Source: Opisthocomus hoazin (taxonomy: Eukaryota > Chordata > Aves > Opisthocomiformes > Opisthocomidae). Taken from it: a DNA stretch of 64,000 nucleotides. The stretch spans positions 8,928,001 to 8,992,000 of the forward strand of contig NC_134440.1 in assembly GCF_030867145.1 (NCBI RefSeq), given 5' to 3'. This document shows, in pieces, positions 1-64,000 of this stretch (position 1 is the stretch's first letter; every line of letters starts with the position of its first letter). The position numbers were made by a program, and so were the translations under genes. The notes below the pieces were generated by a model. The model saw only the letters and a program-made list of their open reading frames with translations. It did no database searches and was not told the DNA's origin.

Positions 1-304
1 TGGGAAGGCCACGAAGGCTGGGGGTGCAGCACTTCTTATGTGAGCTGTTCTTCTGGGAGGTTGTTTGTTTGTTTATTGGAACTCGGGTACTGTGTTTGTG
101 GCACAGCCAGGGCCCATGACAGTCCTGCACAGGGGGTTTTGGCCACTTTTTAATCCTTTGAAGTTAATAAAAGTTTTTGCAGAAAACTTCAGTCTGAGGC
201 TATCTGGGGTGGGTGCACTGTGTGCAGGGTGGTGTGAGGGAGACCGAGGATCATCCCTGGGCCACTCCTGGGGCTTTTCATGAAGTAAGGAATGTTTTGC
301 GTTG
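1..304. other. Non-genic stretch
   Basis: I see no gene here. Short open frames exist on both strands but none resembles a protein family, and the next block (from about 305) is an old CR1 fragment. It could be distal intergenic sequence or part of an intron of a gene outside the window. Confidence 0.5.
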
Positions 305-525
305 CAGAGGACTTCAAAAGACCATTTAGTTCCAAGCCCCCGTGATGGGAAGGCACATCTTCTGCTAGATAATGTTGCTGAAAGCCCCATCCAACCTGAC
401 TTTGACTGCTTCCAACGGTGGAAGTCAACAAGTTCTCTGGGCAACCTGTTCCAAGGTTACATACATTGACTGTAAGACGTTTCTTCCTGAAGTCCAATCT
501 AAACCTATGCTCTTTCAGTTTGCCC
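305..525 (-). repeat. CR1 LINE fragment, old, antisense
   Basis: The block has the layout of the reverse-complemented CR1 3' region: a 'ccat ccaacctga' segment, then 'gtccaatctaaacct', as in the clearer copies at 48839 and 62319. It is more diverged than those copies, so it is probably an older insertion. The 3' octamer repeats are not recognisable. Confidence 0.6.
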
Positions 526-1348
526 CAGGAAAGCAGCTGGGCCCATACAGGGCCTGGGACTCTTAGGAGGATCGCAGGGTTGGGCACGGGCTCTGACATA
601 GCACTGATTAGATGGAGTTGGTGGTAGGAGTCCCACGCCTGGAGTGCTGGGGTGGACGGTCCAGGCTGGTGAGGAGGGCTGGGCTGGGCAGGCAAGGTGC
701 AGGGGTTGCACAGGACGTAAGGCAGAGGTTGGATGGTGCAGCCTTTCCAGTCAGCCATGGTGTGGCTGAGAGCCTGTGGGCGAGGATCAGGGCTGTGGAG
801 AAGACAGCAGGAGTTGTGGTGGGTGTCTGCTAGGCATGGCCCAGCCGCAATGCCAGCTCTGAGGAGTTCTTCTCTAGGTGACAAGGAGGAATCTCTGGCT
901 GCGTGGCCCTTGTCCTCAGGGCAGATTTGCACTTGCCAGGCCCCAGCTGGGAATTCCATCCTGCTGTGAGGAGCAGGTCGGGGAAGGGGCTGGAGCTGGT
1001 GGGAGAGGAGTTGATGTGCCAAATACTGAGGGAGCCAGCTAGGAAAGATGCTCTCCTAGACTTGCTCATTGGGAATGGAGTAGGACTGGTGGGAGATGGC
1101 ATGGTCTTGGCCACAGTGCTCATGAAATCATTGACTTTAGGACTGTCAGTGTTGTGTCTGCTGGCAAGAAGGGGTTTTTAAGCATGTTCATAGCAAGTGG
1201 AGGTCTAAAGCAAGCAGTGGAGCAACACTTGTTAACAATGGTGGTGACCTGACAAAGGGAAATGAAGAAAAAGTGAGGGGTTCAATGGTTTTCTTTTTTT
1301 GCCTGAGTCCTTAATAATACCGACAGAGCATGGGCTGCCCGCTGCCCT
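526..1348. other. Unassigned sequence with no recognised gene
   Basis: This is GC-moderate sequence with open frames on both strands, including a 277-codon minus frame ending at 189, but no recognisable domains, no convincing splice structure and no similarity to the other repeats in the window. Confidence 0.45.
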
Positions 1349-1820
1349 GAGTCAGAGGACCCTGGAGAGAGTCCAGCACAGGGCTACAAGGATGATGAGG
1401 GGACTGGAACATCTCTCCTATGAGGAGAGGCTGAGGGAGCTGGGCTTGTTCAGCCTGAAGAAGAGAAGGCTGAGAGGGGACCTAATAAATGCTTATAAAT
1501 ATCTGAAGGGTGGGGGTCAGGAGGATGGGGCCAAGCTCTTTTCAGTGGTGCCCAGCGACAGGACAAGGGGCAATGGGCACAAACTGAAGCAGAGGAAGCT
1601 CCAGCTGAACCCGAGGAAGAACTTCTTCCCTCTGAGGGTGACGGAGCCCTGGCCCAGGCTGCCCAGGGAGGCTGTGGAGTCTCCTTCTCTGGAGATATTC
1701 AAGACCCGCCTGGACAAGGTCCTGTGCAACCTGCTGTAGGTGACCCTGCTTCGGTAGGAGGGTTGGACTGGGTGACCCACAGAGGTCCCTTCCAACCCCT
1801 ACTATTCTGTGATTCTGTGA
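1349..1820 (+). repeat. CR1 LINE 3' end (5'-truncated)
   Basis: Translation gives the C-terminal tail of the CR1 ORF2 polyprotein (residues such as [20 protein letters not shown] followed by [13 protein letters not shown]). The copy ends in two ATTCTGTG octamers at 1804-1820, the diagnostic CR1 3' terminus. It is 5'-truncated, as nearly all CR1 copies are. The reading frame is largely intact, which suggests a fairly young copy. Confidence 0.93.
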
Positions 1821-1835
1821 CCGTGATGTAGTTCT

Positions 1836-2300
1836 GCATTTCGTAAGGCTTTGGATACTGTCCCTCTCAGCATCCCTCTGCAGCAGTTGTCCCGCTGGGA
1901 GATGAGCAGGCTGACGGTGCGCAGGGAGACGCAGTGGCTGGACGGCCGGGCTCAAAGGGCTGTAGTGACCGGGGCTGCGTCCGGCTGGCGACCGGTCACT
2001 GGCGGTGTTCCTCAGGGCTCAGTCCAGGGGCCAGCGCTGTTCCATATCTTGATCCATGACCTGGATGCAGCAGCTGAATGCCCCATTAGCAAGCTTGCGG
2101 ATGAGCCCCACCTGGGAGGAGCTGCTGAGGGACGAGAGGCCTTGCAGAGGGGTCTCCATAGACCGGAGCGTTGGGCAGTCATCAGCGGTGTGAAGCTGAA
2201 CGGGTGCAAATGCGGGATTCTGCAGCTGGGGAGGAGTAACGGCTGGCACAAGTGTAAATGGGGAGCGGGGTGTCTGGAGAGCAGCCCTGCAGAAAGGGCA
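1836..2300 (+). repeat. CR1 LINE fragment, reverse-transcriptase region
   Basis: The plus strand encodes part of a LINE reverse transcriptase, with DGRAQRAVVTGAASGWRPVT followed by GGVPQGSVQGPALFHILIHD. The catalytic YADD-like box is degenerate (KLADEPHLGG). It lies just downstream of a CR1 3' end, so it is a separate insertion: within one element RT should precede the tail. Confidence 0.88.
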
Positions 2301-3371
2301 AATACAATAAAAATAACAAAATAAAACAGAAGTTTGTATGAGGTTTCTGTCCACATCCGTCATGAGCATCACCTCCAGGCACTCCTGCTTGAACGGGGAA
2401 GCTGCGCTGATCTTCTCATCTGCAATGAGCTGACTGCTGTCTTCTGGAGATGATTGTCCAAACCAGTAAAAATTCAACCTCTTGCCTCTGATTTCTTCTG
2501 TCAGAGGCTACTAAGTGAGAAATAAAGTCTCAAAAGGAGAAAAAAAAAAACCGCTTTGTTTGTATCATAGTGGTTGCAGCACTGAATGGCGAAGATCTGC
2601 GGTTTTTTCTAGCATAATCATGTAAGTCTGGTAAATTTTTTGCAGTAGTTGGTGTTTGTATGGAACATTGTCAATTAAAAAACACCATACTGGGAGATCT
2701 GAAAAAGCAGCTGTTTTTAGTAGGTCCCATAGAGCCTGGTGTCACACTACCGATCCGTGGTTCAGCTAGCAGTTTTGCCTAAGATTCAAAAATATTTTAC
2801 AGTATAGGCAGTAAACAAAAGAAAACCTGGACACACAACCCCTAGGAGGTGATCTGAATTCGCAGGGCGATACGGCAATAGTCCGAGGCAGGTCAACACC
2901 CAGAGAAGTGTGTGTGGGATCCCAGAACTCAGAGGAGGCCGGGCAGGACAGAAACCCTCTTGGAAGGCAGTAAGGTGAAGGCTGTTTTAGATGCACGTGT
3001 CCTCTGTTGGGGGAGAAAGAGGGCAAATGTTCTGCTGAGATGCACGGGAGTAGGAGTAGCAGGTACGTGCCTGGCAGTGATCTGCTGTTCCTGTAAGATG
3101 GCGAGCAATCGGTGAAGGTAACTATATTCCACAATTTTGTATTTATTCACTGAGACCTTCCTGGAGATTGCCCCATCCTGCGAGAAATCTGGCTTTGGCG
3201 AATCCGCTCTTTCGGCAGTTGAAGCAGGTGGTTCTGTTCGTGTCGTTGGCTTAGTCGCCAGAGTTTCGCGTTCATCGGTGTCTTTAGGGGCAGCACTTCT
3301 CAATGGGTGATGTGCCTTTCACTCAGGAACGTTCCTTCTTCCCTTTTCCTGTGCCATCTCCGGAGTGAGGT
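2301..3371. other. Non-genic stretch with one unexplained minus-strand frame
   Basis: There are A/T-rich parts (2520-2720) and no recognised gene. A 124-codon minus-strand frame (3303-2929) has protein-like composition in its first 75 residues, but I recognise no domain and it may be chance. The block runs into an LTR fragment at 3372. Confidence 0.4.
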
Positions 3372-3595
3372 GTTTTATTTCTCATTATCCTACTCTGATT
3401 TGATTGGTGATAAATTAAACTTTTTGCTCCCCAAGTTCAGTCTGTTCTGCCCCTGCTGGTAACCGGTGAGTGATCTCTCCCTGCCCGTATTTCGACCCTG
3501 AGGCTTTCACAATCTTTCCTCTCCCCTGTCTGGGTGAGGAGGGAGAGTGATGAAGTAGCTTCGGTGGGCACCGGGCATTTACCCAGGCTAAACCA
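3372..3595 (+). mobile_element. Avian LTR fragment (fossil)
   Basis: This stretch aligns by eye with the reverse complement of the first ~220 bp of the LTR-like element at 38298-39303. Shared blocks include a CTGATTTGATT segment, an ATAAATTAA polyadenylation-type block, a GGTGAGTGATCTC segment and a terminal GGTGGGCACC...CC(A/C)GGCT run. It is the 3' part of one LTR in the opposite orientation, and it is more diverged than the 38 kb copy. It is an incomplete remnant; no internal viral genes are seen next to it. Confidence 0.7.
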
Positions 3596-3699
3596 AGCCC
3601 GTGTGCATACAGGTATTGAAATGAATTTTTAGAGCAGTTTCAGGGCAGGTGCTCGGGCACGGAACGAGCAGATTCCTCGTATGGAGCGTTCGGAGACCA

Positions 3700-5250
3700 A
3701 TGGAGGTCAAAGAAGAGGTTCCAGGGAAAAGACAAGGGGGAAGCGCGCCCGCCAGCCCTGGAGCGGGAGCGGGGCGGGGGCCGAGGGCCGTCTGTGCCAC
3801 CCGGGGCAGATTCCCCGCCGGGAGCTCCGTCCGTGTTTCCCGTTGGCACCGGCCCCTTTCCCCTCGCACCGGGTAAGGAAGCCGGGCTTCCGCTGAGGCC
3901 CGCCGGGGGCCCCAGCAGCCGCCTGTCCGCCCACCGCCCCTCCGCGCCCGGCAGGCCGGGCTTCCCCCGCTGCCGGCCCCCTGGCCCGGGGTGCCCGTGC
4001 CCGCCCTGCCGAGCGGGGAGGGGCGGGGCCGAGCGGGGAGGGGCGGGGCCGAGCGGGGAGGGGCGGGGCCGAGCGGGGAGGGGCGGGGCCGAGCGGGGAG
4101 GGGCGGGGCCGAGCGGGGAGGGGCGGGGCCCGGCCCCGGGGAGCAGAGCGGCGCGGAGCAGCGCCCAGGCCGCCCCGCCCCGCGGCCGCCACCTCCTCCT
4201 GGCGGGGTCTGGGGCGCGCAGAGGCCGGCGGCGGAGCGGGGGGCTCGGCGGAGAGCGGGTGGGCGCCCGTGGGGCTGGCGGGGGGCCGGGGCCCGCCGGA
4301 GCGGGGGAGCAGGCGGGGCGCGGGGGCTGGTGGCGCCGGGACCGGGAGCTCTGCCGAGGGGCGCGGGGCGAGGGGGTTCGGGGCCCGGCGGAGCCGCCTC
4401 GGGCGGGCAGAGCTGCGAGCGGCCGGTTCCCGCCTGGCGAGGGGCAGGGCCCGGCGGCGCCCCCGGGGCCGCGGCAGCCGGGAGGAGCGGGGGGGGGGCG
4501 GCTCGGCGGGGTTTCCGCGGGCCTGCTCCGGCGCAGGCGGCTCGGGGGAGCTGGGGGGGGCGGAGCGGGGCTCCCCGAGCCGGGGGGGTCCGCGGGGCTC
4601 TGGGGCTCGGCCGGGAGGGGGCTGGAGCCGAGGGCAGGGTTTCTGCTGGCGATGAGAGCGGTTCCCAGGGGAAGGGGCGGCCAGGCTGGCCCCAGGGCTG
4701 GAGGAGTGCGTCTGTGGGGGTGGGTCTCGTCGAGAAGATTTGTGTCATGGTGAAAATTCCAGCAGGACAAGGACAGAAAAACCCCCTCCCCTTAGGTTAA
4801 AGTTGCCAAAAAACCCCAAGCCGGATGCTGGATGGTGAACCTGGAATCACTGGGAGCCCGACGCTGAGGTGCGGGAAGCCCTGGCCGTGGAGCCAGGCTG
4901 AAGTCGGGTGGGAGAGCGCGAGGTGAGCGCTGCTGGGGCGGGCGGTGCTGCCGGGCGGCGAGTCAGGCGTCGGGATTTTAGCCGGCCGGGTTTGAGAACG
5001 CTCGCTTATTGATCCGCATCATCTCTCGGCATCTGAAGGCCACTCCGTGGTTTGCAAGTGCGATGTGAAGCTTTCTGCGAGGGGGTTTTGCCGGAGCCGG
5101 GTGGGAGGTGTGGAGAGGACGGACGCGGGGAGGTTCGTCCTCCGAAGGAGCCGAGCTCTGCTGTGGCCGCAGGGACAACCGGTTGTGGGGTGCGAGGCCG
5201 AGCTGGTGACGGATGGAGCTGCGAGCTCGGGTTTCTCAAGATAGTCGGGA
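3700..5250 (+). promoter_or_regulatory. CERS4: CpG island, probable CERS4 promoter region
   Basis: About 1.5 kb is extremely G+C- and CpG-rich, with many GGGCGGGG (Sp1/KLF) boxes, unlike the flanking sequence. It is the only strong CpG island upstream of the plus-strand CERS4 coding exons. The CERS4 ATG sits one base inside an internal exon (acceptor just before 19558), so at least one non-coding 5' exon must lie upstream, and this island is the natural place. That link is inference. Long open frames on both strands here are a by-product of stop-poor GC composition. Confidence 0.6.
4011..4130 (+). repeat. Six perfect 20-bp GC-box tandem repeats
   Basis: The unit GAGCGGGGAGGGGCGGGGCC occurs six times without a mismatch. 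Each unit holds a consensus Sp1 GC box (GGGGCGGGGC). The perfect identity implies recent expansion, and the array sits within the CpG island. Confidence 0.97.
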
Positions 5251-8200
5251 GACTTAGGGAGAGTTGAAAAGGAAGAGGAGCTTCCCCCCCCCCCCTTTTT
5301 TTCCCCCCTCCTAAAAAAAAGAAGGAAGCGGCTGCTGTGTGCTGGGAGCTCCCGGGCTCTGTGCGGTGGATGTGTTCAAGAGCAGTAAAGAAGCTGGCAG
5401 AGCTGAAAAGTGCATCTGACGTTAAGCCAAAAGTGCTTTTTACCTGCTGTAGGAGGAATACCTGTTAGCTGTTACAAGCTGGTGAAATTGCTATAAAATA
5501 TTCATTTTCTTAGTCTAATTGCCTACTCAGAGTAAGGAGATGAGGCAGAAAGCAGAGGTTCCTCAGCTTGGTAGCAGCTTCCAGGCAGGGAGGAGAGCAA
5601 ATACACCCGGTGAAGAGTGATCATTACGCTGTCCTTCTGGTATGCTCCACCTCAGTCTGCAGAAACTGGGTTTATTTTTGCAGGCTGTCACACAGGTAAT
5701 TCAGAGAGACTCGTCCTCTCTGTTCACTTGTGGCAAGGATTAGATTCCTGCTGCCAAGTCTACCGGCTCAGCTTGAGGAGCTAATGCTGTGTTTCAGCTC
5801 TAATGAAAATAGAAATGTCTCTGAGCTGGTGGCTGGTGCCCTTTTCCCGTGTTCTTTGGCAGTGATTGGGGAGACCCTGCACGACCAAGACAGAGAGAGG
5901 AATGGTGGTGCTTGGGGATGTCTCGGCTCCCTGCTCTTCCCTTCCAAGCCCGCCTGGGGACACTGACCTGGCTGAACTCAGAAGCCCTGGAGCTGTGTAC
6001 ATGTGCAGACATAATGCCAGTCTTAAAAGCTACATTTTCTAGCATGCGCTTTTTTGGACAGAAACAGATCTGCTGAAGGCTGCTTGTTAACACTTCTCCA
6101 CTTGATGGAGTTCCTTTTTTCCACTCGATGAGGTCACCAGCTTGATGGAGAGCATTTTTATGGTGGTTTTTGGAAGGCTCCTGAGGGTTTTCTGACATGC
6201 TTTGGAGTGCAGAACTGAAGTAGGGTCTGGGCTGAAGGAGAGCACAAGCTCTGAAGAGTCACTGTCGCAGCAAGAGCCAGTCTTTTCTAGAGTAAACACA
6301 AACCCAGCCATATCAGTCATTCCTGCAATGTGAATTTTTCTGTACAGCAGCCGATGGGGATCTTTGTTTCTGTTACTGAGCCCAAGAGGGCTCAAGAAGC
6401 AAAAAGGTGTGAGGGAAGTCTGATTGCTTTCTGTCCTTTGAGATCGATATCAAGAAAGTGAATACTGTTTTTCTAGGTTTTTATTCTGTGTTATAACACC
6501 AGCTTCTATAATATTCTGAAGTCTTTCTTGCAGAGGTTTTGGTGACAAAAAATTGCTTTCCATTTTGTAGATTTAGCCAAATATTTCTTTTCTGGCATGT
6601 TTACTGCAGCAAACAATCCTTGATAGGCTGGGGAAGGAACTGAAAACCTCTGTAGATCATTTGTTGTAGCATTCTGTGATTCTCGGGAGCAGCATATATG
6701 GGCTTGATGCACAAAAAACTGACTGCAAACCAGTGATTTCTACTTGTGAACAGTGGTGATGGTAAATGAGTGTTTCGTCACTACGGCTGCAGGGGGTGAG
6801 GCTGCAGCCACCCAGGCGTACTTCTGAGCTCTGCCGCGTTGTCTTCCAAGGTGGTTGCCAGCCGTGGGACTTCTCTTTCTGGAGAGCACTGCCCGCAGAG
6901 CTGGTGTGGAAGAGTTTGGTCTGTGAGCATGGCTTGCAGCAGGTGGAGTGATCGACCCTCTGGGTTGCCGCGTGGCCAGGCTGTGATGGTTTGTCAAGGC
7001 TTTGGAAGCAGTGGTTTTAAGGAAGGATGTCTCGGGGAATCTTGAGATCTGAATTGATAGCCCCTTTCAAGAGAGTAAACCACAGCTCGAATGTTCTCAT
7101 ACACTACTTTTTCAGGTCTAAGGTGGGAAGGGGCAAGCTTTATAAGCTGCCTGCTCACCCCTGAGAGAGCTGTGGGAGGAACACAGGCACAGTGTGTGAT
7201 GTGATGCTGAGGGTCCCTGCGAGTTAGTTGCATGTGTACACTCAGAATGTGCTTGGGGCTGTGCATATACAATATTTAGTCTTACTTTTGTGTTTGTTTT
7301 TTTTTTTTTCCCAGGTTCCTTTTGCAGAGGCCAGCGAGGACTTGCTGACATGAGTCCAGATCTTTCCAGGTATGGACATGTCCTTTCCAGTGTGACATTT
7401 AGAGCTCAGTGGAAGTGTTTTCTGCAGCAGTACAGTTTGGTCAGCTTGAGCTGTATTTGCATAGTGAGAAGAAGGAACACCTTTGCCTGCCCCAAGGCAC
7501 TTGTGCTGTTCTCTCGTGCCTTACATTGAGCCTGCACAAATGATTCTGAAGCCAGGCAGTGAATTGCACTGAGGAACCAATGTGGGGTAAAAAGAACCCC
7601 GAATAAAAGAAAAAAGGTTTAGTTTTAACCCAAATGTTTTTCTCAGCCTGGTTCTCTGTGAAGCCTCACAAGTTCTTGCACTGAGTATGGGGAGGCGGTG
7701 GCAGTGAAGTGGGAGTGCTGGTCAGGAACGGGTGGAGGCCAGGGTCTGGTCTTTGATGCCAGTGTTGGTTTACGCTGGCTCTGGGTTCTAAGGAACCTGT
7801 CTCAGCAGGGGAATGTCTCAGGCTGGCAAGAGCAGCAGTTCCATTTTAAGGATCGTAGTGGATCTCTCCTCCCATTGATATGATCCTCAAGGCAACCTGT
7901 CCGTTTCTTCCCTCGCTGTGGTCGCCTGTGTTCCAGTCTTTGCCTTTGTTCAGGTGAAAGCAAACTTCCAAGAAATGAGGTTATAGAATCTCAAAGGGCT
8001 AACACCCACAAGTCAAAACAAATAGTCTGTCTGGATTTTCTGTACTGTGGGCTGTAACTAATGTTCTCTGAAATGCTGAAAATTGAATCTGTATCTCACA
8101 GTACTCTCTGGAAGATCACTTTTTATAAAATTTGGACTCTTTGGCTGCATCCAGACATTGCTATGACATAACAAGTAGACACTAAAATCCCATGTAAAGA

Positions 8201-11200
8201 GGGGAGTCAGTTTTGAACTGACTGTACTTCAGCTGTGAATGTAGAGCCTGTTGATAAGAACAAAAGTGTAGTAAGATTTCCGGGGTCAGGATGGTTTATG
8301 TGTTTTATCTCCTGGCTGTATCTGAAATCTCTGTTAACTTCCCTGTAGGAGAAAAGCCCTGCTTTCACATAAAGGGAAAGGGGGAGCCGAGAGTCTGTAT
8401 CTGATACAAGAACTTACTTAGAAATCGATTGCTTTTCAGAAAGCCAAAATCTTGGAATTGTTTCCTGCTAGTAAACTGAGTTACCCTCGTTCTAGTCAAT
8501 ATTAATAGCGTACCTGGACACTTCAGTGGGCTATGTCACAGGCTAAGAATTTATGTCACCGTTTTCATTGCAGTGCAAGGCACTGCAGGTTATGTTGTAA
8601 AAGGTCCAGCTGACCCCGTTGTTAGACCTGGAACACGTCTGATGAGGAGGTGGGTAGGAAGCTCTGCCAGGCGCTGGGGCACTGCATCCTTGCCCAGCAG
8701 GGTGTAAAGCCCCAGCGTACACGATGCAGGTCAGTTCCTGGAGCCGTTCCCCAGCCCAGACTGGTGTCTGGGGCAAAGCTACCATGAAGGGCTGAGGCTG
8801 CAAAGTGTTGATCTCCCCTGGTTGTGTCCTTGGCCGTCACAGGAATGAGACAGAGCTGCTCTGCTTGGCCCTGCTGAGTCCTCATGATGGGAATTGGTGG
8901 TGGTCCTGGGCTCGCACACTGACCTGCTAGCTGGGGGCTGTTTTCCACACATCGCTGAAATACACTGCGAGTCCTTGTTCTGTGTCCTTGATGGCCCTCC
9001 TCTTTCAAATAAAGGCTTTCATTTTATTGTGGGTCTCTGTTGGATACATGTATTAACCTTTAGTATTTCTGTGTTGAAGGTTTAGTACTTAATTCTGCTA
9101 GCATTCCATGACAGGTTCTTCTTAAAGGAAGAGAAATCCAATGTCATCATTTTCCCAGTTTTGAAAATCTCCTGAAGGCGGTTTGTTCTGTTGGGGGTAA
9201 TTTTTATGGTGTATTTGTGTTTACTGAGGAGTACACCTCAGCATGTTTATCCGTAATTACACAGCAGTGTCAAGGACCCAGTGTGTGTTCCCCTCTCCTT
9301 TTGCTAATGTCCTTTAGTTTTAATTAATTCAAGAGCAGCTTTCCTTCGAAAAAAATCAGAAATATGCTCAGAGAGGACCAACTGCAGTAATTCCATTAAC
9401 TTAAGATTGACTCAGCTTTTACCAAAGTTGGTTTTGGTAAGAACTAAGTTTCTTTGTTTTAAAAGTCAGTTCCAAAAATCAAGAAATTCTTCAAATGTTT
9501 TGCTTTGTGGGGTTGTTGCACAGGTGGCCACAGGCAGGGGTATGGCATGTGCCTTCCAGCCCGACAAACGCCAAGGCAAAAAAAAAAAAAAACATCTTGA
9601 AAGAGGTAAACTACAGGCTGTGTTCAGGTTATTTTTTTGTAGCAAGCAGTGTTATTTTTACCCCTGGGGTGCTATCAGAGCTTTTTGGGCAACTGCTTCC
9701 TTACTGTTCATCCTATCTTTCTTCATATGGATATGAAAGAGATTCTCCTTCCGGAGGGCTTGAAACGTGTTCTGTCAGAGTTTGCGTTTAATGTTTTCAA
9801 AGAAAAGATCAGAGGAATTTTTCTGTTTAGAGATGATGCTGAAGTGAAAGCAGGACGGCAGAATTCCTGAAATAACAACTTCTATGTGATTTTTCTTGTA
9901 AAGTTCTTTCTGGTGAGCTGAAGCAAGGAGAAAGTGACCCTTAGTATCTGTGTTTTAAAAATAAACCCTGAGCTCAGCCAGCGTCCGTCAGGGCCCTGCT
10001 GCGAGCGCCGGAGGTGCTGACTTGGTGCGGGGGGGTCCGAATGGCTGTGGCTGTCACTCTGCCTGTGCGCGGGGCTGGCTTCGTCCCCTCGGCCGCTGGC
10101 CGAGGCAGGATCATCTCGACTCAGGCAGGGCAGAGAGAGGGGCTGCAGTGAAGGGGAATTCAGCTCCATGTTGTAGAGAGATTGGCCCAGCGTGGAATAA
10201 ACGTGGTGGTTGAGTTCTCTGCCGCAGCCTCCTCGTGCCTGCAGCGTGGCGCAGGGACTCCTCGTGAGCAGAGCCGGAGGTGGAATCCGCAGCGTCGGGA
10301 GTGACGGGGTGAGTAAGGGGAGGACCGAGAAGACCACCGAGGCTGCGCAGTCCGACACAAGCGCTCTGCCTGCGCTTGGCAGGGTCGCTCGTTAAAATGG
10401 TCCCAGCGTACGTCAGATTCAGAAACCATCCCGTAACGCCAAAACTGCTGGATAAATAACGTGGTGTAGCTGCAGCCTTCAGTATCAGGACGAATAATAT
10501 ACTGTCCCGTAGTGATCTGTTGGTGCAGCAGGTAAGGCTCGGCTGGAGATAGACACTGTTGCAGCAAAGAACAGGGAAGGACGGTGCCTGTTGAAAGAGC
10601 TCGAGTTTTGCATTCTGCTTTATAAGCTGTCCGTATTACAGGGCTTTTAAGTTATCTGTGCTAATCAAGAATAATTCATATTCAAATTTTTTTAAATAAC
10701 CATTATTATATGAGAGCTTGCATTACTCATGAGGCAGTAATGATTGTGAAAAGTGAGTCACAATTCTTTTAATCTTGGCGAAAGGGAAATCTTTCTGTTG
10801 CTGTTTCTCAATGTTTTGAATGTGTTTTGCGGTCATGTTGGGAATGTAGATGTAATTCTCAGATAAGGTTTTGTGTTTTGAAATGAAAAATATTGAAAAT
10901 AACGTACTCATTTTAGAGGTATAAGAGTATCGTTTTCAACACTCTTTAGACTAATTACATTTCTTTTTTTTTTCCCTGAGCTGTGGAACAGCCTGGGGAG
11001 TTTGTGGGAACAAATAGCTGGGAAACTGATGGAACTGTTGATAGCCAAATTCAAAGCCAGCTCATACAAAGTAACGAAAGCCTGTGTGTTTCCTACACCA
11101 GGGAGGAGAACGAGGACGGTGTGCCGAATCACGCTTTGCATCTTGTAGGTGTACTAGGTTGTAATATAGGATGCCTCTCAACTTCATGCAAACAAATTCA

Positions 11201-11580
11201 TCCTGGCTGTTGGATAAGCACTTTTCTACTCTGTGTTGGCATTCAAGATGATGCAGTTCCACTCCGATGTTGTATCTCCACTAGATCTCTGGCAGAGAAG
11301 TCATGCACATCTGTCCTTTTGTCTTCCTTCTTTATCACAACTGATTCTATTATTTTGACCGAAGACTAGCAGCTCAGGACCTCAGTGCTTCGCTTAGCCC
11401 AATGCTCGCGGTTGATGGTGTGAGGAATTAGAAAACATGTCTTTGGGGAAATGGCCGTTTGTGGGAGAGAGAGAAGGACAGCCAAGAGCTGGACTCACTG
11501 CAGGGGCTGACTGTACAAATAAGGAGCAATGGTGACGCTTTGGACTGTGGGGAAGTAGGAACTCTAGATGAAATGAGGGT
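5251..11580. other. Presumed 5' intron of CERS4, mostly unique sequence
   Basis: There is no coding exon that I can recognise. A C10/T7 homopolymer junction lies at about 5286-5306. A possible non-coding exon is at 7315-7369 (see its own entry). A CpG-richer patch lies at about 9960-10400. No other repeat or RNA gene was recognised. Confidence 0.45.
7315..7369 (+). other. Possible non-coding 5' exon (weak)
   Basis: A strong acceptor (a run of 13 T then CCCAG) precedes about 55 bases that end in TTTCCAG followed by GTATGG. This is a plausible short exon between the CpG island and the first CERS4 coding exon. It contains an ATG that would open a short upstream frame. There is no transcript evidence, so this is a splice-signal guess only. 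Confidence 0.2.
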
Positions 11581-11990
11581 CTAGAGAACAAGTCTGCTGA
11601 GGAGCAGCTGAGGGAACTGGGATTGTTCAGTCTGGAGGAGAGGAGGCTGAGGGGGGACCTTATCACTCTCTACAACTGCCAGAAAGGAGGTTGTAATGAG
11701 GCGTGGGTTGGTCTCTTCTCCCCAGTAACCAGCGACAGGATGAGAGGCAATGGCCTCAAGCTGTGTCAGGGGAGGTTTAGATTGGATATTAGGAAAAATT
11801 AGTGAAGGAGTGGTCAGCCATTGGACCAGGCTGCCCAGGGCAGTGGTGGAGTCCCCATCCCTGGAGGGGTTCAAAAAACACGTAGATGTGGCCCTTGAGG
11901 ACGTGGTTTAGCAGGCATGGTGGTGTTGGCTTGACTTTTGGACTTGATGATCTTAGAGGTCTTTTTCAACCTTAAAGATTCTGTGATGAG
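11581..11990 (+). repeat. CR1 LINE 3' end
   Basis: Reads as the tail of CR1 ORF2 in degraded form (GAGGAGCAGCTGAGGGAACT, 'gaggctgagggg', 'ccagcgacaggatgagaggcaatggcc') and ends near 11985 with one ATTCTGTGATG terminus. It belongs to a different subfamily from the 1349 copy. Confidence 0.9.
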
Positions 11991-12694
11991 CTGCTGAGGG
12001 CTATTACAAACTGCAGGATGGAGCACAGGGCAGAAGGGGAAGAGCTCTCCTGAAAGGGAGCAGAAAGCTTTGCCAAGGGTCATTCTAAGAGGATGTTACT
12101 TTAGGAGAGGGCCGTCAGACCGGAACCCTATGACTGTTTAGGAATAGTTACGCTTTGAAAGGGCTGAAGAATCGGGTAATGCACTGGACAAGCATTGCAC
12201 TGTCCTGTAAGCTTATATGAAAAAGGCTTTATGGAGAGCTGTGCCGTCTTTTAATGTGACTTGAGTATGGTTTGGAAACTTGAACCTGCTACCTCCTTTT
12301 TATTTTTCCCAGTTTTCAAATTAGAATTAAACTTTTTGAGGCCTGATACGTGATTTTTGAGTAACAGGGGTAATGATAATCAGTTGAAGAGTTTCAGCTG
12401 ACAGTAGGAGAGATGTCTGGGGTATGCATCATGTCAAAAAATCTAGGCAAATATGTTGTTTCTCCTGCATCTGAACCTCCATGCACAGGGCCTGGGTTGT
12501 AAGGCCAGAACGTAATTTTGGAAGAGTTCTGAAGATCTCACAAAGTTATTGCAGCTCATGCTTAAAGTTTTGAGCCTTACTCGTTGTGCTTTCTCAAGGT
12601 GTGTGATTCTCTTTTGTCGCTTTCTTCTTCCAAAATCTGTGAAAATACTTCTACTGGTGTACAAATTACGTGTTGGTACAGTCTTCGGGGATAA
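11991..12694. other. Intronic sequence, nothing recognised
   Basis: Unique-looking sequence between two CR1 copies. No exon, RNA gene or repeat is supported. Confidence 0.4.
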
Positions 12695-13630
12695 GGTATG
12701 TCATCTTCGATGACATAGACAGCGGGATCAAGTGCACCCTCAGCAAGACTGCAGATTACAGCAAGCTGAGTGACACAGTTGACACGCCAGAAGGATGGAA
12801 TGGCATCCAGAGGGACCTGGACAGGCTGCAGAGGTGGGCCCATGCGAACTTCATGAAGTTCAGCAAGGCCAAGTGCAAGGCCCTGCCCATGGGTCGGGGC
12901 AATGCCAAGCACAAACCCAGACTGGGTGGAGAATGGATTGAGGGCAGCCCTGAGGAGAAGGACTTGGGGCTGTTGGTTGACGAGAAGCTCAACATGACCT
13001 GGTGGTGTGTCCTCACAGCCTGAAAACCAAGCATCCCCTGGGCTGCATCCCCAGCAGCGTGGGCAGCAGGCGAGGGAGGGGATTGTGCCCCTCTGCCCCG
13101 CTCTGCTGAGACCCCCCGGGAGTCCTGCGTCCAGCTCTGGAGCCCTCAGCACAGGACAGAGCTGGAGCTGCTGGAGCGGGGCCAGAGGAGGCCCCAGCAA
13201 TGATGCGAGGGCTGGAACCCCTCTGCTGGGAGGAGAGGCTGGGAGAGCTGGGGCTGCTCAGCCTGGGGAAGAGAAGGCTGCGGGGAGAGCTTAGAGCAGC
13301 TGCCAGGGCCTGGAGGGGCTGCGAGAGAGCTGGGGAGGGGCTTTGTGCAAGGGCCTGGGGGGACAGGACAAGGGGCGAGGGCTTTAGACTGGAAGAGGGG
13401 AGATGTAGATGAGATGGAAGGAAGGAATTCTTTCCGGTGAGGGTGGTGAGGCCCTGGCCCAGGCTGCACAGGGAGGTGGGAGATGCCCCAGCCCTGGAAA
13501 CGTTCAAGGCCAGGTTGGACGGGGCTGGGAGCAACCTGCTCGAGTTTAAGATGTGTCTGCTCACTGCAGGAGGTTGGACTGGATGGCCTTGAAAGGTCTC
13601 TTCCAACCCAAATTATTCTATGATTCTATA
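12695..13630 (+). repeat. CR1 LINE fragment, long (RT end to 3' terminus)
   Basis: Begins in the RT region (DDIDSGIKCTLSKTADYSKL, where an intact RT would show an FADD-type box) and runs through thumb and tail sequence to ATTCTATG ATTCTATA at 13615-13630. It is related to the minus-strand copy at 58408-59135. Several breaks of the reading frame show that it is non-autonomous. Confidence 0.92.
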
Positions 13631-15714
13631 AATAATGTTTTTGCTTAGAGGGCTGTTTGGCAGGTTTTACTGTCTCTTAGCTCGGTCTGAAGGGGAAGGT
13701 ATCACTAAGACTGCCTGACTCTTGCTGTGTTTGGTACTCGTGAATTCAGAGAACGGAGAGATGCGTGGTTCAGGTGGAAGTAAGCTCCCTCTTGATTTTT
13801 TGATTTCTCAAGAAATGCATCTAGATCTGGGAATACATGTCTTGATGTATTTTGTGGAGATGTTCTAGCTGGTACTTTGCATGCCTCAGTTGCCTTGGTC
13901 ACTAGGCCTATCTGATCTTCTCACCAAGACATGGTATGGTCTGTAGTTTTTTTTACACAGTGATGGTAGAACCTGGTGGTTTTGGGCCTTACCGAAACAA
14001 TCAGCATGTGGTCTCCAGTAGTTTTTTTGTTGAAAATTTTTTTGTTTGTAGGGTTAGCATTCAGTAACAGAATATGGATTATTCCCAGGTGTCAGGGCGA
14101 GGTTTATGTTACCTTACCCTGCCCTGGAAGTAGTAAAGGGATGTTATTTCGTTTAATAATACAGCCATGGGGCAAGTGCCAGGCAGAGCCTGCAAAGGTC
14201 TTCAGCTTTTGTCTCTGCTGCATTTTACTCTGGTAACTTAACACAGCACTTTATTTTTGAAACTAGTTTCACAGCGGGTGCTGCAGTTCAGCCGTAGTAG
14301 GGAAGCGTCTCCAGGTTCCTGGCAGAAGAACACAGCAGAAACAGCCGTTGTGTTTCGAAATGTGCGTGAGAGTACTTGGGCTTTCCTCAGATTTGAGGAG
14401 GGTAGGTTTTGGCTTGTTCAGGGCTGGGCTTGGCAGGATCTCGTGGGAGACTCGTGGAAGGCTGAGAAAAATTGTCCCGCTGCTCTGGGTACCTCCTGAC
14501 CAAAGAAGTGGTGAAGCCGGAGGTACTGGCTGCCTTTTCTGGCCTTGTTTTTAACTGGTTCAACCAGTATTTGTTTTTCCTGGGCAAAATGAAGGCGTTG
14601 TGCTCATCCCCCTCAGTGGGGGATGATGGAGTAAGAGGAGCTGTCTGCTTTGCATTCTGACGTGGGTGAGTGACGTCTGCCTGCCAGCCGTGCTGTGGGT
14701 GCTGCTGGCAGTCTGCTGGGGAGCCGGACGCGGGGCGGGCAGAGCAGCCGAGCGCTGACGGAGCTGGCGCGCGGAGCACGAGGTATGGAAGTTAGTAAGT
14801 GATTTGTGCTGGCTACGGAAGAAGAGAGTATTGCTCCCTGGAGATCTAGGTAAGCAAGTTTGTCTGCTTGCTGGACTTCTATTTGCAGCTTCTAGCATTA
14901 GCTTGGGCATTTTGTGCTATTTCTGGGCAGAGGTCTCCTCCCGGAACAGGGTAGAGTATGGAAATTGCTGCCTTTGAACAGAGCAGCACGTGACCAGAGT
15001 GCCCCAAAGTGGGAGGTAGGGTTCGTGGTTGTCAGTGCTAGAGAAACAAGGCTGCACAAACAATTTTGGATTTTCAGGTGGCTTCCAGAGAAGAGGGTGT
15101 GGAGAACAAGGTCTGGAGCAGGAGAGTGAGCCTGGAGAACAGTGTTGATGATCACAAAGGGAAGGAGATTGTGGTTCTGTTTCTTTAGCTACTAGTCAGA
15201 GTTGTAAACCAGTCTTAATTCATGCAAACCCAAAGGGGTGGCTCTGCCAGAAGTTGCGGTTGTTGGGCAAAGACCAGGGCATTCAGAATCGCAAGATTCA
15301 TCCCAGAATCTGTCCATGTGGTTGAAGATTCTGCAGGAGTTATGGCCAGAGCAAACAGGCTTATAACAATCTCCAGAAGAAGTTGAAAGAAATGGAGGAA
15401 TAGAGGGTGGTGGGTTTTGTAGGGAAGTTACTTTGAGAAAGTGAGTGAGGAGAAGGCACGCCAAGAGAGTCAATAGGTGGTTCATGGACTGGAACTGTAA
15501 GGAAATATTTAGGGGTGTTTTGTTTTGTTTTTTCCCGTGGAGGACGTTGTTAGAGAGGCGTTTTTCTTAGCTGATATGTTTCAGCTGAGTCCCTTGGACA
15601 CTGTCCATCTGTGGTTCAATTCACTTGATGAGAAGAAAAGCCTTAAAATTGGTAAGAAGCAGCAGAGGGCGAGGGAAAGAGAGGGATCTCGGGCAAAGGA
15701 AATGCTGTTATGGG
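13631..15714. other. Intronic sequence, nothing recognised
   Basis: Presumed CERS4 5' intron. There is a GC-richer patch at about 14650-14790. No domain-bearing frames, RNA genes or clear repeats were seen. Confidence 0.4.
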
Positions 15715-16001
15715 TCACAGAATCACAGAATGTTGGGGGTTGGCAGGGCCCTCTGGAGATCCCCCACCCAACCCCCTGCCCAAGCAGGGTCACCCAGAGC
15801 AGCTGCACAGCACCGCGGCCAGGCGGGGCTGGAATATCTCCAGAGAAGGAGACTCCACAGCCTCCCTGGGCAGCCTGGGCCAGGGCTCCGGCACCCTCAG
15901 AGGGAAGAAGTTCTTCCTCGGGTTCAGCTGGAGCTTCCTCTGCTCCAGTTTGTGCCCGTTGCCCCTTGTCCTGTCGCTGGGCACCACTGAACAGAGTCTG
16001 G
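15715..16001 (-). repeat. CR1 LINE 3' end, antisense, young-looking
   Basis: Starts with the reversed octamers (TCACAGAATCACAGAAT) and runs through the reverse complement of the tail region, breaking off after 'gggcaccactgaacagagtctg'. It is nearly identical by eye to the copies at 16919, 25342 and 49865, so all belong to one subfamily. Confidence 0.93.
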
Positions 16002-16918
16002 GTCAGGCGAGATCAGAAAGCGGGTGGGACGCCAGGACAGCTAACAGGGATGAGGAAATGGAAATGAACACATCAAAGCGGAGGGGAAATGTGAAAAGGG
16101 TACCGTATTCCCTCAGGCTAATCTCTGTCTCAGCAGGCTGGAAATAATGGTACGTGTCATTAAGAATTCTGCAGCAAAGTTCTTTTTCTGTCTATAAATT
16201 CTACGAAATCTTTAGCGACAACACTTGCTGGGTGTTAGAAAAAATGTGTGAAAAATGTTAGAAAAAATACATGAAGAAAAAATTATCCCAGTTTTGTGAT
16301 CTTCAGTGTGAGGTGTTTGCCAAAAAAAAAAAAAGAGAAAAAAACCTTCTGGAGACTAAGAGATTAAGTATAATATGGGTGTTGAAAAGATAGTCTGTGT
16401 CACATTAATCTGAACTTTCTATGTTAAAATTGTTTATATCTGCCTAAGAGAGGTGCAGTAAACTTCATGTCTGACCTTGTGACTGCTCTTGTGTAGCTGT
16501 AGCGGGTCGTTTTAGTTCAAGCAGAAGACGTCAGCTCGGTAAGACACTGCCTGGAAGAGCTGTCAGGAGAAACTTTGTCCATGGAATGCCTGAAGAATGG
16601 ATTTCTTGGCAAAGTTAGGGAAAGGTTCACATGCATACCGTGCAGTGGTAACCCAAACTGGGGAAGCATGGCCCAGAGCAGGGCTAGATCCAGTGGCTCT
16701 TCCAATTGGAAATAACAGGGAACCTTTATAAAGAAGCAGAGGACTCTGTTTCTTGACCCAGCTGCTTCTCAGAAGGATAGACCAAGCTGCTCCGTTGTGG
16801 TCTGCAGCACAGCAAGATCGAAGAGGCTTTTTTGGTTTTCATTATTTCAGCCATGGCCCCATGGGGGGAGGAGGGTGGGAGGTGAGTTGACTGGAGAAGC
16901 GCTGTAACTGCATCCTTA
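16002..16918. other. Intronic sequence, A-rich runs
   Basis: Contains an A-rich tract at about 16320-16346. No gene or known repeat is seen otherwise. Confidence 0.4.
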
Positions 16919-17514
16919 TCACAAAATCACAGAATGTTACGAGTTGGCAGGGACCTCTGTGGATCCCCCAGCCCAACCCCCTGCCCAAGCAGGGTCACCC
17001 AGAGCAGCTGCACAGCACCGCGGCCAGGCGGGGCTGGAATATCTCCAGAGAAGGAGACTCCACAGCCTCCCTGGGCAGCCTGGGCCAGGGCTCCGTCACC
17101 CTCAGAGGGAAGAAGTTCTTCCTCGGGTTCAGCTGGAGCTTCCTCTGCTCCAGTTTGTGCCCGTTGCCCCTTGTCCTGTCGCTGGGCACCACTGAACAGA
17201 GTCTGGCCCCATCCTCCTGCCCCCCCCCCCCCCCCCGGTATTTAGAGGCATTTCGAAGGTCCCCTCTCAGCCTTCTCTTCTCCAGGCTGAACAAGCCCAG
17301 CTCCCTCAGCCTCTCCTCGTAGGAGAGATGCTCCAGTCCCCTCCTCATCCTCGTAGCCCTGCGCTGGACTCTCTCCAGTAGCTCCTCATCTTTCTGGAAC
17401 TGGGGAGCCCAGCACTGGACACAGCGCTGCAGATGGGGCCTCACTAGGGCAGAGTAGAGGGGGAGGAGAACCTCCCTCAACCTGCTGGCCACACTCCTCC
17501 AAATGCACCCCACG
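16919..17514 (-). repeat. CR1 LINE 3' region, antisense
   Basis: Same subfamily as the copy 0.9 kb upstream but longer, extending to 'ctggccacactcct'. It carries a C-run of about 16-18 at 17220. On the minus strand it encodes the CR1 C-terminal segment ([20 protein letters not shown]). Confidence 0.94.
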
Positions 17515-19558
17515 ATCCCCGTGAACGGAGAATTTCCTGGTGGCAGACTGTGCTGCTGGTGGGTAGTGGAGTCCTGGGAAAACTGGCTTTGGCAGGAAGG
17601 CTCCTGCAGGGATTCCTGTGCTGGTCCTGGCAGCAGTGTTGTTAGCCTCATGCTGCATGTAAGCTAACGAGACTCTGCAGACCTAAAGGGCTTGGCCCAG
17701 AGCCCTGTGGGGGTTGTGCCTGGGGCACTGCCCACCCCCAAAGCTGTAGAACCCTCCTGCAGCTGGTGGATGTTTGTCCAGACACTGCACTGGAGGGACT
17801 GGAGAACAGCCTGGAAGTGGGAGCCAAACCGCGGTTTCCAGACTCCCAGCAGCTACACCAGGAAGAAAATGTTGTGATTATTGTCCTGCTGAAAGCTGGC
17901 AGAAGACTTGGGCGTTGGTGAGGGTGCTGGTGAGGTTGAATGTTAACCTGACTGCCACTCTTCTGGTTGCAGTTCTGCAGTCTGTCAGGCTTCTGATTTT
18001 CAGGAGGTATTTTTGCGTCGTGGGTTTTGGTGTCAAAAGCTGAGATTGGGAAATGCAAGGAGGAAGACAAGAATGCATTTTTAGTAAGATATTTTTACTT
18101 GCTCTTTGGGGAAAAGGGGAGAGTGTTTTCCCACTTGGTGTATCTTAAAGCATCAGAAAGTTTGCATCCACTTGCTCTCAATGAGACCTCTGTTTGCAGT
18201 CAGCTTTGTCGTCCTGCTGGGTTGGCTGTGCATGCTCCAGGAGAGGTGAGAGTCCAGTCTGCAGAAACAGGGCCCTGTTCCTCCCTTCTGTCGTCAGGCC
18301 AAAAGACGCATGGAGATGAACAATAAAGTCCAAATCAAGAGAAGAGGTTATGATTCAGGCGTGTCCCTCAGGCTCTGGGAAGTTCTGGAATAAAGCAGAT
18401 CTTCGGTTTAACTACCAGAGAAACTGCTTCTGAATTAAAGATATCTTCAAAATGAAGTGTGTGATCCATTTTCAGTCTGTCAGGCGGTTCTGGCAGATAA
18501 TGGGCCAAGGTTTAGGCCTCCACTGGGTGAGATGCTTCCTGATGCTCAGGTCAGGCACAAACTGTATGCTTCTTCCCTTGGGTCTGCAAGGCGGCGTTTC
18601 CCGCGGGCTGCTCAGAGCATCTCGGTGGCCGTCTCGTTCCCGTGCTGCCCCTTCGCTGCTTCCGTGCCTGCACAGAGTCTGTCTGGCTGCTGGGCAGCGC
18701 TTGCCTGTGGGATGTTTGCTGGTACCGGCTAGAATGAGCAGCCTGCCTTGGAGGGCAGAGCAGCTGATACTCGTGTCTGAGGTGGAATTGTCTAGCAGCA
18801 GTATTTTTGTGTTGAACCCTTTGTTACACCCATTCCGCTGTCTTCTGTGCTATGAAATTCTCTGATCATGGATGTAAATCCCACCTTCAGGCGTGGTGTT
18901 TAATATTACATGAAGAATCCAGCTTATCACTTAGCACAAGAAGTCTTGCCTGGAGGTACTTTCCTTCATGGTTTAAAGCAGAAGGAAGATCTTTTTTCTT
19001 TATTTTTTTTTAAGGTGAAGTCTCAGAATAATATTAATTGTAATGCATACATATGCACACATGCAGACAGTGGAATTGCAGGGTGTAAATAGAAACAAGT
19101 AGATCCGAAAGATCAAAGACTGAAAAAATAAGGATATGTACATACAAGAGGACGGCTGGTAGCCAGCCCTGGAGCAGACGTGCTTCATCCTCCTGATACC
19201 AAGCTGCCAGTCCTGTAGAAGGGAACCTGGGAACCTGAGGAGCTGCGGTATTAAAACTTTCCGATACATCTTGCTGAGAATGACATCGCTGTTCTGTTGA
19301 ATTCCGTGGCATTTATCTCTATTTTAGCCCTTTCTTGGTTGTGTGCCAGGAGTCTACAGTCGCTGCGCACCTGATGAAAAGTCTGTGAGCAGGTTATCAG
19401 CTCCTTGGGCACCGGTGCGTTCCCCACGTCTTCTGTCCTGGCAGCCAGATGCCAGCTCAGCAAGGGTGTGATCCTGCCTCTGCTTCCCTCGCCTGTGCTG
19501 GCAGGTTTGCTGGGTGCGAGGGTGTCCTCGGCTGATTCCGATCTCTCTCCCTTCCAGG
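17515..19558. other. Sequence upstream of CERS4 coding exon 1
   Basis: No coding feature recognised. It ends in the pyrimidine-rich acceptor (CTCTCTCCCTTCCAG) that opens the first CERS4 coding exon. Non-coding 5' exons could be hidden here. Confidence 0.4.
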
Positions 19559-22500
19559 ATGGCACGCTCGCTGGGCGCGTGGCTGTGGCGGCACGAGTTC
19601 TGGCTGCCCCCTGGAATCACCTGGGAGGACATGCAAAGCTCGGATGATGTCCACTACCCTCAGCCTCGGGATCTCCTGCTCAGTATCCCCTTTGCTTTCG
19701 TCTTGGTTGCTGTTCGATGTGCCTTTGAGAGGTAAGTTATTTAGTCCTGGGTGTGGTTTTTTAGGGATAATGCTGGAAGTTTGGGTCCAAATGCTGGCTT
19801 TCATATCTGTGCCGATGTGCGACTGGAGGGGTGCACAGGAACTCCAGGTCATAAAGTCTGCTGTAGTACATTTTTCAGCTCTTTCTTTCCGGCCCAGCAG
19901 ACTGGCTAAAGAAGTGTGTGAATATAGAACACAAACCCTCCCCTTAAGGTCTAATTCTCAGCAATGGGACTTCATCCACTTAAACCAGGTAGGTCCTAGA
20001 TGAGGTTTACGCTTGTGTTTTCCAAGGCAGACCCGCTGTTTGGTGTTCTGTTGCACATCAGTTGCTGCGTCTGGGTCAAGGGCAGCAGAAATTGTGTTTA
20101 GACTCCCCAAATACAGTGAAGTCTCCTTTATCCTGGGCAGTGGGGCTGCGGAGTATCACACCTGACAGACTGGGCTGGTGAATTAGATTGGGCTGAGTCG
20201 TCCGACCTCGGAATCAGCCCCTCGGAGCCACACATCCGTGGGCATTTCACTGTCCCTGGCTCTGGGTTCAGGAGTGTCATTTCCTTGGCAACGCCATGTA
20301 GAGACATTTGTACCTGCTGCTTTCTGGCCAGAGCCATCTGAGTGTTCTTCATGTTACTCTTCAGCATGGAAAATTTGTGGCTTATGGCAAAGGAATAGCT
20401 AGAAATCCTGCAGGGTTCATTGACTCTTGAGTTTCGTAAAGGTCCTGAGCTGGTCCCGTTGCTTTTCGCAGTTTAGTGAATGGCTAGCGTGGTCTGCAGT
20501 ACGACAGGATTTGCTTGTGGGTAACTGAGGTTGGCCATCGCGTCAGCCGTTGTCGAGACTGCAGAATAAGTCCCCGTTTGTGATTTTGAATGCTCTGCAA
20601 AGTGGGCTTCACTGGATTGAAAAACCCCTGTTCCTGGTTGCTGATTGAAGGGCTAATACTTTGACATAGGTTAGTCAAATCCACAGTGGTTTTAAGCTTA
20701 GAAAGAGGGGAAAAAAAACAACTAAAATGTTTTTGTCGTTTTTAAAAAAGTGCCTGCACAAGAAAATGGAAGCAGACCTCTGTAGGCTAGAAAGATGTTT
20801 CTTCTCCAGATTCCCTGTGATGCAGGGACAGCTTGGATAAGTTTATAGAAGTTGAAATTATTCAGAGCTCTGCTATGAGAATGTTTTTAATTTAAAAAAA
20901 AAGTATAGACGATATTTTTATGTAAACACAAATGTGTGAGTGATTCTTTAAATAATTGTTTTATGATAATACAAAATTGGAACCCAGATCTCTTCATTGT
21001 AAACACTACGTGTAGTGTGCGGTCCATAAACTCCATGGGTTTTATCCTGCGCTTTCCTGAGGGCGTAGGTGTCTCGGGTACCTCCACTGATGCCAGACCC
21101 AAGGTGCTGTGGGTAACCATTAAAAAACAAGCGACTCACCTTTCTTCCTTGCGGATCTGCGAGACGTGGCTGGATACAGCACTCCTTCAGGGAGGCCCTG
21201 TCAGGCAGTGACTCGGACACGTTTGTGGTGTGGAGCTGCAGATCAGCCCAGTATCCTGCACTGGCTGAGACTCTCCAGTTCTTGGCTCCCCAGTACAAGC
21301 TGTGGGCAGGAAGAAGAAGGATCCAAACTCCTCTCTGTGGAGCCTAGAGACAGGACAAGAGGCGATGGGCACAGGTGGAGATGGGGGACACTCCATCTGA
21401 ACATAAGAAATCACTTCTTTGAGGGGTGTCAAGCACTGGAACACATTCCCCAGCCGGGAAGGGGAGTCTCCATCCATGGAGATGCTGGAAACCGGCTGGA
21501 CCCAGCCCTCCATAGCCCACTGCCGCCGAGCCTGCCGGAGCAGCAGAGGTGGGCTGGGTGATCTCTGGGGGTCCCTTTCAGCATCAATTCTGTGCTTCTG
21601 TGACTCACTCCCTTTATTCCCCTTCCTCTTGCCACACCACTCCTAGTCAATCTAAAGATCTTTTCCATCTGCTTTAAATGCCAATGGCCAGGCAGAAAGA
21701 TTTTTTTCCTTCCCCATCCAAGCACTGCCTCAGCTGGGAGAGTTTCCACAAGTCTGGTCCTACTCATAAATTTTAAAGCTGTTTTGATTCACAGACTTCA
21801 TTAAATAAAAGCTTCTTGTCACACCCTTAAAAAAAGATAATATCAGAAACTCATTTTACAGATCCAGGGAACCTATAATTGTACCACTGTCTTACCTGTG
21901 TAAATTAGAAGCCAGCGTTCTGAGCTGTATTCCTGTTTGTCCTAACTCTCTGCAGTCATTTATTTCAGCGTGATGTTTTCTCATTCTCAGTCGTTGCTGT
22001 TTCACGTTGAGTTGATCATGGAGAAGAAAGCTTCCCTTAGTGAACGGGCGGTACGAATCAAGTCCTGTGTTGCTCCGTTACCTTGTCCGTCCCGTGGTAC
22101 TGGCCCTGTTTAAAATTCTTTGCACAAAGTTTGAGAATTGCAGACCAAAGGATGCGTGTGTTATTGCTCATTTTCCATGTAGATGGCCTTCACTTTGCAG
22201 CTTTGTACATCTGGCCTGTGGTCAAAATGAGCGTATGTAACTAGTATCCAGGCTTGGTTTTGGTGGCTTTAGCTTGGCCTCTGACACTTTATTCTGCCCT
22301 CAGCTATTGCAACTGTGCATCAGATGCAAAGCGGTTTTTTCTCTAGATCCACTGTGTGGTGGTGCCTGCTCTGGGATTTTGGAAATGCTGTAATGTGTTC
22401 ATGTCATTTATCTGTGTCAGGGCTCCAGGAAAATAGTAAGGGGCAGGGGATGCCCAGAGGATTTTCTGCAGTCCCTCATTCAGCAAATCTGTCAGCCATG

Positions 22501-25500
22501 GTGCTTGGCTGATGGTTCCATCTTCTTGGTTTGGAGATTAAACCCCGGAAAGACCCCACTTCCTCGAACATGGATTTTCCTCTGCTTCGCACCTTCTGGG
22601 TGAAGTGGGAAGAACGGAGATGGCGGCATCCTTTGAACACCCTGTTACTCTGTGGATTAGGTGGTGGCTGTGGGAAGAGGACGAGCAGCAGCTGGGTGGG
22701 GCTGGGAGGGCTGAGGAGGTTGTGGGTGCAGACCTGGGGGAGAAGAAACAGCTCATGCTTGGGTGAAGCAACTCTTCTGTGAGGCAGTTGGCTCTGGGGC
22801 AGGTGAGAAAATGGGGATTCGGTGCGGGAGAGTGGAAAGCATGTTGCTGCTGCAGTGCTCCTCGTCTTCGGCACAGTACTGAAGTGCTGATGTCCTAGAA
22901 AAAGAGAGGACCTAGAAGTTGGGAACCTCTCCCCTTCCTTTGATGTTTCCAGGTTGTGCATGTGAGTAGGAGATATGTCCCGCACCCGTAACTTGGAGCC
23001 TGATTTTAAGCACCTGGATACCTTAGCAGAACTTTTCCCTGGACGTGCACCTGCAGGCAGCGATGTCGGCTTCTCTTCTAGTTCTGTAATGTTTGAGACC
23101 CTTTTCTGTAAAAAGTCAGATTCTTGGAGTGCTGTGATCATGAAGGCATTGCAGCTTCTATTGCAAAGTATTTCTTGCCTGTATGGTTCGGAAAATGTAG
23201 AGCCTGAAGTGCTTTGAGGGATAGTCAAGCAGAAAGTTGAAAAACAGAATTTACATCCAATTTTCATCTGATTTTGGACTTAACCAGTGATTTTCAGATG
23301 CTGGGGAACTAAAAGCTGTTGTCAGTGAATTTGAATCCAAATAGTTCCTAAATTGCACTAGAGCAGGATTTTAGTCAGAAGGATTAGGTCTCTTAGGAGG
23401 GTTGCGACAGTACGTGAGCCCTGTGTTGTACGTTAAAAGAAAGGGGTAAGGTTCATCTGCAGGAAACAGACACTTGAACTCAGAACCAGAAGGAAGATAG
23501 AAGAGGACCCCCTTTTCCAGTATTTTATTTTGAAACGTATCTTTCTGAAATGCATTTTTCACAGACTTTTGTTGCTGGTCACTGATCAGGAGGTGTCTGC
23601 AGCCAGCTTCCCGTTGGGCCCCGTCAGAGGGTTTGTTCTGCAGAGGTGTGGGACGCGTTGTAGTCTTTAACTGAAAACTGGGAGCTGACTGGGCTCGGTC
23701 TGGACAGTGGCACAGCGGTGACTTGAGCTCTTGTGTCAGATGGAGCAGTCAGTTGAACTGATGTGAAGGGTTCTCCTGTAAGCAAGAGAAGGTAGAGACT
23801 ATTGCAGGAGCACAGGGACAGCCAAAAGCAGCAGGAGGCTGAAAGAGGTTGTGCAGTTTGAAGAACAGAATTCTGGTTGCTGCTGCCACTGGTTCTGCAT
23901 TTCTTAGTACTAGAAGATGTTTGCAGAGTGGAACCCTTAGAAATTCAAAAACATTTGTGGGAGAAAAGAACCCCAAACCCTCCCAAAGTTCAGTTACACC
24001 TTGTATCTCGTGCTAACTCAGAAAGCCTCTGCAAAAGGTGTGTAGCCCACTTTTGCAAAGTGGGGGAGTATCGATTCATGCCCCTTCGTGATTAACCCAT
24101 TTAGTTTCATCTTCAGGAGATTTTGCATGGGACAGTTTGTTCTTTGGTGATTACTAAATAAAATGCTTTAGTGTGAACTTTCTTGTGTAAACTGTGAAGT
24201 AAGAGAAGCTCACTGATGAAGACGTAGGCTCGAGATGAGAGTAATCTCACTGCCTGTGTCTTGCCGTACCTCACTGGGGAGAGGGGTACAGTTTAGTCCG
24301 CAGACTTTCTCCTCCTGCCTTCCAGAGAGCTGATAAACTGCCATGGTGAGACCATCCCTGCAACTGAGATGATGCATCTGTGATGTTGAAATCAGTGCCA
24401 GCATCATCCCCTTAGGGTTGTGCTTGGAACAAGATTCCACTGCAAACTGAGTCAGAGTGTACATCCAACACGTGCAAACATCCCTCAGGAAGAATCTCAG
24501 GCCTTGATTTCCCAATGATGTTCATAAAAGTAGGATTGGTCCCATAATTTATGGTTAAACTCAAAACCTCAACAGCAAAGTAAGTGTAACTTTGGCTAGT
24601 TGACTTCATCAACTGCAGCTGGCTTGTTTCTCTTGTAGAAGGATTCTATGCCATGACCGTACAAACCAACAAGAAAGAGAGAGGACAGGGATTACACAAA
24701 ATTAAGAAATCAGTCAGGATAATTTAAATAGTTTTTCAATAAAAAACTTGTTGGCTAGCTGCCCTGACACCTGGCAGAAATGTTCCCTTTCTTTTTAATG
24801 TGCCTGGAAAATTTCAGACCTTTCAGTTCCCACTGTGGACTGCTAAGAAGATCCAGGAAGGTTCTTTTCCAACAACAGCACTTGATTACATCTTCTTCTT
24901 CAGAGGGGTTTGTATCAAATGACTTGCCTTTGAAAAAGAAACATCAGGCCTACTTCAAGGAACCACTTAACGTCAGAGCCAAGACCTAGTGCAGAGCTTA
25001 AATGTTTTCTAAATTTCAATATCGTTGTGGATATCATTGAAATACTGCGTCGTTGTTCTTAGCACAGGACCTGCTGATCCAGTGTCACTGTTAACCCTTT
25101 GACAGTCAACAAATCCTAAGATGTAACTGAAACATTTCTTAAGAGCAATCAGAGCTAAAACACCAGCATTCCCAATGCTGGCTGTATTCCTCTGCCATCG
25201 GGCAGCCTGCCGGCTGCAGCAGTGCCAGGGTGCTGCTGAATTTTGTGGAAACTTAAAGCTTGCACGTAGCTTTTGTGATGAGTCTGTGTCTTGTTGGAAA
25301 GCAGCTAGCAAGCACGCTTACCCCTGGCTCTTCTCTCGTGGTAGAATCACTGAATCACAGAATAGTAGGGGTTGGCAGGGCCCTCTGGGGTCCCCCAGCC
25401 CAGCCCCCTGCCCAAGCAGGGTCACCCAGAGCAGCTGCACAGCACCGCGGCCAGGCGGGGCTGGAATATCTCCAGAGAAGGAGACTCCACAACCTCCCTG

Positions 25501-28500
25501 GGCAGCCTGGGCCAGGGCTCCGGCACCCTCAGAGGGAAGAAGTTCTTCCTCGGGTTCAGCTGGAGCTTCCTCTGCTCCAGTTTGTGCCCGTTGCCCCTTG
25601 TCCTGTCGCTGGGCACCACTGAACAGAGTCTGGCCCCGTCCTCCTGACCCCCCCCCCTGCAGATATTTAGAGGCATTTCGAAGGTCCCCTCTCAGCCTTC
25701 TCTTCTCCAGGCTGAACAAGCCCAGCTCCCTCAGCCTCTCCTCGGAGGAGAGATGCTCCAGTCCCCTCCTCATCCTCGTAGCCCTCTGCTGGACTCTCTC
25801 CAGTAGCTCCTCATCTTTCTGGAACTGGGGAGCCCAGCACTGGACACAGCACTGCAGATGGGGCCTCACCAGGGCAGTGTAGAGGGGGAGGAGAACCTCC
25901 CTCAACCTGCTGGCCACACTCCTCTGAATGCACCCTGGGAGACCATTGGCCTTCTGGGCAACAAGAAACTGATCTTTTTCGTTGCTCTGTGTACATCTTT
26001 GAATGTTCCTTTAGTTGGTGACGGCAAAAAAATTTCCCAGAGATGATGAAAAACAACTGACATACAGGCTGGTGGGCTGGCTGTGCCAAAGAGAGGTGGA
26101 AATCGGCTGTTACGTGAGTGAGCAAAATGTGTAACCGTTCTGTGATTTCTGCCTTGATGGAGTAGCAGTTACAGCATTCCTTAGGTAGGTGGTCTGTCTG
26201 TAAAATTGCTTTTGATACTTGTTAATTAAATTAAGAAATGGGTGTTTGAAAAGAGACCTTCCGAACGACTCTTCATGAAGGATGCATGCTCTGGAGTGGT
26301 CCCTAAGCAGATGCGCACGTGGAGTGTAGGCTGTGCCGCTAGAAGAGACCGCAGGCGACCACCCCGTAGAATCACAGTCAGAAATATACCCCATACTGTC
26401 TTGAAGTAAAACATCTTTAAACACCTACGTAGTGAAGTAGCTTCCACAGCTTTTTTGCTGCAAAGTAAAAATTAAAAAAAACAAAGAAAAAGAGCACTCT
26501 TGTTTGGTGTCTGGGTCGTTGGGGATACCTGGTCAGAGGAGCTGCCTGAGCAGGGAGCGGGCAGAGCAGCCTTGGCTCTCAGCAGCCGCTCCCTCTGCGT
26601 GGTGTTGGTCAGGTCGTAACCGCCCTCAGCACCGATTTACAGCCGATAACCCAAGAACTGTTCAGGGAAGCTGTTAGTACCATTTTTTTACTCCAAAATG
26701 AGGAGTTTCGGGAGGGTTTGCGTGTTGGGTGTGGAGCAGCAGTGCTGAGGAGTGCTCCTGGACAGACAGCCTGCTCTTGTTTCTCCCGAGACTAGCCGGA
26801 TGCCAGTGGCAGGGTGTAAGAGGTAGTGATTAATGAGGAGCGACTCTTTCTCCCAAAATAGAAGGAGAGTGCAGTTAATTTGGGCCTTTATTTCAAACGC
26901 GGATTTGCCAGGTGTGCAGTGTCCGTGCAGGACCTCACTTCGCCCCAGTGAGGAGGCTGTTCCCGACTGCCGAGGCAGAGGAGTGTTTGTAGTCGGGGAG
27001 CTGGGTTGTTGAGCACAGCAATTCTATGCCCAGTCTCGTTACCTCTTGGTAGCTTTTTTCTATTGATGCAGATTTCTTTTTCTTTGCATTGTTTCACTGT
27101 GAAAGACTGAAGACGCACAGGCAGCGTAAGCATCCATTCCTTGTGGCTAGGTTTCTGGCTGCTGTGTCCTAATTTCACAACCGATGTGTGCCTTGCCTTA
27201 GGAGAAACAGAGAGAAGTTACTGCAGTGAAGACCAAGTGGCCTCCCCTTTCAGCAGGACCTTTCTCCTGCGCTGGACCACACATCTGAGAGGCTCCCTCT
27301 CGATGCTGAGCCCTTAGTTCAGGTGGATGCCCTGGGCGTTCAGCATTCTAGATCGAGCAGCGAACAACATTTAGGCTTTATCGTCAGTGTGGTACTTTGC
27401 GTACGCTGCGAGCAAACCAGAGAGCAGTGATAGGTGTCGTGGCTGGCTGCAAGCCGGGCCTTCGTGCCGTGATCCCGGGCGCCCAAGCGCGGTGGATCCA
27501 GAAGTTGACAAAGCAGCACATAGCGTTTCCCAGGCTCCTGGCATTTTGGATCTCACAGCACAGACCTCAGGACAGCAGAGTACAAGTCCCGCTATTTCTG
27601 CTGTAAGTTTGGGGTTTTTTCTTCTCAGGTTCTTTGTCCGTCTTATCTGTTTGACGTGGTGCTTGTGTTTAGATTCAGCATGTGGTATGCAGCTGTTACG
27701 TACTACGTCATGTTTTAGCAGCGTTGCAATATCAGAAATCACTGTTCTACTTTTGGCTGAGCCTTTTTCTTTTCTCTTGCAGAGCCATAGCCCTGCCCCT
27801 CAGCAGCAAACTGGGTGTGAGAGACAAGCAGAGACCAAAAGCTCAGCCCAACCCCATGCTGGAAACATTCTACAGTACGTGCTGCAAGAACCCTGCAGAG
27901 GTGAGTCCTTTCTTCCTTTGCTTTCCCCTGGATGCAGGCCTTGTGTCTTTAGCCAAATAAAATCACATTTGGAGTCCTGAAATTTGGTAATGCCACTCCT
28001 ACTTGAAAGCTCAGCACAGCAGCAGGAACCACTAGAGCCCTGGCCACCTGAGACCAACCTGCCTGAGGGCTCGTTCTGCAAACGCCCTCAGCTATCAGTT
28101 CTGCTTCTGAACCTGTGGGCGTAGCAGCTTTCTATAGGTAGCATTCAAAAAATTTAAATCCCAATCTTCTGTGGACAGGAGACTCTTCTCCCAAAGGAAG
28201 TAATGATACTTGCTGTTCCCGCTTGTGTTTGCCTTCTGCAAGGCACAGACGGAGACACGGGAGGCTCTGTCTGCACGTCAGGGAACCCTTTCTTGCTGTG
28301 GGGGTGAGCAGGCCCTGGAGCAGGGTGCCCAGAGAGGTGGTGGAGTCTCTGTCCTTGGAGATACTCAGAAGCCATCTGGGCATGGTCCTGGGCAACCAAC
28401 TCTGGGTGGCTGTACTTGAGCAGGGAGTTGGACCGGGTGGCCTCCCTCCATCCCTGCCATTCTGGGGTTCTGTGATGGCTTCTTTTCCTCTGGTAGCAAC

Positions 28501-31500
28501 TTCCTGTCACATCAGCTGCCTTGGACTGACTCTCATGTTGCCGGTCCTTGCAGCTCGGCAGGCGTGGATCGCATGAGGTTCCTAGTTCTGGGGTGGGTCA
28601 TTCTGTTGCTGTGCAGTCCCCGAGCCTGAGATCGCCCTTTCCGGAAGCCAACTAAAGTCTTGGCCGTCATCACAGAGATTGTGAGGAGCGTCAGAAGACT
28701 GCAGAGGCAAATGGTGGGTAGTTTTCCCACGAGAGAGGAAAAGAGTGAGCTTGAAGAACCTGGCAGGATAAACCAGAGCTGGAACGGCTGCTGCTGAGGG
28801 AAAAAGCATTGGCAGGATTGTGAATTGTCAGGCAGTATTAGGATTTAACCTCATCCGTGAAGTCGCAGGATGTGATGCCTGTGGTAGGAAGAGGAATCAG
28901 ATTTTCTTCCAGCTCCTTTTTGCAGGATTTCTTGGCCTTGAAGCAATAGCTATCAACCCTTACCAAGGACGTATGAGCAGGGGACTGGGGTTCCAGTCCC
29001 AAGGGGTAGTCCTAGCGCGAACACGTTGCTGCCTTGACGAGGCTCTTGCGTCATGGTTCGTACTGCAGTGGGGCGTGTGGTGCCCCAGGACATTCAGTAC
29101 CAGGTTAAAAGTAGAAGGATGGAGGCTAAAATGAAAATGCAGAGATTTGTCTGGGTTGTGCAGCCAGCCTTTCTCCCCAGCAGTGGGAAGGAGTGTTCTC
29201 AGGAACACTTGCCGATATGGTGGTCCCTGAGCTTCCTCTTGCCTGTCTGTCTGTGAAATCCGCTCATTTCTCAGGAAGACTACTCCTGTTGCAGAGACCT
29301 AACTCCAGGCGTAGCTTTGCACACGGGTTTTCCCCATGGCTTTGCCTTCACCCCCATTGCACTGAAGCTGGCACTTTTATCCCAGAGATCTGTGGTATCG
29401 GAGCGTATCCTGCCCGCGAGACTCCTGGCAGCAGTGCGATGTGGAGCAAGAACAGCGCAGCGGGCTGCTGCCTCGCTCTGTTCCGTTCACCGGTTACATC
29501 CCAGCCAGCCTTGTGGTTTGCTCCCTCTCCCCTGAGCTCTCAGACGCCTGCTTCTGAGTCAGCTTTTGCTCGTCCAATACGAGATGAGATTTTGCTGTTC
29601 TCAGCAGCCTTCTCCTTGGGCGGAATTCCACATTATGGAGCAGTTGCAGAATGTAAATCAGTGTCTCCGTTTGTCTCCACCACAAGAACACAAATCACTA
29701 AGTAAGAGTGGAAAGAACCACATCTGAAAGTTGGTAATGAACATACTGTTGTACAACATGTTTAGACTATGTAAGTCACTCTCACATGATAGCATTGAGG
29801 TAAATGCACTCCATGAAAAACTCGCTTTGCTTAAAAAATAAGGCTATCTGTGGTGACGCTTCCAGAGAGAGTATAAAACGTGACAAACTTATTTCTCCAG
29901 AGTTTGGCATGTGACATGAGCCTAAGGACAAGAAGGAGGGTAGTGGCAGGATTTCTGTGGGTAATCTATTGAAAAATTACCCTAACAGGTTTACAAAACA
30001 GGAGAATATCAGGTAGGAAAATGGTGCTGCCTCTGCTCAGGACACCAGTCAGGTTATTAGATGGTACAGCATCAGAATGTTGAAAGCCATGACAAGATTT
30101 GGTGCAGAGCTTTGAAAATTATTTAAGCTGCAGTGAATCTTTCTTGGAGTGACAGATTTAAGGGACTCGGTCTCTTAAGACAGGGTGAGAACATGATTTG
30201 ACAACAAAGTCTTGTGAGGAGACGATACCAGAGTTTCAAAGTTGAAACAGGAGAAGCACATAAAGAATATGATGTTTCAACATTTAGCATTAGTAACCAG
30301 TTGCTTACAAGGGGGATGGAAAGATTTTCTACTCTCGGAAGTCTTTACCCTAAGAAAGGACAGCTTTCTGAAAGCTGCCTTAGCCTGAACGGATTTCGGC
30401 TTGCCAGGAGCGTCCAGGTGGGCTCTGTGGTGGGTCAGACGCAATGCCGGTGTTGCCTACTCGGACCTTCAGACCTGGATCTGATCACTGCTGCCTTGCC
30501 TGTTTTCCAGGGTGCTCTGATCAGTTTGGCCAAACGGTGTGACCTGCCGGTGAGGAAGGTGGAGAGGTGGTTCCGCTGCCGCAGGAACGCAGACCGACCC
30601 AGCCTGTCGAAGAAGTTTTGCGAGGCCTGGTGAGCGGGAGCACAAGCTATGAGCAGCAGGGGCCTTTCACTGGAGCTGAGCTCCGCGGGCAGATCACTGA
30701 CGCCCTGCCTGCCCTCCATCCCTACGCAGGAGCATCCCCGCTCCACTGCCTGCCCTCCATCCCTACGCAGGAGCATCCCCACTCCACTGCCTGCCCTCCA
30801 TCCCTACGCAGGAGCATCCCCACTCCTCTGCCTGCCCTCCATCCCCACGCAGGAGCATCCCCACTCCACTGCCTGCCCTCCATCCCTACGCAGGAGCATC
30901 CCCGCTCCTCTGCCTGCCCTCCATCCCTACGCAGGAGCATCCCCACTCCTCTGCCTGCCCTCCATCCCCACGCAGGAGCATCCCCACTCCACTGCCTGCC
31001 CTCCATCCCTACGCAGGAGCATCCCCGCTCCACTGCCTGCCCTCCATCCCTACGCAGGAGCATCCCCACTCCACTGCCTGCCCTCCATCCCTACGCAGGA
31101 GCATCCCCACTCCTCTGCCTGCCCTCCATCCCCACGCAGGAGCATCCCCACTCCTCTGCCTGCCCTCCATCCCCACGCAGGAGCATCCCCACTCCACTGC
31201 CTGCCCTCCATCCCTACGCAGGAGCATCCCCACTCCACTGCCTGCCCTCCATCCCTACGCAGGAGCATCCCCACTCCACTGCCTGCCCTCCATCCCTACG
31301 CAGGAGCATCCCCACTCCACTGCCTGCCCTCCATCCCTACGCAGGAGCATCCCCACTCCTCTGCCTGCCCTCCATCCCCACGCAGGAGCATCCCCACTCC
31401 TCTGCCTGCCCTCCATCCCTACGCAGGAGCATCCCCACTCCACTGCCTGCCCTCCATCCCCACGCAGGAGCATCCCCGCTCCACTGCCTGCCCTCCATCC

Positions 31501-34500
31501 CCACGCAGGAGCATCCCCACTCCTCTGCCTGCCCTCCATCCCTACGCAGGAGCATCCCCACTCCACTGCCTGCCCTCCATCCCCACGCAGGAGCATCCCC
31601 ACTCCTCTGCCTGCCCTCCATCCCCACGCAGGAGCATCCCCACTCCTCTGCCTGCCCTCCATCCCCACGCAGGAGCATCCCCACTCCTCTGCCTGCCCTC
31701 CATCCCTACGCAGAGAGCATCCCCACTCCTCTGCCTGCCCTCCATCCCCACGCAGGAGCATCCCCACTCCTCTGCCTGCCCTCCATCCCTACGCAGGAGC
31801 ATCCCCGCTCCTCTGCCTGCCCTCCATCCCTACGCAGGAGCATCCCCACTCCACTGCCTGCCCTCCATCCCCACGCAGGAGCATCCCCACTCCTCTGCCT
31901 GCCCTCCATCCCCACGCAGGAGCATCCCCACTCCTCTGCCTGCCCTCCATCCCCACGCAGGAGCATCCCCACTCCTCTGCCTGCCCTCCATCCCTACGCA
32001 GAGAGCATCCCCACTCCTCTGCCTGCCCTCCATCCCCACGCAGGAGCATCCCCACTCCTCTGCCTGCCCTCCATCCCTACGCAGGAGCATCCCGGCTCCA
32101 CTGCCTGCCCTCCATCCCCACGCAGGAGCATCCCCACTCCTCTGCCTGCCCTCCATCCCTACGCAGGAGCATCCCCACTCCTCTGCCTGCCCTCCATCCC
32201 CACGCAGGAGCATCCCCACTCCACTGCCTGCCCTCCATCCCTACGCAGGAGCATCCCCACTCCACTGCCTGCCCTCCATCCCTACGCAGAGAGCATCCCC
32301 ACTCCTCTGCCTGCCCTCCATCCCTACGCAAGAGCATCCTGGGTCTTCCCTGCCCCACCTGGTTCTTCTGCAACTCTCTGCTGCTTCTCTGTTACTGAAA
32401 CATTCCTTGCTTTTCACTTTTATTTTCACTCCCAAGTCTCCTTTTACTCCTGTCTCACTTTTATTCCTTATAGGGCCTCTGTTTCTGACTTTGTACGACT
32501 GGCATTCTGCTTTGAAACATATTTGCGGTTGAAAAACTCCCTTCTGTTTTGCATCTTACTGCTTGTTGCCTCTTTGCTGCTGTTTTGGTGCCTCCAGAAT
32601 AGTCAGCCTTTCTGTTGCCTTGCCCATGACTTCCCTTTGCCTCGCTGCTGCCGATTCCTTCTGCTGCGTCTCTTCTGCGCCTGTTCTGCACGCTGTTGCT
32701 TTCAAAAGTCACGGGCAGCGGGCTAGATTGTAATCTGCTGTCAGTTGACTTCGGCATTCTGAAAAGTTGAAAACCCAGCACCCTTTTATAGTGGCAGAAA
32801 AGGGTCCTATGTGAAAGCTTGTGTTCTCCAAAGAGCGAAACTCTCCCTGGAAACAGCTGTGTGCAAATCCTCCTTCTTACGTGGTGGCACAACATAAATC
32901 TCACATCAGCCAGTTGTGTGAATGTTAGTGCTGGCTAAGCTTTCCACAGAGAAGAAGGATTCTCTCGAGCTTGGTTGAAATGCCTTACTTATGAGTGGCT
33001 GCTCTGCTCTTCGAGTAAGCAAGTAGATTTTCTCAGGAGAGCCACAGAGATGAATGAAATTATTAAATACCTGCCGTGCTGTTCATCTGCTAGGAGCGGG
33101 TATCTGTAAGGTAGCCATCAACTTAGAGCTAATTGCTTCATGGTCCATTTAGCACTCAACCTCTCATTCAAAACCCCTGCCTAAAAACCCTAACTGAAAA
33201 AGGAAAAAAAAAAAAGGATGTGTATTATTTATTTATAATATTCCAGATAGTGGCAGTTAGAAATATTAACAAAACCTGTGGACAAAGAGTTGTAAAGCAG
33301 CTGTGCTCAGTCTGCTCCCATCAAGATGAAACGTAAGCTCTCCCTGTGCTCAGCTGACTTGCAGTAACTACTAAGCAGTAAATGCTGTTCTGCCTCAGCT
33401 CACGGAGGATGGTGTCCTTCCACCTCCCCCCCCACCACTGGCAGTCGGCAGAAGGAATGTCTTTCCATGTGACGTGGTAGCTTTGTACAGTCTTGGAGCT
33501 CCCGGGGGTTTCAATGACAGGTGGAGTCTCTCTCTCTCAATGTAGTTACTTCTGATTTGTTATGGAGATATTTGGAAATTAAAGGGCTGGTTTAGGGAGT
33601 TTACTCCTTTGAGGATTTCCTGTGTTCAGTTTATTAACAACTTGTTTATTCTGTTGGAGTGAAATTCCCCGCATTCCTTACTATGTGTGAATGTTCAGTG
33701 TGACCTGCCTCTGTCCGCTGAACTTGGCAAACAGTTCGTATGTCGTTCTGTGTGGGTTTGAGGTGGGTAAATCGTTCCCAGCTCCTGACTGAGACCAAAT
33801 ATGAGAGTAATTAATTACTTTTACATGATAATTTAGCATGCCTAATCTCCAAAAGCCTAGGAGAGAGATTGGCATGGTTTGACTTTTCCAAATGCATCTG
33901 GTAGTGCTGGGAAGGTTTGGGATGATGATCCAGGTGATTGTAGTAGGCAGGACTCTCATGTTTTCTGCTATCTCTAAAGCAGCAGAATTGCTCCTTGTGA
34001 AGTCTGCTGAAGGTGCCGGTGGCATGCAAAGAGCCACTTCTGTTACGGTCTGGGCCAACCTTGACCATATTCATGTGTGTCTTTGCCTGAAGGGTGTCAT
34101 TCTTGGAACGAGGGTGATTGACACACAGAATTGCAGCTTGGTGCTTCATGAATGGCATTCTAATGTACTTTGTGTTGTTTGTTTGTAGCTGGAGGTTTAC
34201 ATTTTACGTCATTGCTTTCTTCACTGGACTTGCTGTCCTGTATGATGTGAGTACACAAGCAGTGCCCCCGGCTCTTCTACCTAGCCAGTGCCTGCGAGAA
34301 TGGCAGATTTTGTTGTCAAGCGTGTCCTTTCAGAGCTGCTTCTAGAGGTTTTCCCACCAGGTCAGTGTATATCCTCTGCACAGCACACTTAGGAGACCAC
34401 AAACATATCGGACCGTGCTTATTTTAAAAACTCCAGCTCAAAACCAAGAGGTTTCCTCTTCTTCTGGCAAAGCAGAAGACAGCTGAGTTTGTGTAAAGAT

Positions 34501-37500
34501 ACCTTTCTGTGGGGTAGGAGGTGGAACACTTCCCCGAGATGGAAGCTGCAGGGCCTGTTTGAATGTTGTATCCTGTAGCTGTTTAAGGTAAAAAACCTCA
34601 GGCTTCCTTTGGAGCATGGACTGCAATTTAATATTTTTATTTATTAATTGTCTTTTCCTTACCCAAGGTGCGAGAGGTTCAGGCTCGTGCCTTTGCCTTT
34701 TCTCTTATTTGATAAATAATGAGTTCTCTTGTTACAAGGGGAACTGCCTGCCCAGGCAGAAGAGGTAGTAGAAGCCATGTGTACGCTGTAGTCGCTGAGC
34801 TGTGGTCTAGGGGCACCAGTCATCCTCTGGCTGTGCTTTAAAGCTTCCCCTGGCCCTGCTGAATCCAATTCCCCAGGTAAGCTTTGCAAAAGTCCTCTCC
34901 ACTGGCACCTCCTGAGGGGTTAAGTAGTGGAAAGCCTGCAGATCCCAAGACAGCAGGCACAAACTGTGCTTGTGAGCTCTTGTAACAAGTGAAGAACTTT
35001 TGAACTTAAACTCTGACTGGAAAGTCAGTGTAAGGTACCCTAGGAGTATGAGGATTATAGGATGAGCTAGCAGAGGAGTGAAGTATCGAAATCCCAAGCG
35101 CAGTGTTTCGTGGGTCTGTACATCAAAACAGAAGGCTGTTCTCTGAGGTCAGCTGGGAAAGTTCGGTCGGGATGACCTGCTTAGCGTAGTGCAAGAGACC
35201 TGTGCCACAGAAGGGGCAAAGTCCTGTTCTGCATGCTATCTGGCCATTCTAGGAACAAAAGATCACCTTCACTTTTCGTGAAAGTCTTAATCTGGTACAC
35301 TTTTTCCACTTCTCACAAAAAAAAGGAGGCGTCTGTCCTACAGACAGCACCTCTAGATCCCGAAGCAAATACCGCGTTACTCTGTTATCGAAAGTTGTAC
35401 CAAAATGACTACGTTAAAAAGAAGGACAAAGAATGAATGTCACGGGATGTATTTGCATGTGATCTTTCCTGACTTTTGCATGCTTACTCCATAATCCGAG
35501 TAGTACTTTAACATGCATTTGTTTTTGTGAAACACCCCTCTTTCTTTAGAAAAAAACAAGTGTTTAAATTCTATATTAGTAGCTTTAGACTGGTGGCAAG
35601 AACGTCTGCCTCACGAGCCAGTGAAACAGCAGGTAGCAATAGAAAGTTATCTCGCAGTAAGCCACCAGAAAACAGCTTGATTTGCTCAGAGTAGAGGGAT
35701 GATGAAGCGCAGCGATCCGGGGTTCCTTTCTAGTTTAGGTAACATGCTGTGCCATCGTTGTTTCAGAGTTTTTGCTTTGTCCTCTCTGATTCTGTATCAC
35801 ACATCTCTCCTGGTTCTGTACCTGTATTTGCTGAAAATCCTACGCCCAGCCCCGCTCCCAGGCGGCAGGAGGCTGTGTCTGCTCCTCATTACCACTGCTT
35901 GTAAAAATCACTGCTTCTTGCTTCCCTCCCACAGTGCTCATGCACCAGTGGGTGCTCAGTGAGAGAACAAGGTGCTTTCTAGCTGTTAGCTCTGATATCT
36001 GGAGCCTTGTAGAACTGTGATGGAAAATTATCCTTACAGATGTGGCATAGAGTGTGTTCCGTCACTGTGTGCTCTAGGACGTGCTTGCTCTGATCAGATC
36101 TGGGCACAGCGAAGGGTCAGAGCAGGCTCCGTGCAGGAAGAACTTTTGGGGACTTTAGTTGCCGTGTTTCTGTGAAAGTTTCTAAGCTGCCAAGCTCTAA
36201 ACTATCAATTTTATATGAAGTGTGAACAAAGTAGGATCTTTTCAGAGGTTTCTTACTTAACAAACTGCAGCATGATCCTCACCATTAGAGGAAAACTGAT
36301 GTCCCTGATACACAAGTTTTCAGCCTTCTTAACATGTTCAAGTGGTGTTGTCCAAACCACAGAGATTCTTAATGAAATAGTTGTAAGGATATTTATATAT
36401 ATCCAAAACATAACCACCACCACCTCAGACTTGTAGAAGGCTGCAGCAAGTTGGTAGAAATCTCTCCTGAGCTATTTTATTTGGAACAGCATGTGACATT
36501 TAGCACAATAGCCACAAATTGACAATGTCGCAAGCAACTGCAAGATCTTGTAGTGGAAGTCTCTTGGCAACTGAATTCCAGACAGTGTGCCCGGCTCTGC
36601 CCAGCATAAAACACAGCAAAGGCTGTAGTAGTAACAAGCTAAAGGAGTTAGACGGTTGATAAGAGATGAGTTCCTCTGGCATTCTCACGTTCATGTTGCA
36701 TTTTCTTTCCAGAAGCCTTGGCTTTGGGACCACAGAGAGTGCTGGACAGGATATCCACAACAGGTGAGTTGTGCAAGAGGGAAAATTGCTGTTATAAATC
36801 ATGTGTTGTCTTTCGATATCTTTTGAAAGTCAGGTTAGATATGAGTGGCAAAAGAGAGGGCACTGAATTAAATTCAGACTCACAAGCCCTAAGAATTCAA
36901 AGCCAGATCCTCATCAAGGGAGAACATCTTTGTACCTGGTGTAATCTAAACACAACAGAGGATGGGCCAGGAAAGCAGGAGGAGACTGCAGAAGTAAAGG
37001 GAAAGGGGGAGTTCTGACCAGGTGAGCCAAGAAACTGAAAAATAAGAATGCTCCAAGGTTGTTTAGTTTGTAGAAGAGACTGGAGCCAGAGAAGGAAATG
37101 TTTCCAGAAGAGAAGTAAAGACTTCAGTGGAGAGCAGGCAGAGCAGAGGACATGCTCTGAGGGCTATATACTTTCAGCTATACTGAAGAATCATGTCCAC
37201 AGTGCTTCCCAATGAGTTTGCTTCCCAGAGGAATGGGCAGTATGGCCAGTAGCAATATGGCATCATTCCCATTAAGTTCAGAGGATGCTCTCTTACAGTT
37301 TTACAGTGTATACTCTGAGTTTTTTCACGGCAGCAGCGCAAGAAGCTGTGTGTTTCCAGTGGGTTGGAAAGTGTACATCTCTTACCAGCGCAGCCCAGAA
37401 TAAGCTCAGTGCCAGCGAGGCACAAAGTCTGCTCCTTGTTCATCAACCCAAGGAACAAAGATAGCAACCAAAAGCCAGGTACTTTTTTGCCCAGCTGCTT

Positions 37501-40500
37501 CCCTTGCTGTTCCTACTCCTGTAACTTGAGAAGCTGGGAGAGTTAGACAGGGGCTTCACCCACTGAGCACAGGAGCTATTGCCTGCTCTGCCTTTCCCCT
37601 TGTGTTTTTATGTGCTCTGAATTCTCTAGAGAAGACAACTGTTGCCTGTTCTATAGCAGGAGCCTTCCTATCTCACACTGCTGTGGATGCCAGAGCAGAC
37701 ATAGTAAAAAGAGAGCTAAATTCTATTAAAGTGAAAAATCTGATTCCAACTTTGGAAGAGGTTCCTCTATCCTGTGAGAGCAGCTGATAAGTGTTTCTAG
37801 CAGGATAGTAATCTCCTGTATTGTCATGTGGGGAGCTACCATGCACAGGATTTTACAGTACTAGAATTTTCTGGGTAGGAAATAAAATCTTGAATTGAAG
37901 AGGAGGCTGAAGGAAACTTGATCCCACTGCTAAGACTGCCTGTGTTCCAGGGCTTTTTGGTCTGGCAGTCAGAGTGAGACCCCATGACTGGTACCTCAAG
38001 GTTGCAGACCCATCAAGGGAAATGTAATTTTGACAGTGTGAGCCTCAGGAAAGAGAACAAATGAGTAAAGAATGAGGTAGTATCGTTCAAGCTGAGTCTC
38101 CAAGCAGCCTGCTGTCACTCAAAAGCAGGAATTTGAGGGGCAAGTCTATAGTTGAGTGGAAAGGTCAAACCACGCAACCGGCTGGTGCTTGAGTAGGAAT
38201 GTAAGACTGAAAGGAGCACTCGGGTCCCTGCATCCTGCTCCGTACGTGTGCAGTACGTGTCTTTACAGCAACAATCCAAGCCATGCTAACAGCACACTGT
38301 GGTGGGCTGACCCTGGCTGGCCGCCACGTGCCCGCCAAGCTGCTTGATCTCCCCCTCCTCAGCTGAGCAGAGGGGAGAGAATAGGATGAAAGGTTGGTGG
38401 GTCGAGCTAAGGACAGGGAGATCACTTACGAGTTACAATCACAGGCAAAAGAGACTTGTCTTGGGGAAATTAATTTATTGCAAATCAAATCAGCATAGGC
38501 TAGTGAGAAAGAAGAACAAATCTTAAAACACCTTCCTCCCATCCCTCTCTTCTTCACGGGCTCAGTTTCACTCCCGACTTGTCTACCTCCTCCCGAGCAG
38601 TGCAGGGGGACGGGGAATGGGGGCTGTAGCCAGTTCATCATGTGTTGTTGCTGATGCTCCTTCCTCCTCACGCTCTGCCCCTGCTCCAGCGTGGGGTCCC
38701 CTGCACAGGAGACAATTCTCCATGAACCTGTCCACCATGGGTCCTTTCCATGGGGTGCAGTCCTTCAAGAACGGACTGCTCCAGCGTGGGTCCTGCCAGA
38801 AGACCTGCTCCTGCGTGGGCAGCTCTCCACAGGGCCACAGATCCTGCCAGGAGCCTGCTCCGGCGCAGGCTCTCCATGGGGTGACAGCTTCCTTCGGGGC
38901 ACATCCGCCTGCTCCAGTGTGGGATCCTCCATGGCTGCAGGGGACAACCTGCATCGCCATGGTCTGCACCCTGGGCTGCAGGGGAAAGTCTGCTCTGGCA
39001 CCTGGAGCACCTCCTCCCCTCCTTCTGCACTCACTTCGGTGTCTGCAGAGTTGTTTCTCTCGCATATTCTCACTCCTCTCTCCCATCCACTGTTGCCCAG
39101 CAGTTTTTGCCCCTTCTTGAATACATGATCACAGGGACACTCACTAACACCGTTGCTGGTGGGCTCAGCTGTGGGCAGCAGCAGGTCCGTCTTGGAGCTG
39201 TCTCGAATTCGCTCTGTCGGGTGTGGGGTAGCTTCTGGCATCTTCTCACAGAAACCACCCCTGTAACCTCCCCATTGTCAAAACCTTGCTACATAAACCC
39301 AATGCACACGCTTTCCAGCATCTCTAGCAAACAGAAAAGAACAAAACCAGAGCTAGTAATGTCCCAGTGGCAAAGAGCAAGAAAGGCCAAGCACAAACTT
39401 GTGTGTTAGCAGGAACAAAGAATGTGTTAAATACAATTTCTACTAAACAGCCCATGCCCTGTGATACAGACAATGACAAAAGAAGTGCCAATTCTCCCAA
39501 ATAATCTTAACTTTGGGGAAAAAAAGAATCCCTTCCGATCCAGAGCTGCTGTCTGGATAACCTCCAGAGTGTGAGCAGCGCGTGCCAGCCTGGGAGATGT
39601 TAATATCCCCCCCGGTAGCATCCGTGCATCCAGCTGTGTGTCCTGTTGTGGACAGTCACTGGTGCTACAAAGGAAAACAAACTTAAGATCTACGAAGGCC
39701 ATAAATCAACATTTTGGAGAGAGAAAGCCCAAATAAATTGGGATTTGGGAGCACCATAGTGCCTGATGCTTTGGAAATGGTAGTTGCAAAGCCTCTTTAG
39801 TCATGGTATTTTTCTTTTATCAAATAGGTTCAGGTTTAAGGAGGCCATATAGTGCCACAACAGTGAAAAATTACTTGTTAAATAGCACATGTCTTGCTGA
39901 GTGGGTCGAAGCTTTTAGTATTCCAGCTGTAAAACCCCAGAAAAATTACTTGGAAGATTGCAGATTACTGTTCATACTGGGATTGCTCTTCCCCCCATTA
40001 GTTTGATTAAACTGAAAAGTCTGTCATAGAGTACAAGGCATCTGAAGCATCTCCTTGAATCCTAAAAGGGGAATGATTTCTTCAGCTACTGCTTACCTAT
40101 TTCACCATAGTGAGATGGTTTACACTGTTTTTAAAGCTCGATACTGACTGCTCAGGAGTCTGCACAGTGCTGAAGAAATCCTAAAAGTATCCAGGATTTT
40201 CCCAGTGGTTCCCTACATGTTCCACATTGTGCAGCAAAGTGGAATTTCCCTTGCTGTTTACTTTCACCTCGGTACAGATGATATTTTGTAAGTAACAATG
40301 TTGTTCAGTTGAAGTATTTCCCCCTGAAGCTACAAGAACCAGTTTGTTTGGTTGTCTGAGTTTCTTTTGCCTAGGAAGGAGTCTTCACTTCCAGCCGTTG
40401 TTCTGCTTTGTCTGATGGGTATTTCTCTGTCTCTCCCTCTCTCACAGCCTCTCCAGCCCTCCCTGTTCTGGTACTACCTGCTGGAGCTCTCCTTCTACTG

Positions 40501-43500
40501 GTCGCTGGTCTTCACCCTGCCCTTTGATGTGAAGAGGAAGGTGAGTGGCAGCCTCGGGGAAGAATCAAGCACAAACAGGACCCAAGCTGGAGGCTCATCT
40601 CCAGGAGCACGTGTAGTGCTAGGCTGAGCCTTTGGGAGATTCTGTCCTTGCTCATTCCCAGGAATTTCTGTTCCCAGTCACTGGCTTCCCTCCCCTCTGG
40701 GAAGTGGAGGACAGAAACCCTGACGTAGAAAGGTGCAAACTACTGCAGAGTTCTCAGTCGACTCTTAAAATCCAAACTTAAAAATTGCTCTTGTGGGACT
40801 CTTCGAGGCTGCACTGATCATAGAGGCAGGAAAAGAGATGATTCTTTGCCGGTTAAGCTGCGCGTGTTGTAGGTGCCATCGCCCCAGCAGACAGGGCACT
40901 GCGTGACTGCATTGGCACACGCGTGTGTTGAGGCTCCGAGTACACCCTGCGAAGTAAGGGGTGGTCGTGAGTTGCCATCAGCGAGCCCAGGGACGCGAGA
41001 TGGTTGTGCAAACAGGTAGGCGTGCCCAGGGACACGGAGCGGAGGTGGCTGTGGGCGCTGCTTCGTGACAGACAGGAAGCTCGCTTGAAGTGGAATTTGT
41101 ACTGAATCGTTGGCCTTTGTTCTTCCCTCTTCTGATTTGCACCATCATCGGACCATTACTGGTGGAGAGAGAGAGTGTTTTTTGTTGTGAGATCCTCAGT
41201 TTACACCATAAACTCCTAGTTGCTGGGTCTCTTGGTTGCCTACATTTCCAGAATGTGTTTGCTGGAAGAGTTATATGGGTAAGACCGTAAAGCAGGAGGC
41301 TTCTCAAGTCACTGAGTAGGGAGATTTCATTGCTACCTGCAGGACGCTTGCTTTAACCAGGGTAGAAGGTGCAGGATGTATTTTATTCTCTGCTGTCCCC
41401 TTTCACATCAGGACTTCAAGGAGCAGATAGTCCATCACGCTGCAACCATCTTCCTCATCAGTTTCTCATACTGCGCCAATTACATCCGCATTGGGACGCT
41501 GGTGCTGGTGATTCATGATGCTTCTGATTGCTTCCTAGAGGTGAGCTCCACAGCTTCCATGCCAGGCAAAGCCTAGTTAGCAACGGTGCTCTCCAGCCAA
41601 AGGGTGTCTTTTGATCTGGCACAGTATGGGCCAAGCATGATGGTATTTCACAGATAACTCAGTACGGATCTCCTGACCCAGCCTAGGTGCCCTGCAGAGA
41701 GTCGGGAAGCTGCAGGATGACCTGCACCGCATGCAGGTTCTGTCGTATCTGGTTCATGAGCCTCCTGGAGCATGTGCAGACGCACTGTCTTGGCCTGCTG
41801 TTTTATTGTTCTTTCTTCTTCCAGCCAACTAAGATACTCAATTACATGAAGTGGAAAAAAACTTGTGACAGCCTCTTTATGATCTTCTCAGCCGTGTTCC
41901 TCATCAGCCGCCTGGTCATTTTCCCCTACACGTGAGTCTGCTGCAGTCAAGGGCAGTGGAACAGCTGCCTTCTGAGGGACGGGATAATTCAGCTGGGTGC
42001 CAGATCTTTTGTTGCAGCCTTTTCCCTTCAGTGCTGGAGGATATGTCCCTGCCCTTTGCATGGGCTGCAGTGCCACGTGGCTGTTGCACCTGTCTTGGGG
42101 TAAGTCGGGTGGTCTGCCTGGAGGTTCCTAGAGTAGTCTTCAAGTCCTGAAGTATACTGTGGAGGAGGAGGCCTCGGCCTAAGGCTCTAGCCTGCTTATT
42201 TCTGGCGGGGATCCGAGATTTGGCTCACGTGTTATAAATTAGACAAAGGAGGTGACTGACCTGAAACTTCCTCTGTGACCAGAGCTTTCTGGAGCTTAAT
42301 TACAGCCCTACTAACAACATGCTTTCCCTCTACTGCAATTCCCTCTCTCTTGCAGAGTGCTCTATAACACCTACTATTACTCCATGGAGATATTCCAACC
42401 CTTCTTTGGATACTACTTCATGAATGCTCTCCTGATAATTCTGCAGCTGCTCCATGTCTTCTGGTCCTGCCTAATTATTCACATGGTCTACAAGTTCATC
42501 CTCCAGGGCACGGTATGGATCAGTTTGTGGTCCCCTGGACATCACATGGGGAGGGAGGGTCCGCCTAGACTGCTTGGGAGCACAGGGGTTCATCTGGGAT
42601 GGATTCCGACGTGCCCTAGTGAAATTATACATGTACATTCCTGAGGTGAGGTGAAAAGAACACTCATTAGGGAAAGTTGACCAAAAAAAAAGTAAAATTT
42701 TTATGAGTCACTACAATATTGGGTCCACTGCTGATGCTTGTATTCAAGAAAAATGTGGATTGGATTCCAGGGGAGGTTTCAGCGAGCAAAGCCAGTGACA
42801 GCTGAGTAAGGATCCCAGCACTTGGTCCGGTATGATTTGCGTTTGTAACAAAACTAAGAAATCAAGGCAGGGAAACATGTCGTGACTGGTGAGGCCAGTG
42901 CAAATGTGCCTCTCTTATAGTACAGGATTTTCAATTACAGTGTTGATGAGATCATGGAGTCACAGAATGGCTGAGGTTGGGAGGTACCTCTGGAACTTTC
43001 GTCCATATTCCCTGGCTCAAGCAAGGTCATCTAGAGTAGGTTGCCTAGGACCATCTCCAGAAAGCTTTTGGATATCTCCAAGGACGGAGACTCCACAGCC
43101 TCTCTGGGCACCCTGTGCCAGTGCTCGGTCACCCTCTCAGTAAAAAAGTGTTTCCTTGTGCTCAGAGGAATCCCCGGTGTTGCGGCTTGTGCCTGTTGCC
43201 CCTTGTCCTGTCACTGGGCACTACTGAGAAGAGCCTGGCTCCGTCTTCTTTACCTCTTCCCTTCAGGTCTTAGTATACATTGATAATGTTCCCCTGAGCC
43301 TTCCCTTTTCCATGCTGGACAGTCCCAGCTCTCTCAGCCTTTGCTAATGTGTGAGGTGCTCCAATGCCTTCATCATCTTTGCAGTCCTGTGCTGGACCTT
43401 CCAGTGTGTCCATGTCTGTCTTGTACCAAGGAGCCCAGAGCTGGACACAGCCCTCCAGCTGTCGCCTCACCAGCGCTGAGCAGCAGGGAAGGATCCCCTC

Positions 43501-46315
43501 CCTCGACCTGCTGGCAACGCTCCTCTGATGCAGGCCAGGAAGGGCAAGGGGACATTGCTGGCTCTTGTTCAGCTTGGTGTCTGCCAGGCCCTCCAGGTTC
43601 TTCTTGGAAAAGCTGGTCAGCCCCCAGCACGTACCAGTGCCTGGGGTTGTTCCCCCACAGGTGCAGGACTTGACGCTTCACCTTATTGAACTTCATGAGG
43701 TTCCTGCCAGCCCAATTCTCCAGCCTGCTGGGGTCCCTCGGGACGGCAGCGTGATGCTCTGGAATATCAGCCGCTCCTCCCTGGTTTGTGTCTTCAGCAA
43801 ACTTGCTTAGGGTACTCTGCCCCATCGTCCAGATAATGAATACACGTTTCTATGGATTGCCTGACAGTGCTGTAGATGTCTACAGAGTAGGTATTTCTGT
43901 CTGAACTGTTGGGACTCTTCGTAGCAGTAAACAGACGTGCCCAAAGCGTAATCCCTTCAAGACTGCACCCAGGTAGTGCCGTTCATCTGTGTCAGTCACA
44001 GAGCAACCCTGGCTGAACGTCTGAGATGCAGCTGTATAAACTGCAGTGAAATGCTTCCCGCTCCTTCTGACCGTATCCTGCTGTGAGACCAAACCGCTGC
44101 TCAGCATGAAATTCTTCCCAAAATGAGAGGCCTGGCCTAATGGCATGAGGTCGGTCACATGCTGAGGACACAGTCCAGGAGTAACACGTCAGTGCCCTGT
44201 GGGAGCTGGCCTCATAGCCCACGTTGTTTTATTAGTATCCCGCTGGGGAGTTCTGTCGTATGGGAACTGAGAACAAGCGTTAAAGGCTCATCTTCATCTG
44301 TCCCCATTTTCTTTATCTGCCTTCCCTTAAGGCAGCAAAGAGCAAATTGCTTGCAAATTAGGAAGCAGAATCTTCACGGGGCAGAAAATGAAGACACAAC
44401 TGGAGACGCCCTTTTATTGTTTTCCTAATTCCAGTGTGGGCTGAATTACCGTGGCAGTTATTACCGTGTAAGATGATGAGGTAATAAATAGCCTTATTAG
44501 AAAGAAATGAAGCATCAGGGAGAAAAATACTGAAGCATATCCAGAATTTTTCCTATTGTATCTAAAAATCATTTGCCACATTTGATGCAAAAAAGACATT
44601 TGAGAGCTTTCCGTATTGAGCAGTGAATAGCAAATAAAAATCGTCCTACACACATCTGTTTCAATGAGGATATTTTGTACCCCAAAGCAGTGTCAGCAAG
44701 AATGCAGGGCATCCTCCCCTTTTTGAGAGCTGTGGAATTCTCACTCCAGTCAGAAGCTCACGTTCTTCTCATGGGCCTCTCTGATCTCCATGATTTTCCT
44801 CTCTGGCTACAGGATTATCTGCACCGTCTTCTCCCATGATGTCCCCTAATCCCCAGTAATCAGGACTCAGCCTAGATCCTGAAGTACGAGTTTCATTCCC
44901 TCGTACAGGCAACCTGAGACACATTGCTGGAATTCATGCAGCTGTTCCTTTGTGAATCTTGCTAGGTTTAAGGCCCCAGCTGCATTCAGTGGCCAGGAAT
45001 GGATAAACTTACCAATACTGATTGCTGTTTGCCCTTATGCTGCAGGCCAGGCCTCCTGCATAGCTCCTGATCTGCCCATTCCAGAATGACACGAGGTCCA
45101 GGTTGTTCACAGAAGATAACTTTTCCTACCCATATTGTTCTTGGAGGCAGTTTGAATTCGGTCCAAGTTTAGATTCGTACAAATCCTGTCTGCGTTTGGG
45201 TGTAGGGATCTCTAGAAGACCATCAGACCAAATATCTTAATACGATCCCAGAGATTTTCCCAGCAGGACAGACAGAGTAAGTAGAGACTGCAGGTGTCCG
45301 TGCAGCTCCTGGCACACCCTGGAGTAGTTTCCAAGGCTCAGGTCACAGGAGGGCTTTGCTGCTTTCCCGCAGAGCAGTCTTTCCAAGGAGGAGTGTGACA
45401 GCATGAATGTGTCCCCAGTTTTGGCATCTTGTATTGCAAAGCAGAAACAGCCTGGGAAGCCAGCAAGAACAAGGCTGCTTTTTCTAAACTCATTTTGTCG
45501 TGTTGTTTCTTCCTTTTAAGGCAATGAATTAAATATTTACAAAAGTGGATTACAGATCTCTCAGTCAAGCAGCAAGAGGAAAAACCTGAAGATAAAACTG
45601 AATGTGATCAGAGTTGAGTGGCTTTGTGCTGAGCTCTTGGTTGGTTTGGAAGCATCTGCTTCCAGACAGGCCAAAGCAGCGTGCTCAGCCTGCAGCCACC
45701 CAGGCCAGGTCTGGTCAGCACCTATCTCCTTGCCCCTTTGGAAAATGTAAAATAGCTTGATTCACTGCCTCCCCCATCCTTCTTCCACATGCTGATGCCC
45801 AAAGCAGCCGTGTGGATCTCCTTAGTCTTTACGTGGTTGTCCTCAGTCCTGGGCATCTGTGGTTTGGTACAGCTTCTCAGCTTGCGCAGTAATTCCTTGA
45901 TGTTTATCAGGATCCCAGCTAGGGTTCCACTGAGACCGACATCAGAGAGATGGGGAGAATCTGTTTCCAAAGGTGATGTAAAAGCTGAAAGGACCTGGTA
46001 GAACTGTTTGCCAAAGGCAAGTGGCTGAAGTAGCAGATGGATGTTTAGCCTGTGGCTCAGCTAGCACTGCTGCTTCTGCAGGTTGCTGTGTTTGTATTGC
46101 TTCTCATTTACATTTTTCTGTAGATGGAAAAGGATATGAGAAGTGACACGGAAGAAAGTGACAAGGATGAAGAAAGAGAAAAGATTTGGGAGAAGGAGAA
46201 AAACGGGATCACGTGTTTCAGCAACGTCACGAGCAACAATTATATCCAGAGGAATGGGTCTGAGTCACTGAACAACCGAGCCCATCTCGCCAATGGCCAT
46301 GTCAAGGAAAGATAG
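19559..46315 (+). CDS. CERS4: Ceramide synthase 4, ten coding exons
   Basis: ER membrane enzyme that N-acylates sphingoid bases with fatty acyl-CoA to make (dihydro)ceramide. The mammalian family member prefers C18-C20 acyl-CoA. Coding exons: 19559-19731, 27783-27900, 30511-30629, 34189-34246, 36713-36763, 40448-40540, 41412-41540, 41825-41931, 42356-42512 and 46124-46315. All junctions are GT-AG and the phases fit, giving 398 residues (human 394). A first membrane segment lies at about residues 39-55, then a homeobox-like region with ERWFRCRRN (115-123), then the TLC/Lag1 domain from about 138 to 330. The catalytic HH pair is at 212-213 and HDASD at 239-243. The acidic tail [13 protein letters not shown] (336 onward) matches CERS4 rather than CERS2 or CERS3 and has CK2-type serines. 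The N-terminal FWLPPGITW also matches CERS4. The start codon lies one base into its exon, so 5' UTR exons must lie upstream. Confidence 0.96.
19732..21299. other. CERS4 intron 1, first part
   Basis: Between coding exon 1 and a CR1 copy. No further exon or RNA gene was recognised. Confidence 0.4.
21300..21603 (+). repeat. CR1 LINE 3' end in CERS4 intron 1
   Basis: Shows the CR1 tail (GGACAAGAGGCGATGGGCAC, then a Trp/Pro-poor 'catctgaacataagaaatcac' variant) and ends ATTCTGTGCTTCTGTGA at 21587-21603. The sequence is a distinct subfamily, and older than the antisense copies nearby. Confidence 0.88.
21604..25341. other. CERS4 intron 1, middle part
   Basis: No recognised repeat or exon. The most notable object is a 263-codon minus-strand frame at 22476-23267, which has no identifiable domain and a Ser/Pro-rich composition. 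It is treated as non-coding here. Confidence 0.4.
25342..25953 (-). repeat. CR1 LINE 3' region, antisense, in CERS4 intron 1
   Basis: Reversed octamer end at 25342-25362 (AGAATCACTGAATCACAGAA). It continues with little visible change through the same segment as the 16919 copy and extends slightly farther (to about GGGAGACCATTGG). Same young subfamily as the copies at 15715, 16919 and 49865. Confidence 0.94.
25954..27782. other. CERS4 intron 1, last part
   Basis: Unique-looking sequence up to the acceptor CTTTTCTCTTGCAG before coding exon 2. No other feature is supported. Confidence 0.4.
28240..28476 (+). repeat. CR1 LINE 3' end in CERS4 intron 2
   Basis: Diverged CR1 tail ('ggtgcccagagaggtggtggagtctctgtccttggagata' pattern) ending in ATTCTGGGG TTCTGTGATG at 28460-28478. 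An older copy. Confidence 0.85.
28477..30510. other. Rest of CERS4 intron 2
   Basis: No exon, RNA gene or repeat recognised. It ends with the acceptor CCTTGCCTGTTTTCCAG before coding exon 3. Confidence 0.4.
30704..32340 (+). repeat. 41-bp minisatellite, about 40 units, in CERS4 intron 3
   Basis: The unit reads CTGCCTGCCCTCCATCCC[T/C] + ACGCAGGAGCATCCCC[A/G]CTCC[A/T], about 41 bp. The array starts 75 bp after the donor of coding exon 3. Units differ at only a few positions (CCCTACG/CCCCACG, CACTCC/CGCTCC, CCAC/CTC). Three units carry a one-base-longer CGCAGAGAGC variant, at 31711, 31999 and 32287, exactly 288 bp apart. No unit contains a stop in any frame of either strand, and 41 is not a multiple of three, so very long artefactual open frames run through it. 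Confidence 0.97.
32341..34188. other. Rest of CERS4 intron 3
   Basis: No recognised gene or repeat. The A-rich run at 33200-33214 and the C-run at 33427-33436 are simple sequence. It ends in TTGTTTGTTTGTAG before coding exon 4. Confidence 0.4.
34247..36712. other. CERS4 intron 4
   Basis: No exon, RNA gene or known repeat was recognised. Confidence 0.4.
36764..38297. other. CERS4 intron 5, part before the LTR
   Basis: A/T-moderate sequence without a recognised gene. Last bases before the LTR are GCACAC, which recurs on its far side. Confidence 0.4.
38298..39303 (-). mobile_element. Solo-LTR-like avian retroviral fossil
   Basis: About 1.0 kb starts TGTGGTGGGCTGACCC and is bracketed by GCACAC direct repeats (38292-38297 and 39304-39309). 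A 6-bp duplication is the size usual for ERVK/beta-like integrases. The AATAAATTAA polyadenylation-type block lies on the minus strand, so the LTR points against CERS4. The middle is a run of related CTGCTCCAGCGTGGG-type segments. It matches an LTR type I recall as common in birds. No internal viral genes lie beside it, so it looks like a solo LTR left by recombination. It sits in CERS4 intron 5. Moderate age is inferred from the still exact flanking repeat. Confidence 0.85.
39310..40447. other. CERS4 intron 5, part after the LTR
   Basis: No recognised feature. It ends in a CT-rich acceptor (CTCTCCCTCTCTCACAG) before coding exon 6. Confidence 0.4.
40541..42355. other. CERS4 introns 6 to 8 around coding exons 7 and 8
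   Basis: These introns are compact (40541-41411, 41541-41824 and 41932-42355) and have no recognised repeats or RNA genes. Confidence 0.4.
42951..43825 (-). repeat. CR1 LINE fragment, antisense, in CERS4 intron 9
   Basis: Runs from a reversed octamer end (ATCATGGAGTCACAGAATGG) through tail and thumb to the RT box, read on the minus strand as [20 protein letters not shown]. It is one of the longest CR1 pieces here and clearly diverged. Confidence 0.92.
43826..46123. other. Rest of CERS4 intron 9
   Basis: No exon or RNA gene recognised. The stretch 44700-45300 is moderately repetitive in feel but I cannot name a family. It ends in ATTTTTCTGTAG before the last coding exon. Confidence 0.4.
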
Positions 46316-46604
46316 CTGCTGTCCACGTGCTCCTGACCTGGTCTTGGATGAATCCAGTCCACCGTCTGTAGAAACAATTTTGCTCATTGTGTAGATAAAA
46401 TGGAGTGCGATTGCATTATCGTAGCTGAATTCCTGCTTCCCCTAAATGGAAGTGTTTGTAATTAGTGATATTGGAAGGAAGTTTTTGGTCTTTCTTCAAG
46501 AAAAGCTTAATATAGGTTGTAGTCTTGAAGCAGGTAGAAAGGGATCAAAGTGGTTTGACGTGTATTAGACTATACCATAGCTGTTAAATGTGTTAATCTT
46601 GAAA

Positions 46605-46610
46605 AATAAA
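46605..46610 (+). terminator. CERS4: CERS4 polyadenylation signal
   Basis: AATAAA lies 290 bases after the CERS4 stop codon and is followed by A-rich sequence. It is the first canonical signal in the 3' UTR. Farther signals may also be used. Confidence 0.7.
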
Positions 46611-48838
46611 AAACAAAGAAGTGGATGAAATCTGGCAATGTCAAGTCTTAACCACCTAATGCTGTATGGTGGGGGTCTGTTGAGCCTTGATCAGCCTCTG
46701 GAGGCCCTGCCCCATTGCTATTAGTGATTACCGCTAACAAGCAAGTGTGAGACCCTCAGTCTCAATTCGAGGACACCTCTTTTGAGGAGAGAGGTGCCCC
46801 ATACACACTCAGAAAATCAAAGCTGAGCAGAGTGGAATGAAAGCTTTGGAAAGACGTCAGAGAACACATTTTCTTCTCAAAGGAAATGCTGCCATGTGCC
46901 TGATGACCAGTTCTGCAGTGGTACGGATGTCAGTCCCTTCTGTTGTGAGCGTTATTGTCCCACAAGTGGGAACTCCAAAGCCTGGACTGGAGAGAGTACC
47001 CACTCAAATCCTAGTTGGAAGAGCTGGAAAATCCAGGCAGCTGTGTCTCACCTGTCAGGTGATCCTTGACACCTGTCTTGGAAGGAAATGCAGTCAGAAG
47101 AAGGGAGAGATTAGATAATCTGGAAGGTGACACTGATTAAGTGCTCATGATTTCACCCAGTGTGATCGGCACAGTGGGATATGTTTACAGAGTCAGCTTG
47201 TGGCAAGAAGGGAGCACATTTCCCCTGTCGTCAGAGAAAAAAGGATCTAGAGAAGATCTGCTGAACCTTATGGGACCATGCTTTAACGTGGCCTTCTAAC
47301 TCTGGGGCCTTTGCCTAGATATGTCAGGAATAGCAAGTTTAAAGCAGTAGTCCATGAAGTCATGATGCAGTTCTGATTCAGTTTGTTTAGATCTAGTCCT
47401 ATATCTTACATCCTCTGTAGTCTTAGACTTCGGATTCGCTAATCCCTTGTAAGAGTTAAATTAGTATGACACGAATATCTGTTTTATAGATCTATGAAAC
47501 CAAAGTACTAACAGATTCACTGTAATGAGCGCAGGGACTGAAGACTGCCAAGGCCATGGAGACACTTCCCAATAAGGGCCAGTGCGAACTGGGGGAGACA
47601 TGGACCAAGGGAGTGCCTGATTTGCGGAGGTGGTGCTCAGGTTTAAAATTAAAAGGCAAGTGACAGCATAGAAGGACAAGAGGGTTTTCAGCAATCCACT
47701 CAGTTCACCTGAGATGTGACTGAGAGCGCTCGGATCTGAGCTTGTATGTGCTCGTCTTAGGTTTCAGTCAAAATACATTGGATTATTTCAGAGGGGAAGA
47801 AGTGGTTCCAGCACTGGTGATTCCAGGGCAGTAACGTGCTCTGGGAGGAGAGCATCTGTTCCTACATTGTCACTTAAATTCGTATTTGCTGAAGATAGTT
47901 TGTCTCTAAAGGCTTCAGCTAATTTCAAGTTTGAAGTACGTGTTCTGTATACTGTCATGTTCCTTTAAGCTGAGTCTGCAACCTCGCCGCTCCTCTGCAG
48001 GTGATGTGTTCGGGAGGGATGGTTATCTGTCATTTTGTACTACTGAATTAAAAGTTCTTTATAAATTACTCTTGGAAAGTTTGATTGTCTGGGCTCTTTT
48101 CTACTTCTTTAACTAGCAGGAGGTAACCTGGCTACTGCGCTTTATAGCTGGGCGTGGGATGAGGGATACGCATGGGTGCCGCTGCCAAGGGCGGTAAACA
48201 TGGAGCACACAGGGAGAGGATGTCGCATACCCAGGACACGCACCCATACTGGGCCGTGCCGGTAAAGAACTGCAGCTGCCCGATTTGTCTCCTGCCAGGT
48301 AAAGCTGCCTTTCGCCGTGGAACAAGGGACGCGTTGGGGCACCCCTACACTAGACCAAGGGGCAGCTGAGGTTGCTTGGTACTGCCAGGGCAGTGGCAAG
48401 TGCGAGGCTGCGGCACTGGGGAGATGCTTTGGACTTGAGAGGACAGGATGAGAGAACAGGATGTCTGTTCTTCTTTTTCATGAGGTTTTAGAAGGCTGGG
48501 AAAGATCCCTGTTGTAAAGTCGCAACACCTCTCCCCTGAGGAGCAGAATGCTTCCCAGAGACTGCACAGTGCACTGTGGAGCCAGCGCAGACTTGTGCTG
48601 ATGCCTGCTGAATTTTATCCTCAGGGCTTTGCTGTCCCCCTGAAGATGAGAGAAGTTCATTAGGAGGCAAAGCTGGTTCTTGTGAAAGGATACATCAAGG
48701 CTTTGGGAGAGCTATTGGACTTGATTAAGAACTACTGAGTGCTGCTGTTCGCTGAGGAGCTGGGCACGATGGTGATGAGGCACTGGGGCAGATCAACTGC
48801 CAGATTTGTTTTCTTGCCATCAACTTGCTAAGGCTCAG
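46611..48838. other. Intergenic sequence between CERS4 and the kelch gene, first part
   Basis: No gene recognised; it may include extended CERS4 3' UTR. Confidence 0.4.
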
Positions 48839-49537
48839 AGAATCATAGAATCAGAGGTTGGAAAACACCTCTAAGATCATGAGGTCCAACTGTCAATTCA
48901 ACACCACCATGCCTGCTAAACCACATGTTTTAAATACCTCCAAGGATGGTGATTCCACCACTTCCCTGGGCAGCCTCTTCCAATGCTGGATAACCCTTTC
49001 TGTGAAGAAATTTTCCCTGATATCCAATCTAAACCTCCCCTGGCGCAGCTTGAGGCCATTGCCTCTTGTCCTGTCACTTGGTGCTTGGGAAAAGAGACCG
49101 ATACCCACCTCACTACAGCCTCCCTTCAGGTCTCCCCTCAGCCTCCTCCAGCCTGAGCAGCCCCAGCTCCCTCAGCCGCTCCCCATCAGACTGGTTCTCC
49201 AGCCCCCTCCCCAGCCTCGCTGCCCTTCTCTGGACACGCTCCAGCCCCTCCATGTCCTGCTTGTGGTGAGGGGCCCAAAGCTGAGCACAGGACCCGAGGT
49301 GCGAGCGCTCAGACCCGAAGCCCGGCGAGGACCCAACCCGGCTCTTCAGGGCGGGTCGCTCTCGCTGCCCCCCCCGCGCCTCACCAGTGTCCAGCACAGG
49401 GGCACGATCCCTGCCCTGGTCCTGCTGGCCACCCCATCCCTGATCCAAGCCAGGATCTTCTTGGCCACCCGGGCACACTGCTGGCTCATGGGCAGCCGGC
49501 TCTCAACCAGCACCCCCAGGTGCTTTTCCACAGGGCA
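48839..49537 (-). repeat. CR1 LINE fragment, antisense
   Basis: Starts with the reversed terminus GAATCATAGAATC and 'ggttggaaaacacctctaagatcat', and runs to 'caaccagcacccccaggtgc', the middle of CR1 ORF2. It is of the same subfamily type as the copy at 62319-62912. Confidence 0.93.
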
Positions 49538-49600
49538 GAACCAGTCTGATGGGGAGCGGCTGAGGGAGCTGGGGCTGCTCAGTCTGGAGAAGAGAAGGAT
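49538..49600 (+). repeat. Inverted CR1 piece next to the 48839 copy
   Basis: Bases 49538-49581 are a perfect 44-bp reverse complement of 49154-49197 in the adjacent antisense CR1 copy. The piece follows the CR1 tail for about 60 bp in the plus direction. It is either a 5' inversion created during integration or a second, short CR1 insertion. Confidence 0.85.
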
Positions 49601-49864
49601 TGACAGACTAGACCCAAGGAGTGGGAGCCAGCCTGGATCGAGAGGGCTCCACATCCAGAGGCCTGGACAGAGTAGCTTCTGCCATCTGACATAGCTCTCA
49701 CAGTGGTAGGGTTGCTTTTAACCAACACCTCTCAGTTTTTAAGGCCTCTCCCACTCTCCAGAGATGCTGATTATTCAGCTCAGGGACTCTCTTCAGCACA
49801 TTTTCCTTTCAATGTTACTCCGTCACATCAAAGAACAGACTCTGCTAACATAGGTGATGGTAAC

Positions 49865-50231
49865 AGAATCACAGAATGTTGGGGGCTGGCAGGGCCCTCT
49901 GTGGGTCCCCCAGCCCAGCCCCCTGCCCAAGCAGGGTCACCCAGAGCAGCTGCACAGCACCGTGGCCAGGCGGGGCTGGAATATCTCCAGAGAAGGAGAC
50001 TCCACAGCCTCCCTGGGCAGCCTGGGCCAGGGCTCCGTCACCCTCAGAGGGAAGAAGTTCTTCCTCGGGTTCAGCTGGAGCTTCCTCTGCTTCAGTTTGT
50101 GCCCGTTGCCCCTTGTCCTGTCACTGGGCACCTCTGAAAAGAGTTTGGACCCATCCTCCTGACCCCCACCCTGCAGATATTTGTAAGCATTTATTATGTC
50201 CCCTCCCAGCCTTCTCTTCTTCAGGCTGTAG
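49865..50231 (-). repeat. CR1 LINE 3' end, antisense, young-looking
   Basis: Same subfamily and orientation as the copies at 15715, 16919 and 25342. It starts at AGAATCACAGAATG and breaks off in 'ccttctcttcttcaggctg'. Confidence 0.93.
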
Positions 50232-50942
50232 TGCAACGTCCCCGGTCAGTGCTGGTTCACTCTCCCCTTCTCGCCCAGTCAAGCAGACTCGTGTGGCAGC
50301 CATTCCCTCAGCTGCTCCATCCTTGGAGGCCTGAGTGCCCTCGGAGATCTGTCCCCTACTGCTGTGCCAAGTCCATAGTCCTGCCCATCAAACCCTCTTC
50401 CTCATGCGCTCTTTAATGAAGGCTACGTGCAGGTCCCTGCCCCTTGCACCCTGATTTCAGTGCTCTGGGATGGGGAATTTTATTCTGGGTCTGTAGAGCA
50501 ATGAACCCAAAGGGGAGTAAGGAGACTGAAGCAAGAGTCTTATGTGCCCCAGTTTGCAAATGGTGATCGTCACATACCTGAATGCATAAATCCAGAATAG
50601 CCTCCCTCCTTCTGGGGTGCTCTCCAGCCTGGAATAAAGGTAATTTTAACCATAATTACATAATCTGGGAAACTTGCTTATTTCTGGCTAAAATCATACT
50701 GACAGTGGGTATCGCTTAACTGCAGTGGTCATTTGGTTTGGGGGTTTTGTGGTTTGGTTTCTGTTTTTTGCTCTGTCCCTCAACACTAAGAGCTCGTAAA
50801 TCCTGCTGAAGATTCCCTTGACACGCGTTTGATTTACTGTTTTACTCCTACAATATTTTCTAACGCTGATGCAGTGACTTTGCTGTCTCTCCCAGCTGTT
50901 CAAAGGACAGAGAGCCACAGGGGTTGAAGGTCAGAGCAGCCC
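50232..50942. other. Intergenic sequence, nothing recognised
   Basis: Between a CR1 copy and the 3' end of the kelch gene. No gene is supported. Confidence 0.4.
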
Positions 50943-50948
50943 TTTATT
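50943..50948 (-). terminator. Polyadenylation signal of the kelch gene
   Basis: AATAAA on the minus strand lies 257 bases beyond the stop codon at 51205. It is the nearest canonical signal downstream of that gene. Confidence 0.65.
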
Positions 50949-51204
50949 TAGCATCAACCGTGAGGAGTTTATGTACCAGAACAACGCTGACCAGTTTCCA
51001 GTAATGACCTGCAACCTTTGTGTAGACACCGAGGTTTCACTGGCTTTTGCTTGAAGTTCATTTGCCAGGTAGAAAAAAAGACAAAGTTACAAAGGAACAG
51101 ATCTGGTTTCAGTTTCATAAATTTCACAGACCAAACTTGACGCAATCGAACCCCCACCAGCTGTAAAGCCCACGACTTTTTGGCTGTGCTGGACCTGGCA
51201 TCGC

Positions 51205-53799
51205 TCACGCCCGTGTATCGAATCTTCGCACAGAAACACACCCATGAATAGGAAGTGGGCAAGGGAGTTTGTAATCTACGACCTCGCACATATCAACGTA
51301 GGGATCAAAGAGGACTACGACGGGGAGGGCACTGTTGCCCTTCCTCTGTCCAAGGAGATAAATTCGTCCATTCACAGTGCTGCATCCCATGAAGAACTTC
51401 TGGGTCAAGCATTCCTCATCCACCTGGGACCATTCGTCTGTCTCCACGTCAAATCGCAGAGCTCCCCCTCCTATGGTGTACAGAGCACCATTCAGTGACG
51501 TGATGCAGAGGTCATACCTGGAAGGGAAGAAACCCTTGATTAAAATCAACAGAAAGATCTGGCCCTTGAAATACTCACTGTGACCCTGGTCCTCATATCA
51601 AGTCCCGTTTAAACAGAGAATCACAGAAGTGTTGGTGGGACAGAACTTCTGGATTTCTCTAGTCCAACCTCTTCTCGGAGCAGGCCCAACACTAGAACCT
51701 TTCTTCTCTTGCCAAGTCCCAGAAGATTACTTCTTACCTGGGAAGTGGGGAGAAGGAGATGACATCCCAGCTGTCCGTCTCCGTGTTCAGCCTTTGCACT
51801 CCATCATATACATGTCCATTTTCATCCAGGCCACAGACCACATAGATCCTGGTTCCCATGCTGACCGCATCTCCTCTCTCCACAGGCTGAGCCATAGGAC
51901 TCATGCTTTCCCATTCCGACTCCACCAAAGACATGCGCTCCACTGCTGGGATTATCCCTTCATCCGTGCTCCCTCCAAGCACATAAAGGTAGAGCCCTGC
52001 TCCTACCGCACAATGGCTGTTGCGGGACTTCTTCATGGCAGGCCCTTCCAGCCAGCTATTGTCCAAGCAATTATAGATGAGCACCCAATCCACGCTGTAC
52101 CACACAAACTCATCCCGGAAGTATCCTCCTGTCACAAAAAGGAAGCTCCCTGGAATGACAGCAGAGAGAAGTATCAGTTACACGAAGGCTGAACATTGCT
52201 CCTGAGAGCTACGGTTCCCGTCTCTCCCTGGGCTGTACCGATGAGGCGCAAGATGAGCAGAGAAAATCCCTGCTCTTTGTAGGAGTCTGCCGTACTTGAT
52301 TGCTCATCTGCAGACACGCTGGGCCTATGGGATACAACGAGTCCTTCCAAGTCTGCTCCCACTCTCAAACAGAACCGTGGAAACACTGGTTGGAAAGAGC
52401 CTCTGGGGATCTCACGTCCAAACTCCCATCTGAAATGGGACCACCACCAACATCAAATAGAGGAAGCCACGGTATTGACCCATCTTGAAAGTCTCCAAGC
52501 ATGAAGATTTCACAACATCCATGGTTAGGTTTAACCTAACAGCAACTATAAATCAGAAGTCACCATCTGTCAAAACCACCACGAAAGCGAAGGCCAAAAA
52601 ACGTGCTGCTTGAAGTGAAATCATGAGACTCACTCCAGATAAAGCTGATGCAAGGAGTTCAGTAGTTTCTGCCATATTAAAAGAAATATTCAGCCTTGCC
52701 TAACATTCTCCCAAGACTAAGGAAAACAAAACCATTCTTTAAACAGATATGAACACAAAGATGAAGGAGGTTTTAGCAACGCAGCGTTACAGGAGAAGCA
52801 GCTGAACTCCCTGCGTTTGGGTCTCTAAGCCTCAACTTCTGTCTGCACTTGCTCGGTCCCACTTGTCTGGAAGTTACCTACTGCTGCCACTGCATACTGG
52901 GTGAGGTTCCTGCGCTGCAGTGGAGAACAAGCCTGCCAGGTCCCTGTTTTAGGTTGAAAGAGAAATAATTCTTGCTGTTTCTTGTCGTGCTTTCCTCCCA
53001 GGACATATAAGGTGTCATAGCTCCGACCAGCGTAAGGACACAGTTCCGTATTTTGCCAGCTGGGAGGAGGACAGCTGTCTAACTTCTTTATTAGTCTGGA
53101 GAAGGTATCGGTCTCTGCAGGGCGCTTGCTGCGTTTCACCAAGATGTCAAGGAAGGACAAACTCAGAAAAGCGACCCTGACTTCGCCCACCAAATCCAAA
53201 AAGTCGTCTTCTCTCGTTGCTGGGTCCTCCATTATCCACCTCATAATGCTGTCAAACACCACATCTTCTCGCGAAACAAAGAGGTCGTCACTTTTCAGGA
53301 GCTGCATCAGCATTTCTTTGGGTAGTGCCTTAAATTCTTCCTGGCAAATCACATCCCCCCAGTGAGTGAGAGCCACGTTCATAGCAGACGCATACAGCTC
53401 TCTAAAGCCAAACTGCTGCGAGTAGGTCATCAGGCCCAGGCAGTTGGAAACATGCAGCTCCCTCTCCAGAAATTTCTCACACAACAGCTTCACCCTGTCA
53501 AACTGGAAGAAATCAGCTGTTTCCAGTAAGCTGGTCACGTTTTCTTGACCTATAAGCACTTGGGCTGTGCGTGTGAACTCGAGGAGCGCCTGGAAAGGGA
53601 CTGCATCGATCCCTCTGATCACTATGTGGCTTTCCGAGCTCTCTCTTGCTCCCCCAAAAAACATGGCTTCAAAATAACGACTGTGTACGGAAAGCACCCT
53701 ACGGCTGACCTGAAAGAGTCTCTCTCCAACCTCAAGAACTGTGTCTGCAATCACTTCTGTCTGAGCTCCCAGCTCCTCTGGTTCCTCTGCAGGCTCCAT
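51205..53799 (-). CDS. BTB-BACK-Kelch (KLHL-type) protein, three exons
   Basis: Likely substrate adaptor of a CUL3 ubiquitin ligase. This role is known for the family and is inferred here. Coding exons in transcript order: 53799-52878, 52149-51738 and 51517-51205. Splice sites are GT-AG and the phases fit, giving 548 residues. BTB domain is about residues 13-115 (VLEVGERLFQVSRRVLSVHS, YFEAMF). BACK is about 118-222 (NCLGLMTYSQQFGF, DVVFDSIMRWI). Six kelch blades fill about 263-548 (LYVLGG, LFVTGG, LYVLGG, IYVVCG, LYTIGG, IYLLGQ). The usual FxxH of the BTB core reads FQVS, so the conserved His is Ser. The C-terminus HGCVSVRRFDTRA resembles the end of KLHL24 and its relatives, but overall I cannot assign a human orthologue. 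Convergent with CERS4, tandem with LSM7. Confidence 0.93.
51617..51690 (-). repeat. Short CR1 3' end in the kelch gene intron 2
   Basis: GAGAATCACAGAAG and 'tctagtccaacct' match the last ~75 bp of CR1 in reverse. It is heavily truncated. Confidence 0.6.
52376..52525 (-). repeat. Diverged CR1 fragment in the kelch gene intron 1
   Basis: 'cactggttggaaagagcctctggggatctcacgtccaa' and a later 'tgaaagtctccaagcatgaagatttcacaac' match the layout of the antisense CR1 3' region. Old copy. Confidence 0.6.
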
Positions 53800-55734
53800 G
53801 CTTGTTGACTGTCGAGCGGTTAAAATTAACTCAGCCCTTCTGCAGCCTTTACTCGTGTGAGGTCTCTGGAAACATTATGCCCCTAGCTAGGATAAATACA
53901 AGATAAGCCAATCTTGTCCTAAAAATAGAATATGTTTACTACCCTCCTGCTTTGCTCTTCAGTCTCTCCTGCTGCTTTCAGAGCAGCAGTAGCAGGAGAG
54001 CCGTATAGCCCAAGAAGCACAGATTTAATTGGCATCTGCCTTAGCCAGGTAAGACCACAGCGAATTAGGGGAGCTGTTAGCCAAAGAGCCTCGACTACGA
54101 GGAGGAAAGAAGCGAAACAACCCAAACCTTCCTAAGCACTGACTAAACATCAGTCAGTTGTAGAAAAACATTGAACCCATTTGAAAAAAAAGCACCCATT
54201 ACAATACTTTTCACTTCTGCAAATCAAAAGCACAGGAAAGCTTGAGACTTCCTGGGAAAAAAACACTGATTTCCCCAAAGCCACATCCTTCATCAGTTCA
54301 AGTTTAAAATCAAATTCCAGATTGCTTGCAGTACTTAGTAAACACTTAACTTTTTATACTTTAGTAAGAGATGGGGGAAGGAATGAGCCCCCATTCCAAC
54401 CCGGATGGCCGTCACATATTCGGTCATCCTTGATCTCAGTGCACTCAGCAAGTGTAGCCATACTACAAGCAACAGCTCATGATTCCACACAGCGAATATT
54501 TCCAAAGGGTTTAGACCAAGCTACCAAGCGGAGGGATTTGCATAGTGACCTTGAACTACTGTCCCTTATCCCAAAGAGCCCATCCCAGCAAGACTCAGTC
54601 CCATTTCTGGGTGGAGTTCAGAAGCACAGCAGTGCTACCTGCACCAAGAGCATCTTTCTTGCCTGGAGGTTCCCTCCTGCACCTCTGCAAGAGGCTTCTG
54701 CAAAACTGCTGGTACAAACGGGCTGCTAAGAAGAGTCGCATCTAGAATTAATCCAATAGCAAGGCATACACACGTTTAAAATTCAGCTTATTTTCAGGTA
54801 CTGGACTCCCAAAGACAACCCAGCAGTCTGCCCTGCGCAGAAGGACAGCCGCCTATCTCGCGATGAGGACTGAGCAACCTATTAACTGAGCCGGAAACGC
54901 TGGAAACGTGCCCCTCTCACGAGTTTACGCACTTGACACAACTTCAGGCAGATCTCTCTGTACCCGCTGAATCTAGAGTCTGGAACCCACTCAAGAGAGC
55001 TTCAGCCGGTCTGGCTTTGACCCTACACTCAGAAAACAAGAGTGTGCAGAGATGGTGCGGCAGGTTATTGGCATCAACCACCTCTCCCCCACCTAAGGGG
55101 CAGTTCAAGACTCTACTCAGGCTGATGGCAAGCAAATTCTGCTCCAAACACTCTAAATAAGGAGTCTCTTTTGAATTGTGCAATTGCATGAAGAACAAGT
55201 TTCATTGTGTTTGAAAAAAGGTTATGCTGGAAGGAGCATGACTCTACAGACAGCTCTGTGAAGCACTCAAAAAATGAACCCCGAGGAGATTAAAATCCAG
55301 AAGCGCTCAAGTTTACACAGGTGAAATGACACGTAAGACAACTAGTCCTTAGTATCATAGCCTGGAAAAGTCAGATAGACTTAAGTGGAATTTACTTCAA
55401 GTTCCCATTCGTTTCAGAGCTGACCCAGGAAAGGCTACGAACGGGAGCACAGTGCTGTTGCCACAATGAACAACCAACACAACCTGCCCTCGGCATGTTT
55501 TCCTGACAGCCACTAACAACAAGACTGCTGCTGCCACCAACACAATTTACTCTGCCACAGCCTCCTCGTAAAGGGTTCTCAGGAAAAGCAGGTGGCAGAA
55601 GCAAGTTACACACAGCCTAAGGGGACACAGCCTCTACTAGACAGTCTTTAAAATGCCGAACAGAAATGCACAAGTCGGAAAATGGCCTAGGTGCTCTCAG
55701 CCATTTCTCATCAATTTCCCATCTTAGAGTGGAC
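53800..55734. other. Between the kelch gene start and a CR1 copy
   Basis: This must contain the kelch gene 5' UTR and promoter (minus strand), but no CpG island or obvious TATA box is visible. No other gene recognised. Confidence 0.4.
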
Positions 55735-56320
55735 CACCAATGGTCTCCCGGAGTGCATTCAGAGGAGTGTGGGCAGCAGGTCAGGGAGGGTCTCCTCCCC
55801 CTCTACTCTGCCCTAGTGAGGCCCCATCTGCAGTGCTGTGTCCAGTGCTGGGCTCCCCAGTTCCAGAAAGATGAGAAGCTACTGGAGAGAGTCCAGCACA
55901 GGGCTGCGAGGATGAGGAGGGGACTGGAGCATCTCTCCTAGGAGGAGAGGCTGAGGGAGCTGGGCTTGTTCAGCCTGGAGAAGAGAAGGCTCAGAGGGGA
56001 CCTTAGAAATGCCTCTAAATATCTGCAGGGTGGGGGTCAGGAGGACGGGGCCAGACTCTTTCCAGTGGTGCCCAGCGACAGGACAAGGGGCAACGGGCAC
56101 AAACTGGAGCAGAGGAAGCTCCAGCTGAACCCGAGGAAGAACTTCTTCCCTCTGAGGGTGACAGAGCCCTGGCCCAGGCTGCCCAGGGAGGCTGTGGAGT
56201 CTCCTTCTCTGGAGATATTCCAGCCCCGCCTGGACAAGGTCCTGTGCAGCCTGCTCTGGGTGACCCTGCTTGGGCAGGGGGTTGGACTGGGGAATCCCTA
56301 GAGGGCCATGCTGGGATTCT
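55735..56320 (+). repeat. CR1 LINE 3' region
   Basis: Sense-orientation copy of the same segment as the antisense copies at 16919 and 25342. It starts CCACCAATGGTCTCCCGGAG and ends near GGGATTCTGATCTGG. Its reading frame is nearly intact. Confidence 0.92.
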
Positions 56321-57104
56321 GATCTGGTCCCTCCCGCTTTGCTGTGTTTGAACAAACTTCCTTTAGCTTTACAACTGTAGAGCACCTTCTCAGACTGAAA
56401 ACCAGACATTTAGGAACAAGTTAGTTTGTATTTATTCACTCAAAACTCCTCATATCTTGCCATTTCTGCAGTATAAAAGAAATAAAAATGTTGACTTACA
56501 AATCAAGTTATAACAAACAGAACCACAAGTGGACAGCTACAATATAAAAATATGCAGTATTTCCAGACACTGCCTACAACTGAACATCAGGATCTTAAAT
56601 ATTCTTCCCCTAAAATTCCAAGTAGCAAACAGATACGGTTCGTGTCATGCAGCCAAGAATTATCCTAGAAGTCAGTCCAGTCCTTCTGTAGAAATGTGGG
56701 AGCCTTCTGATACACAGATCACAGCCCACAAGACCTGGAAGAAGTGCTAGAAAGGACCTTCTTGGCTACACAGCTCGTAAAGGTGATGACAAGGTACCAT
56801 ACAAGGAAAATAATTTTCCTGCACGTCCTGGAGCAAGTGGGCAAAAGAGACTGAGTTCAACAGCAGGAAGACTACAACACAATGCTTCCCCGCCGAGTAC
56901 TGACATCTAAGAGGAAGAACATATTCTAATGTATTTAGGCTTTAGATTAAATACATTTTAATGTATTTAAAGATGTAACCAATATTCAGGGCATTCTTTA
57001 CTAATTTTATGTGGTTGTTTCAAAACTCACAAGATCAAGAGGGTCTCAGACAATTCCGTAACAGTACATTCTCTCCTGTAAGCTCTAAACAATGTAGTTA
57101 CACA
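56321..57104. other. Intergenic, downstream of LSM7
   Basis: A/T-rich sequence without recognised features. It may include distal LSM7 3' UTR. Confidence 0.4.
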
Positions 57105-57110
57105 TTTATT
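57105..57110 (-). terminator. LSM7: LSM7 polyadenylation signal
   Basis: AATAAA on the minus strand, 214 bases past the LSM7 stop codon. It is a good candidate, but other signals downstream are possible. Confidence 0.6.
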
Positions 57111-57323
57111 TGGGGGCAGGGGGAATTGGAACTTAATTCTTACACACCATGCCAAATCCTCTCATCATTTATGGAAAGCCACAAAAATAAAAGTTGAATG
57201 TTCTTTCACACTAACAAATACACATTCAAACTCCTCCCCCAAAACAGGAAGCTTCTCACACACTGACAGTTTTCTCCAATGATTTGCACCCTTGAAGTCT
57301 TCAGAGACAATCCAAAGAAAGCA

Positions 57324-60300
57324 CTACCCATCTTGCTGCTGGATGAAAGGGTTTGGAATAGCTTCCATTCCGTCCTGCGGACAAATAAGAACCACAGAAG
57401 TCCCTCTGCAGACCACAAGTCCCAGCTGACGTGTGTCTTCTGTTAATTTGTATTGATCATCTGGATCTGAAAAGCAGAAATCCAGTTACAGCGGCAACAT
57501 AAGGAAAAGAAACCAAATTCCATCAACTTCAAAAGGCACAGACATACGGGTTTTTTCCAGGCGTCTCTGCATTGTTTTATTGAACATATGGACTGTGAAA
57601 GTGATGCAGCAGTAATACCCGATGTCTTCAAAACATTACTGATATACTAATTTTCAAAGCAGCACATGCCACAGTGAGCAATAAGAACTGTACTTTGTAT
57701 GCAAAGCAGAACGCATATCTTAAAGAATCCACAAGTCCTTTTATTCATCGAACTAAAACCATACACACAAGTGATTAAAAAAGCTCCCGATCCCATTTCA
57801 AATGCCATTATAGACAAATGTTTTGGGATCAATGCAAAACAGAAAGAGATCCTGACTTCAGAATTCACCAAGTACAGAACACACGGGTCCATCCCCAGAC
57901 CAAGCCAAACAAGGTTTGGGGACAGACAGGCAAACTCTTCACACAGCAACAGCCAATTCTACCCTCCTTGAGATGTAAATATATTCAATAAGAATGTACT
58001 ACACCCATCTTTTAAAGCTCCATTCTAAGCGCAAAATTAAAGCTTCAGGTGCTTCCTTGCAAGCAGGCAAGAGAATGCTCTTCAAAAACACTGTCCTATC
58101 ATATGATAAATCTTGTTTCAGAGAGGAGAAAGGGGAGTGTTTATCCTTGGATGGGAAAAAGAAACAAATAAGAAAAAAAATCTTACAGCTCTGTAAGCTC
58201 TAACGTGCTGTAAAAGGTGTTAATTCCACAGAAATGCAAAGACTGCATTTACAGTAGAGTTTAAGACAGTAAGATACTAGTTCTCACTGAGATGTTTTTC
58301 CTGCTTTGAGCAAACCAGCAACCCTGCAGCAGTACAGACAAAGGCAACTGCCTCATCTGAAGGGAGACACACTGCTTCATTCAAGCTGTAGAGGACAAGA
58401 GCGCTAAATGAATCATCAAATGGTTTGGGTTGGAAGGGACCTTAAAGATCATCCCATTACCACCCCCCTGCCATGGGCAGGGCCCCCTTCCACCAGCCCA
58501 GGGTGCTCCCAGCCCCGTCCAACCTGGCCTTGAGCACTGCCAGGGAGGGGGCAGCCACAGCTCCTCTGGGCAGCCTGGGCCAGGGCCTCACCACCCTCAC
58601 CGGAAAGAATTCCTTCCTTCCATCTCATCTACTTCTCCCCTCTTCCAGTCTAAAGCCCTCACCCCTTGTCCTGTCACCCCAGGCCCTTGCACAAAGCCCC
58701 TCCCCAGCTCTCGCAGCCCCTCCAGGCCCTGGCAGCTGCTCTAAGCTCTCCCCGCAGCCTTCTCTTCCCCAGGCTGAGCAGCCCCAGCTCTCCCAGCCTC
58801 TCCTCCCAGCAGAGGGGTTCCAGCCCTCGCATCATTGCTGGGGCCTCCTCTGGCCCCGCTCCAGCAGCTCCAGCTCTGTCCTGTGCTGAGGGCTCCAGAG
58901 CTGGACGCAGGACTCCCGGGGGGTCTCAGCAGAGCGGGGCAGAGGGGCACAATCCCCTCCCTCGCCCGCTGCCCACGCTGCTGGGGATGCAGCCCAGGGG
59001 ACGCTCAGCTTTCTGGGCTGCCAGCGCACATTGCCGGGTCGTGTTGAGCTTCTTGTCAACCAACAGCCCCAGGTCCTTCTCCTCAGGGCTGCTCTCAATC
59101 CACTCTCCACCCAGCCTGGATTGGTCTTGGGATTGGCCGAGCCAGAGAAGCTCAAGCAAGGACTACCAAGAACGTTCCACCACAGGGAATGTGCTTAATC
59201 TAACTTCCGTTATCTCATCCCTTTCTTTACACCTTAGTTATCACAAACACGTCTCGGTTCAGATGATGTCAACCTACAGTTTCCAGTTACTTAGAGCTAT
59301 AAGATTTTTGTCAAGAAAATTATTCTTGGGGAACAACAACAAAAAAAAGCACTTTACACAGACAGCATGTTACTTACCTCGCATATATTCAATGGTACCA
59401 TCAAGCACAAGGTTCAGAAGAGGGTCAAATCCTTTCAAGACACCACTTGCTGTGGAAAACCACATACAAAACAATGATTAGAGACCAAAACCAGGTATAC
59501 AGCAACACAAGAACGTGTGAAGGACACATTCGGTTCTCCAGCTCTGTGCCCTCCTGCAAGAAAGGCTGACAAGCAAACGAGACCAGAGATATTGAAGTGT
59601 CCTCTTCAAAGTCCAAATGCATGAGAACCCGGTTTCTGTTATGCCAACAGAAACTCACAGGTTTTTCAACCAATTCTTCAAAATGCTCTTCAAGACAGTA
59701 ATATTTTTGTTTCCAGCCAGTTTCAGGGTAATTTTAAGAATACTTCAGCATAACAAATCAATACAAGTCATACCACAAAAAAACAAACCCAAACAACCCC
59801 AAAACCGAATAAATACCCTTAGTGAAGAGGTATGACAAAAAAAAATAAAAATGCAGCAAGCCTAATATTTTGATGTGTTTTCCTCAGAAAAGCCATCTTC
59901 CATTTGCTCTCCTGGAACACAATCTGTTTGGCATAAGCACTGCCTTCAGAGGAATGCACTGCAGACAGTGCAGACAGACAAGCACTTTGTCCTAAACCAG
60001 AAGATGATTCCCCAAGACAGGTCACCAAATAAAGCGCAAGACTACACAGAATGATCTCCCAGTGTGAGAGATACTTGTTGATTACCAGCATTACTGTCAT
60101 TGCTAACAGCTCAAATCAAAGCAGAGACTCTTACAACCCCAGGTGTTGTAGAAAATGACAAAGGAACTTGGTGGGAATTTTTTGAGAAAAAAATCTAACC
60201 CAACAGATTCTATGAAACTGTCAACTGCCCAGAAACTACAACACCCACACACACACTTATCCATAAAGAGTTCAAGTAACTTCCAAACCTCATAAACACC

Positions 60301-61745
60301 AGGTCCCAGTGGAGTCTTAAAAGAGCTATTTAAAAGCAAACCAAGTTTGCTTTCCAAAAGCTTCTCTCAAGCATCTCCCACGCAGCACGCCGTTAACTTT
60401 CAGACAAACAACCGCTCTGCAGGCAGCACCATCAGCTGCACTGGGCTGGACAGCTGCAGGTATGGCAAGGGAGAGGGTGAGGGGGGAAACAGCAAAGTGA
60501 GAGCCTCGGAAGCGACAAAAAGCCATGGTGAAATATATTGAAACTATCTTTGAACTCCAGACACATTTAGTACATTGAGAGATGACAGGTGTGTTAATCG
60601 TAACGTGTGTGTTTCTTCACTGCTTTCAGTGCACCCTCGCAATGTGAAGAAGCAGGCAAAAGAAACAAGACAGCTGAAGACAACTAATAAAAGGTGCACA
60701 TAAAGATAAAATCGCAGCCAGGGGATTAACGTTAAAGATCAGCTTCGCACCAGCACCACCAAGCAGTAACAAACAGGAGCACCCACTACCCATCACCTCT
60801 CTGTGAAAGAGAGCAGCGTGCCCACGCAGGAGATGAAAGCCGGCAAGCAAAGAGCGAGGAAATACACCAAAACGGGGCGCAGGCCCCATCCCCGGCCCGA
60901 GCTCACCTTCTCTCCCACCCTGGAACTTCACCCGGATGGTTTTGTCGATGTACTTGGAGAGGTCCAAGATACTCTCCTTCTTCTTCTTCTCCTTATCCTA
61001 AGGGAGAGGAGCAACGGCAGTCTGCATTACAAAAAGCCCTCCCCGGCTACGCGTACGCTCCGTAACGCTGGTTTTCACACCGCTGCGCATAACAGGGCTG
61101 CAGAAGCGCCCCGAGGCCGAGCAGAGCCCCCCCAGAAAGGCCGGGCCGGTCCCCCCCGCCAGACCAAGCCAAGCCCACGCCCCCCCCCCCCCCTCGAGAC
61201 CGAGCCGAGCTCTCCCTCCCCCCCCCTCGAGACCGAGCCGAGCTCTCCCTCCCCCCCCCCCCGAGACCGAGCCGAGCTCTCCCTCCCCCCCCCACGAGAC
61301 CGAGCCGAGCTCTTCCTCCCCCCCCCCGAGACCGAGCCGAGCCGAGCCGAGCTCTCCCTCCCCCCACCCCGAGACCGAGCCGAGCTCCCCCCCCCCCCCC
61401 CCCGAGACCGAGCCGAGCTCTCCCCCCCCCCCCCCCCCCGAGACCGAGCCGAGCTCTCCCTCCCCCCCCTCCCCGAGACCGAGCCGAGCCGAGCTCTTCC
61501 CCCCCCGGAGACCGAGCCGAGCCCCACACGGAGGGGGAGCGGGAGGACGGGGCCGCGCAGCCACAGCACTCACGACCGCCAAACACCCGGGGCCGGGGCC
61601 GGGGCCGGGGCCGGGGCCGGGGCCGGGGCCGGGGCCGGGGCCGGGGCCGGGGCCGGGGCCGGGGCCGGGGCCGGGGCCGGGGCCGGGGCCCACTCCTCAC
61701 CACCATCTTGCTGGCGCCGCCACCACCGCCGCCGCCGCTCGCCAT
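57324..61745 (-). CDS. LSM7: U6 snRNA-associated Sm-like protein LSm7, four exons
   Basis: Subunit of the heptameric Lsm2-8 ring (U6 snRNA, nucleus) and the Lsm1-7 ring (mRNA decapping, cytoplasm). Coding exons in transcript order: 61745-61701 (or from 61706), 60997-60907, 59449-59378 and 57466-57324. All introns are GT-AG. From the inner ATG at 61706 the product is 103 residues, exactly the human length, beginning [11 protein letters not shown] where human has [11 protein letters not shown]. The Sm1 motif lies in [20 protein letters not shown] and [16 protein letters not shown]; Sm2 is [16 protein letters not shown]. The end is FIQQQDG. An in-frame upstream ATG at 61745 would add [13 protein letters not shown] (116 residues); both ATGs have a good Kozak context. 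Intron 1 holds two tandem repeat arrays; intron 3 holds a CR1 copy. Divergent from the gene at 61914. Confidence 0.97.
57467..58407. other. LSM7 intron 3, part before the CR1
   Basis: No further exon or RNA gene recognised. Confidence 0.4.
58408..59135 (-). repeat. CR1 LINE fragment, antisense, in LSM7 intron 3
   Basis: Begins 'atcatcaaatggtttgggttggaagggaccttaaagatcat' and runs to the 'cactctccacccagcctgg' segment. It is the same subfamily as the long plus-strand copy at 12695-13630. It lies in the same orientation as LSM7 transcription. Confidence 0.93.
59450..60906. other. LSM7 intron 2
   Basis: A/T-rich with a short CA run at about 60240-60258. No exon or RNA gene recognised. Confidence 0.4.
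61189..61517 (-). repeat. VNTR with long C runs in LSM7 intron 1
   Basis: Ten units of about 30-37 bp share the core GAGACCGAGCCGAGCTCT (plus strand) followed by a T/C tract. The C runs differ in length between units and reach 17-18 in the longest. Two units carry extra GCCGA steps. On the LSM7 sense strand these are G runs. Confidence 0.95.
61589..61690 (+). repeat. (GGGGCC)17 hexanucleotide repeat in LSM7 intron 1
   Basis: 102 bases are 17 uninterrupted GGGGCC units. The array ends 9 bases before the LSM7 exon 1 donor (GT at 61700-61699), so it sits at the very start of intron 1. In the LSM7 transcript it reads GGCCCC; in a plus-strand transcript it would read GGGGCC. Confidence 0.98.
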
Positions 61746-61913
61746 TTCATTCGCCGCCGCCAGAAGTGACGTTCTACCTCGGCGAATCCCATTGGCGGCT
61801 CACTGAGGCGGGGGGGTGGGACTTCCGGGGAGGGTTGCTGGGTTAACCGGTGCGGAAGGGCCTCGACCCGGCCCGGTCGGGAACAAAGCGGGCGGCGGCG
61901 CGGTGGGCCCGAC
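61746..61913. promoter_or_regulatory. Bidirectional promoter of LSM7 and the SPPL2B-like gene
   Basis: Only 168 bases separate the two outward-facing start codons, in a CpG-rich stretch. Visible elements are a CRE-type TGACGT (61767-61772), a CCAAT box on the minus strand (ATTGG, about 61791) and an ETS site ACTTCCGG (61821-61828). These are typical of housekeeping bidirectional promoters and there is no TATA box. The human LSM7 and SPPL2B genes are also arranged head to head. Confidence 0.8.
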
Positions 61914-61970
61914 ATGGCGGGGCGGCGGGCCCGGCTCCGCGTCTGGCTGCTCCTGCACTTCCTGCCGCAG
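61914..61970 (+). CDS. SPPL2B: First coding exon, probably signal peptide-like protease 2B
   Basis: Nineteen codons (MAGRRARLRVWLLLHFLPQ) end at a GTGAGG donor. The peptide has a basic n-region and a hydrophobic core, i.e. the start of a signal peptide. Human SPPL2B likewise begins with a short signal-peptide exon and lies head to head with LSM7, so position is the main argument. SPPL2B is a GxGD intramembrane aspartyl protease of endosomes and the plasma membrane that cleaves type II membrane proteins. The rest of the gene lies beyond the window, so the identity is inferred. Confidence 0.7.
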
Positions 61971-62318
61971 GTGAGGGGCTGCGCCGGCCCTGGGGGCTTC
62001 TGGGGACGGGGAGGCGATGGCGGGCAAAGCCGGGTGCCGGGCCGCCGCTGGGGCCGGGCGCTGGCGGGGCTGCGGTGCCGGTGGGCTCGCTCCCGGGCGG
62101 TGTTTCTCGGTCCCGGGGCCGCCTCGGGGAGCAGTGAGGGGTCGGGGCCGAGCGTGGGCTGCCCGAAGGGTGTCACGGCCCGGGCCGCGGCCGCTTGGCC
62201 TGGAGGAAGGAAGGCGGCGTGGCCCAGGCTGCGGCCCGGCGGCCGTGCGGCCTGCCCGGCGCGGTTCGGCGGCGTTTGTATGTAAATGTGTGGCTTTGTC
62301 GCGAGTTTTTTTCTTCTT

Positions 62319-62912
62319 TCATAGAATCATTGAGGTTGGAAAAGACCTCCAAGATCACCCAGTCCAACCGTCACCCCAACACCCCCAGGCCTGCTAAACC
62401 ATGTCCCCAGGTGCCACATCCACACGGTTTTTGAACCCCTCCAGGGATGGGGACTCCCCCACTGCCCTGGGCAGCCTAGGCCAATGCCTGACCACTCTCT
62501 CAGTAAAGAAATTTTTCCTGATATCCAATCTAAACCTCCCCTGATGCAACTTGAGGCCATTGCCCCTCGTCCTGTCGCCGGTTACCTGGGAGAAGAGCCC
62601 AACCCCCCCTCACTCCCCCCTCCTGTCAGGGAGCTGCAGAGAGCAAGAAGGTCTCCCCTCAGCCTCCTCTTCTCCAGCCTGAGCAGCCCCAGCTCCCTCA
62701 GCCGCTCCCTCAGCCGCTCCCCATCAGACTGGTTCTCCAGCCCCCTCCCCAGCCTCGCTGCCCTTCTCTGGACACACTCCAGCCCCTCCATGTCCTGCTT
62801 GTGGTGAGGGGCCCAAAGCTGAGCACAGCAGTCGAGGTGCGGCCTCACCAGTGCCGAACAGAGAGGCACGATCCCTGCCCTGGTCCTGCTGGCCACACCA
62901 TTCCTGATCCAA
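62319..62912 (-). repeat. CR1 LINE 3' region, antisense, in SPPL2B-like intron 1
   Basis: Starts TCATAGAATCATTGAGGTTGG and runs to 'ctggccacaccattcctgatccaagc'. Same subfamily as the 48839 copy. It is inserted about 350 bp after the first exon's donor. Confidence 0.94.
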
Positions 62913-64000
62913 GCTTTGTTAACTTTCCATAGTTAACAGCATGTTTCTCATAGTTCTTAAAACCTCGGGTCCCCGGTGAGCCAGCAGCCTTCTCCAGGCA
63001 GCCCTTCAGGAAGGGTGCGTGGGCTGGCCCGGGGCTGGGATCCTGGCAGCAGGGCTGGCTCTTGGCTATGGGTTCACCTGAACTGACAGACTTGCTCTGA
63101 GAAAGCAGCTAACAGAAACGAAGGGGGAACCTGACGCCATGGCCAATCTTGAGTCTTGCATTCTCATTACTTGCAGTACTAATAAGTTTTATGGGATAAA
63201 TTTTGAAGGGTGTGACAAACTGGGTATGTAATCCTGATACAGGAGAGAGTGGACTTTTAGCTATTCTATTGCATGGTGCATAGCTTTTGTATTTCAAGTT
63301 CAGGTGTTTTGTGTTCTGAAAATGATGAAGTGTCATTTAAAGTTCTTAACTGTTTATCAGGTAATTTGGAGGGTGCTGTGCCCTCTAGAGTATTCTTGGT
63401 ATAACATCTTCACACGACAGTGTGATTTTTCCCTATTCTGTACCTGTCTCCTTACCGATTCCTTGCCAGTGATCTGGAGTTACAGAATGGTCGGGTTGCT
63501 ATTTGACAACGTATTTTTTATTTCTGCATCATCCCCTTTTTTCTTTTCCTCTATCATCTTTTCCTTCATCGTTTCCTTATTCCACACATGCCATGTGCAT
63601 TTTGGCATCTCTGTTAATGCGTCAGGTGGATGAGTAGTGCCAGCATAGGCCCCACAAATTGATAAGGTATAAGAATGGGTCAAGGACTGGCATGGAGTCA
63701 GTTTGATCCAGCAGTGTGGAAGAGGTAAGCACATCACAGTGTGGAAGGACAGCAGGTGAGATAGTCCACCGGTGGATACTTGGAGATCTTGGCGTCAGCT
63801 CTGTGCATTGCAGCACGCTTCCTTTCTGTAAGCAAGTAATTCAGTGTGTTTCCGCAGTGGAATAGTGTTAGCGTGCTTGAGCAGCCTGTGAACTGGCTGG
63901 CCTGAGTGCTGAAACAGTCCTGCTGCAGCAGCAAAAAGCAGATTTACTGTATCCTGCTAATATGCTTCTGTTAGCCAAGCTGGCTCATTTAAAAATTGTT
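62913..64000. other. Intron 1 of the SPPL2B-like gene, to the window end
   Basis: No second exon with SPPL2B-like coding sequence was recognised, and no other gene or repeat. The stretch is A/T-richer than the region around the promoter. Confidence 0.4.

What the first reader, a model, noticed from the sequence alone, without database searches (positions are those of the whole stretch)
61589..61690. Seventeen perfect GGGGCC repeats at the start of LSM7 intron 1
The hexamer is the one whose intronic expansion in human C9orf72 causes ALS/FTD. Here it is uninterrupted, starts 9 bases after the exon 1 donor of a conserved RNA-processing gene, and lies about 220 bp from a divergent promoter. Perfect identity suggests length polymorphism. 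G-quadruplex or R-loop formation and repeat-associated translation (GP/GA/GR or PA/PR) are possible but are inference.
Basis: partly seen in the sequence, partly recalled or inferred. Interest (0 to 1): 0.78.

Follow-up and report, generated by a model that had tools for sequence, protein, structure and literature searches.

The report
Hexanucleotide repeat in bird LSM7 intron
A bird's LSM7 gene carries seventeen perfect copies of the six-letter DNA unit that causes motor neuron disease when hugely expanded in another human gene; here it is short, lies in the opposite orientation and is one of sixteen such arrays in this bird's genome, so it looks like ordinary repeat DNA that is still worth checking.

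Summary
The array is real: (GGGGCC)17 at 61589-61690, in a 104-bp perfect period-6 run, in intron 1 of LSM7, whose exons I reconstructed. (1) LSM7 is on the minus strand, so its RNA carries GGCCCC, the C9orf72 antisense orientation; sense-strand G-quadruplex motifs come from a neighbouring minisatellite. (2) LSM7's own AUG is in frame: a transcript keeping intron 1 would encode (PR)17 by ordinary AUG initiation, closer to NOP56/SCA36 than to sense C9orf72. (3) It is not unique: this 1.48-Gb assembly has 16 pure arrays of at least 8 units, LSM7's second longest; three control hexamers gave 0, 0 and 1 array. LSM7's and three others start at intron bases 7-12 behind likely first-exon donors. Predicted starling and duck LSM7 isoforms read past the same donor without a PR run, so the array looks lineage-restricted. 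Best reading: a slippage-grown microsatellite in a CpG-island first intron, spliced out and near-neutral at 17 units. I have no transcript, peptide or polymorphism data; disease-like behaviour is untested.

The parts
61587..61690 (+). Perfect (GGGGCC)17 array plus 2 bases; reads (GGCCCC)17 in LSM7 RNA, from intron base 11
61701..61745 (-). LSM7 exon 1 coding part, two in-frame ATGs at 61745 and 61706
   Evidence: gene model; frames
60998..61700 (-). LSM7 intron 1, 703 bp, 78% GC, GTGAGG ... CTTAG
60907..60997 (-). LSM7 exon 2
59378..59449 (-). LSM7 exon 3
57324..57466 (-). LSM7 exon 4 coding part with stop
   Evidence: single copy in the assembly
61047..61745 (-). Read-through frame if intron 1 is retained: exon 1, VRSG, (PR)17, then the minisatellite, 232 residues
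   Evidence: frame length itself not significant, 408 of 5000 resamples as long
61151..61525 (-). About 33-bp minisatellite, 10.8 copies, 59% G on the LSM7 sense strand with G runs up to 18
61914..61970 (+). First coding exon of the divergent gene (MAGRRARLRVWLLLHFLPQ, then GTGAGG); probable SPPL2B by recalled synteny only

Best explanation
A pure hexanucleotide microsatellite that grew by slippage from a GC-rich seed just inside the donor of LSM7 intron 1, in a GC- and CpG-rich stretch of an avian genome in which the same unit has grown at 15 other places. In LSM7 RNA it reads GGCCCC; it is normally spliced out and near-neutral at 17 units, and probably varies in length. One consequence follows from the sequence and is conditional: if intron 1 is retained, LSM7's own AUG leads into (PR)17. 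Shown: the array, gene, strand, frame, sister arrays, and array-free predicted isoforms in two other birds. Inferred: slippage origin, splicing-out, neutrality, polymorphism.
For: Purity and length; LSM7 gene model; 16 arrays of 8-18 units in the same assembly against 0, 0 and 1 for three control hexamers; GC of 500-bp flanks 0.62-0.81 at the 16 arrays; starling and duck isoforms read the same donor without a PR run; the window has other GC-rich tandem arrays; folding effects not specific to the array; 17 units lies within reported healthy human C9orf72 alleles, up to 25 (PMC6350563, passages).
Against: Several arrays sit at the very start of first introns, more often than local flanks predict at some thresholds, and GTGAG lies just upstream of such arrays at 13 plus 4 places with 0 for the tool's backward control; a purely neutral account does not explain that placement. 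The starling and duck proteins are predictions from assemblies that may have lost the array.
Confidence: 0.75

Rival explanations
1. A NOP56- or C9orf72-like active repeat: intron 1 is retained or mis-spliced often enough that LSM7's AUG makes poly-PR, or the repeat RNA acts in itself.
For: In-frame AUG and (PR)17; the NOP56 exon-1 AUG is reported to make poly-PG (PMC11979933, passages); retention of C9orf72 intron 1 occurs from normal alleles too (PMC4766718, abstract); in one cell study added PR peptide of 16 or more repeats was toxic (PMC6109075, passages); starling and duck isoforms suggest use of donors downstream of the usual one.
Against: 17 units is short; (CCCCGG)70 in an intron reporter did not lead to cytoplasmic intron, unlike G-rich repeats (PMC8363653, section 11); the usual donor at 61700 scores best of all sites near the array; no RNA or peptide data.
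Confidence: 0.08
2. A selected regulatory element that tunes the divergent promoter or first-intron splicing, for example by quadruplex or R-loop formation behind the donor.
For: Array motif on the template strand and 5 motifs on the sense strand of intron 1; GGGGCC-sense arrays behind GTGAG at 13 places, GGCCCC-sense at 4, tool's backward control 0 for both; donor score>=4 within 20 nt in 3 of 16 arrays against 0.33 expected.
Against: LSM7 is in the minority orientation; enrichment depends on the threshold (score>=5: 1 of 16, P=0.12; score>=2 within 50 nt: 5 against 2.95, P=0.16); no PR run in starling or duck isoforms; shuffled arrays fold as strongly and give the same donor accessibility.
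Confidence: 0.1
3. Assembly artefact in array length or purity.
For: Avian GC-rich introns with tandem repeats sequence poorly (PMC6792250, passages); the same intron holds G/C runs up to 18; no reads could be examined.
Against: 16 arrays of graded length at different places, with related hexamers nearly absent, is not what random error would give; LSM7 is single copy with intact exons.
Confidence: 0.07

Closest known systems
Human NOP56 intron-1 GGCCTG repeat (SCA36)
   Same: GC hexanucleotide in intron 1 of a conserved RNA-processing gene; an exon-1 AUG can lead into the repeat (PMC11979933, passages)
   Different: Unit GGCCTG not GGCCCC; reported own-AUG product PG not PR; disease alleles are expanded (recalled), 17 units here; no transcript evidence here
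Human C9orf72 intron-1 GGGGCC repeat (ALS/FTD)
   Same: Same unit, intron 1, GC-rich 5' end of a gene; antisense poly-PR there also starts at an AUG, 273 bp upstream (PMC10541178, passages)
   Different: Opposite transcript orientation; 17 units, within reported healthy alleles; intron base 11 here against 241 bp into intron 1 in human (PMC5822839, passages)
Avian intronic tandem repeats and 'sequence stuttering'
   Same: Local tandem growth in bird introns, with length differences between individual chickens (PMC12954441, passages; PMC6792250, passages); the 33-bp minisatellite of the same intron fits
   Different: [quoted passage not shown] this array is a pure 6-mer, and LSM7 does not occur in that paper's main text

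Membership tests
C9orf72-type GGGGCC intronic repeat | Pure GGGGCC unit | tested here: met
C9orf72-type GGGGCC intronic repeat | Within the first intron | tested here: met
   gene model
C9orf72-type GGGGCC intronic repeat | GGGGCC on the sense transcript of the host gene | tested here: not met
   LSM7 is on the minus strand; sense is GGCCCC
C9orf72-type GGGGCC intronic repeat | Expanded length (about 30 units or more) | tested here: not met
   17 units in the assembly; yardstick from PMC6350563, passages
C9orf72-type GGGGCC intronic repeat | RNA foci or dipeptide-repeat proteins | not testable with these tools
   needs tissue
NOP56/SCA36-type repeat | Exon-1 AUG in frame with the intron-1 repeat | tested here: met
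NOP56/SCA36-type repeat | GGCCTG unit | tested here: not met
   unit is GGCCCC on the sense strand
Slippage-type microsatellite | Short pure unit, same unit at other places with graded length | tested here: met
   16 arrays of 8-18 units
Slippage-type microsatellite | Length variation between individuals | not testable with these tools
   one assembly; LSM7 exon-4 stretch found once
Avian sequence stuttering | Repeat block of tens to hundreds of bases | tested here: not met
   unit 6 bp; the neighbouring minisatellite (about 33 bp) would meet it
Avian sequence stuttering | Copies of neighbouring exon sequence | not tested
   no formal comparison made

The most novel reading that the evidence does not exclude
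This bird naturally carries a set of healthy-range G4C2/C4G2 arrays placed right behind first-exon donors and in frame with host start codons (PR in LSM7; GP in a GH38-like gene and in an unidentified gene starting MEQDGGE; GR in a ZDHHC-type gene). Retaining intron 1 of LSM7, whose product acts in U6 snRNP and mRNA decay, would make an AUG-initiated (PR)17 protein, perhaps as a sensor of splicing stress. The species would be a natural model of how cells tolerate or use these repeats.
Probability: 0.07. Interest if true: 0.85.

Novelty: new member of a known kind. Interest (0 to 1): 0.5.

Why it matters
Pure GGGGCC arrays of this length are studied mainly at human C9orf72 (my recollection). 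A vertebrate assembly with 16 arrays of at least 8 units, several at the first bases of first introns and in frame with a nearby start codon, is a natural panel for three questions: what lets this unit grow, whether transcript orientation limits it, and whether a host AUG makes dipeptide-repeat protein outside disease. If the arrays are neutral, they give a baseline for how much of this repeat a healthy animal tolerates.

Tried and rejected
RNA structure. In the fold of the LSM7 pre-mRNA 71.5% of the array's positions pair with the G-rich minisatellite, and removing the array raises the donor's unpaired probability from 0.37 to 0.57. But 30 shuffled arrays give lower energies (mean -488.9, SD 5.2, against -466.4 kcal/mol) and about the same donor accessibility (0.35, SD 0.10), so this is composition, not the repeat.

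Read-through frame as evidence of coding: rejected; 408 of 5000 resampled introns have a frame as long, and its first 100 residues found no homologue (only the 7984 candidates sharing most words were scored).

LSM7 isoforms with a PR run: searches (1507 hits, 120 listed; 783 hits, 120 listed) together gave 125 listed proteins; the longest PR or RP run among them is 4 units, in a shark protein (P0027). Unlisted hits were not seen.

RNA families: none at gathering score in the window. Pfam on 10 of 217 listed ORFs: one kelch-like match.

Literature: the listings showed no title on GGGGCC arrays in birds or in LSM7. The LSM7 hits look like microscope model names (my inference). Only the held open library was searched.

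Genome-wide control did not complete: GAGTG N{1,14} (GGGGCC)3. It would also be a poor control, because donors such as GTGAGTG and GTGAGGAGTG contain GAGTG.

Full report
Observation. The window holds exactly 17 uninterrupted GGGGCC units at 61589-61690 (+), in a 104-bp perfect period-6 run, 61587-61690 (TRF). In 2000 first-order Markov resamples of the surrounding 1.1 kb the longest period-6 run was 20 bp, and elsewhere in the window it is 18 bp. The array is in the assembly and far beyond chance.

Gene and strand. A GT-AG constrained search gave one model: exon 1 61745-61701, exon 2 60997-60907, exon 3 59449-59378, exon 4 57466-57324. Its product matches human LSm7 in the PDB at E 2.2e-64 and a quail LSm7 prediction at 97%. 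Intron 1 is 61700-60998, 703 bp, 78% GC. The array starts at intron base 11, and LSM7 RNA carries GGCCCC, the orientation of the C9orf72 antisense transcript. A divergent reading frame starts at 61914; I call it probable SPPL2B from recalled synteny only. That the window is a bird's rests on the LSm7 matches and on a CR1-like element recognised from memory.

The frame. Exon 1 ends in phase 0 and the intron runs on without a stop: AAG ATG GTG, then GTG AGG AGT GGG (CCC CGG)17. If intron 1 is retained, either in-frame AUG (61745 or 61706) gives VRSG(PR)17 and a tail to the stop at 61047, 232 residues from the first AUG. The open frame is not significant by length (408 of 5000 resamples), and PR is one of three possible frames. 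The closest precedent is NOP56/SCA36, whose exon-1 AUG is reported to make poly-PG from the intron-1 repeat (PMC11979933, passages). In C9orf72, antisense poly-PR needs a canonical AUG 273 bp upstream (PMC10541178, passages). One cell study put the minimal toxic length of added PR peptide at 16 repeats (PMC6109075, passages). Nothing here shows that this bird makes such a peptide.

The neighbour. The same intron has a minisatellite of about 33 bp, 10.8 copies, at 61151-61525. On the LSM7 sense strand it is 59% G, with runs up to 18, and it holds all 5 sense-strand quadruplex motifs of the intron; the array gives one motif on the other strand. In reporters, G-rich intronic repeats led to stable, exported spliced introns while (CCCCGG)70 did not (PMC8363653, section 11). 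Any such effect in LSM7 RNA should be sought at the minisatellite first. Folding pairs the array with the minisatellite and lowers donor accessibility from 0.57 without the array to 0.37 with it, but shuffled arrays do the same (0.35), so this is composition.

Sister arrays. The window lies in an unnamed assembly of 1,482,131,872 bases in 415 contigs. Exact (GGGGCC)8 gives 68 overlapping hits, 68 listed, which I merged into 16 arrays of 18, 17 (LSM7), 13, 13, 12, 12, 12, 11, 11, 11, 9, 9, 8, 8, 8 and 8 units. Control hexamers in eight copies: GGGGCG 0, GGGCGC 0, GGGGCT one array. Three controls are few, but GGGGCC is not just any GC-rich hexamer here. Flank GC at the 16 is 0.62-0.81 and CpG observed/expected 0.54-1.06.

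Where they lie. L015: intron base 10 behind an exon like ZDHHC20 (E 1.6e-7; no Pfam match). L012: base 12 behind an exon with a weak GH38 match (E 0.0025, below the cut-off; PDB mannosidases only at E 0.46 or worse). L016: base 7 behind ATGGAGCAGGACGGAGGGGAG and GTGAGT, gene not identified. L013: base 44 behind ATG. L010 (base 5) and L021 (base 7): putative donors only. L017: 11 bp before the ATG of an RLIG1-like gene (E 4e-9). L018: inside a likely coding exon 1 as 11 PA units, gene not identified. L022: a likely 5' UTR, gene not identified. L009: about 230 bp from a RING-finger frame (E 2.8e-7). L011, L014, L019, L020 and L023 I could not place. In these donor-adjacent cases other than LSM7 the sense strand is GGGGCC. 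Frames from an upstream AUG give GP (L012, L013, L016), GR (L015) and PR (LSM7).

Is donor adjacency more than chance? Against sliding positions in 500-bp flanks: score>=4 within 20 nt, 3 of 16 against 0.33 expected, P=0.0035; score>=2, 4 against 1.07, P=0.019; score>=5, 1 against 0.12, P=0.12. Within 50 nt: score>=4, 4 against 0.90, P=0.008; score>=2, 5 against 2.95, P=0.16; score>=5, 1 against 0.34, P=0.30. The matrix is recalled and the thresholds came after seeing the data; L010 was not counted because its donor overlaps the array, and L015's donor scores low. Genome-wide, GTGAG followed within 14 nt by (GGGGCC)3 occurs at 13 distinct places (17 hits) and by (GGCCCC)3 at 4 (6 hits). The tool's own control, the pattern read backwards, gave 0 in both calls. 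By hand, 13:4 is about P=0.05 two-sided. My further control did not complete and would have been confounded. I take donor adjacency as suggestive, and LSM7 as the minority orientation.

Other birds. Of 1507 hits, 120 were listed and I read 27 sequences. Two bird predictions read past the exon-1 donor: starling P0044 (KMA VRSGVAWAAL) and ruddy duck P0035 (KMA VRRGLRRPRG). Neither has a PR run, so those assemblies hold at most a seed there. A search with a hypothetical PR isoform ranked these first and fifth and showed nothing closer (783 hits, 120 listed). Among the 125 proteins listed in both searches the longest PR or RP run is 4 units, in a shark. The read-through frame found nothing. The window has DQYKL where the passerine predictions that I read (Manacus, Pitangus, Sturnus, Ficedula) have DQFKL, so the bird is probably not a passerine (inference).

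Background. GC-rich avian genes carry intronic tandem repeats that sequence poorly (PMC6792250, passages). Chicken dot-chromosome introns show 'sequence stuttering' with length alleles, and 11% and 18% of introns on chicken macro- and microchromosomes were length-variable (PMC12954441, passages). Healthy human C9orf72 alleles have up to 25 units in one review (PMC6350563, passages) and 3 to 30 in another paper (PMC5822839, passages). Retention of C9orf72 intron 1 occurs from normal alleles too (PMC4766718, abstract).

Verdict. A real, pure and probably variable hexanucleotide microsatellite, best read as slippage-grown and near-neutral, one of 16 in this genome, with a conditional own-AUG route to poly-PR. 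If it acts, it should act more like NOP56/SCA36 than like sense C9orf72. Two features of a C9orf72-type expansion were tested and not met (sense orientation, expanded length), so I do not file it as one.

Noticed in passing
61151-61525: Minisatellite of about 33 bp in the same intron, G runs up to 18 on the LSM7 sense strand.
   Followed up: partly
4008-4130: Perfect 20-bp GC-rich tandem array, 6.2 copies, in a 78% GC stretch, probably another CpG island.
   Followed up: no
30705-32339: 41-bp minisatellite, 39.8 copies at 96%; + strand frames stay open for 727, 632 and 565 residues.
   Followed up: no
52825-53874: Minus-strand BTB-BACK-kelch open frame, 349 residues.
   Followed up: partly
L018:4857-4925: A (GGGGCC)11 array inside a likely coding exon 1, read as 11 Pro-Ala units.
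   Followed up: partly
L017:4920-4998: RLIG1-like gene with a 12-unit array 11 bp before its ATG and a few more units right after the apparent exon-1 end.
   Followed up: partly
L001, L002, L005, L008: Near the start of contig C1, four places with arrays of 5-7 units share nearly the same flanks, as if a larger duplicated unit carried the repeat.
   Followed up: no
62320-62930: Looks like a CR1 retroelement fragment in intron 1 of the divergent gene (recognised from memory, not tested).
   Followed up: no
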